Shown here: positions 1 through 58,846 of the stretch, one piece after another
How positions within the stretch are numbered: position 1 is the stretch's first letter
Layout: each line of letters begins with the position of its first letter
DNA from: Gemmatimonadota bacterium
Lineage (GTDB): Bacteria > Gemmatimonadota > Gemmatimonadetes > Longimicrobiales > Gaopeijiaceae
Direction: 5' to 3'
DNA length: 58,846 nt
NCBI GenBank assembly: GCA_028874995.1
Contig: JAPPGM010000139.1
Span: 1-58,846 of the forward strand
Made by a program: the position numbers and the translations under genes
Notes under the pieces: model-generated
Seen by the model: only the letters and a program-made list of their open reading frames with translations
Database searches by the model: none
Told to the model about the DNA's origin: nothing

Positions 1-193
1 TGCGGTGGCTCCTTCCGGGTCCCTTCGCCATGCCTAACTCCTTGCGTGGAAGTAGGCGATGGAGGATGGATTTCGGGGTAGACGGGGTGGGTGGGGAGGG
101 TGCCGCCTCCCCGAGGCGAGCATAGAGAGCCGAGCGGGTGGCGGGGCGGATCACGCCGCGGGGTTCAGCGCATTGGCGATCCCCCCACCCCAC

Positions 194-1078
194 TCAGAAC
201 CGCAACCTCCGCTGAATATTGAACCCGAACCGCCACGATCCCGCGTCAAGAAAATCCTCGGCTGCGCCCGCCAGCGTCTGGGTCGGGTTCATCTGGTGCT
301 GATTGGTCACCACGAGCTTGAAGAAGTGGCCGCGCGTGCGGATCTCGACGCCGAATGATCCTGAATCATACTCCTGGTCCTCGCGCGCTTCGCTGAAGAT
401 CCACTCACCGAACAGGCTCCACCTGTCGTCGAGGTACAGCTGGCCGTTCATGCCGACCGAAACGGTGGCCTCCGGGTCGTGGCTCACGATCCGCGGATTC
501 CACAGCAGGGTGGGCACGGCCCCGATCGCGAAGCGGCCGGCGAACATCGCGTTGGCGATCAGCTGGGCGTAGGCCTGCATCTCGTTTTCCTCGGCCAGCT
601 CGTCGTCGCGGGCGCCGGCATCCGCGGTGCTGCCGGATGGCGGGGTGTGCTGATGACCCCCGTGATCGTCCTTTTCCACCTGCAGGTTCCACGCGATCCC
701 GGTCTGCACGGCGAACTCGATAGCGCCCGTCGGGGCGTCGAGGGCCGGTCCGGTCAGGCGCGCGTTGAGCTCGGTGTTGTCCAGGCTGTTGGACCGGAGA
801 ATCCCCACGGAGAAGTGGTCGTGGGGGGCGAAGGCCAGGCCGAGGCGGTTCAGCACGAATCCATCCAGTCCCCACAGATCGCTCGCGCCGCCCGACAAGT
901 AGCCGAACCGATGGGAAATCTCGATCAGGAAGTCTCCCGCGCTCAGTGCTCTCGCGGTCGGCAGGGTCGCCGACTGGGTGGACGCGAAGACGTTCTGGGC
1001 CGTCGCCGTGACCGGGGCAATCAGGCTCGCCAGCGGAACGCAAAGGCGGAGTAGGAACTGCTTGATCATCGGCTTCAT
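194..1078 (-). CDS. DUF5777-like outer-membrane beta-barrel protein
   Basis: The protein has about 294 residues and begins with a signal peptide (MKPMIKQFLLRLCVPLASL, then cleavage after ATAQ). I chose the ATG at 1078 because the longer reading frame puts 28 charged residues before the signal. The mature part, with phrases such as ARALSAGDFLIEISHRFG, GASDLWGLDG and RLGLAFAPHDHFSVGI, resembles the DUF5777 family of predicted beta-barrels, and the chain ends in an aromatic residue (RRLRF), as is usual for outer-membrane barrels. A His/acid-rich insertion (DDHGGHQH) sits in a loop near the middle. It is the last gene of a minus-strand series, 70 nt after the previous stop. Function is unknown; the family call rests on recognition rather than a search. 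Confidence 0.7.
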   Translation of the reverse strand: MKPMIKQFLLRLCVPLASLIAPVTATAQNVFASTQSATLPTARALSAGDFLIEISHRFGYLSGGASDLWGLDGFVLNRLGLAFAPHDHFSVGILRSNSLDNTELNARLTGPALDAPTGAIEFAVQTGIAWNLQVEKDDHGGHQHTPPSGSTADAGARDDELAEENEMQAYAQLIANAMFAGRFAIGAVPTLLWNPRIVSHDPEATVSVGMNGQLYLDDRWSLFGEWIFSEAREDQEYDSGSFGVEIRTRGHFFKLVVTNQHQMNPTQTLAGAAEDFLDAGSWRFGFNIQRRLRF

Positions 1079-1148
1079 GACGGATGAATTAATGCCGACC
1101 GCTGCCCCCGGCAACAGTCTCTCACGCCGGGAGGTTTGGGTGCACCCG

Positions 1149-3482
1149 CTAGAAAAACGCATCCCCCAACAGATGCACCCTCAGCACCGCCTCCGGCCCC
1201 CCCACCCTCCCCCGCCTCAACCCCCTCGCCACATCCAGCCGCAACGTCCCCTCCATGAACACCAGCCCCGCTCCGACCGCGTAGAAATCGTCACCATCCG
1301 CCCGCGCCCAGTCCCCGAACACCGACAACCTCAGAAACCGCAACGGCCGCTGCACGTCCACCCTGGCCATCGCGATCCGCGACGCCCGCACGGCATCCTC
1401 ATGCCCGCGAAGCCAGTCCCCCGTCTCTCCGATGCGCCACAGGTCGTGCCCGGCGGGATCACCCCACACCCTCGCTGCCCCCGCCTGCACTCCCAGCGAC
1501 ATGCGCCGCGGCAGAGGAACCACCAGCGCCCCCTCGACCAGTGCCCTCACATGCGGATTGTCGCCCGCCGAAACCCTCACGCCCGCGCCACCGCCCCCAC
1601 CCACCGACCCGGGATCCACACCACCCCACCACGGTCTCCAGCCCAGCGCGGCGCCGATCCGGTCGCGCTTGCCGTCGCCGACGACATCGATGTCCTGCTG
1701 CGCGAAGAGGCGCAGCGAGAGCCAGTTTCGGTCGCCCGCGGAAGGCAGGATGCGGACGGCGGCGCCTTGCGACCAGTGGAAGTCGGCGGGGTCGCCGGTC
1801 ACGTAGAGGCCGGGAGAACCGTCGCCGCCGCCACCCACGTCTCCGCTTCGCAGCGAACGGTAGAAGGAGACCAGGATCCGGCGGCGGGGATGGTCGCGCC
1901 GCAGGGTGAGGTCGACGTCCGGAATGTCCAGGCCGCCGGTCGCGACCTTCGCCGTGAGCACGGCCGCCCCCCAGCTGAAGTCGCGGTGGAGGCGCGTACC
2001 CACCGACAGCCGCTCCACGGGGTTGTAGCGCAGCAGCCTGAGCGTCTTGCCGGGCGGTTGGAAGAACCAGGGACTCGCGGCCTCTTCGGCGTCGCCGCCC
2101 TCGCCGGTCCCGATGGCCTCCAGCTCCGACGCGATCCCGGCCAGGGTGGCTTCGTCGAAAGCACGGTCTTCATCCCAGAACGATGGCGGGAGCAGGTCGC
2201 TGGCGGTCAGCGCCACGCGGTCGGCGGGAGTGATCGTCACCGTCTCCGCGGGATCGCCGGACTCGACTTCGCCACCGATGCTGTCGCCCTCGTGGCTCCA
2301 CAGCCGCAGGGCTTCCGCGGCCGAGGCCGGCGTTCCCGCAACGGCAATCGTCCCGCGCTCGCTGATCTCCTCGATCTCCACAGCCCAGTCGATGGTCACC
2401 GGGGAGCTCGGAGGCACAAAATCGGTGGCGTTGACCCCCTCGTTGATGCCCACGTATCCCGTCCACTTCACACTTCGCGGGAGCCAGTGGCGCATATCCC
2501 AAAGTCCGTAGTCCGCCACGACCGCCGTGATGTCCATCTCCATCCGCGGCATCGTCTCGTTGATCACACCGCCCAGGAGCCGGTCGAGGAAGCGGGGGAG
2601 ACCCTCCTCCGAACTCGACTCCAGCGCGCTGTCCTGCACGTTCACGCCGAATCCGAGGCTTCTGCTGCCGAGCCTGACCCTCCAGGACATCTCCCTGTCC
2701 ACCTTCTTGGCCAGCCGGTAGGCGACGCGCGCGATCGCGTGGGACTCCGGGTCGATCCAGATGATCGCGGACACGAGCCGGATGCTGCGATAGCGCGGGA
2801 TGGCGGTGACCGCGACCGCCCGCACCACCTCGCCATCTTCGAGTTGCAAGGTGAGCGTGTCGCCCGACCGGAACTGGTAGTGGCGCTCCGACTCGGGTTC
2901 GAGTGGGCTGCGCATCGTGACGGCCGCGTTCCTCGGCCCCGCGAACATCGCGATGCCGAAGTTGAAGGGATCACCCACCGGATCGGCCGCGAAACGCTCC
3001 GCGCGCAGTCCGGGGAAGAACTCGGTGTCGCCGGCGCCGAGGCCGGGACGGCGGAAGCGGGTACCCAGAACGTGCACGATGTTGGGCTCCGTGCGGGACC
3101 ACCTCACGCGCACCGCGCGCTCTCCGCTCACCCATGGACGGTCGCGCCGGAAGCTGGGCGCCTCCATCGCGACCCGTTCCCGGATCACCGCCGTGTAGGC
3201 GTCGATGGCAAGGCGTGAGGTGTCGCGGGCGGCCTTCGCGCCGAGGATGAGGCGGCGGGCGGTTTCGTCGAGGTAGGCGTCCTGGGGAGGGTCGGAGGGG
3301 AGGGTGTCGGGGGACTGTGCGGAGGCGGTGCCGGGTGGGCCGAGGGCGAGGAGGAGGAGGGGGATGGGGATGAGTCCGCAGGAGAATCCCCTCGGGAACC
3401 GAGAGCGGATAAGCACCGGGAGAAGCGGTAGCCGGCTTTGTGGGGCCGCTTCCCGTTGCCAGTCGCGACGGCGGGTCACCAA
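1149..3482 (-). CDS. tandem outer-membrane protein family, paralogue A
   Basis: A large secreted protein of up to 777 residues, paralogous to the two genes upstream. The N-terminal hydrophobic stretch (LIPIPLLLLALGPPGTASAQ) looks like a signal peptide, preceded by a long basic region, so the true start may lie downstream of the TTG/GTG codons at 3482/3479. Conserved blocks are DAYLDETARRLI..A, FRRDRPWVSGERA, PRYRSIRLV..IIWIDPESHA and, in the C-terminal half, alternating strands such as RPLRFLRLSVFGDWARADG, ending in DAFF as expected for a barrel. The first half, with its IDPES.A..RVAYR pattern, may adopt a LolA-like or DUF5686-like fold; that is a guess. I cannot name a substrate. Confidence 0.75.
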   Translation of the reverse strand: MVTRRRDWQREAAPQSRLPLLPVLIRSRFPRGFSCGLIPIPLLLLALGPPGTASAQSPDTLPSDPPQDAYLDETARRLILGAKAARDTSRLAIDAYTAVIRERVAMEAPSFRRDRPWVSGERAVRVRWSRTEPNIVHVLGTRFRRPGLGAGDTEFFPGLRAERFAADPVGDPFNFGIAMFAGPRNAAVTMRSPLEPESERHYQFRSGDTLTLQLEDGEVVRAVAVTAIPRYRSIRLVSAIIWIDPESHAIARVAYRLAKKVDREMSWRVRLGSRSLGFGVNVQDSALESSSEEGLPRFLDRLLGGVINETMPRMEMDITAVVADYGLWDMRHWLPRSVKWTGYVGINEGVNATDFVPPSSPVTIDWAVEIEEISERGTIAVAGTPASAAEALRLWSHEGDSIGGEVESGDPAETVTITPADRVALTASDLLPPSFWDEDRAFDEATLAGIASELEAIGTGEGGDAEEAASPWFFQPPGKTLRLLRYNPVERLSVGTRLHRDFSWGAAVLTAKVATGGLDIPDVDLTLRRDHPRRRILVSFYRSLRSGDVGGGGDGSPGLYVTGDPADFHWSQGAAVRILPSAGDRNWLSLRLFAQQDIDVVGDGKRDRIGAALGWRPWWGGVDPGSVGGGGGAGVRVSAGDNPHVRALVEGALVVPLPRRMSLGVQAGAARVWGDPAGHDLWRIGETGDWLRGHEDAVRASRIAMARVDVQRPLRFLRLSVFGDWARADGDDFYAVGAGLVFMEGTLRLDVARGLRRGRVGGPEAVLRVHLLGDAFF

Positions 3483-3524
3483 GACCTGAGCATCGGCTAA
3501 AGTTGACTAGATAATCTGACTAAG

Positions 3525-5783
3525 TTAGAAGAACGTGAATCCCCTGGGGTGGACCCTCCACCCCGTTCGGGACGGACCCTCGCGGCCGCAATCGAGGCCC
3601 TTGGCGACATCGAAGCGCAACAGCCCGTCCATGAAGACCAGCCCCGTCCCGACCGCGCAGTAGTCCGCGCCCTCGGCCGACGCCCAGTCTCCGAACACCG
3701 ACAGATGCAAGAAGCGAACCGACCGCTGCAGGTCCACCCGCCCCATCCAGGTCCGCGATGTTTCCACCGTGCCCGAATGCCCGCGGATCCAGTTTCCGCT
3801 CACCCCGACGTCCCACAGGTCCTGCGGCGCGGGATCGCCCCACACGCCGGCCATCCCCCCCTGCACCCCGAGCGACAGCCCACCCACCAGGGGAACCACC
3901 ACAGCACCCTCGACGAGGGCCTTTACGTGTGGGTCGTCACCCGCCGATCCCCGCACGATCACGCTCCCGCCCCCACCCGCCGTCCCATCCCCGAAGGCAC
4001 CCCACCACGGCTTCCACTCCACCGCGCCACCCACGCGGTCGCGCACCGCGTCGGTCTCGATGTCGCCGTCCCGCTCCGCGAAGACGCTGAGCGACAGACG
4101 AGTTCGCTTGCCGTTGCCGGGTGTGAACCGAAGCGACGCCCCGTGCGTCCAGTGGAAGTTCACCGAATCGGCGACGCGCACGAAATAGCCCGTCCACCCC
4201 TCGAGCCCGCCGATGCCCAGGGCGCCCGCGCGCAGCTGGCGGTACACCGAAAACTGCGTTCTGCGCTTCGGATGATCGTGTTGCAGGGTGAAGTCCATGT
4301 CCGGGACCGCCCACCCGCTGGTCGGGATCCGCACCGTCAGCGCCGATCGCCACCAGCCGAAGTCGCGCCGCACGACCCCACCCGCCGAATACCCCTCGAT
4401 CGGCGTGTAGCGCATGAGGCCGAGCGCCATTCCGGGGGGGAAGAAGAACCACGGGTTGGCGGCCTCGCTGCGGTCGCCGCCCTGTCCGGTACCGATGGCG
4501 GCGAGCTCCTCCGAGATTGCCGAATTGTCCCGCCACACGGACGGGCTGTCCTGCCAGATGGACGGGGGGAGGAGGCCGGGGCGGTCGGTGGGCGTGGACG
4601 GGTGGGCGAGAGCGGATGTGTCGGCGAGGGCGGTCGTGTCGGTGGGAAGAGGCGAGTCGGTGGGATCGGCCGGGTCCCGGGGGTCTGTCGGCAAGGAGGC
4701 GAGACCTTCGCCGGCGGCGCGAACATCCTCGAAGTCCAGCACCCAGTCCGCGCTGAAGGGCACACCCGGCGGGACGAACGCGGTCGCGCTCATGATCTCC
4801 CACGCCATGTGCCCGTCCCACCGCACGCGCCGCGGCAACCAGTGCCGTCCCTCCCACGGCGCGAAGTCCACCACGACCGCGGCGAGGTCGATCTCGAGCT
4901 TCGCGGCCATGCGGTAGGCGGATATGTTGATCAGCCGCGCGACGAGGCCCGGGGGTGGGGCGGAGGAATCGTCGCCGGGGGCGCCACCGCCTTCGCCGCC
5001 GTCGATCCAGACGCGCGGGTCCCACTTGCCGCCGTGTATCGCCCGTCCCCGCATCTCGCGGTCGACGCGCTTGGCGGGTCGGTAGGCGACGCGTACGAGG
5101 GCGTGCGACACCGGGTCGATCCACACGATGGCCGCGACGAGGCGGATGCTGCGGTAGCGTGGAATCACGGTGACGGCGACCGCGTCGGTCGCGTCGGCGC
5201 CGTCCACGGGCAGGCGGGTAGTATCACCCGAGCGGAACTGGTAGTATCGCTCCGCGTCCGCGCCGAGCGGGTCGCGTACATTGATGGCATCGGCGCCGAA
5301 GGCCGCACCGATCGGGGGACCGGCCCCGTAGACGAAGGGGTTGCCGAACGGATCGGCGGCAAGGTGTCCCGCGTGCAGTTCCGGGAAGGCGCGGGCGAGG
5401 CGGCCGGGTGCCAGGCCGTTGCGGCGGAAGCGGGCGTCCAGGACGTGCACCTCGCCAGGGTCGCCGCGCGACCAGCGTACCCGGGCGGCGCGCTCCCCGC
5501 TCACCCAGGGACGGTCGCGCCGGAAGGTGGGAAATACGAAGCCGACACGTTCCCGGACGAGGGCCGTGTAGGACCCGATGGCCGGCCGCGCGGTGTCGCG
5601 GGCGTGGCGGGCACCGACGATGAGGCGGCGGGCGGTCTCGTCGAGGTAGGCGTCCCGGGCGATGGTGGCCGGAACGGGGTTTGGAGGTTGCGCGGTGAGG
5701 TTGCCGGGCAGAGAGCATGCCAGGACAAGAAGGGCTGGGAGCGTCCGCCGACCGAACTGCCGGCGACGGCTCGGCGGCTTCAT
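3525..5783 (-). CDS. tandem outer-membrane protein family, paralogue B
   Basis: About 752 residues from ATG 5783, chosen because MKPPSRRRQFGRRTLPALLV followed by LACSLPGNLTAQ forms a good signal peptide. It shares with its neighbours the blocks DAYLDETARRLIVGARHARDT, TFRRDRPWVSGERAARVRWS, PRYRSIRLVAAIVWIDP, RVAYRPAKRVDREM, NPWFFFPPG, RRDFGWWRS, RGSAGDDPHVKALVEGAVVVPL and GDPAPQDLWD, and it ends in TFF. A Pro/Thr/Asp-rich low-complexity linker (about 4590-4700) separates the N-terminal domain from the predicted barrel; paralogue A lacks it. The three copies clearly arose by tandem duplication and have diverged strongly. Role unknown; an outer-membrane location is inferred from strand pattern and C-terminus. 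Confidence 0.75.
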   Translation of the reverse strand: MKPPSRRRQFGRRTLPALLVLACSLPGNLTAQPPNPVPATIARDAYLDETARRLIVGARHARDTARPAIGSYTALVRERVGFVFPTFRRDRPWVSGERAARVRWSRGDPGEVHVLDARFRRNGLAPGRLARAFPELHAGHLAADPFGNPFVYGAGPPIGAAFGADAINVRDPLGADAERYYQFRSGDTTRLPVDGADATDAVAVTVIPRYRSIRLVAAIVWIDPVSHALVRVAYRPAKRVDREMRGRAIHGGKWDPRVWIDGGEGGGAPGDDSSAPPPGLVARLINISAYRMAAKLEIDLAAVVVDFAPWEGRHWLPRRVRWDGHMAWEIMSATAFVPPGVPFSADWVLDFEDVRAAGEGLASLPTDPRDPADPTDSPLPTDTTALADTSALAHPSTPTDRPGLLPPSIWQDSPSVWRDNSAISEELAAIGTGQGGDRSEAANPWFFFPPGMALGLMRYTPIEGYSAGGVVRRDFGWWRSALTVRIPTSGWAVPDMDFTLQHDHPKRRTQFSVYRQLRAGALGIGGLEGWTGYFVRVADSVNFHWTHGASLRFTPGNGKRTRLSLSVFAERDGDIETDAVRDRVGGAVEWKPWWGAFGDGTAGGGGSVIVRGSAGDDPHVKALVEGAVVVPLVGGLSLGVQGGMAGVWGDPAPQDLWDVGVSGNWIRGHSGTVETSRTWMGRVDLQRSVRFLHLSVFGDWASAEGADYCAVGTGLVFMDGLLRFDVAKGLDCGREGPSRTGWRVHPRGFTFF

Positions 5784-5871
5784 GAGGTGCCTCGCCTCAT
5801 CAAAAGAAGACCTGTGCACCAGCAATGGACCGCTGAGCGTCCTCGCCAGCTTCATGAAGCGCCCGAGCTCA

Positions 5872-8070
5872 TCAAAACAGATTGTCCATCAGCACATGAA
5901 TGCGGAAACCCCGTTCGGGGCCGCCTTCGCGTTCCGCAGTAAGCCCCTGGGCAAAGTCGACGCGAAGCAGCCCGTCAAGCAGGACCAGGCCCGCGCCGGC
6001 CGCGTAGTAGTCCTCGCCCTCGGCCCTCGCCCAGTCGCCGAAGAGGGACAGGCGCGCGTAGCGGACCGGGAACTGGAGGTCGGCGCGCCCCATCCAGGCC
6101 CGCGCGGTCTCGACCGCGTCGGCATGTCCGCGCAGAAATGCTCCGGTCGCACCGAGATCCCACAGGTCCTGCGGGGCCGGGTCGCCGGAGACATTGGCGA
6201 AGCCGGCCTGGAGGCCCAGCGAGATGCGGGCGGCCAGCGGGACGAGAAGCCCGCCTTCGATCACGGTCCTCACGTGGGCGTTGTCGCCCGCCGATCCGCG
6301 CACGCTCACGGTGCCGCCCGCGCCGATCGATTCCTGGCCCATTCCGCCCCACCACGGCCTCCATTCGAGGGCGGCGCCGATCCGGGTCCGTTCGTGGCCG
6401 GTCTCGTCGTCGCCGTCGTTGGTGCGGACCGCGGCCGCATGGTCGTGTTCGGTGCCGTTCCCGTCCTCATGGTCATGGTCATGCCCGGTCTCGATCACTT
6501 CGTCCCGCTCGGCGAAGAGGCCCAGCGAAAGGCCGAGGCGGTCGCCGCTGCCGGACAGGAAGCGCAGTGCGGCGCCTGTCGACCGGTGGAAGTCGAGGGA
6601 ATCGCTCTCGAGGATGAGCGGGAGGGGGAAGCCGTCGATGCCGCCCGCGCCCAGCGCCCCGGTGCGAAGCGAGCGGTACATGGAGAACTGGGTCCGCAGG
6701 CCGGGGCGGTCGCGCTGGAAGGTGAGGTCGAGGTCGGGGACTTCCTTCCATTCGCGGGTGGCGGCGCGCACGGTGAGGACCGACCGCCACCAGCCGAAGT
6801 CGCGCCGCATCTGGGCGCCGATCGACACGCCCTCGACGGGGTTGTAGCGCACGAGGTTGAGGGTCCAGATGGGGGGGTAGAGGTACCAGGGACTGGCGGC
6901 CTGGCCGGTGTCGCCGCCGTCGCCGTTGCCGATGGCGGCGAGGGTGTTGCCGAGGGCGAGGGCGTCGTCCCGGGCGCGGGCCGGGTTCCACTCTTCGCTG
7001 CCGTCGGCGGGTTCCGGCGGGTCCAGGGTCCAGTCGATGACGAAGGGGAGGGTGGGAACGACGGATCCGGTCGCGGTGACGCTCTCGATGCCGGTGTAGC
7101 CGGTCCATTGTGCCTGGCGCGGCAGCCAGTGCCCGGGCTGGGCGGGCGCGAAGTCGACGGTGACCGCTGAAATGTCGGTCTCGATGCCGAGGAGGACGGC
7201 CGTGAAGGTCTCGTTGATGAGCTGGCCGAACCAGCCGGGCTGGGCGGCGGGCGGGTCCGTGGCCGGGGCGTCGTCGTCGACTGAGACGTCGAGTCCCAGC
7301 CACCAGCCGCCGGCTTCGCGGAGGACGCCGACGATCTCGTGATCGATGCGCTTGGCGGGACGATAGGCGGTGCGCACGAGGGCGAATGTCTCAGGGTCGA
7401 TCCACATGATCGCGGCGACCAGGCGGATGCTGCGGTAGCGGGGGATCGCGGTGACGGCGACGGTCTCGACGGTCTGGCCGTTGTGAAGCTGAAGTGTGGT
7501 ATTACCGTTTGAGCGAAATTGGTAATACCGTTCGGCATCGGGGCCGAGGGGGCTGTGGATGGCGGTGGTGGCCGCGTCGCCCCCCATGAAGGGGGCGAGG
7601 CCGAGGGAGAAGGGATCGGCGAGAGGGTCCACCGGCAGGTGACCGGCGCGCAGGCCCTGGAAGTAGCGGGGTCTGGAGGGGCCGAGGCCGGGGTGGCGGA
7701 AGTGTTCGTCGAGCAGGTCGAGGGTGGGCGGTGCCGAGCGCGACCAACGGGCGTCGAGGACGCGTTCGCCGCGCATCCAGGGGCGGTCGCGGCGGCTGGT
7801 GGGGGCGTCGAAGGAGAGGCGTTCGCGGACGAGGGCGGCGTGGGTGGTGATGGCTCGCCGGGTGGCGTCGAGGGCGGCGCGGGCGCCGGGAACGAGGCGG
7901 GCGGCGGTCTCGTCGAGGTAGGCGTCCCATGTGGGGGCGCCGGGATCGGGGGGCTGCGCGAGGGCGGGGTGGGGTGGGGTGGCGGGGAGGAGGAGGACGG
8001 CGAAGAGGATGGTGGCCGGGACGATGATGGTCCGCGGGATGCCGGTCTGGAGGATTCGGCGGGGATTCAA
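5872..8070 (-). CDS. tandem outer-membrane protein family, paralogue C, with His-rich loop
   Basis: About 732 residues from a TTG codon at 8070 that overlaps the upstream stop as TTGA. A GGAG sequence lies 7 nt upstream of the TTG, and the product then starts directly with a signal peptide (NPRRILQTGIPRTIIVPATI, then LFAVLLLPATPP and cleavage near LAQ). The family blocks (DAYLDETAARLVPGARAALD, RRDRPWMRGERVLDARWSRS, PRYRSIRLVAAIMWIDPETF, RRDFGWWRSVLTVR, GDPAPQDLWD) are all present and the chain ends in NLF. Unlike its paralogues it carries a His/Asp/Glu-rich insertion (HDHDHEDGNGTEHDH) between predicted strands, which could bind metal. Overlap with the zinc-ribbon gene suggests translational coupling. 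Confidence 0.75.
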   Translation of the reverse strand: MNPRRILQTGIPRTIIVPATILFAVLLLPATPPHPALAQPPDPGAPTWDAYLDETAARLVPGARAALDATRRAITTHAALVRERLSFDAPTSRRDRPWMRGERVLDARWSRSAPPTLDLLDEHFRHPGLGPSRPRYFQGLRAGHLPVDPLADPFSLGLAPFMGGDAATTAIHSPLGPDAERYYQFRSNGNTTLQLHNGQTVETVAVTAIPRYRSIRLVAAIMWIDPETFALVRTAYRPAKRIDHEIVGVLREAGGWWLGLDVSVDDDAPATDPPAAQPGWFGQLINETFTAVLLGIETDISAVTVDFAPAQPGHWLPRQAQWTGYTGIESVTATGSVVPTLPFVIDWTLDPPEPADGSEEWNPARARDDALALGNTLAAIGNGDGGDTGQAASPWYLYPPIWTLNLVRYNPVEGVSIGAQMRRDFGWWRSVLTVRAATREWKEVPDLDLTFQRDRPGLRTQFSMYRSLRTGALGAGGIDGFPLPLILESDSLDFHRSTGAALRFLSGSGDRLGLSLGLFAERDEVIETGHDHDHEDGNGTEHDHAAAVRTNDGDDETGHERTRIGAALEWRPWWGGMGQESIGAGGTVSVRGSAGDNAHVRTVIEGGLLVPLAARISLGLQAGFANVSGDPAPQDLWDLGATGAFLRGHADAVETARAWMGRADLQFPVRYARLSLFGDWARAEGEDYYAAGAGLVLLDGLLRVDFAQGLTAEREGGPERGFRIHVLMDNLF

Positions 8071-9107
8071 GGTTCCACTCCGTGTCGGTTGAAGAATTCG
8101 TCGGTGTGCGCCGGCAGGAGGAGATCGTCGGAGATGGCCGCGATCTCTTCCGCCTCCCTCCACGCCTGCTCAAGGATCCAGAGTTCGCCTTCCAGTGCCC
8201 TGCGCTCCTGTTCCTCGTGGAGGGACATTTCGAGCGCGAGGCGGGTGGGTTTGGGCATGTTGAAGACATACCCCTGGCTGCCCTGCCAGTTGCGGTGTTC
8301 CCTCTTGGCCAACGCGGTCAGGAAGCGGCTGGGATGGCCGCTTGATTCGATCTCCTGGACGGCACGCTGGATGGACCACCGGGAACCGCCCGAGCCGTTC
8401 AGATGAGGGACGATGGCGGCCCCAACGCGGCGGGCGTCCTCGCCCTCGAAGCGGGCTTTCCGCCGGATCCGGTTGATCTCTAGTCCGAAGCCCATGTCGT
8501 CGTCGCTGGGCAATACGCGTACCGCCTTCAAACCGTCGTCGCCGGCCTCTTCGCCGACCCGGACCTTGGCCAGTGTACGGAGGTTGCTCCAGGCGATGTA
8601 GGGCCACACTGCGACGATGGAAGCCCAGCCGACTACAACGGGCCAGGTAATCTGCAGCGACCACATCACAGCCGACCCCGCAGCAGCACCCGCTCCGCCA
8701 AGCATACTCATCCGCATCCGCCGCCGGAACTGGTCCCCGTACCTCCATGCAGCAAACTCACCCCGAGGCGGCTTTCCGATCCGCACCAGATCCAGTCCTT
8801 CCCGGTGGCGCGCGATGCCGATGTTCTCGGTCGAGGTCCGCGTCCGCGTCTCGCGGAAGACGCGCTCACAGTCCTCCACCGCCTCCCAGCGCTCCTCAAG
8901 CGGGGTCAGGTTCCAGCGCTGGCACTTCCTGCACACCACCCAGAGCCGCCCTTTGGCCGCGTCGAAGGCAAGCCTGCGGCCGACGGGGAAGGACTCGATC
9001 ACCTCGTTGGATTCGAGTGGCTTCTTGCAGAACATACAGGTCTGGTACACGGGCTCTCCGGTGGGGGGCCGGGCGCGACGTTGGGGTGCCGCGTTCGGAA
9101 GATGCAT
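8067..9107 (-). CDS. zinc-ribbon membrane protein of unknown function
   Basis: About 346 residues from ATG 9107; an alternative non-ATG start at 9143 exists and neither has a clear ribosome-binding site. Near the N-terminus two CxxC pairs (CMFC and, about 40 residues later, CRKC) form a likely zinc ribbon. A hydrophobic hairpin in the middle (AGAAAGSAVMWSLQ..WPVVVGWASIVAVWPYIAW) predicts two membrane segments, with a soluble helical region after it rich in Glu and Arg. It is the first gene of the minus-strand run and overlaps paralogue C by four bases, so it may help make, control or assemble the outer-membrane proteins; that is inference. I do not recognise the family. Confidence 0.65.
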   Translation of the reverse strand: MHLPNAAPQRRARPPTGEPVYQTCMFCKKPLESNEVIESFPVGRRLAFDAAKGRLWVVCRKCQRWNLTPLEERWEAVEDCERVFRETRTRTSTENIGIARHREGLDLVRIGKPPRGEFAAWRYGDQFRRRMRMSMLGGAGAAAGSAVMWSLQITWPVVVGWASIVAVWPYIAWSNLRTLAKVRVGEEAGDDGLKAVRVLPSDDDMGFGLEINRIRRKARFEGEDARRVGAAIVPHLNGSGGSRWSIQRAVQEIESSGHPSRFLTALAKREHRNWQGSQGYVFNMPKPTRLALEMSLHEEQERRALEGELWILEQAWREAEEIAAISDDLLLPAHTDEFFNRHGVEP

Positions 9108-9320
9108 CCGCGAAGGTGATCCGGTCCAGCTTCCGTCTTCCACCGACAGTGTCTGATGGCATTGGACCCTCTCCCGGAACCAGGTGGCGTGGCTCCACTT
9201 TCACTGCCCGAAATCCGTCATGGGCGGTGGCCCACCAAGTGGTCCAGCTCTTCGAGAGGTTCGTGGTATCCTTGGCCACTGGAAGTCGCCAGGTGCGTCC
9301 GCGTGCTTTGTGGGCGAGCA

Positions 9321-9389
9321 TGACAGGAACAACATCCCCCTCATTTGGTAGGCGCAGAAAGGCGACGGCACCCCCCAATATTGGTGGGG
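9321..9389 (+). promoter_or_regulatory. bipartite operator-like motif, copy 1 (upstream of LuxR 1)
   Basis: The directional element CCCCCTCATTTGGTAGGCGC lies at 9336-9355 and points towards the regulator starting at 9479. A near-palindrome with perfect core CCAATATTGG inside a C-rich/G-rich frame lies at 9369-9389. The sequence before the first element (TGACA, GGAA, CATCC) is also shared with the copy at 13637-13673. The region separates divergent genes. Regulatory function is inferred from recurrence. Confidence 0.5.
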
Positions 9390-9478
9390 ATCGCTCGGAA
9401 TGAGACTGGTGACGGGCGACCACGATGAACCAGGATGGGGTCATCGGCATTGAGCAATCTGTAGAGTAGGGAGGGGTC

Positions 9479-10681
9479 ATGAGGCAACCTGATCCGTTCG
9501 ACCGGATCCTGGCGTCGCTCCACGACGCCACAATCGACCCCGATCATTGGCCGACCGCGGCTGGCCTGATCGATGGGTCCATCGGACTGAAGGGCAATGC
9601 CTTGGCCATTTGCAGCGGGGTTGGGAGGACGCGGCGGGACATCTCCTTGCTTGTCTGTTTCGGCGGGCGGCGCTACCAGGATCTGGAACAGGAGTATTTC
9701 AGGGAGTACTGGTCACGGGATGAAAGGATTCGGCGCTTCAAGCGGCTCCGCGACAGCGAACTGGTGCCCACCGGCGATCTATACACGGACCGTGAGAAGG
9801 AGACTTCGTCCACCTACAACGAGCTGCTGAGCCAAACAGACATGCAGAACGGATTTCATGTATGTCTTGACGGGCCGGGTCGATCTGAAATCGTGTGGGC
9901 TCTCAGCGATTGTACCGATACCAGGGGCTGGTCCTCGACCCAGATCGAGGGAATCCAGCGCCTCCTGCCGCACATCCGGCATTTCGCGTCCGTAAGACAG
10001 GTTCTGGCCGACGCCAAGGCACTGAGCAGTTCCGTCATCGAGTTGCTCGACAATTCCCGGACCGGCGTCATCCAACTGGACCGGCGCGGCCGAATCGTGG
10101 AGGCCAACGACTTGGGCGCGACACTCTTGCGGCGGCGTGACGGGTTGGTTGACTCAGGCGGTTTTCTGCGTGCCCGGATGGCGCGGGACAACGGTGAACT
10201 GCGACGATTGCTGGGGCGCGCGCTGCCACCGCTCGGGGTTCAGGCGTCAGCCGGTTCGATGACGGTTGGGCGTGCGTCGAACCGGACGCGTCTCGCGGTT
10301 TACGTCAGTCCCGTTGCCGGACGCCTGTGGGGTTTCCAGCCGCAACGAGTGGCCGTGCTCGTATTGGTCGTGGACCCGGACCGTGGCGACCTCCTTGATC
10401 CGAATCTCGTAGGTGCAGCCCTCGGCCTCACTCCGGCCGAGAGCCGCATCGCCGTCATGTTGGCCGGCGGGAAGTCGCCGCGCACAATCGCCGTAGCGAC
10501 GGGGCGTGCCGAGGGTACCGTCCGTTGGCACCTGAAGCGGATCTTCCGCAAGCTACGCGTTTCCCGGCAGGCGGAGTTGGTGCGGCAGGTGTTGTCCCTT
10601 GGCAGCTTCCCCCAGGATGCGCCGAAAGAGGAACGGGTGACGGACACTAGCCGGGGTGATGCGGATCGGTCGCCTGGATGA
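9479..10681 (+). CDS. LuxR-type transcriptional regulator (paralogue 1)
   Basis: A 400-residue predicted cytoplasmic regulator. Residues 1-175 form an unassigned sensor region with the signature MQNGFHVCLDGPGRSEIVWA. A PAS-like segment follows (about 180-295, with GVIQLDRRGRIVEAND), then a LuxR/GerE helix-turn-helix at about 312-375 (LTPAESRIAVML, then GTVRWHLKRIFRKLRVSRQA). The start has a strong AGGGAGGGG site. It is a full-length paralogue of the gene at 23250, and both have the same repeated motif upstream. The short tail after the HTH overlaps the end of the convergent GIY-YIG gene by 35 nt. No receiver phosphorylation site or autoinducer-domain hallmark is visible, so the signal is unknown. 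Confidence 0.85.
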   Translation: MRQPDPFDRILASLHDATIDPDHWPTAAGLIDGSIGLKGNALAICSGVGRTRRDISLLVCFGGRRYQDLEQEYFREYWSRDERIRRFKRLRDSELVPTGDLYTDREKETSSTYNELLSQTDMQNGFHVCLDGPGRSEIVWALSDCTDTRGWSSTQIEGIQRLLPHIRHFASVRQVLADAKALSSSVIELLDNSRTGVIQLDRRGRIVEANDLGATLLRRRDGLVDSGGFLRARMARDNGELRRLLGRALPPLGVQASAGSMTVGRASNRTRLAVYVSPVAGRLWGFQPQRVAVLVLVVDPDRGDLLDPNLVGAALGLTPAESRIAVMLAGGKSPRTIAVATGRAEGTVRWHLKRIFRKLRVSRQAELVRQVLSLGSFPQDAPKEERVTDTSRGDADRSPG

Positions 10682-11321
10682 ACTCCACACTGCTACACGG
10701 TTGCTGTTGGTTCTGCCTGGGTTCGACAGCCGCGATCAGCACGCCTTCGAGAGCGGCGATCAGTGCATCCGCCGACACCGTGGGAAGTGTCTCCGCCAGC
10801 GCCCCATCGTCCCCGAGGGGGCGTGTGCCGAACCACGAAAACGCATTCCATCGGCCCGCCAGCCGTCCCAGGGTATGCTGTGACAGCCGTCGTCCGATAC
10901 ACGCCGCCCTGCCAATATAGATTGCCTCTCCCGCCGGTGAGTGCAGGATGTACACCCCGGACTGCCTGGCGAAGTTGACGCGGCCTGCCTTGGCGTGCTG
11001 CCGGCCGTATAGCCGCGGAACCGACACCCAGTGTACCCAGTCACGCCGCCAGTACAGTCCGCACGCGGCGATCGGTTCGTCCCTGGGTTCTTCGCTTGGG
11101 GGTGGGGCGTCCCGGAGATCGTAGATACCCCTTCCCGTCCGCTTGAAGGGTGAGTCCGGTGACTTCACTGACACGCTGAGCGTGGCGCTCACTGTGGCAC
11201 GGGGGGTGGTTCCCCCGTCCTCCTTCAGTCCGTCGCTGAGGATCCGGTCGGTGATTTCTGCGTAGTGGAGGGGCACGCCAGCTTCGGCGAGCACCCGGGC
11301 AATGGCCTCTTGCCAAGTCAT
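10647..11321 (-). CDS. HARE-HTH and GIY-YIG nuclease fusion protein
   Basis: 224 residues from ATG 11321, with GGAG a few bases upstream. Residues 1-70 match the HARE-HTH winged-helix pattern (TWQEAIARVLAEAG, then HYAEITDRIL, then GTTPRATVSATLS, then GRGIYDL). Residues 121-205 hold a GIY-YIG nuclease core: GVY at 122-124, YIG at 135-137, basic residues R138 and R144, the likely catalytic E192 in LEGVLIAAVEP, and N204. HARE-HTH domains occur in restriction enzymes and chromatin proteins; pairing with a GIY-YIG nuclease suggests DNA processing, perhaps defence, but no methylase or second subunit is nearby. It diverges from the PhoX-like gene across a region carrying the shared motif. Confidence 0.75.
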   Translation of the reverse strand: MTWQEAIARVLAEAGVPLHYAEITDRILSDGLKEDGGTTPRATVSATLSVSVKSPDSPFKRTGRGIYDLRDAPPPSEEPRDEPIAACGLYWRRDWVHWVSVPRLYGRQHAKAGRVNFARQSGVYILHSPAGEAIYIGRAACIGRRLSQHTLGRLAGRWNAFSWFGTRPLGDDGALAETLPTVSADALIAALEGVLIAAVEPRQNQQQPCSSVEFIQATDPHHPG

Positions 11322-11382
11322 CCCGACTCCTTTCCAAAGTGTTCTCAATGCCGAGCATGGTACGCGGCTCAGTTAGCAGCGC

Positions 11383-11527
11383 GCGCCTACCAAATGGTGG
11401 GCAGGAGGATCTCCGTCGTGCCTCTTGCATCCACCACATCCCGACCTCGTCCCCTGGCCCCCTCGGGTCAAGACATCATCGCGAACCCTGGACTGGAAAC
11501 CATCGCCCCACCACCCAACGTGGGGCG
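11383..11527 (-). promoter_or_regulatory. bipartite operator-like motif, copy 2
   Basis: The directional element occurs on the minus strand at 11383-11402 (GCGCCTACCAAATGGTGGGC on the plus strand) and points to the GIY-YIG gene 62 nt away. A palindrome with 8-bp arms, CGCCCCAC at 11504-11511 and GTGGGGCG at 11520-11527, lies about 70 nt before the PhoX-like gene. Same arrangement of directional element plus C/G palindrome as in the other divergent regions. Confidence 0.5.
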
Positions 11528-11598
11528 GAAAGGAGAATCGAGGATGGATATGTTCCCTCGTACTTGAACAGGCTCGGCCCCGAACAGGAGACAGTACC

Positions 11599-12510
11599 AT
11601 GGACCGCCGTGTGTTCCTCCAAACGCTGGCCGTGCTTGCGCCGTCGTTGGCTGGGTTGGCCAGTTGCCGCCAACCACCCGAACCGGAGGAGCCGCGACGG
11701 GAGCGCTACCGGCCCTATGGGCAGCTGGACACCAGCTCCGACTGTCCCGAACTGGAGATCCCCGAGAGCTTCCGATGCGTACGCCTGAGTTCGGGTGGTG
11801 TGGCTTCGTCGGTACGAAGCGGTCTTGTGGTACCCAATGCCTTCGACGGGATGGGCGCCTTCCCGCTACCGAACGGCAACGTCCGCTTGATCCGCAACCA
11901 CGAAATGGTCGACGACGCCATCAATTCGCGCCCCATCGGCGAGCCATTCTACGATCCACGGGCCAGCGGAGGCACCACGTCGCTGGAGGTTCGCATCTCG
12001 GGGACCAGTGGTGACCTGAGCGTCGAACTCGTGGACGAATTCGTGTCCCTGGCAGGCACTCGTGTGAACTGCGCCGGCGGGCAAACGCCGTGGGGAAGTT
12101 GGCTATCCTGTGAGGAGACCACGTCAGGGCTGGAAGACGGTCATCATAAGCCTCATGGCTACATTTTCGAGGTTCCTGCGAGCGCGACCGATCCTGTCGA
12201 TCCGATTCCTCTGCGGCAGATGGGGCGGTTCATTCACGAAGCGGTGGCTATCGACCCGGCTACCGGGATCGTCTATGAGACCGAAGACACCTGGTACGAT
12301 CCGGGCGTGGACCCGGGAGCAGGCTTCTACCGCTTCATGCCCAATCAGCTGGAAGTGTTGTCCGCCGGAGGGAATCTGCAGATGCTGGCGGTCACAGACC
12401 GTCCCGGATACCTGACCGCCCGGGGGCAGGGGATGCCGGGGGCCCGCAGCCGCCTCCTGGCCGCCCTCCGTGGGCTGAACCACGCGATCCAACCTCCGGT
12501 ACCCGCCTGA
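11599..12510 (+). CDS. PhoX-like (DUF839) lipoprotein, C-terminally truncated
   Basis: 303 residues. The N-terminus combines a twin-arginine-like start (MDRRVFLQTLAVLAP) with a lipobox-like LASC, so export by Tat and lipidation are plausible. The body matches the PhoX/DUF839 alkaline phosphatase-like family: GAFPLPNGNVRLIRNHE, CAGGQTPWGSWLSCEET, HEAVAIDPATGIVYETED, DPGAGFYRFMP. Family members are usually well over 400 residues. Here similarity stops after YLTARGQGMPG; another frame just downstream reads WAEPRDPTS, resembling the expected continuation, so a frameshift near 12450 probably destroyed the C-terminus. Start ATG 11599 has AGGAGA upstream. Whether any enzyme activity remains is doubtful. 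Confidence 0.7.
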   Translation: MDRRVFLQTLAVLAPSLAGLASCRQPPEPEEPRRERYRPYGQLDTSSDCPELEIPESFRCVRLSSGGVASSVRSGLVVPNAFDGMGAFPLPNGNVRLIRNHEMVDDAINSRPIGEPFYDPRASGGTTSLEVRISGTSGDLSVELVDEFVSLAGTRVNCAGGQTPWGSWLSCEETTSGLEDGHHKPHGYIFEVPASATDPVDPIPLRQMGRFIHEAVAIDPATGIVYETEDTWYDPGVDPGAGFYRFMPNQLEVLSAGGNLQMLAVTDRPGYLTARGQGMPGARSRLLAALRGLNHAIQPPVPA

Positions 12511-12726
12511 GGGCTCCCTTCCCGCCGCACCCCGCGGGTCGCCAACCGCGATCCTCGCACCCGAGTCACCGCAGGGGCGACGCCACTCCCGTCTTCGGCG
12601 TTCGAGAACCCATCCCGTTCCCGAAAACCCTCGCCTCTGCCTCCCGGACGCCGTTCCAACCCCCAAGCGCGGCAAGACGTCCAAGAAAAGAGCGGAATCA
12701 AGCCGCGTTGCAGGATCCGGGCAGAA

Positions 12727-13303
12727 CTATGCCGTGCCGTATTCCTCGGGGAGCGTTACCTCGATCGCATAACCGCACATCTCGCCTCTGTAGCCCCAGT
12801 GGCCTTCGATCCTCGTGAGGTTCATGTCCACCTCACAGCTACCCCCCATGTCGTCCAGCTCCCACGACAAGCTTCCCTTGATGGATCCCGTGACCGAGAT
12901 GGAATCGCTTCCGACCCTGAATTCCAGGAGGTCGCGGACGCTGGGGGTGCCCATCGATGGTGAACCGGTCACCGTCGTCGGTGGTGAGCTCGCAGTCCTC
13001 CGGCGTGACAGTGTAGTCCAGGGCGATGTTCAGGGGCGGTGAATGCTCCGGCCCGCCAACCAGAGTCGCATCCCCACCATCGGGGCAGGAAACGACGATC
13101 GTGTCACCCCCGGTCTCGGTTGACGGACCGTCCCTGAGCGTCTGTAACGACAGGAACAGCGCGGCGCTCTGCGCTTGGGTAAGGGCCACGAACAGCGCGT
13201 GCGCGACCTCTGCGGTAAGTTCCCGGGGTGCGGGGGCATGCCAATCGCAGGCTCCCATGGCGAGGGCGGAAAAGAGGGCTGTGGTGATGCCTCGGCTTGT
13301 CAT
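12727..13303 (-). pseudogene. frameshifted small lipoprotein
   Basis: Two overlapping minus-strand frames make one plausible protein of about 190 residues. The first part starts MTSRGITTALFSALAMGACD, a signal with lipobox MGAC, and runs to DDGDRFTIDG. The second frame resumes with TPSVRDLLEFRVGSDSISVT and ends EEYGTA. The shift falls near 12945-12960, beside a run of five G. It may be a real frameshift or a sequencing error at the homopolymer. The mature part is beta-rich with several Cys; I do not recognise the family. It diverges from the ankyrin gene across a 440-nt regulatory-looking gap. Confidence 0.55.
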
Positions 13304-13363
13304 TTCTGCCTCCCTTTTGGGACGGCGGGCTAGTTTTGGCGGGATTCGTCGGCTCCATCATTA

Positions 13364-13423
13364 GTGACCCCTCAACTGTGGGGCACCCTCGATAGTCTCC
13401 GCGCCCCCAGTTTGGGGGGGTGC
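13364..13423. promoter_or_regulatory. paired C/G palindromes in the 13.3-13.7 kb divergent region
   Basis: Two palindrome-type copies lie 37 nt apart: CCCCTCAACTGTGGGG (within 13364-13386) and CCCCCAGTTTGGGGG (within 13401-13423). They are 60-120 nt before the divergent lipoprotein start at 13303 and belong with the directional element at 13654-13673. Confidence 0.45.
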
Positions 13424-13603
13424 GGTCTTACAATCGACGCGCGAGGGAAACAACGGGGACGGGCACCCTGCTTCCCCACATCGGTCGGGCTTGTTAATCG
13501 TGGATTCCGTCTGCCGGGGGAGGTCACTCGGACATGTTCCACGCCGAGGGGGGTGAATGGGAGCATGATGGAGGAATCAAGGCATCCTCGCCGAGGCCGA
13601 AAA

Positions 13604-13646
13604 GTCATGTGTGATTTACTTAATGTAAAGTGTGATTGACATAGGA
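13604..13646 (+). repeat. dispersed TTNAC-N5-GTNAA element, copy 1
   Basis: The core TTTAC-TTAAT-GTAAA at 13615-13629 is a perfect inverted repeat, preceded by GTCATGTGTGA and followed by GTGATTGACAT. The same order and spacing, GTCATG then GTGATT then a second TTGACAT, recurs at 50508-50546. The 3' end runs straight into the directional motif at 13637. Confidence 0.5.
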
Positions 13647-13673
13647 ATTGCATCCACCCCATTTGGTAGGCGC
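13637..13673 (+). promoter_or_regulatory. bipartite operator-like motif, copy 3 (upstream of ankyrin gene)
   Basis: CCACCCCATTTGGTAGGCGC at 13654-13673 matches the element before LuxR 1 at 15 consecutive positions, and the upstream TGACA, GGAA and CATCC words match as well. It lies 72 nt before the ankyrin gene start and points to it. Confidence 0.5.
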
Positions 13674-13744
13674 GTCGATGCCGAGAAGTCCTTAGGGGTG
13701 TGGTGATGTCAGTTTGACCCCGTAGTGATGCAGGAAGCTGTCGC

Positions 13745-15487
13745 GTGACGCAGATCGAAACGTCCTTCCGAACTGGCCGGGTGGCCGGCGGCGTGCGCGG
13801 GACGCTCGCCTGGTTGTGTCGGGTGGGGCGTGTGGGGCGGTGTGTGGTTCTCATGCTGCCGTTTGCGCTCGCCGCGCAGGCCGGCGACTCGCAGGAGGGA
13901 GACTGCTTCAAGGGCTTTGATGATATCCGGGTCGTTCGGGAGTGCATTGGGGAATACGGGCTACAGGCCTGGAGTCCTGGTATTCTCCACTTCGTTGCAA
14001 GCTACACCACCAACCCGACCATCGTGCGCCTCCTCCTGCAGGCTGGGGCGGATCCGGACGCACCGGACAACGATGGGTGGACCCCGCTCCACCAGGCGGG
14101 GCTGAACAGCATGCCGGTGGTGGTGGCTCACCTCCTTGACGCGGGCGCGGACGTAAACGCGAGGGACAACGAGGGATACACACCCCTTCACCGGGCGGCC
14201 GGTGGCAACGGCCGCGCCGCCCACGTGCTGCTCGACCGAGGCGCCGATCCCGTGGCGGGTTACGATGGCCGGACGCCGCTGCACTTCGAGTTGCGGTACC
14301 AAGCCGAGCCACGGCTGGTGTCGAGGTTGTTGGACGCGGGTGCCGACGAGTTTCTGACACCGCTGCAGCTGTCCGCAGTCCGGGGCGATTTGACTGGGGT
14401 CGAACAGCTTCTGGCGGGAGGTGCCGATCCGAACGACGGGGACCCGTATGGCTGGGGTCCGCTGCACTTCGCGGTTCCGCTTGGCGGGCCGGAGGTGGTG
14501 TCGGCGTTGCTGGCTGCGGGGGCTGACCCCGGGGAGCGGACGACCGGCGGGGAAGCGGCGCTTCACTTGGCGGCAAGACTGTCAACGTCGCCGGTTGTCT
14601 CGGCTCTGCTGAGTGGGGGCGCGGACCCGAACGTTCGAAGCGAACGGGGCTGGTTTCCCCTGCACTACGCGGCCCGTTATCAGGAGGAAGCGCTCCTGCC
14701 GGTGATCACTGCCCTGTTGGAGGCGGGTGCGGATCCGGAGAGCCGGGACGACTACGGCCGTACCCCGCTGCATCTGGCCCCGGGGAACCCGGAAATGTCG
14801 GCTCCGGCTGTCGAGGCGCTGCTGCGAGCGGGGGCCGACCCGATGGCGCGGGATGAAGATGGCGAAACGCCCCTCCACAATGCCGCCTGGCAAATGTCGG
14901 CTCCGGTCGTCGAGGCGCTGCTGCGAGCGGGGGCCGATCCGATGGCGCGGGATAAAGATGGCCACACGCCCCTCCACGATGCCGCCTACGCCGACGACCA
15001 CACCGAGAGGGTGACTCCGGTTGTCGAGGCGCTGGTACGAGCGGGAGCCGATCCGATGGCGCAGGATGAAGATGGTCACACTCCCCTCCACAATGCCGCC
15101 ATGGCCGCCGAGCTGGCCGCCATGGCCGCCGACCGCGCCATCGATGTCGCCCTCATCGAAGCCCTGTTGGCCGTCGGCGCCGACCCTCGGGCGGAAAACG
15201 AGTGGGGTTTCCGCACCTCGTCCGACCCGGTCTGGGACGACGACGGCCCGCACTACGACGTGTGGACCGTGACCGTGGAAACGGTGGGGCAACGTGTAGT
15301 CATAGATATGGAGTCGGGCGACGTGGACGCCTACCTGAGGGTGCTCCGAAAGGACGGCAGGACGATCGCGACCGACGACGACGGGGGGTCGGGATCGAAC
15401 GCAACGGTGACGTTTTGGGCGCCGTATGCGGGGGACTACTTCGTCAATTACGCGGATTACCGATCCATTCACTTCCAGGAGAATTGA
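13745..15487 (+). CDS. secreted ankyrin-repeat protein with C-terminal PPC-like domain
   Basis: 580 residues. A hydrophobic stretch ending MLPFALAAQAGDS suggests export, though a long n-region precedes it. Residues about 75-490 are ankyrin repeats (GADPDAPDNDGWTPLHQAG, GADVNARDNEGYTPLHRAA and others). The last about 80 residues (YDVWTVTVETVGQRVVIDM, then DVDAYLRVLRKDG, then IATDDD) resemble the PPC domain found at the ends of secreted peptidases. The domain ends abruptly at SIHFQEN, short of its usual final strand, so the 3' end may be truncated. The next gene starts 2 nt after the stop. Start GTG/ATG choice is uncertain. Ankyrin domains bind proteins; partner unknown. Confidence 0.75.
   Translation: MTQIETSFRTGRVAGGVRGTLAWLCRVGRVGRCVVLMLPFALAAQAGDSQEGDCFKGFDDIRVVRECIGEYGLQAWSPGILHFVASYTTNPTIVRLLLQAGADPDAPDNDGWTPLHQAGLNSMPVVVAHLLDAGADVNARDNEGYTPLHRAAGGNGRAAHVLLDRGADPVAGYDGRTPLHFELRYQAEPRLVSRLLDAGADEFLTPLQLSAVRGDLTGVEQLLAGGADPNDGDPYGWGPLHFAVPLGGPEVVSALLAAGADPGERTTGGEAALHLAARLSTSPVVSALLSGGADPNVRSERGWFPLHYAARYQEEALLPVITALLEAGADPESRDDYGRTPLHLAPGNPEMSAPAVEALLRAGADPMARDEDGETPLHNAAWQMSAPVVEALLRAGADPMARDKDGHTPLHDAAYADDHTERVTPVVEALVRAGADPMAQDEDGHTPLHNAAMAAELAAMAADRAIDVALIEALLAVGADPRAENEWGFRTSSDPVWDDDGPHYDVWTVTVETVGQRVVIDMESGDVDAYLRVLRKDGRTIATDDDGGSGSNATVTFWAPYAGDYFVNYADYRSIHFQEN
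14795..15090 (+). repeat. near-identical tandem ankyrin-coding repeats
   Basis: The word ATGTCGGCTCCGG opens copies at 14795 and 14894, 99 nt (33 codons, one ankyrin repeat) apart, and a third diverged copy starts near 15011. Similarity is at DNA level, including synonymous sites, which indicates recent expansion or conversion of the array. Confidence 0.7.
15221..15385 (+). repeat. PPC-coding direct repeat, left copy
   Basis: This stretch (from CTCGTCCGAC onward, encoding YDVWTVTVETVGQRVVIDM) is closely similar in DNA to 17423-17576 in the gene at 16771. The two copies are about 2.2 kb apart in direct orientation. Confidence 0.65.
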
Positions 15488-15489
15488 CA

Positions 15490-16104
15490 ATGACAAGCAA
15501 CCAGAAAACTATTGTTACCGTCATCACAACAGTAGCAGCGCTCTTGGCCATCATGGCGTTTGCCGGTAGCACGGTATGGCAAGCAACCATGGCAATCATG
15601 GGTGTTGAACAACGCCTCGAAGAACGCATGGAGCGTCGTTTGACCCGTCTGGAGCAGAAGGTCAGAGACGACAAAGACAAGTTGGACCGAGAGCTGGAGG
15701 CGACCGAGGCAATCAGCAGACTAGCTCAGTCACAGGGTAGCTATACGGCAATGCTAGAACCTCGCCAGATATCGATGGGCGAGACTCGGCAAAGCCGTCT
15801 CTCGGAGAGTGACGATAAGTTGGTAGATGATTCGTTTTTCGAGCTATGGACGATCTCGTTTGACTCAGTACCTTCGAGTCCAGTTGTCATCGAAATGAAA
15901 TCCGATGAACTGGATTCCTATTTGTTCCTGTTGCATGGTGATTCTGTTGTTCACGCCGATGACACAGGCAACAACTTGGATGCGCGTTTGACTCTAACCA
16001 ACATCGACACGACTTCCCCCTACGCGATTGTCGCCAATACATATGTCAATGAAACTGGGCGGTACACTCTGACGGTTAGGGCTCTAGACCCTGAACGGGA
16101 GTAA
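15490..16104 (+). CDS. membrane-anchored coiled-coil protein with PPC-like domain
   Basis: 204 residues with AGGAGA before the ATG, starting 2 nt after the ankyrin gene. Residues 8-37 are one membrane segment (IVTVITTVAALLAIMAFAGS). Residues 38-75 are charged and heptad-like (EQRLEERMERRLTRLEQKVR), a probable coiled coil. The remainder (FFELWTISFDSVPSSPVVIEM, then DELDSYLFLLHGDS, ending TSPYAIVANTYV..TGRYTLTV) is a complete PPC-like fold, longer at its end than in the flanking genes. Its base composition is visibly more AT-rich than its neighbours, suggesting a different origin. Likely exposed to the periplasm; function unknown. Confidence 0.7.
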   Translation: MTSNQKTIVTVITTVAALLAIMAFAGSTVWQATMAIMGVEQRLEERMERRLTRLEQKVRDDKDKLDRELEATEAISRLAQSQGSYTAMLEPRQISMGETRQSRLSESDDKLVDDSFFELWTISFDSVPSSPVVIEMKSDELDSYLFLLHGDSVVHADDTGNNLDARLTLTNIDTTSPYAIVANTYVNETGRYTLTVRALDPERE

Positions 16105-16109
16105 TTGAG

Positions 16110-16500
16110 TTGAGTTGTGAGGTTACGACTTGGTTGCCGGACACCGTCACTCGCACCGACGCCAATCTCTGGAGGCACCGCCAGAACAGGAAACGGGGCG
16201 TCCGGGTCACCATCGGGATTCCCGCCGGAACGGACAGCGTGGTGATCCACCGGGAGGCGGGAGAGCACGCGCCCGGCGGGGAATCGGTGCAATTCGTCGA
16301 GGTGACTCGGTGCGGGTGCTTGCTCCGGCGAAGCTTCAGCGCATCGTCGTCCGATCCGGCGACGGCGCTGCGATGCGTATCGAACTCATGGTGGAGCTGG
16401 GGCACTGCACGCTGTTGGACCTCGGTGCCACGACGTACTGGCGCGGAGGTCCGGCGGATGGTAGGGTTGAGCAGCTCCTGCAGCAACATGAGTTGCCGGA
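16110..16500 (+). pseudogene. possible degenerate coding region
   Basis: Between 16105 and 16770 no single frame looks like a protein. One frame reads GVRVTIGIPAGTDSVVIH and on to SVQFVEV, and after a one-base shift near 16305 another frame continues GDSVRVLAPAKLQRIVVRS and MRIELMVELG. Joined, these look like a beta-rich protein fragment. The rest up to the next start shows nothing recognisable. I do not know the family, and this may be chance. Confidence 0.3.
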
Positions 16501-16770
16501 CTGCTGCGTCGTCCCTTCATGCGCTGGCGCAGCCGTGGACGCTGCCGACGCACTCGGTGCAATGGTTAGAAGTTCGCGGTCCCAACCCAAGACCCGACGG
16601 AGCGATGACCGGGAGGGCCAGTCTCATGAGTCGACTCATACCCGCAAGGAGGACATCCCGTGGCATGCCCGACGCCCGATCCGGTTCTGGACATCCCAGA
16701 CACATGTCCGCGACTCGAGCCGGGGACCGGAAACAGGTTCGCGACTGATCGAAAGCAGGAAGGTGCCGGT

Positions 16771-17919
16771 GTGAGCAGAGCGCCTGGCGCGCTGACGCTC
16801 ATTGCGTTCTTGCTGACGGCCGCGTCGGCCCAGGCCCAATCGTGGGCACGTGAACCATCCACTGAGGGTTTCTTGCGGTTCACGAAGGTGGGTGAAGTGA
16901 GCGCGGGAGTTGTGGGAGTCGCGCTTCCGGCGTCGCTCCAGAGCGCCACGACGGAAATCAGCATCACCTGCTGGCTCTTGGACAACCGTGAGTTGGTTGG
17001 CGTGGAGTCGACAGTATGGGTCCACGACGTTCGAGACGTAATGCTCAAGACGCCGGAGGGGCGTCTTCAGGTTGACGACAATCCGCTTTGGAGGGTCTTC
17101 TGGAATTCGTGGCCTTTCCCAAACTATGACTGGTGGACGCTCGACCTGATGAATGATGATCTTCCGTTCCCTGAGCCCGCCATTGGCGGATTGCGCGAAC
17201 AGATACGGCAAGGGGAGACACTAGTGGTTTCGGCGATCACGAACGATGGGCCGGTCGAGTTTCGATTCTCCCTGGAAGGGTTCGGAGCTCAAGAGCGGAT
17301 TTGCGAAGAGGAGCGAGAACATCGGCTGGAAGAGGACATCGGCGGCGCCGAGGACTGGCGCCTCGTGGTTCTGGAGGGAACCCTCGCGCCTGGACGGACC
17401 TTCAACGGAAGCCTCGCCTCGTCCGACGCGGTCTGGGACGACGGCTCGCACTACGACGTGTGGACCGTGAGTGCGGAAGCGGTGGGGCAGCGTGTGGTCA
17501 TCGATATGGTATCGGACGACATGCACACCTACCCGAGGGTCCTCCGAAAGGACGGCACGACGGTCGCTACGGACGAAGTAACGGGGCGCGGTGGGGAGCA
17601 GTACGACGAGGCCCTGGAACTCCTCGACCGCGCGTTCGCGGAGGCGTGCATCCCGCAGGCGATGACGGAGACGCTGAAAAGCCTCGAGACCTGCCTCGCC
17701 CACGGTGCGGATCCGAACGGAACAGACGAAAACGGAAGGACGACGCTGGATTGGGCTGGCGAAGCGACGATCCGGCGATCATGGCGGCGCTGGTCGAAGC
17801 GGGGGCGGATCCGGCGGTGGCAGCGGCCGCACGGAGCCGACCGCCGAGGCTACGATGTCCCGAGGCACGGTGTTCCGGGACGACTGCCCAGGATGCCCGG
17901 AGATGGTGGTGGTCCCTGA
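16771..17919 (+). CDS. secreted PPC-like protein fused to ankyrin remnant
   Basis: The GTG at 16771 follows GCAGGAAGG and gives a signal peptide (SRAPGALTLIAFLLTAASAQAQ). Residues about 25-210 form an unrecognised beta-rich domain (TEISITCWLLDNRELVGVES, then NYDWWTLDLMNDD). A PPC-like domain follows (YDVWTVSAEAVGQRVVIDM) and breaks off after VATDE. The frame then enters an unrelated segment whose end, CLAHGADPNGTDENGRTTLDW, is an ankyrin repeat; its continuation (PAIMAALVEAGADPAV) is one base out of frame near 17765. The final 50 residues of this frame are out-of-frame noise. The gene therefore appears to be a fusion made by deletion between PPC and ankyrin-containing genes. Confidence 0.6.
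   Translation: MSRAPGALTLIAFLLTAASAQAQSWAREPSTEGFLRFTKVGEVSAGVVGVALPASLQSATTEISITCWLLDNRELVGVESTVWVHDVRDVMLKTPEGRLQVDDNPLWRVFWNSWPFPNYDWWTLDLMNDDLPFPEPAIGGLREQIRQGETLVVSAITNDGPVEFRFSLEGFGAQERICEEEREHRLEEDIGGAEDWRLVVLEGTLAPGRTFNGSLASSDAVWDDGSHYDVWTVSAEAVGQRVVIDMVSDDMHTYPRVLRKDGTTVATDEVTGRGGEQYDEALELLDRAFAEACIPQAMTETLKSLETCLAHGADPNGTDENGRTTLDWAGEATIRRSWRRWSKRGRIRRWQRPHGADRRGYDVPRHGVPGRLPRMPGDGGGP
17423..17576 (+). repeat. PPC-coding direct repeat, right copy
   Basis: Right-hand partner of the repeat at 15221-15385. Similarity ends at about 17576, exactly where the PPC domain is interrupted and the ankyrin segment begins. Confidence 0.65.
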
Positions 17920-18147
17920 GGGCAGCTTGATGACGGGGTCGCCGGGGTCGGAGGAGGGGAGGTGGGGTGACGAAGGCCCACAGCGCCGGGTGACGATCGG
18001 GAAGCCGTTTGCCGTGGGTGTATACGAAGTGACGTTCGCGGAGTGGGACTCCTGCGTAAGGGGAGGAGGGTGCGGGGTTACCGGCCTGAGGATGAAGGCT
18101 GGGGCGGCGGGAGCCGTCCGGTGATCAACATGAGCGTCGATTGGGGA
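17580..18147 (+). pseudogene. ankyrin plus formylglycine-generating-enzyme-like remnant
   Basis: Three frames carry consecutive pieces of one broken gene. First is an ankyrin unit (GADPNGTDENGRTTLDW, then PAIMAALVEAGADP). Next, from about 17860, is the start of a sulfatase-modifying-factor/FGE-type domain: FRDDCPGCPEMVVVPEGSL, then GSPGSEEGRWGDEGPQRRV, then FAVGVYEVTFAEWDSCV. After a further shift near 18070 the sequence resumes GYRPEDEGWGGGSRPVINMS and stops being recognisable at about 18145, where the convergent propeller gene ends. At least two shifts and a missing 3' two-thirds rule out a working enzyme. Confidence 0.6.
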
Positions 18148-19710
18148 TCACCATCGGACCCCTCCGGTCTGACCAACGCGACACGGGATGTCGAGTACTC
18201 GCGATTCATACCTATGCACAGTATCAGTGATTTCAAAACGATAGAATCGGCCATCCTCAAAGCCGATCACAGGCAACTCCTCGCCATCCTTGTACATGGA
18301 ACCGGGTGGGGCAATGATACGGTCACCCCCTTCGAAATGTGACCTCATGTGACCATTCGGATCGAGGAAATGAACGTTTCCGTCTATGAATGCCACCACG
18401 ATAGTAGTATCGCCGATCACGAGGACTTCGTTCCAAGCTGGCCCCGGGCCTTGATAGGAGAGCTTCTTTGTTCCATCCGCATCGAGGACGTAGACTCGCC
18501 CGTCCAGCCCACCGAATACCAGCGAGCCGTCGTCCAACTCCTTGGGGGACGAATAGATCGCCTTCGCAAACTCTACGACGCGTCCATCGTCACCCGTCAC
18601 GTCCCAAGTCTCCGCGTCCAGATGCGCGCTGTCCGTGGCGAACTCCCATATTCGATTCCCGCTCGCGTCGAGACGGTGAAGCTTGCCGTCATAGGTACCC
18701 ACGAGCACATCACCGTTTCGCGCCAGCGCCGCGCTGGTGACGGGCGCACCGACCGGAAACGCCGCGACCGGGCGCTCGATCGGCCCCCCATTCGCATCGA
18801 AGTAATGCACCCAACCATCACCGCCGCCAATGATAATCATCTCCCTGCCATCCGTGTTCTTGACAACAAGCGGCGACGAGACAAACTGACCGTCAATTCT
18901 GAACTGGGTGACCGTGCCATTGGGCTTCCGAAAGTAGAGCGTGCCGTCCCCGGAGGCAATAAGGAGGGTTCCGTCGTCCGTTTGACCCACAGGCGCCTCC
19001 ACACCGTCTTGGGTGGAGAAGGGCTCCAACACCTGCCGTCCATCAGTATCGAAGAAGTATACCTTGCCATCCTCTGAACCCATTGCTACGGCTTGCTTGC
19101 CCGCTATCGCAACCAAGCTCGGACGGCCAAAAACGCTTCCTTCGGTGGACACCGACTGACGAGAATCGTTAATCAAGTCGATGACATAGATATTATGGTC
19201 TCTACTGCCTACAACAAAGATGTTGGATATCAACACAAAGCTCAACACTGAGATGCCCATATCAATCCTGGCCCATTCCAAACTATAGATAGGGTCCGTC
19301 ACGGTCTTGTGACACGACTCAACACCTCCACCACCACCCGGAGGCTGAGCGCTGTCCGATTCACCATCGATGCGCGCAAGCATGAAGTCCGCCGTGACTG
19401 ACTTGCCCGAGACGACGGTGACCGGCCGCTCGGCGGAGCGGAAGCCGGTGCGTTCGGCGCGCACCGTGTAGGTCCCCGGAAGAACATCGTCGATCTGGTA
19501 GCGACCGTTGGAGTCGGAGACCCCGAAGCTGCCCAGGTCGGGCAGGTAGACCTGTGCCTCGGACAGCGAACCCGCCGTACCCGATCCGGTCACCAGACCG
19601 GTAATGCGTCCGTTCTCCTGAGCTGGGAGCGAGGATGCAAGGAAGAAACCAACGATCCCACCCAATCGCAACGCCAGGTGGAAACGGCGTCCGGCAGCCA
19701 ACGTCCTCAC
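18148..19710 (-). CDS. secreted protein with carboxypeptidase-regulatory-like and PQQ-type propeller domains
   Basis: About 520 residues if translation starts at GTG 19710, which puts the signal peptide (RRFHLALRLGGIVGFFLASS, cleavage after LPAQ) at the N-terminus; the frame is open to 19881. The first mature 90 residues (GRITGLVTGSG, then GVSDSNGRYQIDDVLPGTYTV, then GKSVTADFML) match the carboxypeptidase-regulatory-like beta-sandwich. After a Gly-rich linker, repeated blades of the type VAMGSEDGKVYFFDTDG, LIASGDGTLYFRKPNG, GDVLVGTYDGKLHRLDASG and LVFGGLDGRVYVLDADG form a propeller. No catalytic residues are evident; a binding or scaffold role is likely. Upstream at 19889-19907 is a single C/G palindrome of the shared motif. 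Confidence 0.7.
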   Translation of the reverse strand: MRTLAAGRRFHLALRLGGIVGFFLASSLPAQENGRITGLVTGSGTAGSLSEAQVYLPDLGSFGVSDSNGRYQIDDVLPGTYTVRAERTGFRSAERPVTVVSGKSVTADFMLARIDGESDSAQPPGGGGGVESCHKTVTDPIYSLEWARIDMGISVLSFVLISNIFVVGSRDHNIYVIDLINDSRQSVSTEGSVFGRPSLVAIAGKQAVAMGSEDGKVYFFDTDGRQVLEPFSTQDGVEAPVGQTDDGTLLIASGDGTLYFRKPNGTVTQFRIDGQFVSSPLVVKNTDGREMIIIGGGDGWVHYFDANGGPIERPVAAFPVGAPVTSAALARNGDVLVGTYDGKLHRLDASGNRIWEFATDSAHLDAETWDVTGDDGRVVEFAKAIYSSPKELDDGSLVFGGLDGRVYVLDADGTKKLSYQGPGPAWNEVLVIGDTTIVVAFIDGNVHFLDPNGHMRSHFEGGDRIIAPPGSMYKDGEELPVIGFEDGRFYRFEITDTVHRYESRVLDIPCRVGQTGGVRW

Positions 19711-19865
19711 CGCACACGCTCGGACCGAGGCGCCCTTCCCGGGCAGCCAAGGCCCGCAGGGGCGACGGGCAGCATCGTCAAAGACCGGTCCTCTCTCTGT
19801 TCCATCTTTCTCAGCAGTCGTCGAACTCGTGACGTGGACGCGACGAGATCTTGACTTGATGCAAG

Positions 19866-22790
19866 CTACCAAGCTGACCACGAAGCCGCACCACCCAAAG
19901 AGGGGGGCTGACCTCGTGTGTTCCCGGGTCGCTCCCCAGCTGGATCCGCCGGTTGCCCCCCAACCCCCCGCCCAAACCCCCCACCCCCCTCATTCACCCA
20001 AACCAGCTCCCTCCCCGAATAGTCATCCACGACGATGTCGACATCCGAATCGCCATCGAAGTCGTAGACCCGCATCCACCTGACCGGATTCGCGTCATCG
20101 TCCCGATTTTTCGGCAGCCGCGCCGCCGTGACATCCCTGAACCGCCCGCCGCCGGTGTTCTCGACCAGTTGCACATAATACCCCGCGTGGAAGCCGGGTC
20201 CTGACCCATCCCCCGTCCGGGTAACGACAACGTCCCTATCGCCGTCACCGTCAATGTCGGCCACGTCAAGGTCGAGAACGACGCCATGGCCCGCGACCGC
20301 GGGTAGAATCGTGCGGCCCGCCGTGCTGTACACGCCGGTGCTGTCACCCCAGATGATCTGGGTCGGACCATCTTCGAACTCATGGCCGCCAACGAAAAGA
20401 TCCGCGTATCCGTCGCTGTCGACATCGACCAGTTCCGCCGCGATGATGAGAAACTGGTGGTGCAGCCCTTCGACCCGGGGACCGGCGCGAAAGGAACCGC
20501 TGCCGTCGTTGAGCAGGAAGGAAGCAGGCTCGGTCAGGAAGATGTCCAGATCTCCGTCCGCATCGATGTCGGCCGAAGCCCCGCCGAAGTTTGCGCCCGC
20601 GCCGGCCTCGACCGGCAGCTCGGCCGTCAACCCGTTCCCCGATGACAGGAGCACGTACGGAGGCTCCACGGAAAAGCCGGCTCCGTAACCGGTGACGAAA
20701 ACGTCTGCCCTGCCATCGCCGTTGTAGTCGCCCGGCAGGGCCTTTGTCGAAATCGGCAGCGCCGACGGGCTTCCGGCGACAAATCCCGTATCCAGCGCGA
20801 ACTCACCGTTCCCGGTATTCAGGTAGAGTTCCGCCGTCAGAGGTTGGGAGGAGTCGTTCATGGGGGCGTAGAAGATGTCGATGTCCGCGTCGCCGTCGAA
20901 GTCGCCGTAGGCCCACGCATCGGCCCATCCTTCCCTGCCCTCCCGCACATCTCGGTGGCCGACTCTGAAAGGCGGACTCTGGAGCGAATGTGAAGTCCCG
21001 TCATCAACCGCGGGGTTCGGGGGCACCACGGCGAGCGGGCCCGGGCGAAACGTGCCCGAACCGTCGTTCCTCCAGACCAGGCGCCTGGATGCCTCGTCGG
21101 CGAAGATGTCGGGGTCGCCGTCCTCGTCGATGTCGAAGACTCGGAGCCAGCTGATCCAATCCTCCTCCGCATTCCCGTTCTCCACAACCCGCAGTTGCGT
21201 CCGGTCGGCGAAACCGCGCGCCGCAGTCTGTTCCAACAGCTGCACATGGTATCCGACGTAGAACCCCCCGCCGGTTTCATCGCCCGTGCGGTTGACCACG
21301 AGGTCCTTGTCGCCGTCTCCATCCGTGTCGGCCACGTCTATGTCCACAACGACGCCGTGGCCTCGCATCGCCGGCAGGATCGAACCCCTCCCGGTACTGA
21401 AGACGCCGCTGTCGCCGCCCCAGAGTATCTGCGTTGGAAAGCCGTCGTACTCGTGTCCGGCCGCGATCAGGTCCGCATAGCCGTCACCATCGACATCCGC
21501 CAATTCGGCGGTGAAGATCCCGGTGTACTCGATGCCCTCGATGCGGGTCGTGTCCCATGTGAACCCTCCCGCGCCGTCGTTGATGAGAAAAAAGGGCCGA
21601 CTGAAGTTGTCGGTCACCACGATGTCCAGGTCTCCGTCCGCGTCGATATCGGCCGATGCCCCACCATGGTGGAATCCGATGATGCCGCCCAGACCCTCGG
21701 CCATGACATATCCGCTGTCCGACGACAGTACGGCATAGGGAGACGCCCCGGGGAACGGATGATCGTCGTATCCGTGGTCCACCACGAAGACGTCGGGCCT
21801 TCCGTCTCCATTGAAGTCTCCCGGGAGCGCCTTGCGTGGGTGGACGCCACCGGGAGGATTCTCCCCGAAGAACCCGCGATCGAGGCCGAACCAACCCATT
21901 CCGTCGTTCAGGTACATCTCCGCCGGGAAGGAATGGGTCGACCCGTCCAACGAGGAGTAGAAGATGTCGATCCGGCCGTCGCCGTTGAAGTCCGCGTAGG
22001 CGATGGCAAGCGGGTGGTGGCCCTCGAGAGGTCGAATATGCCTGTGGCTGACATACAGGCCCGCGAACTGCAACGAATGGGACGTGCCTTCGTCCACAGC
22101 GGGGTTGGGTGGAATGAATGGCAGGGTCACCGTGACACGAGCGCTCCCGGCGAATGTGTCCAACGCGGCGGTGACGGTCGCCTCGCCTCTGACCCGCGCT
22201 TGTACCAGCCCGGTGGAGTCGACGGTCGCCACGTACTCGTTCCCGGAAAGCCAGAACAGGGTGGTGTCGCCGACCGCGTGGCCGTTGGCGTCCTGCGCCT
22301 CCGCCGTCAGCCGACTGGTGTCGCCCACTTCGAGATCGACCATGAATGGCGACACGACGACTCCGGCGACCTCCTGGCGAACCGCCACCGCGGCGCTGTC
22401 CGACGCGGTGCCCGCGCTCGCCACGATCGTCGCCATCCCAACCGCAACGGCCCGGACGAGTCCGGACGCGGTCACCGTCGCCACAAGCGGGTCCGAGCTG
22501 ACCCAGTTCACATCGGCTCCGGACATCACCGACCCGTGCTGGTCGCGAACTTCCGCCACCAACCTCACGGTGTCTCCGAGAGCGGTGAACGCGACCGAAT
22601 CGGGAGTGATCGAGAGCGTGGTGGGCACTGGCGGATCGGGGGAGTCCGTGACCGTCGGCGCTTCGTCGCCGCACGAGAGGATGGCCACGATGGCAAGAAC
22701 GGCGATGCCGACAGAGGGCCGCATCGCTGGGAGGCCACCGCCCACCAGGCCGCCGGCCCAAGGGATCCGCGAATCTCTGCTATCCCTCAT
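19866..22790 (-). CDS. lipoprotein with two Big_2-like domains and duplicated FG-GAP modules
   Basis: Up to 974 residues. MRPSVGIAVLAIVAILSCGD (start 22724) is a lipoprotein signal with lipobox ILSC, so the ATG at 22790 may be upstream of the real start. Two bacterial Ig-like units follow (TTLSITPDSVAFTALGDTVR, then VVVSPFMVDLEVGDTSRLTA). The rest is two tandem copies of a module of about 330 residues, each opening PNPAVDEGTSHSLQ or PNPAVDDGTSHSLQ and holding calcium-binding FG-GAP/VCBS motifs such as DFNGDGRIDIFY, DFNGDGRPDVFV, DIDADGDLDIVV and DVDGDGYADLIA. The last 25 residues look like read-through. Probably a surface adhesin or binding protein. Confidence 0.75.
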   Translation of the reverse strand: MRDSRDSRIPWAGGLVGGGLPAMRPSVGIAVLAIVAILSCGDEAPTVTDSPDPPVPTTLSITPDSVAFTALGDTVRLVAEVRDQHGSVMSGADVNWVSSDPLVATVTASGLVRAVAVGMATIVASAGTASDSAAVAVRQEVAGVVVSPFMVDLEVGDTSRLTAEAQDANGHAVGDTTLFWLSGNEYVATVDSTGLVQARVRGEATVTAALDTFAGSARVTVTLPFIPPNPAVDEGTSHSLQFAGLYVSHRHIRPLEGHHPLAIAYADFNGDGRIDIFYSSLDGSTHSFPAEMYLNDGMGWFGLDRGFFGENPPGGVHPRKALPGDFNGDGRPDVFVVDHGYDDHPFPGASPYAVLSSDSGYVMAEGLGGIIGFHHGGASADIDADGDLDIVVTDNFSRPFFLINDGAGGFTWDTTRIEGIEYTGIFTAELADVDGDGYADLIAAGHEYDGFPTQILWGGDSGVFSTGRGSILPAMRGHGVVVDIDVADTDGDGDKDLVVNRTGDETGGGFYVGYHVQLLEQTAARGFADRTQLRVVENGNAEEDWISWLRVFDIDEDGDPDIFADEASRRLVWRNDGSGTFRPGPLAVVPPNPAVDDGTSHSLQSPPFRVGHRDVREGREGWADAWAYGDFDGDADIDIFYAPMNDSSQPLTAELYLNTGNGEFALDTGFVAGSPSALPISTKALPGDYNGDGRADVFVTGYGAGFSVEPPYVLLSSGNGLTAELPVEAGAGANFGGASADIDADGDLDIFLTEPASFLLNDGSGSFRAGPRVEGLHHQFLIIAAELVDVDSDGYADLFVGGHEFEDGPTQIIWGDSTGVYSTAGRTILPAVAGHGVVLDLDVADIDGDGDRDVVVTRTGDGSGPGFHAGYYVQLVENTGGGRFRDVTAARLPKNRDDDANPVRWMRVYDFDGDSDVDIVVDDYSGRELVWVNEGGGGFGRGVGGQPADPAGERPGNTRGQPPSLGGAASWSAW
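19889..19907 (-). promoter_or_regulatory. single C/G near-palindrome of the shared motif
   Basis: CACCACCCAAAGAGGGGGG matches the palindrome half of the motif. It lies between the FG-GAP gene's last codons and the propeller gene's likely start. No clear directional element accompanies it, so this copy is weak. Confidence 0.3.
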
Positions 22791-22950
22791 GGCTCCATTC
22801 TCTCGTCGCGAAATGTGATATCTGGCGAGCGGTCAGCGCGAACCGGCGAGCCGCTTTGCGATTTCGGTGATCTCGGCTGCCAGCCGACGGGTGACGGGAC
22901 ACCACGAGATTCGAATCCTGACGCAGACTATCAAACTGTCCATGGAGTTA

Positions 22951-23068
22951 CACCCCCCAAATGGGGGGACTGGCTCAAGGTACAGCTGGATACGTACGGG
23001 CGGCCGTTTTCCGCCTTGGACGAAGGACCCCCGCCCAGTCCTGATCAATCCCCCTATTTGGGAGGCGC
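22951..23068 (+). promoter_or_regulatory. bipartite operator-like motif, copy 4 (upstream of LuxR 2)
   Basis: A strong palindrome CCCCCCAAATGGGGGG at 22953-22968 and the directional element CCCCCTATTTGGGAGGCGC at 23050-23068 lie in the 460-nt gap between the divergent FG-GAP gene and the second LuxR paralogue. The directional element points to the regulator 182 nt away. Confidence 0.5.
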
Positions 23069-23249
23069 GGTCCCAAGATGTCATGCCGTAAGCTGTTAGG
23101 TCGCATTCCTTCCATCTCAGTAGTCATGGTGGGATTCCCCGTGCAACAGTGAGGCTCCCGGGAGTGACTGGCCTGCGTGAGGAACAGGATCCGCTCGATG
23201 GCGTAGAAGCCGGATTGAGGTCTGCTTCCCCACGGTATTCGAGAGCGAT

Positions 23250-24404
23250 ATGAGTTCACAGGTAGCGTGTGAGCACGCCATTGCGTCGTTGCACGAGGCC
23301 GCGCTCGACGATCTCCTCTGGCCGAAGGCGGCCAGCCTGATCAACGAGATCGTCCAGACGAAGGCGAGTGCCCTCGCGTGCGGTTCAGGGCGTTCCCAAT
23401 CCGATGCGGATCTCCTCTTCATGCGGTTCTGCTTCGGTGAGCAGACCCGGGAGGACCTGGTCAAAGAGTACTTCAACGACCACTGGCACCAGGACGCGAG
23501 CATTGCACGCATCTGTTGGTTGCCTCACGGTCAATTGGTGCACACCAGTGATCTCTTCACCGCCGACGAGAAGAAGACGTCGTCGGCCTACAACGTGGGG
23601 CGGCGCGATGCCCAGATGCAGAACGGGCTGAATGTGCGCCTGGACGGGCCAGCCGGATCGAACATCGTGTGGATCCTCGGGGATTCCGCAGCACGCGATG
23701 GATTCGGCTCCACCGATGTCCGAACGATCTCATATCTTCTTCCGCATTTGGGCCAATTCGTGCGCGTACGGCAGGCGTTGGCCGATGTCGGGGCGCTGGG
23801 CAGTTCGCTCAGCCGACTGCTCGAAAACGCGCGCTGCGGCGTGATCCAACTGGACCGGAAGGCACGGATCGCAGCGGCGAACGACCGGGCGTCCGGCATC
23901 CTGCGACAGCGCGACGGACTCTTCGACCAGCGCGGTTTCCTCAGCGCTCGCACAGGCCCGGAGAACGACGAATTGCAACGGTTGCTGGCGCGTGCAATGC
24001 CGCGCTTCGGCGTCCAGCCGGTGAGTGGCTCGATGACGCTGCGGCGCCGCTCGGCAGGGACGCGGCTGGTCGTCCACGTCAATCCCGTTGGCGACCACCA
24101 AGGGGGTTTCCGCGCGCAACGGGTCGCCGCGCTTGTCCTCATCGTCGACCCGCAGAGCCCCGCTCGGCTCGACCCGCGCATCGTGTCGGCTGCTCTGGGC
24201 CTCACCAAGACCGAGAGCCGACTGGCGGTGATGGTGGCCACTGGCCACAACGTCCGCGACATCGCATCGCTGACCGGGCGGAAAGAATCCACCGTCCGCT
24301 GGCACCTCAAGCAGATCTTCCGCAAACAACCGGGTGTTTCGAGCCAGGCGGAACTGGTACGGCGGGTGTTGTCGATGGACGGCTTCCCCAGGTCTCGTCG
24401 CTGA
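23250..24404 (+). CDS. LuxR-type transcriptional regulator (paralogue 2)
   Basis: 384 residues and co-linear with the gene at 9479. Shared blocks are DLFTADEKKTSSAYN, MQNGLNVRLDGPAGSNIVWI, GVIQLDRKARIAAAND, VSGSMTLRRRS and the C-terminal HTH (LTKTESRLAVMVATGHNVRD, then STVRWHLKQIFRKQPGVSSQA). Relative to paralogue 1 the region just after the recognition helix has one extra residue, which might alter DNA spacing or simply be tolerated. Downstream, 18 nt away, begins the damaged peroxidase gene and then an SDR gene on the same strand, so they may share a transcript. Signal unknown; repressor or activator role cannot be judged from sequence. Confidence 0.85.
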   Translation: MSSQVACEHAIASLHEAALDDLLWPKAASLINEIVQTKASALACGSGRSQSDADLLFMRFCFGEQTREDLVKEYFNDHWHQDASIARICWLPHGQLVHTSDLFTADEKKTSSAYNVGRRDAQMQNGLNVRLDGPAGSNIVWILGDSAARDGFGSTDVRTISYLLPHLGQFVRVRQALADVGALGSSLSRLLENARCGVIQLDRKARIAAANDRASGILRQRDGLFDQRGFLSARTGPENDELQRLLARAMPRFGVQPVSGSMTLRRRSAGTRLVVHVNPVGDHQGGFRAQRVAALVLIVDPQSPARLDPRIVSAALGLTKTESRLAVMVATGHNVRDIASLTGRKESTVRWHLKQIFRKQPGVSSQAELVRRVLSMDGFPRSRR

Positions 24405-24422
24405 GGCTGCTCAGCCGTCTAC

Positions 24423-25461
24423 ATGGCCTTGATGAACGCGCACCCGGTTTCCCGGCGGACCGTACTGGTCTCCATTCTGGCCATGGTGACCTCCTGCGAC
24501 TCGCAGATACCCGAAAACGACCCGCGGGCGGAACTCGTTCGCGAGGTTCGGGAGTTGGCCGCGGTGCACGGTTTCACGGCACTTCCCAACGCATCCCCGG
24601 TGCGGCACGACCTCGTCGCGCTTGGACAGGCGCTGGCGTTCGACAAGGTTCTCAGCGGGAACCGCAACATCGCATGTATGACCTGCCACCTCCCCGAAAG
24701 GGGTACGAGCGATGGCAAGTCTCTGTCCATCGGCGAGGGGGGCGTGGGGCTGGCAGAGGAACGTTCCCACCCCGACGGTGTGTTCATTCCCCGGAACTCT
24801 CCGGCCGTCTTCAACCTCCCCGAGGCATCGCAGGTCTTCTGGGCCGGGCGCATACAGGAGACATCGGACGGGTCCGTCGACACCCCGGCAAAGGACCAGC
24901 TTACCCCCGAAATGATCCGGGTGTTCGAGTTTGGGGCCCTGTCGGCCCAGGCGCTCTTTCCCGTGACGTCCAGACACGAGATGCGGGGGCAGCCGGGAGA
25001 CAACGACCTCGCGGACCTCGGCGACAACGACTTCCGAAGCATGTGGCGCGTCCTCATGGAGCGGTTGGGCGACATCCCCGAGTACGTACACATGTTCGAG
25101 CGGGCGTACCCGGGCACCCGGTTCGGCGACATGAGCGAACTCACCGCCCCGTACGGGCACGTAGGCCAGTTCCCCACGCTGGAGAGCTTCGTGGGCCACT
25201 ACAACGACGCCACTCCAGTTGCGGCAGTACGACATTGCCACCCACGTCCCGGACCGGTTGCTGTGGCCCACCCTCCTCGACAACTTCGAGGCGATCCTTG
25301 CCAACCGGGACAACCTGTTGCTGACACTCGAATTCGACGAGGAAACCCACGCCCACCTCGTGGCGTTCCTCCTGGCGCTCACCGACGAGGCCGCAAGGAA
25401 CCTCCACCATACCATACCCGCCCGGGTCCCCAGCGGACTGTCCGTGGATCGGTTGAGGTGA
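24423..25461 (+). pseudogene. di-haem cytochrome c peroxidase-like lipoprotein, damaged
   Basis: The start MALMNAHPVSRRTVLVSILA, then MVTSC, is a lipoprotein signal. The N-terminal haem domain of the CcpA/MauG family is clear: LGQALAFDKVLSGNRNIACM, with haem motif CMTCH at residues 85-89, then PRNSPAVFNL. After FGDMSE the sequence jumps to LTAPYGHVGQFPTLESFVGH, which normally follows the second haem domain, so about 100 residues with the second CxxCH are missing. A frameshift near 25210 then moves the C-terminus (RQYDIATHVPDR to LVAFLLALTDEAA, ending 25461) to another frame; the original frame stays open into the SDR gene. It cannot be a normal di-haem enzyme. Confidence 0.7.
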
Positions 25462-25481
25462 CGAGAAACCAAGATAGAGAT

Positions 25482-26264
25482 ATGGCACGGGTCGTGGTCA
25501 TTACAGGTACGGACACGGGTATCGGACGGTCCCTGGCCGGGATGCTTGATCGTGCCGGTGACGATGTGACGGGGGTCGGCCGTTTCCACGGGAACGGTGT
25601 GGTGGCCGACCTGTCCAACCTGGCGGAGGTTCGCAGGGTCGCCAGCCGGATCGCCCGCGCCCTGCCGGCCATCGACCTGCTGGTCAACAACGCCGGCATC
25701 CACCCCGGGCGGCGGGTGCTGTCCGCGGACGGGTTCGAGTCGGCGTTCGCCACCAACTACCTGGGCCACTTCCTCCTTACCCAACTCCTCCTTGGCCAGC
25801 TCGAGGCCGCACGGGGGCATGTCATCAACCTGACCTCGGTCTCGCACAGATTCGGGGACCTGCGACGCGCGCCACTGGATGACATCGCCCGGGGCAGGGC
25901 GTGGAGGTGCGGACTCCAGGCATATCTGGACTCGAAGCTGGCCAACCTGCTGTTCACGCTGGAGGCTGCGCGGCGCTGGCGGGAAAGGGGGATCTCTGTG
26001 GATGCGGTACACCCCGGCATCCTCTGGACCGGTATCTGGAAAGAGGTCATGCTTGCAGCCCGGTGGGTGGTTCGTCCCTTCGCGTGGATGATGAAGGGGC
26101 CAGACAACGGAGCCGCGGTCGTCGCAAGGGTGGCGGCTTCGGCGGGAACCGGACGGTACTTCAACACCGGTCGGGAGACCAGGCCGGGCGGACAGGGGTG
26201 CGACACGGCCCTGGCCCGGGTGTTGTGGGAGGAGAGCATGACTTGGGTGCGGGGGGCGGCCTGA
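25482..26264 (+). CDS. short-chain dehydrogenase/reductase
   Basis: 260 residues from ATG 25482. A classical NAD(P)-binding Rossmann enzyme: TGTDTGIG at 8-15, NNAG at 69-72, a catalytic Ser in INLTSVSH (about 119-121), and Y148/K152 in QAYLDSKLANL. The order and VHPGILWTGIW resemble retinol-dehydrogenase/WW-oxidoreductase-like SDRs, so a lipid or alcohol substrate is possible but not shown. It starts 20 nt after the peroxidase remnant; the open frame from that gene runs into it, but the internal ATG and the family start (MARVVVITG) fix the true beginning. Confidence 0.85.
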   Translation: MARVVVITGTDTGIGRSLAGMLDRAGDDVTGVGRFHGNGVVADLSNLAEVRRVASRIARALPAIDLLVNNAGIHPGRRVLSADGFESAFATNYLGHFLLTQLLLGQLEAARGHVINLTSVSHRFGDLRRAPLDDIARGRAWRCGLQAYLDSKLANLLFTLEAARRWRERGISVDAVHPGILWTGIWKEVMLAARWVVRPFAWMMKGPDNGAAVVARVAASAGTGRYFNTGRETRPGGQGCDTALARVLWEESMTWVRGAA

Positions 26265-26292
26265 GTGTGGTTTATGCTTAGGGCGTGCTCCA

Positions 26293-26311
26293 CCCCGCTT
26301 TCGATGCGGGG
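26293..26311 (+). terminator. hairpin after SDR gene
   Basis: CCCCGC and GCGGGG form a 6-bp perfect stem around a 7-nt loop, 29 nt after the SDR stop. No T-run follows, so it is only a candidate 3' hairpin. Confidence 0.3.
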
Positions 26312-26356
26312 ATCCTGGGGCGAACCTGGCCGCTTCGCATCACCACATCATCGCAT

Positions 26357-26393
26357 CACAACGTAAAGAGAACGTTACTTTCTGTCAATCACA
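26357..26393 (-). repeat. dispersed TTNAC-N5-GTNAA element, copy 2
   Basis: Read on the minus strand: GTGATTGAC, then AGAAA, then GTAAC (core 26374-26388). It lies between convergent genes ending at 26264 and 26474 and resembles the copies at 13615 and 50519, including the leading GTGATT. A weak look-alike of the directional motif (ACATTTGGTGGCTC) lies beside it at 26397. Confidence 0.4.
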
Positions 26394-26473
26394 GTATACA
26401 TTTGGTGGCTCACCAGCCCGCTTCAGGAGGGCGGGGCCTCCAAGGTCGCAGCACGCAGTCCCGAAGGCGCCCG

Positions 26474-29400
26474 CTACCGCCTCCAATCCGGCGGAGCGGG
26501 AATCCCCCGGCTCACATGGACGACCAATCCCGGCTCCGGCAGGAGCGCTCGAAGCACCTCATAGTGCCCGACGCTCGCGGCGAGCGCGATGTCCGGGCGG
26601 CGGCGCAGGAATCCTCGCAGCTGCCCGGTTCGCGGGTCGGTCAACAGGATCGAGGCCGTCGCGCCCTCCCGCGAGACCTCGGTGCGGCCCTCGGGACCGA
26701 CGAGTTTGATCCGGTCCAGAGTCGTCTCCCACTCGGGCTGCACGGGAATCATGAGGGCGAACGCAGCACCCCCGCCGTGGTCCAATGACCCCATGCCCAG
26801 AGAGTAGGAAAACAGTTCGCGGCCGCGATCGTCGTGCGCCGTGAGTCTGTACGGCCCGGGATCAATGTGATGGGTGGGCACGGCGTCGAGCACGAAAGCC
26901 GGTTCGAGCTGCAACTCCCCATCCGGCTGGACGCCCCCCCAGACCATGAGCGACCGCACCCGAGCTGCCCGTTGGTCTACCTGTCGCGCTTGAGACCCGT
27001 CGTCCCTGAGCCGCCAGCCCAGGGCCTGAGAGTGATAGAATCCGCTGATCCACTTCGTGCGCTCCCCGCAGTAGCTCATGACTTCAGGGCTGTCCGGCGC
27101 GCGCAGTTCGCGCGCGCGCATGTCGAAGCCCCACGAGCCGATGTTTCCTTTTGGATACGGGAAATTCAGGTCGGGATCGCCCACGTTGCACGGGGCGTGC
27201 GGAAGGGTCATCAGGTGCCCGAGCTCGTGCGCAAGAACATTGTTGTTCTGCCAGAAGTGGTCGGCCCCTTCGGGTTCGAGGCCCACCCCGGCCGCCTGGA
27301 GCTCGTAGGACGCGACTCCACAGCACCCGCTCCACACCCCGACCCAGTGACCCCTGCCGCCTTCGGCCTCCTTGGCGGCGAAAGTGGCCCAGATGATCGC
27401 GATCATGTTGCCGGCCGACGGCTGCTCGTCCAACCATATGGGGTCGTGGTGCACAACGTCCACACCGTGTACCGGCAGGAACTCCCGCGTCGCCCAGAGG
27501 AGCGGGGAGTCGGGCGTGATTCCGTTGACCTTGGCCAACAATGCAGAGTCGGGTTGCTCGGTCCAGAGGAAGGTGATGAGGGTGAGTTCGTACGTCGGCA
27601 CGCCCACGAGCTCAAGCGACGTCTCGCCTTGGCCGGGAAGTCGCGTGGTGACTCCGAGATCCGGATCGAGCGTTCCCTCCGGATCGATCTCGACGACCAT
27701 CGCTACCCCGGGCTGGAGCACGGATCCCGGGATGATCGCATTGAGCGAGAGGTCCAGATCGCTTTCGTCCACGCTGGCGGGAACGGTGGTGCCCGTACCC
27801 GGGAGATCGACCGCATACACCTCCGAATCTCCCCGGTAAAAGGTCGCTCGCGCGGGAGGAATGGCAACACCTGCGTCCGCAGCCTCTTCCGATACCACAA
27901 ACACCCGCAGAAGCGCCGAATCCCCGGCGATCAGAGGCACCGGATACTCCCTCGACTGCACAGCCTGGGTCAGGTACGCGTCGCTGCCGGCAGCGATCAC
28001 ACACCTTCTCACAAAGGTGGCCCCGACACCGCGAAGCCACGCGAGAAACTGCGGATTCGTGGGGGCGCACAGCTCGGTGCCGCCGAGGAGCAGCCTGCGG
28101 AGGGCCTTGAGTTGCGTGAGTTCGGCGGGCAACGGCCCGGTGAGCCCGGCGTTGTTGGCGGCGGACATCACCTGGAGCCGCCTCAGATTCCCGAACTCGG
28201 GCGGGATCGGCCCACTGAAGTCGTTGCCCTGAAGCTCCATGATTTCGAGGTTGCCCAAATCCCCTAACTCGGCTGGAAGGGGCCCGGACAAGTCGTTTCC
28301 GTCCAGGGCCAGCCAGCGGGAGTCGCCAGGCGCGACCCAGCTCCTCGGGCAGCTCGCCGTCCAGGCGATTGTTGCTCAGCCGCAGAACCGAAAGGTTGGT
28401 TGCGTGGCCAAGTGCCGGGGGGATCGAACCGGTGAAGTCGTTGTCGTGCAGGTGCAGCTTGTCGAGACCGGTCATGCCGCCTATCTCTGGCGGGATAGCG
28501 CCGGAGAAGCCGTTTCCGTTGAGCCACAGTTGCCGGACCTTCTTCAGCTTTCCGATCTCGGCCGGCAGCGGGCCGGAGAAGTTGCTCAGATACCCGTTGA
28601 GCACAACCAGCTCGACGAGGTCGCCGATTTCGGGTGGAAGCGTTGTGAGTTCCGTGAAATGGAGTTCCAGGACCTCCAGCTCTGACAGCTGCCCGATCTC
28701 GGCTGGAACGGTGCCGCTCAAGTTGGTCGAGCTGAGCTTGAGCCATTTGATCGACTCCATGTCGCCGATCTCCGGGGGAATGGCGCCGGTGATCCCGAAG
28801 TTGAGATCCAGATCCAGTCGCAGGAGTCTCTTCAATGCCCCGATCTCGGCTGGAAGGGTGCCAGCGAGGTCGTTCTTGTCCAATTGCAGTTCCGTGACGA
28901 AGCCGTGGGAATCGATCTTGACGCCCCACCACGTGTCCAGCGCCTCATCCGTCGCCCAATTCGTCGATTCCTTCCATGATGATCCTCCCAACTGCCGGAA
29001 TATCGCGCGCAACGCCTCGTATTCCCGCCGGATCGCGGATGGCCCCACCGCGATAATTACCGAATCCGACACTTGGTCCGATGTCGCCGTTATCGTCGCG
29101 ACCCCCTCGGCCACGGCGGTGACCACTCCCTCCGTCGACACGCCGGCCACGGCCGACGCGCTGGACGACCATGCAACGGGCGCTTCCGGCAGCGCCACGC
29201 CGGTGGTGTCGCGCACGGTGGCCGTAAACTGCGCCTGCTCGCCCGGACCGAAGACACGGGGACGGTCGGGGCTGATGGTGACGCTCCCAATCAACGGTCT
29301 GGGGAACACTGTCAACGCGGCCACCTGCGAGGCGCTCAGGTCCCCGTCGCTCACCGTGACCGTCAGGGTGGCGCTTCCCGCGTCAAGACCCCAAACCGTG

Positions 29401-29714
29401 ACGACCGAGCCCACTACCGTCGCGCCAGCCAGGCCTGGGTCCGAAACCGTTGCGGAGTACGTCAGGGCGTCCCCGTCAGGATCGTCAAAATACTGTGCGA
29501 CGTTCAGCGTCACCGTGTCGCCGATCGCGAGTTCCAGTGCGGGTATGCTGCCCACCGCCACCGGGGCCCGATTCACCGGTTCCGGGGGGGTGGGCGGGGG
29601 GTCCCCGCACGCTGCTAGCCACGCGCCGAGGACTATCGTGCAGGCAACTCGCGCGCTTGGCGTAGTCCGGGACGAAGCGAACCACGAAGGGGCAGGGACT
29701 GCGATCGTCTTCAT
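26474..29714 (-). pseudogene. LRR lipoprotein with metzincin-like domain, split by a frameshift
   Basis: Two overlapping frames (29714 to about 28330, and about 28330 to 26474) join into one protein of about 1080 residues. MKTIAVPAPSWFASS, then TIVLGAWLAACG, is a lipoprotein signal. Next come a cadherin/Ig-like unit (RAPVAVGSIPALELAIGDTV), a Big_2-like unit (SVTISPDRPRVFGPGEQAQF), and plant-type leucine-rich repeats (NDLAGTLPAEIGALKRL, NGFSGAIPPEIGGMTGLDKL). One base too many near 28330 breaks ELGRA from GDSRWLALDGNDLSGPLP. The second frame holds more repeats and a protease-like domain with HELGHLMTLPH (HExxHx5H) and a possible Met-turn VMSYCG, as in metzincin or M66-type peptidases. It is active only if the shift is an assembly error. 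Confidence 0.65.
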
Positions 29715-29844
29715 GCGCGGGCACCTGACGCGGGTAGCATTCTCGCTGCAATGGATTGGTTCAGCAGAGGTGCCGCAAGCGATCGTGGTTTCCCCCCATA
29801 TGGCGTGGTCCTTTCTGCAGGTGGCGGTTTGGCGGGCACTCCCC

Positions 29845-31935
29845 TCACCCCTCCCGTTCCGCCGCCTCCGCCACGATCTTCTCCACCCTCATCGGCGGCA
29901 CCAGGTCATACCCCAGCAGCTTCCGCCGGTGGAAACCCCGCCCCTGCGTAATCGACCGCAACACGGACGCGTACTTGTACAGCTCCGCCTCGGCCACCTG
30001 CGCCATGATCGCCGTCTTCCCCCCCAGCGGCTCCATGCCCAGCACACGCGCCGAGCGGCCGTTCAGGTCGCCCATGATGTCGCCCACGTACTCGTCCGGC
30101 GCCGTCACCGTCACCTCGATGATCGGCTCCAGGAGCGCCGGCTTCGCCTTCTCGGCCACGTTCCTGAACGCGTACGACCCCGCCACCTTGAATGCGATGT
30201 CCGACGAGTCCACCGAGTGGTACGAGCCGTCATAGCACTCGGCCTCGAAGTCGACCACGGGATAGCCTGCGACCACGCCCTTCGTGGCCGCCTCCTGGAT
30301 GCCGCGGTTCACCGACGGCACGTACTTGGTGGGAATCACGCCGCCCTTGATCGAGCTGATGAACTCGTAGCCCTCGCCCCGGTCACGCGGCCGCAGCCGC
30401 ACCCAGCAGTCCCCGAACTGACCCCTGCCGCCCGTCTGCTTCTTGAAGCGCCCCTGTCCTTCCGCCTCGGCGGTGATCGTTTCGCGATACGCGATCCGGG
30501 GGGCCTCGGTCTCCACCGAAACCCCGTACTTCCTCTTCATCCTCTCGAACTGCACGTCCAGGTGCAGCTCCCCCATGCCACGCGCGATCGTCTGCCGGAT
30601 CTCGGGGTTGAACCCGGCGGCGAAGGTCGGGTCCTCCTCGCGCAGCTTGCTCAGCGCCTCGCCCAGCTTGTCCTCGTCGGCGCGGGCGACTCCGCGCACG
30701 GCGATCGAGATGTCGGGCTGGGGGAAGACCACGCCCTCGATCGTGACCGGGTTCGCCGGCGCGCTCAGGGTGTCGTTGGTGTGGGTCGACTTGAGCTTCG
30801 CCACGACCCCGATATCGCCGGCGTGGAGCCCGTCCACCTCGACGCGTTCCCGCGCCTGCGGAATGGCCAGGTGGTTGATGCGCTCCGAAGCGCTCCGGCC
30901 CGCGTTTCGCAGCTCGGTCCCGTTGACGATCATTCCCGAGTACACGCGGAAGAGCGAAAGTTCGCCCACGTGGGGTTCCGCGCTCGTCTTGAAGACCAGC
31001 GCGCTGACGCTCTCGTCGTCGGCTTTACGAAGCTGGACGGATTCGCCGTTGCCGTTGGTGGCCTCCACCTCGCCGGACTGACCCGGGTGCGGCAGCAGCG
31101 CGACCATCATGTCCATGAGCTCACGCACTCCGAAGGACTGCTCCGCGGCACCGCAGAAAACGGGCACCACTTCTCCCTCCGCGACCGCTCCGGCGAGCGC
31201 GGCCAACTGCTCCTCCAGGCTGATCTCCTCCCCCTCCAGATAGCGGTCCAGGAGCTCCTCGTCGGTCGTGGCGAGGGTCTCCATGAGCTCGGTCTGCCAG
31301 GTTTCCACATCGTCCGCCACCTCGTCGGGGGACGGGATCTCCTCGTAGTCGCCGGTCGTCGAACCGTCCTTGTACGCGTATGCCTTGTTGGTGAGGAGGT
31401 CGACCACGCCCTTGAAGCTGCTCGCTGCGCCGATCGGGATCTGCACCGGAATGGCCCCGGGCGCGAGATCGTCCCTGACCTCGTTCAGAACCTTGCCGAA
31501 GTTCGCGTGCATCTTGTCCATCATCGACACGAAGATCATGCGGGGGAGCGCGCGGTCGTCGCAGAGCTGCCAGACCATCTCCGTGCCCACCTCCACTCCG
31601 GATGTGGCGCTCACGGTGACGAGCGCGGAGTCGGCGACCCGCGCGGCCGCCGTGGCGTCACCCACGAAGTCCATGTAGCCGGGCGTGTCGAGGAGGTTGA
31701 CCTTGGTCCCCTCCCGGATGGCGTGCGCTACCGTAAGCTGCATCGACATGCCGTGGCCGGTCTCTTCGGGGGTGGTCATCGTGAGCGCCGTTCCCGCGCC
31801 CACATTGCCCTTGCGTCTGGACGTCCCGGCTGCAAAACACACTGCGTCTATGAGCGTCGTCTTCCCCGACCCTCCGTGCCCGAGAACCACCACGTTGCGG
31901 ATGTTCTCCGTTCTGAACGACCTGGCCGCGGCCAT
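29845..31935 (-). CDS. elongation factor G-like GTPase with altered G motifs
   Basis: 696 residues spanning all EF-G domains. The P-loop is GHGGSGKT (19-26), switch II is DTPGY (83-87) instead of DTPGH, and the G4 position reads SMMD (137-140) where canonical EF-G has NKMD. The G5 region is CGAA (261-264) rather than GSA. The C-terminal domains are well conserved (GMGELHLDVQ, GRGQFGDCWVRLRPRDRG, GDIMGDLNGRSARVLGMEPL). DTPGY is typical of the EF-G2/FusA2-like paralogue rather than the main translocase, so the canonical fusA should be elsewhere. Possible roles are translation control under stress or ribosome recycling. Located between the metalloprotease lipoprotein and the rhomboid gene. Confidence 0.85.
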   Translation of the reverse strand: MAAARSFRTENIRNVVVLGHGGSGKTTLIDAVCFAAGTSRRKGNVGAGTALTMTTPEETGHGMSMQLTVAHAIREGTKVNLLDTPGYMDFVGDATAAARVADSALVTVSATSGVEVGTEMVWQLCDDRALPRMIFVSMMDKMHANFGKVLNEVRDDLAPGAIPVQIPIGAASSFKGVVDLLTNKAYAYKDGSTTGDYEEIPSPDEVADDVETWQTELMETLATTDEELLDRYLEGEEISLEEQLAALAGAVAEGEVVPVFCGAAEQSFGVRELMDMMVALLPHPGQSGEVEATNGNGESVQLRKADDESVSALVFKTSAEPHVGELSLFRVYSGMIVNGTELRNAGRSASERINHLAIPQARERVEVDGLHAGDIGVVAKLKSTHTNDTLSAPANPVTIEGVVFPQPDISIAVRGVARADEDKLGEALSKLREEDPTFAAGFNPEIRQTIARGMGELHLDVQFERMKRKYGVSVETEAPRIAYRETITAEAEGQGRFKKQTGGRGQFGDCWVRLRPRDRGEGYEFISSIKGGVIPTKYVPSVNRGIQEAATKGVVAGYPVVDFEAECYDGSYHSVDSSDIAFKVAGSYAFRNVAEKAKPALLEPIIEVTVTAPDEYVGDIMGDLNGRSARVLGMEPLGGKTAIMAQVAEAELYKYASVLRSITQGRGFHRRKLLGYDLVPPMRVEKIVAEAAEREG

Positions 31936-32059
31936 GCCACCTCCTTGCTGACTGTCTTCGAGAAGCCCATTCGGCCGAAGGAGAGTACCCCGGCAGCGGC
32001 ACCGCGTCGAGAGATGCCAGTGCGTCTGGTGAATGGGCGACGGGATGGGGATTGTAGAA

Positions 32060-32077
32060 ACCCGCTTATGGGCGGGT
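32060..32077 (-). terminator. hairpin downstream of rhomboid gene
   Basis: ACCCGC and GCGGGT form a perfect 6-bp stem with a 6-nt loop; on the minus strand it is followed by TTTCT. It lies 114 nt after the rhomboid stop and before the EF-G-like gene. Weak U-tract. Confidence 0.35.
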
Positions 32078-32190
32078 CAAGGCGGGGGCGGGGCCTCTTG
32101 CGGCGCCTCGTGCGCCACGGGCGGCGAATCCGCGCGAGGTTTCTCCCCGGGCTGGCTGGTACGGGCAAGGAGTCCGCAGGGGAATCCGGC

Positions 32191-33171
32191 TCAGTTCAAC
32201 TGCGTCTGGCGCGACACCCGCTCCAGAAGCTCGCGCTCTTCCTCGGTCAGCGAGTTGATGCCCTGCGCGGAGATCTTGTCGAGCACCTCATCCACCTGGT
32301 CGAGCTCCCGGCGCGCCCGCTCCTCGGCCATGTGTTCCTCGATGACCCGCATGGCCGCCACGTCGCGGGGATCGCGCACCGATCGCGTTGTCCGCCGAGA
32401 CTTCTCCTCGTCCTTCCACAGCTTCGGCCCGGCCGGGGTAACGCCAAGCATCCGCGCGAGTTTGCGCCAGTCCGTGCCGCGCCGCTTGCGGCCGCCGCGC
32501 TCGCTCTTGCCCGCACCCCCAGCACCCGGCCCCCAGTCCCCCTTCCCCGCGTACCTCGACCCACTGTACGACGGCATCCACCCGCTCTTCACCATCAGGA
32601 AACCCGCCACCGCCCCACCCAGATGCGCCAGGTGCGCCACCCCGTCCCGGTTGGCGCCGATGGCGCTCACGAAGCTCAGCGCCACCAGGAAGCCCACCAG
32701 CCACTTCACCTTCACGGGGAACAGCGCCCAGACGTAGACCGTCTGGTTCGGCCAGGCCAGCGCAAACGCCAGCATGATGCCGTAGCACGCCGCCGACGCC
32801 CCCACGATCACCGCGTCGGAGAAGGCGAAGCTGAGCAGCACGCCCCCCAGCCCGCACACCAGGTAGAACTTGAGGAAGAGGTCCGAGCCCCAGCGCTCCT
32901 CGAGCGGCGGCCCGAAGAAGAAGATGAAGAGCAGGTTCATGAGCAGGTGCCAGAGGCCCGCGTGCATGAACATGTAGGTGACCATGCCCCACGGCCGCGC
33001 CAGGAGCCGGTCGGGCGAGAAGGCGAAGAGGTCGAACATCTCCCCCTGGCCCACGAGGACCGTCACCAGGAATACCCCCGCGTTCGCCATGAGCAGAATC
33101 TTGACCCACGGCGTCACCCGCAGGCGCGGGCCGGCGCTTCCGTATGACGGGGGCTGGCTCGTGTATCTCAC
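32191..33171 (-). CDS. rhomboid-family intramembrane serine protease
   Basis: 326 residues from GTG 33171, chosen because GGAGGAG lies just upstream and the alternative at 33207 has none. The membrane core (about 24-195) holds six predicted segments with the rhomboid marks WGMVTYMFMHAGLWHLLMNL, the serine motif GASAACYG with S126, and the His motif AHLAHLGG with H183. The usual residue after the catalytic Ser is Gly; here it is Ala. A cytoplasmic tail of about 120 residues is basic and Gly-rich, then helical (RELDQVDEVLDKISAQGINS, then LTEEERELLERVS), like the C-terminal helix seen in DUF6576-type rhomboids. Substrates unknown. Confidence 0.85.
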   Translation of the reverse strand: MRYTSQPPSYGSAGPRLRVTPWVKILLMANAGVFLVTVLVGQGEMFDLFAFSPDRLLARPWGMVTYMFMHAGLWHLLMNLLFIFFFGPPLEERWGSDLFLKFYLVCGLGGVLLSFAFSDAVIVGASAACYGIMLAFALAWPNQTVYVWALFPVKVKWLVGFLVALSFVSAIGANRDGVAHLAHLGGAVAGFLMVKSGWMPSYSGSRYAGKGDWGPGAGGAGKSERGGRKRRGTDWRKLARMLGVTPAGPKLWKDEEKSRRTTRSVRDPRDVAAMRVIEEHMAEERARRELDQVDEVLDKISAQGINSLTEEERELLERVSRQTQLN

Positions 33172-33362
33172 GGTTCTCCTCCATATGTGACGGTCGGCCC
33201 ACGGCACCGAACCGGCGGCGGCGGCGGAAACCCCGCTACCAGAGTAGTGCCACCGTCCGCTCCGGGTAAGGACGGTGGGCGTGCCCGCAAGCGACTCCCT
33301 CTACCTATGTAGACAGCTTTCGGTTCCAAAACGTGCAAGGCCGCCTGAACCCTGCCTGCGGT

Positions 33363-34526
33363 TCACCCCGGTTCCCGCAGAGCCTCGGCCAGCGCAAAGC
33401 ACCCCGCTACCGGCACGACCGATATCCTGGCGTCGACGTCGTATCCCTCTTCACCGGGGTACACCACCCAGAGGTGATCGAGCCTGAGGTCCTCGAGCGC
33501 TACCCTCATGGACCGCGTCGAACCGGGGGCGTCGGCGTATTTGAACTCGAAGCCGTAGCGCTTTCCATGGTGCCGGATGAACAGGTCGAGTTCCGCCCCT
33601 CCATGGGTTCCCCAGAAGTAGGCGTCCCTGGTGTCGAAGGCGGCGAGGATCTGCTCGATGGCGAAACCCTCGAACGAGGCGCCAAGCTTGGGATGGCCCG
33701 AAAGCGCGCGGTCGTCGGGCAGGCCGAGAAGAGCATGCAGCAATCCGCTGTCGCGGAGGTACACCTTGGGTGACTTGACCTGTCGTTTTCCGAGGTTCTC
33801 GAACCAAGGAGGCAGGGCGCGCACCATGAACGCCCCGACGAGGATGTCGAGGTAGTTGCGCGCGGTCCCCTCACTCGCACCCAGCGCGCGGGCGAACTCC
33901 GCGGCGTTCCAGACCTGGCCGTGGTAGTGGGCGACCATCGTCCAGAAGCGCCTGAGCCTTTCGGCCGGCACGGTGATTCCGAAACGGGGCAGATCGCGCT
34001 CCAGGAAAGTCCGGAGAAAGTTCCGCCGCCACAGCGCCGAACCTCTGGTATTCGGAGCCAGATAGGAACGTGGGAATCCGCCCCGGAGCCACAGCTTCCG
34101 CCACGCGCCGCGATCCACTTCGCCGAGATCGAAACCGGCCAGATCCACCAGTCCGACGCGTCCGGCGAGGGTCTCCGAGACACCCCTGACCAGCGTCGGT
34201 GATGCGCTGCCCAGCAACAGAAACCGTGCCGGGTTGCCGGGTCGGTCAACAAGCACCCTCACCGTTTCGAAGAGAGAAGGCGAGTGTTGCACTTCGTCGA
34301 TCACAACCAACCCCTCCAGCCCACCCAGGGTGACTTCGGGCGTCGCCAAACGACGGCGATCGGTCGCCCTCTCAAGGTCGAAGTAGGTGCTGCGCGGTGA
34401 TCCCTGCGCAATCGCCCTCGCCAGCGTCGTCTTGCCGCACTGGCGCGGCCCGGTCAACGCCGCGACCGGATGCACCGAGAAGGCGTCCCGGATGCGCTCA
34501 TTCGGAGTGGGGCGACTAATGATCAT
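33363..34526 (-). CDS. AAA ATPase with DUF4143 domain
   Basis: 387 residues from ATG 34526 (a TTG at 34556 is also possible). Walker A GPRQCGKTT at 26-34 follows VAALT, and Walker B is LVVIDEVQHS. The sensor-like LLLGSAS and the C-terminal DUF4143 part (VWNAAEFARALGASEGTARN, then KVYLRDSGLLHALLGL, then GAELDLFIRHHGKRYGFEFK) are complete. The last segment has the restriction-endonuclease-like ELDL..FEFK pattern of this family. Such ATPases are common stand-alone accessory genes whose function is unsettled. It stands alone, with gaps on both sides. Confidence 0.85.
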   Translation of the reverse strand: MIISRPTPNERIRDAFSVHPVAALTGPRQCGKTTLARAIAQGSPRSTYFDLERATDRRRLATPEVTLGGLEGLVVIDEVQHSPSLFETVRVLVDRPGNPARFLLLGSASPTLVRGVSETLAGRVGLVDLAGFDLGEVDRGAWRKLWLRGGFPRSYLAPNTRGSALWRRNFLRTFLERDLPRFGITVPAERLRRFWTMVAHYHGQVWNAAEFARALGASEGTARNYLDILVGAFMVRALPPWFENLGKRQVKSPKVYLRDSGLLHALLGLPDDRALSGHPKLGASFEGFAIEQILAAFDTRDAYFWGTHGGAELDLFIRHHGKRYGFEFKYADAPGSTRSMRVALEDLRLDHLWVVYPGEEGYDVDARISVVPVAGCFALAEALREPG

Positions 34527-34707
34527 CTTTGAATAATAATCCGTGAAAATCCTCAAGTAAATTGCCGATATTCATGGTCTATGGTGGGGTCGGCGGGGTG
34601 GCGAACAAGGCGTTCTTCGACATCGACCTTGAACGACTGCGACTGCACGAGGACCGCCGCGTGGGTCTGCGCGCCGCAGGGAGCGGCCGGCCCACTCGCT
34701 GACAGGG

Positions 34708-35745
34708 TCATCCGCACCCCAGCAGACAGATCCTCTCACACATCTCCGGGAAACCCAATCCAGCCGCCCGCGCCGCCTTCGGCAACAGGCTGTTTCCGGT
34801 AAGCCCCGGCAACGCATTGGCCTCGAGGCACCACAAACTGCCGGCCGTGTCCATCATGAAGTCCACACGCGAAAAGTGCTCCATGCGGAGGAGCCGGTGC
34901 ACCTTCAGCGCCTCCGCCTGGAGCGCGCCGGCCAGCTCGTCCGGTATCCGCGCCGGCGCCGTCTCCACCGCCATCCCCGGCTCGTACTTGCTTTCGAAGT
35001 CGAAGAGTTCTCCCACCGGTTCGATTTCGACTACCGGCAGCGCCTCTTCGCCGAGGATCCCGACGGTGAATTCGCGCCCCTCCACGTACGCCTCGTACAT
35101 GACCACGTCCCCCCCACCCCCCGCCTCCACCGTCGCGGCCTCCACCTCGCGCACGGACCGCGCCAGCGTCAGGCGCACCGACGAGCCCCCCGACATCGGC
35201 TTCACGATCACCGGCAGCCCCAGCCGCTCCACCACCTCCCCACCCGGCGCCGCCCCCGCGATCCAGTCCGGGGTGGCCACCCCGGCGTCGCGCAACAACC
35301 GCTTCGTCAAGTCCTTGTCCATCGCCAGCGCGCACGCCACCGGACCGCTGCCCGCGTAGCGGATTCCCGAAACCTCGAGCAGCCTCTGGATCGTCCCGTC
35401 CTCTCCGGCGCCCCCGTGGAGCGCCACGAACACCGCGTCCGCCTCCGCGAGCGCGGGTTCCGAAGCGATCACCGCGCGTTCGGGCAACACATTCGGCGGG
35501 CCCTCAGGCGGACCCGGCACCTCCGCCCGGCCGATCCCCGATTCCAGAATCCGCCGCTCGATTTCGGGCGCCATCACGCCCACGGCGGCGTCGATGCTCG
35601 TCACCCGGTGTCCCCTGGAGCGCAGTGCAGCGGCCACTTCGCACCCGCTGGCCAGCGAAACCTCCCGCTCCTCCGAGCTGCCCCCCATGAGCACGGCGAC
35701 GCGGAGCCTCTCCCCGCCCGGCCCGCACCCCACATTGCGGGTCAA
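34708..35745 (-). CDS. ddl: D-alanine--D-alanine ligase
   Basis: 345 residues from a TTG with GGAGGG 4 nt upstream. It is an ATP-grasp enzyme that joins two D-Ala for peptidoglycan. Signature parts are VAVLMGGSSEEREVSLASG near the N-terminus, FVALHGGAGEDGTIQRLLE, YAGSGPVACALAMDK, the ATP-grasp region LPVIVKPMSGGSSVRLTLAR and EFTVGILG, and the metal-binding end FSRVDFMMDTAGSLWCLEAN then LPGLTGNSLLPKAA. All expected catalytic blocks are present and length is normal. It lies 64 nt after the cystathionine beta-synthase gene on the same strand. Confidence 0.92.
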   Translation of the reverse strand: MTRNVGCGPGGERLRVAVLMGGSSEEREVSLASGCEVAAALRSRGHRVTSIDAAVGVMAPEIERRILESGIGRAEVPGPPEGPPNVLPERAVIASEPALAEADAVFVALHGGAGEDGTIQRLLEVSGIRYAGSGPVACALAMDKDLTKRLLRDAGVATPDWIAGAAPGGEVVERLGLPVIVKPMSGGSSVRLTLARSVREVEAATVEAGGGGDVVMYEAYVEGREFTVGILGEEALPVVEIEPVGELFDFESKYEPGMAVETAPARIPDELAGALQAEALKVHRLLRMEHFSRVDFMMDTAGSLWCLEANALPGLTGNSLLPKAARAAGLGFPEMCERICLLGCG

Positions 35746-35809
35746 GCCGCCCTCCGCACTTCGGCCCCGGCCGACCCATGGCGCCCGCTCTCCCCCCGGG
35801 TCATCGCCC

Positions 35810-37222
35810 TCACGGCGCCGCCGCCAGCGCGCGAACCAGGTCGTGGCGGGTCAGAATGCCGTCAAGCGCCCCGTTCGCCCTGATGAGCACCGCCTGCGCG
35901 CCGCCGCTGAGCAGGCGCGTTGCCGCTTCGGCGTCGGCGTTTTCGTCGAGGACGGGATAAGGCGCCTCCATGACCGATTCCACGTCCTGCTCCAGCACCT
36001 CGGGATCGGCCAGCACAGCGCTCATCATCCTGCGTTCGGCGACGCTTCCGATGCATTCGCCGTTCACCACCACCGGCAGCTGCGAGACATGGTGGGACGA
36101 CAGTGTGGAGATCGCCATGCGCACCGGCGTCGATGGCGTCACCGTGAGCAGCCCCGGCAGCGGTTCGAGCTTGGCGGCCACCATCTCGGCCACCGTCGCG
36201 CGCGGCTGCGCCAGGAACCCGTTGTTGCGCATCCATTCGTCGTCGTACTGCTTGGTCAGGTAGCGTTCGCCCCAATCGCAGAGCACGGCCACCGCGCACG
36301 CGTCCGGATCGTCGAGCCGGCGGGCCTCCGCCAGCGCGGCGTGCACGATCAGGCCCGTCGACCCCCCCACGAAGAGCCCCTCCTCGGCCACCAGGCGGCG
36401 CGCCATCGCGAAGGCCTCACCGTCGCTCACCGTGAGGTAGTCGTCCAGGTACTCGATGTCGAGCGTGCCGGGCACCTTGTCGTTGCCCAGACCCTCGACC
36501 TTGTACGGTTCGCTGCGGTCCACCGCTCCGGTGTGGTAGAAGCCCGAAAGAACCGATCCCACCGGGTCGACCCCGATCACCCGGATGTCCGGGTTCATCT
36601 CCTTCAGGTATCGGCCGGCTCCCGAGATCGTGCCCCCGGTCCCCGCGCCCGCGAAGAAGTGGGTGACCCTCCCGCCCGTCTGTTCCCACACCTCCGGGCC
36701 CGTCGTGCGGTAGTGGGCCTCGGGATTGGCGCGGTTGTAGAACTGGTCCGCAAGGAAGCCGCCCGGCGTGGATTCGGCGATCGTGCGGGCCCGGTTGACG
36801 TAGTGCTCCGGGTGATCCGGCGGCACCGCGGTCGGGGTGATGACCACCTCGGCCCCGAAGGCGCGAAGCAGCTTGACCTTCTCGCGGCTCATCTTGTCGG
36901 GCATGGTGAAGATGCAGCGGTAGCCGCGAGTGGCGGCCGCCATCGCGAGGGCCAGCCCCGTGTTGCCGCTTGTGCCCTCCACGATCGTCCCGCCCGGCTT
37001 CAGGAGACCGGCTTCCTCGGCTGCCTCGATCATGGCCAGACCGATCCGGTCCTTCACCGAGCCGCCGGGATTCATGAATTCGGCCTTGCCGAACACCGGT
37101 GTGCGGATTCCACGCGTGACGCGGTTGAGCCGGACCAGCGGCGTCCATCCCACCAGGTCGAGGACGCCTTCGTACGGCGTGGCGTGGCGTGGCGCCCGGG
37201 CGGTCCCGGAACTCACGGTCAC
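35810..37222 (-). CDS. cbs: cystathionine beta-synthase (PLP enzyme with CBS pair)
   Basis: 470 residues. Residues 10-330 are a fold-type II PLP domain with the lysine in NPGGSVKDRIG, the substrate loop EGTSGNTG, and the phosphate loop GAGTGGTISG. The last 125 residues are two CBS modules (TVTPSTPVRMAISTLSSHHV, then LPVVVNGECIGSVAERRMM, then AVLIRANGALDGILTRHDLV). This layout, without a haem N-terminus, fits bacterial cystathionine beta-synthase; cysteine synthase activity is the alternative. The start codon is GTG: 37222 overlaps the upstream stop as GTGA, but a second GTG at 37216 has AAGGGG better placed. Confidence 0.88.
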   Translation of the reverse strand: MTVSSGTARAPRHATPYEGVLDLVGWTPLVRLNRVTRGIRTPVFGKAEFMNPGGSVKDRIGLAMIEAAEEAGLLKPGGTIVEGTSGNTGLALAMAAATRGYRCIFTMPDKMSREKVKLLRAFGAEVVITPTAVPPDHPEHYVNRARTIAESTPGGFLADQFYNRANPEAHYRTTGPEVWEQTGGRVTHFFAGAGTGGTISGAGRYLKEMNPDIRVIGVDPVGSVLSGFYHTGAVDRSEPYKVEGLGNDKVPGTLDIEYLDDYLTVSDGEAFAMARRLVAEEGLFVGGSTGLIVHAALAEARRLDDPDACAVAVLCDWGERYLTKQYDDEWMRNNGFLAQPRATVAEMVAAKLEPLPGLLTVTPSTPVRMAISTLSSHHVSQLPVVVNGECIGSVAERRMMSAVLADPEVLEQDVESVMEAPYPVLDENADAEAATRLLSGGAQAVLIRANGALDGILTRHDLVRALAAAP

Positions 37223-37719
37223 CCCTTAAACCCTGACGTTACGTTAGGGTTTGTCGTCGACCCTTCGCGAGCCTCTCCGCCGGGACTCCCTGGTCCACCG
37301 GAACGCGTGGGCTGCGTGACCTTCGAGAAGTGTACGGGCACCCGTGCCCACACCTGCACGGGCTCCCCCTCCTTCGTCGCCGGATCGAACTCCATGGACA
37401 GGGCCCCCCGCACGGCCGCGGAATCGAGCTCCGAGTAGCCGCTGCTCTCCATCACCATCGCGCTGTCGACTCCGCCCTCCTCATTCACGAGAACGCGCAC
37501 CAGGGTACTCCCTTCGATGTCCTGGTCCCACAGATCCAGCGGATACTCCACGGGACTCACCGTGAAGCGCGGCGACGGTTTTTCGATATTCGCATCGCCA
37601 CCGCAGCTCAGCGCCCACACGGCTGCCGCCACGAACACCGGCACAGCAAGCTCGCGGGGTCGAAACCGCCATCGGCCATCGGCCGATCCGCGCTCCATCG
37701 GCACCTCTTGATCGTCCAT
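37219..37719 (-). CDS. TonB-like C-terminal-domain lipoprotein
   Basis: 166 residues from ATG 37719 with GGGAGA 7 nt upstream. A hydrophobic segment (ELAVPVFVAAAVWALSC) ends in a lipobox-like ALSC. The mature part (YPLDLWDQDIEGSTLVRVLV, then EEGGVDSAMVMESSGYSELD, then VRGALSMEFDPATKEG) matches the TonB C-terminal fold, which links inner-membrane energy to outer-membrane receptors. It is much shorter than classical TonB and lacks a Pro-rich spanner, so it may be a TonB-domain protein rather than the energy transducer. It overlaps the following gene start by four bases. Confidence 0.75.
   Translation of the reverse strand: MDDQEVPMERGSADGRWRFRPRELAVPVFVAAAVWALSCGGDANIEKPSPRFTVSPVEYPLDLWDQDIEGSTLVRVLVNEEGGVDSAMVMESSGYSELDSAAVRGALSMEFDPATKEGEPVQVWARVPVHFSKVTQPTRSGGPGSPGGEAREGSTTNPNVTSGFKG
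37228..37252. promoter_or_regulatory. 25-bp near-perfect palindrome before cbs
   Basis: Arms AAACCCT-G-ACGT and ACGT-T-AGGGTTT surround a single central base, within the last codons of the TonB-like gene and immediately before the cbs start. It could be a hairpin or an operator for cbs; it is also compatible with chance constraint in coding DNA. Confidence 0.35.
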
Positions 37720-37776
37720 ACCGAAATCTCCCGTTTGTCAGCGGCCCGCTCCGGCGCCGGACCGCGACCGGGCATC

Positions 37777-40422
37777 CTACCGACCCTCCGCGACCGCCGC
37801 CCGCAGGGCATGCAGTACGTTCAGCGCTTCCAGTGGAGTCATGCGGTCCGGCTCCAGGGCCCGAAGACGGTCGACCACGGGGTGCCGCGCTTCGAACAAC
37901 GACAGCTGACCGTCGTCGCGCGCCGCGCCGTCCGCGCCACTCCCCTTCCGGCCGAGACCACTGCCCCCTCCTGAATGTGTTCCCTCCAACTCGGCAAGAA
38001 GTTCCATCGCGCGCGCGATCAGTCCCGGCGGGAAGCCCGCCAGTCGCGCGACCTGGATGCCGTAGGACCGGTCCGCCCCACCCTCTTCGAGCCGTCGCAG
38101 GAAGACGATGTCGTCGTTCGACTCGCGCACCGAAACGTTCAGGTTGCGCACGGCCGGGAGCTGATCGCCCAGCTGGGTGAGTTCGTGGTAGTGCGTCGCG
38201 CAGATCCCCTTGGCACCGACGTTCTCGTGGAGGTGCTCGGTGACCGCCCACGCGATGGACACACCATCGTAGGTGGAGGTGCCGCGCCCGATCTCGTCGA
38301 GGAGGACGAGGCTCCGCTCGGTGGCACCGTGGATGATCGCCGCGGTCTCGCTCATCTCGACCATGAAGGTCGACTGGCCGCGCGCCAGGTTGTCCGAGGC
38401 GCCCACGCGCGTGAACACCCGGTCGCAGACGCCGAGGCGCGCGCCGTCCGCCGGCACGAACGATCCGGTCTGGGCCATGAGCTGGATCAGGCCGACCTGG
38501 CGCAGCACGGTGCTCTTGCCGGCCATGTTCGGTCCGGTCAGGATCACGATGCGCCCCCCCTCGTCCAGCTCCAGATCGTTGGGGATGAACTCCTCGCGCG
38601 GCATCATCGTCTCGACGACGGGGTGACGGCCCGCGTCGATGCGCAGCCCGAACTCCGTGGTGACTTCGGGACGGACGTAACCGCGCCTCTCGGCCACCTC
38701 CGCCAGGTTGGCCAGCACGTCCAGCTCAGCCACGCGCCGGCTGGCCTCCTGGATGCGACCAACGGCCAGGGAGAGCTCGCCCCGCACGCGCAGGAACAGC
38801 GTCTGTTCGAGGCGCGCGATGCGGTCGTCGGCGTCGAAGACCTTCTCCTCCCACTCCTTCAGCTCCAGGGTGAAGTAGCGTTCCGCGTTGGCCAGCGTCT
38901 GCTTGCGAATGAAGCGCTCCGGGACGCGCGACAGGTTCGCACGGGTGACCTCGAGGTAGTAGCCGAAGACCTTGTTGAACCCGACCTTGAGCGAGGCGAT
39001 GCCGGTGCGCTCTCGCTCCGTCGTCTGCAGCCGGGCGATAAAATCGCGGGCCCCGTCCCGGACGGCCCGCAGCTCGTCCACCTCCTCGTCGAAGCCCTCC
39101 CGGATCACGCCGCCGTCGGCGAGTGCGGCGGGCGCGTCCTCGGCGATGGCTTCCGCGATGAGGGCCGCGACATCGTCCAGCGTGTCCATGCCGGTCAGCA
39201 GTCCCGACAAAACGTCGCTGGCCAGCCCCTCCCCGCGGCGCGCCAGCGCGGGCAGTTCGCCGAGCGACTGGCCCAGCGCCAACACGTCTCGGGGGGCAGC
39301 GCGCCCGGAACCGATCTTGGTGCCGAGCCGGTCCAGATCGCGGATCCCGCGGAGTGTGTCGCGCAGACCGGCACGAGCATCCGGGTCCTCGAAGAGTTCC
39401 GCCACTCCTACGTGACGGCGCCGGATCCGCCCGGCGTCAAGGAGCGGATTGAGGAGCCACGTCCTGAGCAGGCGCGCCCCCATCGGGGTGGCCGTCGCAT
39501 CGAGCACCGAGAGCAGGGAGGCGTCGCCGTCGTAGGGCCTGAGCGGCTCCACCAGCTCCAGGTTGCGGCGTGTCATGGAGTCCAGGGTCATGACCGTGTG
39601 CGGGCGCTGGATCCTGGGCGCCCGCAGGTGCTCCGCCGAGCCGGGACGGATCTCCTCCGCGTAGGCGATCAGCGCCCCGGCCGCGCGAACCAGCAGCTCG
39701 TCCCCGCCCTCGAAGCCGAAGCCGTCGAGCGACTGTACACGGTAGCGGCGCTCCAGCTCGTCCCGGGCCGTATCGACATCGAAGAGCCAGTCCGCACGGA
39801 CGGACTGCACCGCGCCCGTGCCGGCCTCGGGGGGGGGACCGGCGGACTCGGGCATGAGGAGTTCGCGGGGCTCCAGGCGCTCCAGTTCACCGCCAACCTC
39901 GCCCGGATCCGTCTCGAGGACGAGCAGTTCCCCCGTCGAAACGTCGAGCGCGGCCAGTCCCACCGCGGCGCCATCGGGCACCAGCGCGACCACGAAGTTG
40001 TTTCGCTCCGCCTTCAGGAGCGCGTCCGCGACCACGGTTCCGGGGGTGACCGTCTCGACCACCTCGCGCCGCACGATCCCCTTCGCCTCGGCAGGGTCCT
40101 CCGTCTGCTCGCAGATGGCGACCTTCCTGCCGAGCTTGACCAGACGCTCCAGGTAGTGGTCGAGGGCCTTGGCCGGGACTCCGGCGAGCGGCACGCCGCT
40201 CGCGGCCCCGTTGTTGCGCGAGGTCAGCGTCAGCCCGAGGAGACGGGAACCCTCCTCCGCGTCCTCGCAGAACAGCTCGTAGAAGTCGCCCACGCGGAAG
40301 AAAACGAGGTCGTCCCGGTGACGGGACTTCACCTCCCGCCATTGCCGCATGAGCGGGGTGTCGGTGCTGCGGATCTGAGCGGTCGCCAAAGGTGTGGACG
40401 GGCTCCTTGCGCCCAGGCCCAC
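37777..40422 (-). CDS. mutS: DNA mismatch repair ATPase MutS
   Basis: About 881 residues; the GTG start at 40422 is uncertain and translation could begin closer to MRQWREVKSRH. The mismatch-reading motif FFRVGDFYELFCEDA holds the Phe-x-Glu pair. Connector, lever and clamp regions are in order (MDSMTRRNLEL, LNPLLDAGRIRRR, FNKVFGYYLEVTRAN). The ATPase end has Walker A GPNMAGKST, Walker B LVLLDEIGRGTSTYDG and CATHYHELT. It detects mismatches and small loops during replication repair. No mutL is in the window. Length is normal and no damage is seen. Confidence 0.95.
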   Translation of the reverse strand: MGLGARSPSTPLATAQIRSTDTPLMRQWREVKSRHRDDLVFFRVGDFYELFCEDAEEGSRLLGLTLTSRNNGAASGVPLAGVPAKALDHYLERLVKLGRKVAICEQTEDPAEAKGIVRREVVETVTPGTVVADALLKAERNNFVVALVPDGAAVGLAALDVSTGELLVLETDPGEVGGELERLEPRELLMPESAGPPPEAGTGAVQSVRADWLFDVDTARDELERRYRVQSLDGFGFEGGDELLVRAAGALIAYAEEIRPGSAEHLRAPRIQRPHTVMTLDSMTRRNLELVEPLRPYDGDASLLSVLDATATPMGARLLRTWLLNPLLDAGRIRRRHVGVAELFEDPDARAGLRDTLRGIRDLDRLGTKIGSGRAAPRDVLALGQSLGELPALARRGEGLASDVLSGLLTGMDTLDDVAALIAEAIAEDAPAALADGGVIREGFDEEVDELRAVRDGARDFIARLQTTERERTGIASLKVGFNKVFGYYLEVTRANLSRVPERFIRKQTLANAERYFTLELKEWEEKVFDADDRIARLEQTLFLRVRGELSLAVGRIQEASRRVAELDVLANLAEVAERRGYVRPEVTTEFGLRIDAGRHPVVETMMPREEFIPNDLELDEGGRIVILTGPNMAGKSTVLRQVGLIQLMAQTGSFVPADGARLGVCDRVFTRVGASDNLARGQSTFMVEMSETAAIIHGATERSLVLLDEIGRGTSTYDGVSIAWAVTEHLHENVGAKGICATHYHELTQLGDQLPAVRNLNVSVRESNDDIVFLRRLEEGGADRSYGIQVARLAGFPPGLIARAMELLAELEGTHSGGGSGLGRKGSGADGAARDDGQLSLFEARHPVVDRLRALEPDRMTPLEALNVLHALRAAVAEGR

Positions 40423-40532
40423 ACGCCCGGCGCTGTGAGGGTGCCACGTCTACGATACCGCCGCCGGAACCCGCGATCAACCGGGCAGCCCGCAGACGAA
40501 TCCCGCCCGGCATTTCTGTGAAACAATGCCGG

Positions 40533-42836
40533 TCAACGCAGCGCGTTACCCCGCAGCCGGTTGGCGTTGGCCACCACGGTGACGGAGCTGAAGGCCATGG
40601 CCGCGCCCGCGAACATCGGCGAGAGCAGGAGTCCCAGCGACGGGTACAGAACACCGGCCGCGATCGGGATGCCGATCGTGTTGTACGCGAACGCCCCCAC
40701 CAGATTCTGGACGATGTTGCGATGCGTGGCCCGCGAGAGATCCAGCAGGGTCTCCACCCCGCGCAGCGAGTCGCCCAGCAGCGCCACATCCCCGGTCTGC
40801 AGCGCCACATCGGTGCCGCTCCCCATTGCGATCCCCACGTCGGCGGTCGCCAGCGCGGGCGCGTCGTTGATCCCGTCCCCCACCATGGCCACCACCCGCC
40901 CCTCATCGCGCAGCCCGCGCACCACGCGCGCCTTTTCGTCAGGTGAGACCCGGGCCGAGACCCGATCGATCCCCACCTCACCCGCCACCCTCCGCGCGGC
41001 CGCCTCCTCATCCCCCGTCAGCATCATCACCTCCACCCCACCCCCCCACAGCCGCCCCACCGCCCCCCGCGCCTCCGCACGCAGCACGTCCGACACCCCG
41101 AACACCCCCGCCACCACCCCGTCCATCACCACCACGACCGGGGTCGCCCCCTCCTCCGCTGCCCGGCGAAGGTGCGCGTCCACCGGCCCGAGCTTCACCC
41201 CGGCCTCGCCGGCAAAGGACGGCGACCCCACCAGCACCCGCCGCCCGGCCACGGTAGCGGAGGCTCCCCGCCCCGGGTGCGCCACGAAGTGCCCGGCCCG
41301 CGGCCACCGCACCCCGCGCTCCACCGCGTGCCGCACGATCGCGCGCGCGGCCGGGTGTTCGGACGCCTCCTCCACGCTCGCGGCCGCTTCGAGCAACGCG
41401 TTTTCGGAGACGCCGGCCGCGGCGCCCGCAAAGGTGACCGACGGCTTCCCCAGCGTGAGCGTTCCCGTCTTGTCCAGCACCACGGTGTCCACGCGCCGTG
41501 CCCTCTGGAGCGCCTCGCCGTCGCGGATCAGCACGCCGTGCGAGGCGGCCTTGCCGATCGCGATCATCACCGAGATGGGCGTGGCCAGTCCCAGCGCACA
41601 GGGACAGGCGATCACCAGCACGGCTACCGAGGTCACGACGGCGAAGTTGATCCGCGGCTCCGGCCCGGCGAGCGCCCACACCCCGAAGGTGACCAGCGAA
41701 ACGAGGATCACCGCCGGCACGAAATGGCCCGCGACCACGTCCACGGTCCTCTGGATCGGCGGTTTCGTCCCCTGGGCGCGCTGCACCATCCGGACGATGC
41801 GCGCCAGCACCGTGTCCGCGCCCACGCGGGTCGTCTCGACGGTGAGCGCTCCGGTGCCGTTGACCGTGCCGCCCACCACCCCGTCCCCCGGCGCCTTCGC
41901 CACCGGCACGCTCTCGCCACTGATCATGGACTCGTCGACTTCGCTCTCGCCCTCCCGGATCCGCCCGTCGAGGGGCACCCGCGCCCCGGGCCGCACCAGC
42001 AGAATGTCGCCCGGAGCGATGTCGGCAACCGGCACCGTCTCCACCCCGCGTTCGGTCACGCGGTCGGCCGTCTCGGGGCTGAGGTCGAAGAGGGATCGCA
42101 GGGCCCGCGCGGTGCGTCCCCGGGCGCGGGCCTCGATCGCCTGGCCCAGGACCACCAGGGTGATCACCACCGCGACCGCCTCGTAGAATGGACGCCCGCT
42201 GCCCCCCGGAAAGAGGTGCGGCGCCGCCACCGCCACCGTGGAATAGAGCCAGGCCGCGCCCGTTCCCAACGCGACCAGCGTGTCCATGTTGGCCGAGCGG
42301 TGGCGCGCGGCGGTCCACGCCCCGGTAAAGAAACCGCGTCCCGTGTAGAGGAGGATCGGCACCGTCAGCAGCCCCGAAAGCCAGCCGCCCACGATGCGCG
42401 TGCTCACGGAGAGGTCCGGGAGCCCCGGAATCATCTCCCAGTGTCCGAACAGCACGACCGGCACCCCGCACACCACTCCGAACCGGAAGCGCTTCATCAA
42501 CTCGGCCCGCTCCCCGGCCCGTTCCTCGTCGCGCTCGTCGGCCGCGTTCAGAACTCCCTCGGTCCCGGCCAGCACCTCGGCTCCGTACCCTGCCTCCTCC
42601 ACGGCACTCACCAACGCGGCCGATTGTCCGGCCCCCGGCGCAAGCCTCACTCTCGCCAATTCCTCGACCAGACTCACGCTGGCCTCGTCCACACCCTCAG
42701 CCCGACCCAGCGCCTGCTCGACCGTTCTCACGCACGATGCGCAGTGCATGCCCCGTATGCGCAGCTGCACCTCGCCCGCCCCGGTCCCGGGCGCCTCCGT
42801 CTCTCCTTCGCGGACCGCCCCGGCCGCGTCGCTCAA
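40533..42836 (-). CDS. copA: copper-type heavy-metal P1B ATPase
   Basis: 767 residues from TTG 42836, which overlaps the HolA stop as TTGA with GGGGAGG 7 nt upstream; the open frame further upstream is antisense noise. One HMA domain ([17 protein letters not shown]) leads to eight predicted membrane helices with the CPC motif in [20 protein letters not shown]. Others are phosphorylation loop [13 protein letters not shown] motif SEHPAARAI, and MLTGDEE then [23 protein letters not shown] with one N-terminal CxxC fits Cu(I) export, though silver is possible. The gene is probably translated together with holA. Confidence 0.9.
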
Positions 42837-43831
42837 GAACGTCCTCCCCGTCCTCGCACCGTCAGCCCCAGCAGCCACTCCTCCATGAGGACTTCGCCCG
42901 GAATCGCGCTGGCCTTTAGGAGCTGGTCCAGTCGTCGCAGCCCGCGAACCGCGTTGGCGAGTTCGGCACGGGTCCAACGCTGCGCCTGCCCGACGATGCG
43001 CCGGGCCAGGAAGCGCTGATAGGGCGGCAACGCGGCCTGCACCGCCGGGACGCCCCCCTCGATGGCCACCCCGATGCGCAGCAGCTGCGTCGACAGCCCG
43101 ATCACCAGCCCGACTACCGATTCGCCCTGCTCGAGGAGGACCGGCAGTCCCTTCGCCGCCTCTCCGATCCGACGGTTGCCGACCAGATCGAACCACGCCC
43201 AGCGATCCTGCCTGGGCAACCGGATCCCGCCTCTGCGCACGGCATCCAGGTCCACCTCGGCCGACTCGCCCACCATCTCGGCCAGCTTTCTCACCTCCTG
43301 GGTGAGCATGCCCAGTTCGGTGCCGGCCGCGCCCGCCAGAGCTTGGGCCGCCTCGATTTTCACCTTCACGCCAAGCTCGTCCCGGGCCCACGATACCAGC
43401 CACCCGGGCACAGCTTCGGCCGGAACCGGCTTGAACTCGACCGCCGTCGCCACCCGGGCCAGATCCTTGTAGAACCGGGCCTTCGATCGGGCGGGCACGG
43501 TGGCCTGAAGGATCAGAACCAGGCCGGGAGGCGGGTTCCGTGCCGCATCGAGGACCACTTCGCGCGCCTTCGGGCTCGATGCCAGGCCCTCGGCCTCCTT
43601 CACGTGAACAACCCGCCAGGATGCCATCATCGGGGGCGTGGCGATGATCGAAGCCAAACGCTCGACCGATGTGTCGGTACCCGCAATGCGATCCACGTTG
43701 AAGGCCTCCGTGGCCGGGTCGGCGTAGCGCTCCAGGAGCCCCCTCGCGGCGACGGTCTTGCGGTACTCGTCCCCGCCGTGGAGAAAGAAAACGCCGCCGT
43801 TGTTCGCGGCGCTCAGCGACCTGGGCAGCAA
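42833..43831 (-). CDS. holA: DNA polymerase III delta subunit
   Basis: 332 residues. It begins with a HolA-like ATPase fold lacking a working P-loop ([20 protein letters not shown]), then [16 protein letters not shown], then [20 protein letters not shown], the helical collar ([20 protein letters not shown], then [20 protein letters not shown]) and a C-terminal collar domain ([20 protein letters not shown], then [11 protein letters not shown]). Delta opens the sliding clamp as part of the clamp loader. The start is a non-ATG codon with uncertain position. Its end overlaps copA by four bases. Confidence 0.88.
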
Positions 43832-43912
43832 CTCCGGCTTTCCGTTAACGGTCCGTGGATCAGGCCGCCCGTGCGCCGGGAGCGGCGAGGCGCCGGGCAG
43901 GCCACGCGCTCG

Positions 43913-44500
43913 TCAGTCCGGATTCGAGTCCGCCCTGGCCGCCTGACGACCGGTCTCGCGCTCGGAGAGTATCGAGCGGATTCCGTCCCACAGGTCCGGC
44001 TGCCTCAGTTCATCCGGGGACCGCTTCTCAAGCGGCGCGAAGGTCGGTGCGCTCGTCGATACCGGCGTTTCGGCGACGACCGGCGGCATTTCGACCTCGG
44101 GTGTCGTCCCGGAGAAGAAGGGACTCCACGCTACCGCGGCCAGGAGCAGGGCCACGACCACCGCAGCCGAAAGCGTCACCCCCGAGCCCGCGGTCCCCAG
44201 TGCCAGCGACTCCCGCTCGAAGGCGGCGACCCGGTACCTCACTTCAGCGATGTTCATGGGCGCGGCCGCCGTCGCTTCGACCGGTTCGCGAAGGACCTGG
44301 ACTCCCTTGCAGATCACGCGGTCATAGCGCTGGCACGAGGAGCACCTGGCGATATGGCCGATGAAGAACGACCGGCTCTCGGAATCAAGGCGGCCGTCCC
44401 GGAATTCGGAATAGCCCTTCAGAAACCTGCGACACTCTTCGGACAGGGGCGCCGCGCTCATCCCCACAGAGTCTCTTCGTCCTGCGATCTTCTTGTCCAC
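43913..44500 (-). CDS. zinc-finger anti-sigma factor
   Basis: Up to 195 residues (GTG 44500, or ATG 44461). The N-terminal domain is a ZAS-type anti-sigma fold: ECRRFLKGYSEFRDGRLD, then SRSFFIGHIARCSSCQRYD with the HxxxCxxC zinc motif. One membrane segment follows (VTLSAAVVVALLLAAVAWSP) and a Pro/Thr-rich periplasmic tail of about 60 residues. It lies downstream of the ECF sigma gene on the same strand, separated by 290 nt in which I see no gene, and most likely holds that sigma factor at the membrane. Confidence 0.85.
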   Translation of the reverse strand: MDKKIAGRRDSVGMSAAPLSEECRRFLKGYSEFRDGRLDSESRSFFIGHIARCSSCQRYDRVICKGVQVLREPVEATAAAPMNIAEVRYRVAAFERESLALGTAGSGVTLSAAVVVALLLAAVAWSPFFSGTTPEVEMPPVVAETPVSTSAPTFAPLEKRSPDELRQPDLWDGIRSILSERETGRQAARADSNPD

Positions 44501-44790
44501 TATGCTGTTAGCCTCATACGGGCCGAAAATCGTTGGCGACGCGCGAAACGCATTCAGAGCGAGCTGAGGTTCGCCAAACCCCTCACCAGACGGCGCCAGC
44601 CGAACTCGGCTCCAATCTAGCGAGCGCGAGAGCTTGCATACAAGTACAACGGAGGGGGGCTCGATGTTCCACCGGAGGGGCGGCCAGAGCAGGCCGCGGA
44701 AGGCTTCCTCAGGCCGCGAGTGCCAGCTCGCAGCCCGCGGGGGTCGGCCGCGGAAAGCCTGGCCGGCGGCGACCGAAGTGCGCCGACGGG

Positions 44791-45447
44791 CTAGTCGATC
44801 ATGGGTGCGATGATCCGGGCGAAGCTGTTACGCGCCCGGTTCAGGCGGCTCTTGACGGTTCCCAGGTTGCAGCCGGTAATTTCGGCGATCTCCTCGTAGC
44901 TCTTGCCGTGCAGCTCCCGAAGGACGAACACCGTTCGATGATGTTCGGGAAGCTGCTCGACGGCCTCGTTCACCTTCTCGCGCAGAAAGCGCCTGCGGTA
45001 GAGGTCGTCGGGGCGCGTCTTCGGATCTTCCCATTCCAGGGGCCGAAAATCGGCATCCCAGTTCTTCATGATGGTCTGGAACAGCACCAACGGGTTCCGG
45101 GAGCGGTTGCGCAGCTCGTTCTTGGCCAGATTGCCGGCGATCGTGTAGATCCAGGTGGAGAACTTCCTCGTCTGGTCGAATCGGTGAAGATGCCTGTAGA
45201 CTCGCACGAAGGTCTCCTGTACCAGATCTTCCGCCTGCTCGCGGTCTCCTACGGTTCGCGAGACGAAGTTGTGAAGCCGCTTGTCGTAGCGGCGCACGAT
45301 TTCCGCAAAAGCCCTGTCGTCCCCATCCAGAAACCGCTGGACGACCTGACTGTCACTCAGTGCCTCGATTCTCCGCCTGGCTTCCCTGGCGGTGTGTGCT
45401 TTCCCGACACCGCCGTTCTCTGCCTTAAGCAGTTTGCCGCGGGACAT
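44791..45447 (-). CDS. ECF-type RNA polymerase sigma factor
   Basis: 218 residues from ATG 45447, preceded by GAGGGAGAG. Region 2 is QVVQRFLDGDDRAFAEIVRR, then REQAEDLVQETFVRVYRHLH, then RKFSTWIYTIAGNLAKNELR; region 4 is LPEHHRTVFVLRELHGKSYE, then IAEITGCNLGTVKSRLNRAR. This is close to the RpoE-like group and fits with the adjacent zinc anti-sigma. The long open frame upstream of 45447 is the structured leader, not protein. The regulon and signal cannot be read from this window. Confidence 0.9.
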   Translation of the reverse strand: MSRGKLLKAENGGVGKAHTAREARRRIEALSDSQVVQRFLDGDDRAFAEIVRRYDKRLHNFVSRTVGDREQAEDLVQETFVRVYRHLHRFDQTRKFSTWIYTIAGNLAKNELRNRSRNPLVLFQTIMKNWDADFRPLEWEDPKTRPDDLYRRRFLREKVNEAVEQLPEHHRTVFVLRELHGKSYEEIAEITGCNLGTVKSRLNRARNSFARIIAPMID

Positions 45448-45480
45448 CGTTCTCTCCCTCGCCCTTGCGAGCGTTTGCGG

Positions 45481-45600
45481 GATCCCGTGCCGGGACCCCT
45501 TGGGGTCAAGGTCTTGGTATCGCCCATACACGCACGAAGCGTGCCAACCCGCACCACGGCGTAAACGCCGGCAGCCCGGGGACATAATCCCCCCGGCATT
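45481..45600 (-). promoter_or_regulatory. hairpin-rich leader of the ECF sigma gene
   Basis: Several short perfect stems lie just before the sigma start: GACCCC/GGGGTC (45494-45507), CACGC/GCGTG (45529-45543), CGGCG/CGCCG (45557-45570), and a C/G stem at 45574-45597. Further up, GCCACTC/GAGTGGC (45689-45716) forms another, with an AT-rich stretch (45650-45683) that may hold the promoter. A regulated 5' leader is possible. The 500-nt gap 45448-45948 holds no gene. Confidence 0.4.
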
Positions 45601-45948
45601 TCGAACGGCGATGCATTCGGACCACTTCGCTTCACCCGTCCACGCTGTAAAGCATACATTACATTATGGAATGTCTGCTATACACTCTGCCACTCCAATG
45701 CTTCGCTCTGAGTGGCTCCTCGGGCCAATAGCGCTGCCATTCCCCCTCGTCGCGCCTTGCCGGCCCGGCGCCTCGCCGCTCTCGGTGCTCGCTGGGGCTC
45801 TATCCACGGACTGGTCCCGAGCCGGTGATTCCGTCCTCACAAGGGGACACCGGTCTCCCTTTCGGGTGACGGCGCGGCGGCGGCGGTGCGTGAACTGGAC
45901 CATGCGCCGGACCAGGGATATGCGGAGCTGGAAAGACACACCGGGCTG

Positions 45949-46506
45949 CTATTCGCCGAGCAGGAAGCGGGCCGCATAGAGGATGGTGACCAGGGACTTC
46001 GCGTCGGTGATCTCTCCCGAACGGGTCAGTTCAAGCGCCTTCGACAGGGGCATCCGTTCGACCTCGAGGAATTCGTCCTCATCGCTGCAGGCGGTTCCCT
46101 CGGTGAGGTCGAAGGCCGCGTAGAGGTGAATCACCTCGTTCGTGAAGCCCGGCGTGGTGTGTATGGTGGTCAGCTCCACAAGCGTCCCGGCCCTGAACCC
46201 CGTCTCCTCCTCCAGCTCGCGCAACGCGCATTGCTCCCAGCTCTCGCCGGGCTCGATGATCCCGGCCGGCACTTCGTAGATCACCCCACCCGCAGCGTAT
46301 CGGTACTGCTGCAACAGCAGCACATCCGGATCGGGGGCTTCTCTGCTCCCCGGCACCGGCAACACCGCGGCCGCGCCCCGGTGGCGGACCAGCTCCAGTC
46401 TCCCCACCGACCCGTCCGGAAAGCGGACCGTGTCCACGCTCAGGTGGACGACCCGTCCGTCGTGAACGACGGTCGACTCGACGAGGGCACGCCTGTCTTC
46501 GCTCAC
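45949..46506 (-). CDS. NUDIX hydrolase, ADP-ribose pyrophosphatase-like
   Basis: 185 residues from GTG 46506, which overlaps the upstream M16 stop as GTGA. The Nudix box is complete: GIIEPGESWEQCALRELEEE, then TGF. Flanking parts (VVHLSVDTVRFPDGSVGRLE, then LLQQYRYAAGGVIYEVPAG, then PGFTNEVIHLYAAFDL) match the ADP-ribose/nucleoside-diphosphate-sugar pyrophosphatase group, which hydrolyses ADP-ribose to AMP and ribose phosphate with Mg. It is the third gene of a tightly overlapping set with two M16 peptidases; the functional link is not obvious. Confidence 0.88.
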   Translation of the reverse strand: MSEDRRALVESTVVHDGRVVHLSVDTVRFPDGSVGRLELVRHRGAAAVLPVPGSREAPDPDVLLLQQYRYAAGGVIYEVPAGIIEPGESWEQCALRELEEETGFRAGTLVELTTIHTTPGFTNEVIHLYAAFDLTEGTACSDEDEFLEVERMPLSKALELTRSGEITDAKSLVTILYAARFLLGE

Positions 46507-47876
46507 GGTGCGGAACTCCCCCCGGCGGTGTCGTGGACCGTCACCGGGCCGATCGCCAGACCTTCCAGCTGCGGCACCACATCGTCCGCGTCTCCCACCA
46601 CGACCGTGCACAGCTCCGCCGGACGGATGTGACGGCGCGCCGCGCGGGCCGCGTGAGCCACGGTCACCTCGCCGACGCGGTCCCGGTAGCTCCGGTAGTA
46701 GTCGTCCGGAAGGTCGTAGACGGTCATCTCCGCAATCCTGGACGCGATCTGCCCCGTGGTCTCCAGCCGCAACGGGAACACCCCGGCAAGATAGCTCGTC
46801 GCGGCCTCGACCTCCTTCCGCGTCGGCCCCCCTTCCACGAGGTCCTCGATTTCACGGTGTATCTCGCCGACGGCCGCCCCGGTCACCGCGTTCTCGACCG
46901 CGGTGGAGACCGCGAACGGTCCCGGTCCGCGCCTCGGCGCGAAGGAGGACCGCACGCCGTAGGTAAAGCCGCGCCGCTCGCGCAGGTTGAGGTTCAGCCG
47001 CGAGGAGAACGATCCGCCCAACACCAGGTTCAACACGATCAGCGCGAAGTAGTCCTCGACCGAACGCGGCACCCCAAGGTGTCCCACGCGAATACGCGAC
47101 TGGACCGATTCGGCCCGGTGGACCACGTGGACCACGCGCTCCCGCTGCCGCGGCGACGCGACGGGCTCCGGTACCGGTGGCACCGCTCTGTGCCAGTCGC
47201 CGAATCCCGCCTCGGCGACGGCCAGAGCCTCTCTCTCGGCCACGTCGCCCACCATGACCAGGGCCGCCTGCAGAGGTCCGTAGCGGGCCGCCACAAAACC
47301 GTGGGCCGCGCCGGCATCGATGTTGCCGATGGAGGTCTCGGTCCCCCCAACCGGGCGCGCATAGGTGCCGCCCCTGGCAAAAACGAAGCGAGCGTGTGCG
47401 TCGGCGGCCAGCGCCGCGGGATCCATCCTCCGCTGGGCGGCCGTGGCCAGGCGCTGCGCACGGTATCGCTCGAACTCCCCGCTCTCGAAGGCCGGCGACC
47501 GCACCATCTCGGCCAGCAGGGGCATCGCGCCGGGAAGGTGTTCGGCCAGACAGGAGACGGCCACGGTGGTGGAATCCCAACCCGTCGACGCGCCGAAGCC
47601 GACGCCGATATCTTCCAGCGCTCGGGCCAGTTCCCGGCTCGAGAGGCGCGTCGTGCCCCCCTCCAGCGCATTTCCCGCCAGAACCGCCAGGCCCTCCCTT
47701 CCCGCGGGCGAGGCGGTCTCTCCCGCCTTCAGCACCACCATGGCGGTGACGACCGGCAGCGCCGCCCCGGAAACCAGCCGCACCTCCATCCCGTTGCCCA
47801 GACGCGCTTCGGCCACGGACGGGAACTCGAAGGGGCGGATCGGCCCGGCGGCCGGGGGCGCGTCCCGGTCCGTCAT
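46503..47876 (-). CDS. M16 peptidase-family protein, likely non-catalytic partner
   Basis: 457 residues from ATG 47876, overlapping the previous gene as ATGA. It has the M16 fold (ARLGNGMEVRLVSGAALPVV, then MVVLKAGETASPAGREGLAV, then LVMVGDVAEREALAVAEAGF, and the C-terminal RERRGFTYGVRSSF). Where active members have HxxEH, this one reads LAGNALEG, so zinc cannot bind. It is therefore probably the partner half of a two-subunit M16B enzyme whose catalytic half is the gene just upstream. Confidence 0.88.
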   Translation of the reverse strand: MTDRDAPPAAGPIRPFEFPSVAEARLGNGMEVRLVSGAALPVVTAMVVLKAGETASPAGREGLAVLAGNALEGGTTRLSSRELARALEDIGVGFGASTGWDSTTVAVSCLAEHLPGAMPLLAEMVRSPAFESGEFERYRAQRLATAAQRRMDPAALAADAHARFVFARGGTYARPVGGTETSIGNIDAGAAHGFVAARYGPLQAALVMVGDVAEREALAVAEAGFGDWHRAVPPVPEPVASPRQRERVVHVVHRAESVQSRIRVGHLGVPRSVEDYFALIVLNLVLGGSFSSRLNLNLRERRGFTYGVRSSFAPRRGPGPFAVSTAVENAVTGAAVGEIHREIEDLVEGGPTRKEVEAATSYLAGVFPLRLETTGQIASRIAEMTVYDLPDDYYRSYRDRVGEVTVAHAARAARRHIRPAELCTVVVGDADDVVPQLEGLAIGPVTVHDTAGGSSAP

Positions 47877-49174
47877 GCGCTCTCTCCGTGAGCGGACGTG
47901 GCCGGCCGCGCCCGCGATCCGTCGTCCGCCAGGTACCGCACGACGGCCCGGTTCCCGGCATGCAGATACGCGGCGCACCACTCGCGCGCCTCGTCCACCG
48001 TGACCCGGCGCAGGCGGCGCAGGTCCTCGTTGAGGCGGCGGGCGTCGCCGAAGAGGGTGGCGTACATGGAGAGCAGGTCGGCCCGCGTCTCGAGCCGTTG
48101 CAACGCGCGCAGGGTGCGGGTCTCGCTGCCGATCACCGCCCGTGCGACTTCCGCCTCGGTGAGATCGCCGGCCGCGTCGAGCTCCGCGCTCACCGACGTC
48201 TCCAACTCCTCCGCGCTGGTGTCGGGAAACCCGGTCGCGACCACCAGGAACATGGTCGCGCCGGTGGTGAGGGGCAGAAGGTGGCAGGACGCTGACTTGG
48301 CCACCCTGCGACGCACGAGGCGGTCGTGGAGTCGCGACGAGCGGCCCCGGCCGATGACGGAGGATGCCACCTCGCCGGCGTAGTAGGCCTCGGTGGTGAA
48401 GGGGGGCACCCTGGCGGCCATGTAGACCCTGGGCAGGGGCACCGCCGCGTGCACATCGCTGTGCAACGTGCCGCCGGTCGCGAGGGGGATCCGGGTCGTG
48501 CCCGGGAGGGGGGGTGGAGCGGGGCCGCGGGGAATGGACTCGAAGTAGTGGCGGACGCTCTCGAGCGCGTGAGCGGGGTCGCAGTCGCCGCAGACGGAGA
48601 GCACCGCATTGTTGGGGATGTAATAGGTGGCGAAGAAGTCGTGAATGTCGTCCAGGGTGGCCGCGGCAATGTCCTCCATGGAGCCGATGACGGTGTGGTG
48701 GTAGGGGTGGTCCTCGGGAAAGAGCAGGGACTGGACGCGCTCGTCCCAGTCGCCGTAAGGCTGGTTGTCGTACCGCTCGCGGCGCTCGTTCATGACAACC
48801 TGGCGCTGGTTCTCCAGCTTTTCGGCGGTCATGGCGGGCAGCATCCACCCCATGCGGTCCGACTCCAGCCAGAGGGCGAGATCCAGGTTGTGGGACGGCA
48901 CCGTCTCGAAGTAGTTGGTGCGGTCGAACCAGGTCGTGGCGTTCGCCGATCCCCCCACCAGCTCGATGTGATGGAAGTGTCCGTTCGTTGGCACGTGGGC
49001 CGACCCCTGGAACATCATGTGCTCGAAGATGTGCGCGAACCCGGTCCGGCCCTCCGGCTCGTTTCGCGACCCCACCCCGTACCACAGGTTGACCCCCACC
49101 ACCGGAGTCGCGCGGTCAGGCGCGATGACCACCCTGAGGCCGTTGCCGAGCACGTGCTGTTCGATCTGGAGCAT
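47873..49174 (-). CDS. M16 zinc metallopeptidase, catalytic partner
   Basis: 433 residues from ATG 49174 with GGAGGG 6 nt upstream; the longer frame is noise. Zinc motif HIFEH at 48-52 (inverted HxxEH) comes in the typical context GVGSRNEPEGRTGFAHIFEH, and the downstream Glu lies in VVMNERRERYDNQPYG. C-terminal halves include VYMAARVPPFTTEAYYAGEV and SSVIGRGRSSRLHDRLVRRR. No signal peptide is visible, so it may act in the cytoplasm, or the start may be missed. Together with the following HxxEH-less gene it forms a typical bacterial M16 pair that degrades peptides. Confidence 0.9.
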   Translation of the reverse strand: MLQIEQHVLGNGLRVVIAPDRATPVVGVNLWYGVGSRNEPEGRTGFAHIFEHMMFQGSAHVPTNGHFHHIELVGGSANATTWFDRTNYFETVPSHNLDLALWLESDRMGWMLPAMTAEKLENQRQVVMNERRERYDNQPYGDWDERVQSLLFPEDHPYHHTVIGSMEDIAAATLDDIHDFFATYYIPNNAVLSVCGDCDPAHALESVRHYFESIPRGPAPPPLPGTTRIPLATGGTLHSDVHAAVPLPRVYMAARVPPFTTEAYYAGEVASSVIGRGRSSRLHDRLVRRRVAKSASCHLLPLTTGATMFLVVATGFPDTSAEELETSVSAELDAAGDLTEAEVARAVIGSETRTLRALQRLETRADLLSMYATLFGDARRLNEDLRRLRRVTVDEAREWCAAYLHAGNRAVVRYLADDGSRARPATSAHGESA

Positions 49175-49324
49175 TTCCTTCCGACCCTCCGCGGCACCAT
49201 CTTTCGAGCGATCAACAGTCTCGCGAACAGCGGACCGGCACAAGGCGCCGCGACCGCCGCGGTCCTCCACTCGCACCCACGCCCATGGCCGAGGCAGGCC
49301 CCCGGCCCCAACAGGAGCAGCCCC

Positions 49325-50446
49325 GTGGGATTCACGCCCTTCCAGATGGAGCGCTGGCAGTCCACCTACGAGCACCGCGTCCGCTTCAACCTGTCGGAGA
49401 GCGGCGTGCATCCCCTCACCGTGGGCGAACTCCTCGCGCTCGGCGGCGGCGGCATCGATCTTTCGGCCGTGCGGCTCGGCTACAGCCAGTCCAACGGCAC
49501 CGACGAGTTGCGCGCTCTGATCGCGTCGCAGTACCCCGGTGCCTCGGACAGCTCCGTGGTCGTCACGGTCGGGGGCGCCGAGGCGAATTTCGTGGCCTTC
49601 TGGGAGCTGGCGGAAAGCGGAAAACCGGTTGCGGTCATGCTCCCCAACTACATGCAGGTGCCGGGCCTGGTCGAGAACTTCGACGGCGGCTTCATCCCGT
49701 TCCATCTGCGAGAAGAGACGGGGTGGCGCCCCGACCTGGACCAGCTGGCGGCGGCGCTGGCGGCGGGGGCGGGCTTCATCCTGATCACGAACCCGAACAA
49801 CCCCACGGGCGTGGCGCTCACCACCGCCGAAATGGCCGACATCGTCTCGCTCGCGGACCGCCATGGCGCGTGGATCCTGGCCGACGAGGTGTACCGCGGC
49901 GCCGAGGTCGGGACCGATCCCGTCCCGAGCTTCTGGGGCCGTTACGACCGGGTGCTCGTGACCAATACGCTGTCCAAGGCATACGGTCTCCCCGGGCTGA
50001 GGCTGGGGTGGGTGGTGGGGCCGGACGACGTGGTGGCGCGGCTGTGGGCCCGCACCGACTACACGACCATCGCGCCGCCTTCCGTCTCCGACGCACTCGC
50101 CACAGTCGCGCTGTCACCGGCCGCACGGCCACGCGTGCTGGCGCGAACCCGGGGCATCATCCGGCGCAACCTGGGCATCACACAGGCGTGGATGGAATCG
50201 CACGGCGGCCTGTTCAGCTGCACCCCTCCCGACGCCGGCGCGATCTGCATGGTGAGGTATCGCGCCCCGGACCCCTCTTTGGAGCTGGCCGAGCGGCTGC
50301 GCGTCGAGCACAGCCTGCTGGTGGTCCCGGGCGCGCACTTCGGCGTGGAGGGGACCATGCGGATCGGTTTCGGTCCTCCCGAGGAGGAGCTGATAAGCGG
50401 CCTGGAGCGACTGGGATCGGTGTTCGCGACGGCAAATGTAGTGTAA
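49325..50446 (+). CDS. class I/II PLP aminotransferase
   Basis: 373 residues from GTG 49325, with AGGAG 8 nt before it. PLP-fold type I marks are the NxxNPTG loop in ILITNPNNPTG, DEVYRGAEV with the cofactor-binding Asp and Tyr, and the lysine in VTNTLSKAYGLPGLRLGWVV; the C-terminal Arg lies in MRIGFGPP. The specific substrate cannot be read; the family includes aspartate, alanine and capreomycidine-synthase-like members. It is divergent from the M16/NUDIX set, with 150 nt between. Confidence 0.85.
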   Translation: MGFTPFQMERWQSTYEHRVRFNLSESGVHPLTVGELLALGGGGIDLSAVRLGYSQSNGTDELRALIASQYPGASDSSVVVTVGGAEANFVAFWELAESGKPVAVMLPNYMQVPGLVENFDGGFIPFHLREETGWRPDLDQLAAALAAGAGFILITNPNNPTGVALTTAEMADIVSLADRHGAWILADEVYRGAEVGTDPVPSFWGRYDRVLVTNTLSKAYGLPGLRLGWVVGPDDVVARLWARTDYTTIAPPSVSDALATVALSPAARPRVLARTRGIIRRNLGITQAWMESHGGLFSCTPPDAGAICMVRYRAPDPSLELAERLRVEHSLLVVPGAHFGVEGTMRIGFGPPEEELISGLERLGSVFATANVV

Positions 50447-50448
50447 TG

Positions 50449-50545
50449 CGCAGTTGACAAGATGGAAATCGCAGTTGACATCACGTGCCGTAACCCTCAT
50501 GACGAATGTCATGCGTGATTGACAAAACGTCAATTGGAGTTGACA
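50449..50545 (+). repeat. TTGACA array with TTNAC-N5-GTNAA element, copy 3
   Basis: TTGACA occurs four times on one strand at 50454, 50475, 50519 and 50540, that is, at spacings of 21, 44 and 21 nt. The first two repeats share CGCAGTTGACA. The third opens a perfect inverted repeat TTGAC-AAAAC-GTCAA (50519-50533), and CATGAC-GAAT-GTCATG lies at 50498-50513. The array fills the gap between two convergent genes, so a promoter role is unlikely. Confidence 0.55.
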
Positions 50546-50591
50546 TCCAGCGGGACCGAATCGGGTGGTCCCGCGCGCAGCCTTCGCACCC

Positions 50592-51272
50592 TCAGTCGCT
50601 CAGCGCCACCTCTTTGGTGCAATCCGGATCTTCGTGGCCGGCGCGGTTGACGGCCCGCGCGACAGGGTGGAGTCGCAGCTCCGGCGGGTCGGCGCGCTCG
50701 ACGATGGCCTGTAACGATTTCAGCACGGTCCCCCGCGCCAACCAGTCCGTCCAGCAGTCCTGGGGCAGAATGACGGGGACCCGGTCATGCAGCCGGCGAA
50801 TGGGCTCGGGAGCCTCGCGCGTCAGGATTGCGAAGGTGGTGAGCCGGGCGCCGTCGCCGTCCCTCCACAGTGCCCAGATCCCGGCCATGGCGAAGAGGGC
50901 GGAGCCGGGACGGTGGATCCAGTACGGCTGCCTGCCCGTTGCGCGCGCCTCCCACTCGTAGAAGCCGTCGGCGGGGACCAGGCAGCGCCGCGCGAGGAAG
51001 GAATCGCGGAAGGCGCTCCGGGTCGCGACCGTTTCGGACCGGGCGTTGATCAGGCGGGCCCCGGCACGAGGACTGTCGGCCCAGTGAGGGACGAGTCCCC
51101 ACCGCATGGGCCCGGCGCGCCGACCTCCGGGGACCGCGATCACCACGGGCGCCTCGTCGGTAGGCGCGATGTTGTACCGCGGCCGGAACCCCTCGAGCGC
51201 GGGAGAGATCTCGGCCGCCAGGGTCTCGGCTACGTAGCCGAGTTCGGCGGTCAGGGTGAAGCGGCCGCACAT
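50592..51272 (-). CDS. SRAP (YedK/HMCES-like) abasic-site shielding protein
   Basis: 226 residues. It starts MCGRFTLT, where Cys2 becomes the catalytic thiol after Met removal and crosslinks to abasic sites in single-stranded DNA. Other family blocks are RPRYNIAPTDEAPV, MRWGLVPHWADS, INARSETVATRSAFRDSF, RCLVPADGFYEWE and the His in LHDRVPVILP. Length and motifs are complete. It protects replication forks from abasic DNA damage. The 3' end faces the aminotransferase across the TTGACA array. Confidence 0.93.
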   Translation of the reverse strand: MCGRFTLTAELGYVAETLAAEISPALEGFRPRYNIAPTDEAPVVIAVPGGRRAGPMRWGLVPHWADSPRAGARLINARSETVATRSAFRDSFLARRCLVPADGFYEWEARATGRQPYWIHRPGSALFAMAGIWALWRDGDGARLTTFAILTREAPEPIRRLHDRVPVILPQDCWTDWLARGTVLKSLQAIVERADPPELRLHPVARAVNRAGHEDPDCTKEVALSD

Positions 51273-51347
51273 GGTCCGTCAACGGTCCACGGTGAAGTCG
51301 CCAACCCGGCGCCCCGCCATTCCCGGTGCTCGGGCCTTTTCCACGGA

Positions 51348-52358
51348 CTAACGGGACGCGGAGACGCCCGCCAGTTCCACCTCGGGGCCGACCGACGATC
51401 TCGCGGCCGCCATGTCCCGTACGACGAAGAACCCGTCTTCCCCAAGCTCCTGGTAGAGCGGCATGAGGATCCTCCCGCTCTTCGGCGCCATCACCTCGCC
51501 GTGCCGGTCGTCCCCGATGACGTCGCCGGCACGCACCGGCTGGAAGTTCCGGAAGCCCGGTCGGGTGACGTACCCGTCCTCCCCCTCCACCGGATGCCGA
51601 TACCTCATCTCCAGTATTCGCGGCAGATGCCGGTACGCCTCCTCCAGCCTCCGGTAGCCGCTCCGGGCCTCGGGAACGTCCCGGTCCGCCAACAGGCCGG
51701 CCGCCCGAATCGCGAGACAGACCGCGCTCTCGGCCCTGATCCGGGACTCCGCCTCTTCGTGCTGGCCGCACTCGAAGACCGCGGTCGTGTAACCGACACC
51801 CTTCATGTAGCTGGTGAGCGTGCCCTCCAGGTGTTCGTCGAGCCGCAGGATCAGGGGAGCGGGAATCGACATGGCGAACCGCTTGTGACGCGACTTGTCG
51901 GCCGACGTGGTGAATGCGCCTCCACCTCCCGAGGTCGTGTGCAGGTCGAGGAACCAGGCGGGACCTCTTCGCCCGGACGTCACCTCGTCGAGGACGCCCA
52001 GCAGCCGGACGAGTTCAAGGTCTTCCGCCACTGCTGCGCTGCCGTTGGCGGACAGGACCCGGTCGCGGGCTTCGCCGATCCGGAACGGCGTCCAGGCCCG
52101 GTTCAGGTCGTACGACATGAAACGTCGCCCGGCGGCCAGTGCCCGCAGGTTGCCCGCCACGGCCACGAAATCCCCCCGGAGCGCTTGCCGGCGGCCCGCG
52201 ACCATCGCGACGAGTTCCTCCAACGCTCGCACGCCGGCAGGCTCATTCCCGTGGAGTCCGCCCACGCACAGGAGCAACGGGCCCTCCACGTTCCCCCTGA
52301 CCCACCCGATCAGGCCATCCCGTGCCTCCTGCGTCCCACCATCTCCGGAACGATTCAT
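51348..52358 (-). CDS. succinylglutamate desuccinylase/aspartoacylase-family protein
   Basis: 336 residues from ATG 52358 after GGGAGGGG. It is an M14-like zinc amidohydrolase: CVGGLHGNEPAGVRALEE supplies the zinc His and Glu, WFLDLHTTSGGGGAFTT the second His, and FECGQHEEAESR the likely catalytic Glu. The C-terminal part (AGDVIGDDRHGEVMAPKSGR, ILMPLYQELGEDGFFVV) is the usual beta domain. Activity on N-acyl amino acids is likely; the exact substrate is not clear. It is 22 nt after the GCS2-CBS gene, so probably co-transcribed. Confidence 0.85.
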   Translation of the reverse strand: MNRSGDGGTQEARDGLIGWVRGNVEGPLLLCVGGLHGNEPAGVRALEELVAMVAGRRQALRGDFVAVAGNLRALAAGRRFMSYDLNRAWTPFRIGEARDRVLSANGSAAVAEDLELVRLLGVLDEVTSGRRGPAWFLDLHTTSGGGGAFTTSADKSRHKRFAMSIPAPLILRLDEHLEGTLTSYMKGVGYTTAVFECGQHEEAESRIRAESAVCLAIRAAGLLADRDVPEARSGYRRLEEAYRHLPRILEMRYRHPVEGEDGYVTRPGFRNFQPVRAGDVIGDDRHGEVMAPKSGRILMPLYQELGEDGFFVVRDMAAARSSVGPEVELAGVSASR

Positions 52359-52380
52359 TCCCCTCCCGTCCACAGTCGGT

Positions 52381-54294
52381 CTATTCCCCTTCAAGGGCGT
52401 CTTCGAGCAGGTGATAGGCCATCGGCATGAAGTCCACCTCGCTTACGATCCCGACCAGTTGTCCGTTCTTGACCACGGGCAGCGCCGACACCCGCTGCCC
52501 CCGCATCATGCTGATGGCCTCGAGCGTGGGAGTTTCCGGGGCCACCGACACCGGATGTCGCTCCATCACCTCGCTCACCGGCATGTTCTCGACTTCGGTT
52601 CGAGTCCGTCCCTCCGCCATCAGCCGGAGAATCGAGCGGTAGGAGACGATCCCCACGAGCTTGTGTTCGTTGTCCTCGATCAGCACGTGCCGGATCTGCC
52701 GCACATGCATCAGGTAGGCGACCAGTTCCACCAGCTCCTCCTGGTTGACCGTGGTCAGCGACGTGGTCATGTACTGTTCGACCCGGAGATAGTTGTACTT
52801 CCACCCCCCGGCCTCATGAAGCTCCGCGGGCTCCCACCGTGCCACTGGAATCCCCGCCTTCTGCTGCCGCACGGTCGCGGCTGTCAGAGCGGCCAGCTGC
52901 TCCCCGCGGGTGCCGGCCTTTTTCAGGTTGCGCAACGAGCGGAGCGCCCAGGCGGAACCTGTGACATCGGCCTTCACGCGTTCCTCGAAGGCACCCAGAT
53001 ACCGGTCCACTTCGCTCCTGAAGACAGGGTAGTCGGCGAGTCCCTCCTCGGCGAGAGGCAACAGGGTATCCAGTATCAACCGGTCGGCGGGACCGCTCGT
53101 CCCGTCGAGCCAGGTCATCCCGGCGCGGAGTCCCAGCCGCGACGCAGCGAGGAAGTTCGCCTTGGCGTCGTCGAATTCCATGCGCTCGGTCAGGTCCGGC
53201 ACCCGCTTGGCGACGCCGAGCACCGCACCGATCCAGAACACGGCGTTGGCCATTTCATCCAGCGTCGAGGGGCCCGCGGGAAGCACCCGGCACTCGATCC
53301 GAAGGTGGGGCTTGCCGTTGGAGATGCCGTAGCAGGGACGGTTCCACCGGTACACCGTGCCGTTGAAGAGCTGGAGCGCCTTCAGCTTCGGCACCCCCCC
53401 CGCATCGAGCACCTCGATCGGATCCTCGTCGATGTCGGTGGCCAGGAGTATCTGGAAGGTCGCGATGTCCTCCTGAAAGAGCTCGGTGACGCATCGCTTC
53501 AGCCAACTGCCTCCGAATCGCACCCGCGGACTCATTTCACGCATGTGCAGATCCGCTCCGCGTGTATCGAGCGACTGCTGGAAGAGGGCGATCCGGGTCT
53601 CCGCCCAGAGTCTTCTCCCGAAGAGGAGCGGCGAATTGACCGAGGCCGCCAGGATCGGCCCGGTGACGGCCTGGGCCACGTTGTAGAAGTGGGCGAATTC
53701 CTGCGCCGACACCTGCAGGTGAACCTGCGCGCTCGTGTTGCACGCCTCAAGCATGACCGAATCGTGTTCGATCATGAGTTCGTCGGTGCCCTGGATGCGC
53801 AGGCGGAAGGCGCCCGGCCCGGCCGCGTTCATGGCTTCGTTGAGCGCGTAGTAGCGGGCTCGGGGCGTGATGTTGTCGAGCGAGAGGTCCGACTTGGAGA
53901 GCGTGGGGAGGATGCCGGTGAGGACAACCTCGCAGTTCTGACGCTGGGCCGCTTCGCGCACGCGTCCGACGTAGCCGTCGAGTTCCGTGTGCATGTCCGA
54001 AAAGCAGGACCCCTCCAGGAGCCGCGGCGACAGGTTGGCTTCGAGGTTGAAGCGCGCCAGTTCGGTCGTGAAGGGGTCGTCGTTGAGATCATCGAGAACC
54101 TCGACCGCGACCGGCGCGGGACGCCACGCCTCGTCGACCAGGAACAGCTCCTGCTCGGCGCCGAAACGGCGCACGCCGGTCTCGATCAGGTCCTCGGCAA
54201 GCAACCGCTCCATGGCCTTGAGGTCCCTGAGCAGCGCGCGTGTGAAAACTCGGATCGCTTCCGGCGACCGTTTGGGGGCAACATCAACGCCCAT
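52381..54294 (-). CDS. glutamate-cysteine ligase-like (GCS2) protein with two CBS domains
   Basis: 637 residues from ATG 54294, with AAAGGAG 11 nt upstream. Residues 1 to about 480 are a GCS2/YbdK-type glutamate-cysteine ligase fold: [38 protein letters not shown]-like [11 protein letters not shown], and [12 protein letters not shown]. Residues about 505-635 hold two CBS modules ([20 protein letters not shown], then [40 protein letters not shown], then [18 protein letters not shown]). CBS pairs usually sense adenosine nucleotides, so the enzyme is likely allosterically controlled. The product may be gamma-glutamylcysteine or another gamma-glutamyl compound. Confidence 0.87.
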
Positions 54295-54496
54295 CTGTAC
54301 CGGGGCTCCTTTCGGCACGTAAACCCTTGTCTGTCCAGCGGTTCGTGGATTGACCCACGCGAGCACCGAGAGCGGCGGGGCCGGTCGGATGCCGTGGGGG
54401 TCTTTCCACGGACTCTAGGATCTTATCGCCTGACACCGAGGACTGCCAGCATGGCACGCGCCGACTCGGAGGCAGTGAAGATTCCTCCCCGGACCT

Positions 54497-55165
54497 CTAC
54501 CGAAACGTGGCGATCTCCTCGAGTGGCTTTCTGGTGATGGCGGGGACCCTGGCGTCTCCGGCGGGATAGCCGGTGACCAAAAGCAGGAAGGGCCGCTCAT
54601 TGGACGGCCGGTCGAGAATCTCGTTCAGGAAGTTCATGGGCGAGGGCGTGTGGGTCAGCGTGGCAAGCCCGGCGTGGTGAAGGCCGGTGATGAGGATGCC
54701 CGTGGCGATGCCCACGCTCTCCTGGACGTAGTAGTTCTTCACCTTGCCGCCGTCCGGACGGAGCATGTACCGCTCGGCGAAGATCGCGATGAGGTACGGC
54801 GCGGTCTCCAGAAACGGCTTGTGTTCGTCGGTTCCCAGCGCGGCGAGCGCGTCCAGCCACTCCTGCGGGGCTCCGCCGCGGTAAAAGGCCCGTTCCTCCT
54901 GCTCGGCCGCGACCCGAATACGTGCCTTCACCTTCGGATCGGAGACCACGACGAAGCGCCAGGGTTGGTGGTTCGCGCCGCTGGGGGCCGTACCGGCTGC
55001 ACGGATGCACTCCTCGATCACGGATCGCGGCACCGGCCGGTCGCTGTATTCGCGCACCGTGCGGCGACGAGCTGCGTATTGCCGGAAGGCGGTGGCGCGA
55101 CGCTGCATCTCCCCTGGCGGATACTCGACATGGGTGTCCAGTGCAATAAATCGAGGCTCGTTCAT
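54497..55165 (-). CDS. nitroreductase-family flavoprotein
   Basis: 222 residues from ATG 55165; the frame extends further but the family start lies here. Flavin-binding marks are [40 protein letters not shown], and [20 protein letters not shown], with the C-terminal [20 protein letters not shown]. This order resembles the iodotyrosine-deiodinase/BluB-like branch. A dehalogenase or reductase role is plausible but unproven. Its start is 23 nt after the end of a small secreted protein gene. Confidence 0.85.
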
Positions 55166-55188
55166 TGGCTGGCTCCCGGCCTGGGCGT

Positions 55189-55746
55189 TCAACCGCCGTC
55201 CCTCAGCCGGATGAACACGCCCACGATGTCGTTCGCGTCGCCGATGGCCTCGACCACCCGCTCCGGACGCAGCTTCAGTGCACGGGAGAGAAAACGAACG
55301 TTGACGAGCCCGACGATCTCCGCGTCGGAGAGGGAGATGTCTCGCCACTGCGATGCCGGACGGGCGCCGAAGCGGTCGTAGGCCGCCTTGAGGAACCCGG
55401 GAGATCCGTTGATCGGCACATGGAAGTCGCCGGCGTGCACGGAGTATCCATGCGCGATCTCCATCCAGCTGTCGCCGTGCCGGCGCCGCGCCACCACCAC
55501 GTCGGGAGATACGCCGGCCCGCTTCGCCAACCGCAGGACCACGGGTATCTCCTTGGCGGACAGGCTCCAACGGGTCAGTACCCGGACCTCGCTGTGAGGG
55601 GTGTCGAAGTGCTCGCCGACCGCGCGCAGGAACATCGCCTCGTCCGAATTGCCCGGGCCTCCCCGCTGCCCTTCGAGCGCCGTTGGGGCCGCGAGACAGA
55701 GGAGGATCCCGGCGATGGCGTGGGTCGCCCTGCACGGAATATTCAT
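55189..55746 (-). CDS. small secreted protein of unknown function
   Basis: 185 residues with a signal peptide ([20 protein letters not shown], cleavage near LEGQ). The mature part is mixed alpha/beta ([20 protein letters not shown], then [20 protein letters not shown], then [20 protein letters not shown]) and ends [13 protein letters not shown]. Several short helical segments could form a bihelical repeat. No family is recognised. It lies just before the nitroreductase gene and may share its transcript. Confidence 0.65.
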
Positions 55747-55866
55747 GTTGCGAACCGCATGAAAGCGCCTCCAATGGCTCCTGGCCCGTGGACGGAATCC
55801 CCCAGGAACGATCCACGGACTGCTACAAATGTCACCGTATCGGCAATTGTCCGCCAGTCGCGGACA

Positions 55867-56925
55867 CTACCCACCGTTGTCGCGCAGTACCCTTCGTGCC
55901 CGTTTCCGCGCCGCCACGACAGGAGACTCGCCCGCCGTTTCGGCCTCGCGAAAGATCTCATCGAGCGACCGGCCGATCGAGCGGACCCGCGCGTTCAACC
56001 GGTCCGTGTCGCTGATCCCCTGTTCCATCAAGCCGAAGGCCATCGCTCCCCCGCCGTTTATGACGTAGTCCGGCGCGTAAAGGATGCCGCGCTCCAGCAG
56101 CCGGTCCGCATCTTCGGCGACCTCGAGCTGGTTGTTGGCCGAACCGGCCACGATGCGGCAGCGGAGAAGAGGCACGGTGCGGGCGTTGACCGTGGCCCCG
56201 ACGGCGCATGGGGCGTATACGTCGCACTCGATGCCGGGGACGTCCCGGCAATCCGCCGTGGTCCCCCCACACTCCGCGGCCACTCTGCGGGACCGGTTCT
56301 CGTTCAGGTCTGCGGCGATCACCTTCGCCCCCGCACGTGCGAGCATTCGCGCGAGCGGCCGCCCGACGTCCCCCACCCCCTCTATGAGCACGGTCATTCC
56401 CGCAAGCGACGGGGCGCCGTCGAGATGGGACACTGCCGCCTCGATCCCCGCGAACACCCCCACGGCCGTGAAGGGACCGGGATCGGGCGCGGAGCCGTCC
56501 TCGCGAATCCCCGCCACGTATGGGGTGACGGTGGCGAGGTAGGCCATGTCCCGCGGAGTGGTGCCCAGGTCCTCACCGACGCCGTAGCCGCCGTTCAGCG
56601 CGTTCATCAGGTGGCCGAGACGGGCGAAGAGGCGCCGCCGGGGTTCGCCCTCCAGCGGTCCCGGCACGGCGAGCACGGACTTGCCGCCTCCATAGCGGAA
56701 GTCCATTGCGGCCCACTTCCAGGTCATCCCCTCGGCCAGACGCATGGCGTCGCGCAGTCCATCGGCGGGAGAGCCGTACGTCCGGAGGCGGCATCCGCCG
56801 GTCGGTCGTCCAAGCGTCGCGTCGTGCAAGGCGATGAAGATCCAGCTTCCGGTCTCCCGGTGGCTGGACGCCACCACCCCCAACCCATCCCAGTTCTCGA
56901 TCAGTGATTCCAGGCCATGTCCCAT
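55867..56925 (-). CDS. Glu/Leu/Phe/Val dehydrogenase
   Basis: 352 residues from ATG 56925, with GGAGAA 11 nt upstream. It catalyses NAD(P)-linked oxidative deamination of an amino acid, most like leucine/valine dehydrogenases in length. The active-site block is PTGGCRLRTYGS with MTWKWAAMDFRYGGGKSVLA, holding the catalytic Lys residues. The Rossmann half has TVLIEGVGDVGRPLARMLAR, VIAADLNENRSRR and the final VAGSANNQLE, then DYVINGGGAMAFGLME. The gene is intact and stands between a secreted-protein gene and the DUF3052 gene. Confidence 0.88.
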   Translation of the reverse strand: MGHGLESLIENWDGLGVVASSHRETGSWIFIALHDATLGRPTGGCRLRTYGSPADGLRDAMRLAEGMTWKWAAMDFRYGGGKSVLAVPGPLEGEPRRRLFARLGHLMNALNGGYGVGEDLGTTPRDMAYLATVTPYVAGIREDGSAPDPGPFTAVGVFAGIEAAVSHLDGAPSLAGMTVLIEGVGDVGRPLARMLARAGAKVIAADLNENRSRRVAAECGGTTADCRDVPGIECDVYAPCAVGATVNARTVPLLRCRIVAGSANNQLEVAEDADRLLERGILYAPDYVINGGGAMAFGLMEQGISDTDRLNARVRSIGRSLDEIFREAETAGESPVVAARKRARRVLRDNGG

Positions 56926-57034
56926 GAAGCGGTTTTCTCCCGGTGGCAGCTTTCGGCTTGTCCCGGATTCATCGATCGCAATCCGTGGAAACCCAGTACT
57001 TCGACTGCGGATTCGATCCGCGCGTTGCCCGGCG

Positions 57035-57448
57035 TCAAGCAGGCCGGTCCGACTTGCGGTATACGAACCGCAATCCGGACCAGTCCCGGTCAATGGCGCA
57101 GATCTTGTTGTCGACCAGACCTTCATCCAGGCCCGCCAGACGCACGTGCGCCTCGCGGATATCGCTCGCCCGCGCGCCGCTCAGCTTCGGCCACGCCAGC
57201 CACAGCCCGCCGTCCCACTTCAGCAGCCGGGCGAGCCCGTCGACCCCACCCTGAAGCGTGTCCCGCCTGGGGAAGAACGCTACGATGACGTCGTAGCTCC
57301 GCCGCCGCGACATTCCGAGGTCGACGGTGACGGACGGGCCCGCGTCGATCATTTCGGCGAACCCCCGGGGCGCCTCCTGCCACCCTACGCGGTGTCCCTC
57401 CCTGATGCCAAGCTTCCTCGCGAGCGGCGTTCCCGAGTATCCCGCCAT
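57035..57448 (-). CDS. DUF3052-family protein
   Basis: 137 residues from ATG 57448, after GAGAGGAT. The start MAGYSGTPLARKLGIREGHR is the typical opening of the DUF3052 family, followed by SYDVIVAFFPRRDTLQGGVD, ARLLKWDGGLWLAWPK and VDNKICAIDRDWSGLRFVYR. Short cytoplasmic proteins of this family have no assigned role. The gene overlaps nothing and ends 109 nt before the dehydrogenase start. Confidence 0.8.
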   Translation of the reverse strand: MAGYSGTPLARKLGIREGHRVGWQEAPRGFAEMIDAGPSVTVDLGMSRRRSYDVIVAFFPRRDTLQGGVDGLARLLKWDGGLWLAWPKLSGARASDIREAHVRLAGLDEGLVDNKICAIDRDWSGLRFVYRKSDRPA

Positions 57449-57677
57449 TTCGCATCCTCTCGTGCTGTGGTTCGCGATACCCACACCGGTGCGCGCCAAG
57501 GTCGGGCCCGAACTCCGTCCCCCTGTGGGTTGGCCGCAGGCTGCCACGGCCTTCGCGATGGTATAGGTTCCTGTCTCGCATCTCCCTTGTCCTTGAATAC
57601 CGCGGCGAGTGGGACCGTAGTTCCGCCCACCCCCTGGCAGTCCATCAGTACCTCAACAATACCGGAAGGGCACCGCA

Positions 57678-58442
57678 ATGGAATGGATCTCGACCCCGGA
57701 AGCCTGGATCGCGCTGGCCACCCTGGCCGTACTGGAGATCGTGCTGGGGATCGACAATATCATCTTCATCTCGATCCTCGCGGACAAGCTGCCCGTGGAA
57801 CAACAGGCGAGCGCCCGGCGACTCGGGCTCCTGCTGGCCATGGCAACCCGGCTGGCGCTGCTCGGCACCATCAACATGATCATGAGGCTGACCGAACCGC
57901 TCTTCAGCCTGGTCGGCCACGCCTTCTCGGGACGCGATCTCATCCTCATTGTCGGAGGGCTTTTCCTGCTCACCAAGTCCACACGCGAAATCCATCATCG
58001 CCTGGAGGGGGACGACGAACACACCGGCAAGGCCCGTACCGCGAGCTACGGGGCAATCCTCCTGCAGATCGCGGTGATGGACATGGTCTTTTCGCTGGAC
58101 TCGGTGATCACCGCGGTGGGGCTGGCGGAGGACTTCGCGGTCATGGCCATCGCGATCGTGCTGGCCGTAGCCGTGATGATGCTGTCCGCCAATGCCGTGT
58201 CGCGCTTCGTCAACGACCACCCCACGGTCAAGATGCTGGCCCTCAGCTTCCTCTTGCTCCTCGGGATGACGCTGGTGGCGGAGGGGTTCGGCCATCACAT
58301 CGCCAAGGGTTACATCTACTTCGCGATGGGATTCTCGATCTTCGTGGAAGCGCTCAACCTGCGGGCCCGCGCAGCCGAGCCCGTGAGGCTGCGGCGGCCG
58401 CCGCGAAAACCCGCCACGGTCGTGCCGTCCGAGGATTCGTAG
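57678..58442 (+). CDS. TerC-family integral membrane protein
   Basis: 254 residues with GGAAGGG before the ATG. About seven predicted membrane helices carry the family acidic motifs: WIALATLAVLEIVLGIDNII at the start and AVMDMVFSLDSVITAVGLAE in the middle, whose Asp residues are conserved in TerC/Alx proteins. The others are LALSFLLLLGMTLVAEGFGH and YIYFAMGFSIFVEALNLRAR. Members are linked to metal (Mn) efflux and tellurite resistance. No tellurite genes are nearby, so a general metal-export role is more likely. Confidence 0.88.
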   Translation: MEWISTPEAWIALATLAVLEIVLGIDNIIFISILADKLPVEQQASARRLGLLLAMATRLALLGTINMIMRLTEPLFSLVGHAFSGRDLILIVGGLFLLTKSTREIHHRLEGDDEHTGKARTASYGAILLQIAVMDMVFSLDSVITAVGLAEDFAVMAIAIVLAVAVMMLSANAVSRFVNDHPTVKMLALSFLLLLGMTLVAEGFGHHIAKGYIYFAMGFSIFVEALNLRARAAEPVRLRRPPRKPATVVPSEDS

Positions 58443-58486
58443 TGGCAGGGCGGGAGGTCGCATCAGGTCGAAATGGCCAGCGCGAG

Positions 58487-58560
<74 letters not shown>

Positions 58561-58620
58561 ATGGAGCAGTAATGATCCACGAGCGGTGATCGCGGGTCAA
58601 GACCGCAGGAGTGCCAGGAG

Positions 58621-58846
<226 letters not shown>

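Follow-up and report, generated by a model that had tools for sequence, protein, structure and literature searches.

The regularly spaced TTGACA array between two convergent genes of the window, by which we mean the whole stretch of 58,846 nucleotides that was analysed, is made of two copies of a strict 39-bp palindromic site placed 65 bp apart. Both copies are probably operators of a one-component regulator, the predicted binder, in which an Xre-type HTH (HTH_3) is fused to a molybdate-type PBP_like domain (HTH-PBP protein).

We reread the sequence and found the four plus-strand TTGACA hexamers of the first-pass annotation at 50454, 50475, 50519 and 50540, with the spacings of 21, 44 and 21 nt that it had given. 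Of 400 simulated windows (order 2), none had four hexamers on the same strand within 92 bp, and lone hexamers were not enriched in the window (11 vs. 12.4 expected). The repeated element is longer than TTGACA and corresponds to four half-sites, TGTMAA-N6-TTKACA-N3-TGTMAA-N6-TTKACA. Two perfect inverted repeats had also been described and both are present, TTGAC-AAAAC-GTCAA and CATGAC-GAAT-GTCATG, but the second is incidental since it is not retained in the relative G021, and its right arm simply coincides with the half-site that opens unit 2. The location between convergent gene ends was confirmed by reading the region 49700-51300, with an aminotransferase gene on one side and an SRAP gene on the other (Table 1).

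We then looked at the spacing of the half-sites in 438,634 bases, comprising the window and loci L122-L141. The 6-3-6 spacing gave 60 strand-hits, corresponding to 30 sites, the other even spacings (6-4-6, 7-3-7, 5-3-5, 6-2-6, 8-3-8 and 9-5-9) gave 0-2; at a score of at least 19/24, there were 7 hits with the one-off spacing 5-3-6 and 6 with 6-3-7. A two-class mixture split the sites into class 0, of the TGTATACTATACATKACATAATGTAATG type, and class 1, of the TGTCAACTGCAGTTGACA type, to which the array belongs. Around class-1 sites, the information in the flanks was ~0 beyond about 2-3 bp.

Table 1. Coordinates of the sites and neighbouring features in the window (gap types are from our own gene calls).
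Feature	Position	Strand	Remarks
39-bp unit	13603..13641	+	48.1 bits; gap not convergent
39-bp unit	26362..26400	-	35.8 bits; convergent gap
MITE copy, long form, with operator insert	45570..45813	-	terminal inverted repeats CAGTCCGTGGAYA / TGTCCCCGGGCTGCC
39-bp unit within MITE copy	45646..45684	-	53.2 bits; gap not convergent
Class I/II aminotransferase	49346..50446	+	PF00155, 1.3e-49; stop codon inside unit 1
Unit 1, four half-sites	50442..50480	+	PWM 44.6 bits; overlaps the aminotransferase TAA stop codon
Unit 2, 26 bp beyond unit 1	50507..50545	+	PWM 42.4 bits
Convergent gene for SRAP (SOS response associated peptidase)	50592..51272	-	PF02586, 4.1e-68

In total, the window contains five 39-bp sites. 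The related loci already noticed at 13615 and 26374 are real and proved to be parts of full units, and a fifth unit, inside a MITE copy, had been overlooked; among these three non-array loci, only that at 26362 lies in a convergent gap. A random frequency genome-wide was rejected, with 144 forward and 145 reverse matches vs. 53 and 54 for the reversed pattern. When the strict pattern, allowing up to 3 mismatches, was searched in the source genome (G000), 123 sites were obtained, and none with the reversed pattern. Likewise, a 39-bp PWM gave 105 matches of at least 14 bits and 89 of at least 28 bits in 1,380,093 bases, whereas three equally large Markov controls gave none. By extrapolation, the source genome would contain ~240 sites and G021 ~180. 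The first value was obtained from 89 PWM sites per 46 strict sites in the sample, multiplied by the 123 strict sites; we scaled through the strict count because the 1.38 Mb sample consists partly of contigs already known to have matches.

The suggestion that these are protein-binding sites and not ordinary promoters is borne out by half-sites that are conserved without mirrored covariation and by searches of the array for promoters and terminators, which matched neither. Annotators should be warned that such TTGACA repeats resemble -35 boxes, yet are not promoters. In the simplest binding mode, two dimers would occupy the two 18-bp dyads of a unit, 21 bp apart and on one helix face. Since each unit is palindromic and sites are found near gene ends, they could also be read as RNA hairpins or terminators, but this is very improbable: mirrored positions do not covary in the 105 sites, so that the unit is not a hairpin, no terminator matches at the array, and its RNA folding is ordinary (z = -0.43). 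A known RNA family was rejected as well, the Rfam matches in the window being confined to its end, where a tRNA and a partial RNase P RNA lie on the minus strand (58487-58846).

To define the conservation of the array, we compared the gap after the aminotransferase gene within the genus. In G021, both units keep the distance to the stop codon that they have in the source genome (unit 1 at -2, unit 2 at +63), the inter-unit distance of 26 bp being exactly kept, and in G012, unit 1 was at the same -2 offset. A weak unit was present in the orthologous gap of G019, and L056, whose coordinates match G010, showed one unit 13 bp past the stop codon. With one peptide motif as a guide, 14 of 21 genus loci were readable, and 10 of these 14 gaps were without a unit. 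In the gap of G007 (L337), MITE-end-like DNA (CCACGGGCTGCC) and no operator was seen. Between the source genome and G021, 42/48 positions were identical in the half-sites, 21/30 in the spacers and 5/26 in the inter-unit DNA, with 83% identity over the final 300 nt of the aminotransferase CDS.

By BLAST of the site flanks, some class-0 sites were found to be inside a repeat, three tandem 249-bp copies of which, with terminal inverted repeats, were found in G021 (C1:207150-207894). This 171/247-bp repeat is short, non-coding, bounded by terminal inverted repeats, dispersed and different between relatives, as a MITE is. Pairing of the ends revealed two forms, one of 171-172 bp without operator and one of 244-249 bp with it. 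The difference is a single ~76-bp insert with AGCGAAGC-like repeats on either side, and this comparison of sequences shows that the MITE captured the operator as an insert. With a 250-bp query, the MITE was detected in 23/23 genus genomes. A profile census gave 29 copies in our sample, 9 of them with a site, and 23 copies in 800 kb of G021, again 9 with a site; MITEs thus hold 9/89 of the sites in the source genome and 9/40 in G021. In G008, none of the 38 scored MITE matches covered the operator insert, and no site was found in 20 fetched loci (best score <0).

The idea of a mobile element therefore holds for a minority of sites, those of the 244-249-bp MITE including the copy in the window, and does not hold for the array, which is not inside a MITE: class-1 flanks share no similarity, and no element boundaries were seen around it. 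The more general reading, in which all sites are pieces of mobile elements (the MITE family or its solo ends) spread by transposition with no host function, and the array a relic, seems quite improbable to us. It would account for the sites that the MITE with its terminal inverted repeats holds in both genomes, and for a MITE in one G021 gap that is absent from the matching gap of the source genome, the reverse being seen at another gap. However, ~90% of the sites in the source genome are without a recognisable MITE, their class-1 flanks are uninformative, the MITE copies of G008 are without the operator, and at the array the half-sites are conserved and the neighbouring DNA is not, which weakens this reading. 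In the survey of orthologous sites, where both flanks were available for only 3 sites of the source genome and 3 of G021, two non-MITE places were conserved and two MITE places were not.

IS21-type transposon ends have multiple ~20-bp transposase-binding repeats and TG..CA termini. The TG..CA ends of the unit and its 21-bp periodicity resemble IS21/Tn7-type ends. It is nonetheless hardly conceivable that the sites are IS21 ends, as only 3 IstB matches exist in the genome and the three fetched IstB loci had no motif match; istAB genes were not found between or beside the repeats. A phage origin was also rejected, blastn of 50430-50600 giving no match.

Next, we determined where the sites lie relative to genes, which were called with our own codon-model caller. 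The 72 distinct gaps with a site were co-directional (50), divergent (14) or convergent (8), against 429, 132 and 94 of the 655 background gaps that were 39 bp or longer. The excess in convergent gaps that had been anticipated is thus refuted (8/72 vs. 94/655, chi-square p = 0.70). When only non-MITE sites in co-directional gaps of 60-600 bp were considered, they were closer to the end of the upstream gene (n = 37, median 0.26, KS p = 0.0005), and could be upstream activator sites. A stop codon was overlapped by 8/89 sites, and 9/89 were inside a called CDS. Along the chromosome, sites were spaced almost at random, and a regular spacing was not convincing (CV 0.87, P = 0.107 for all contigs; 0.71, P = 0.042 for G021 alone). 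Neither was any functional theme when facing genes, controls and gene-end neighbours were compared. Among the families listed, ankyrin genes were found for 4/64 facing genes, 0/57 controls and 3/58 gene-end neighbours, one example being at 13853-15487 in the window.

These data bear on the possibility of a genuine, large HTH-PBP regulon, in which the sites would be upstream operators of downstream genes and those in convergent gaps either by-products or operators for unannotated transcripts. In accordance with it, an auto-operator is conserved ahead of the regulator gene, many sites in co-directional gaps are about 100-200 bp ahead of a gene start, and one conserved site is positioned after a coxG gene. 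On the other hand, the orientation of the site-bearing gaps matches the background and the facing genes share no family theme that the controls lack. A molybdate regulon in particular does not explain the sites, because only 3 Mo-hydroxylase large-subunit (MoCoBD_1) genes were found and the loci fetched around them contain 0 sites. Since there is neither a convergent excess nor a promoter bias, we consider such a regulon unlikely. The sites are instead intergenic, genome-wide and independent of promoter orientation, as those of nucleoid-associated or architectural proteins are.

The distribution of the sites among genomes was then investigated. Strict sites numbered 26-243 in 22 of the 23 genomes of the genus, G010 being the richest (243) and G008 the sole site-poor member, with 1. 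Outside the genus, 2 of 36 relatives had 1-2 strict sites; when 298 genomes of the phylum were searched, 25 of the 280 outside the genus had 1-2, and all 280 were within 0-2. The reversed control pattern gave 0 in all genomes. These counts show that, among the genomes searched, the amplification is confined to one genus. The latter consists of Gemmatimonadota known from MAGs, several of which are named Longimicrobiales or are similar to the bins of sponge studies. With the terms used, our search of the open-access literature found no paper on these sites.

A candidate for the cognate protein came from the rare sites outside the genus. In 7 of 10 fetched singleton loci, a small Xre HTH gene of one type was present, its operon being preceded by the identical 39-bp architecture. 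We take these small Xre regulators to be of the COG1476 type, with autoregulatory operators; they have an HTH homologous to that of the HTH-PBP protein but, unlike it, lack a PBP domain, and their genomes have one or two strict sites each. A profile of these HTHs (A1), run on 59 genomes, detected one HTH-PBP protein in the source genome and in 21 site-rich members, with a second, partial HTH match in G007 and G011. With the full protein of the source genome as query, it was present in 22/23 genus genomes; in G008, it was found neither in this way nor with A1. HigA-type and other HTH_3 antitoxins of the source genome were rejected as cognates, since among the 24 HTH_3 matches, most of which were read, an HTH of the right type was seen in L233 only.

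The HTH-PBP gene, at G000:C30:15249-16346, is the first of a modABC-like operon (G000:C30:15249-18831). It overlaps a ModA-like gene by 4 nt, and permease and ATPase genes come next, these downstream genes matching SBP_bac_11, BPD_transp_1 and ABC_tran. The protein contains HTH_3 and PBP_like (PF12727, 3.2e-39), its PBP region being nearest to the C-terminal part of a molybdopterin biosynthesis model. Many PBP folds match its predicted structure (pLDDT 70), those of phosphate-, molybdate- and tungstate-binding proteins included; a sequence search of the PDB with the regulator gave HTH proteins only. A site of 34-58 bits was located 33-110 bp upstream of the HTH-PBP gene in 21/21 fetched genus loci (G017 left out), and modA was downstream in 20/21, the exception, L263, ending at the locus edge. 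HTH_3-PBP_like regulators of the same domain architecture occur in other genera (G023, G033, G034, G035 and G038), there without amplified sites. As these genomes have 0-1 strict sites, the protein alone brings no amplification. In G010, a single MAG, a loss of ~98 aa has shortened the PBP domain of the regulator (L265, G010:C53, 919-1701, minus strand), whose tail is shifted; the modA gene beside it is intact.

Sites and regulator co-occur in 22 genus genomes and are jointly absent from G008, save for the 1 strict site. In an aminotransferase tree, G008 groups with G020, G007, G011 and G022 (support 98/95), although its branch is long and two chosen outgroups fell within the genus group. Given this grouping, G008 is more likely to have lost the regulator than to descend from ancestors without it. 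Only one MAG, long-branched and 94% complete, represents G008, so that the regulator could be absent from the assembly rather than from the genome; the sites are missing there too. From location, co-occurrence and co-loss, we infer that the HTH-PBP protein is what binds the sites.

The protein would then bind genome-wide, in a manner more global or architectural than that of a classical promoter regulator, because neither a preference for promoters or for an orientation nor a functional theme was seen for the sites. The absence of promoter preference, together with the partly deleted ligand domain in the site-richest genome, points to such a role. In the convergent gap, the two tandem sites may act as a roadblock, an insulator or an anchoring site, and site number may have grown by mutation and selection as well as by transposition of the operator-bearing MITE. 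We tentatively propose that a molybdate-type regulator may have become a chromosome-wide architectural or insulating protein in one genus, with an operator-capturing MITE helping to disperse its sites. The amplification in one genus, the relatives with 0-2 copies and the double loss in G008 offer a direct way to test how a regulator moves from local to global and whether a MITE drives this shift. If the proposal holds, a transposon would, in a bacterium, have dispersed the binding sites of a regulator. G008 would then be a natural knock-out, with no regulator, 1 site and an operator-free MITE, and G010 a natural ligand-blind variant with the most sites. Moreover, long and short MITE forms, with the operator insert as sole difference, coexist in one genome and would allow before/after comparisons.

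The closest precedents are the Correia elements with an IHF-site insert and the decay of ModE sites in Geobacter. Correia/NEMIS elements of Neisseria come in forms of 107 and 155 bp, with an IHF-binding site in the longer one (PMC2229807). As here, a MITE has a short and a longer form, the extra internal segment being the site of a DNA-binding protein; in our case, however, the captured site is predicted to belong to a one-component regulator of the ligand type, and the great majority of sites in the source genome are outside recognisable MITE copies. In Geobacter metallireducens, ModE sites vanish after loss of the regulator (PMC2700814). Similarly, a molybdate-type regulator lies beside modABC in our case, and in G008 the sites are gone with the regulator. 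In contrast to ModE, the HTH_3-PBP_like protein has no ModE fold and a different operator, and the hundreds of sites show neither a promoter bias nor a Mo-enzyme theme. Directly upstream of the regulator operon in the source genome, two tandem genes with a GPP34 (Golgi phosphoprotein 3) domain were observed (C30:13665-15043, L184).
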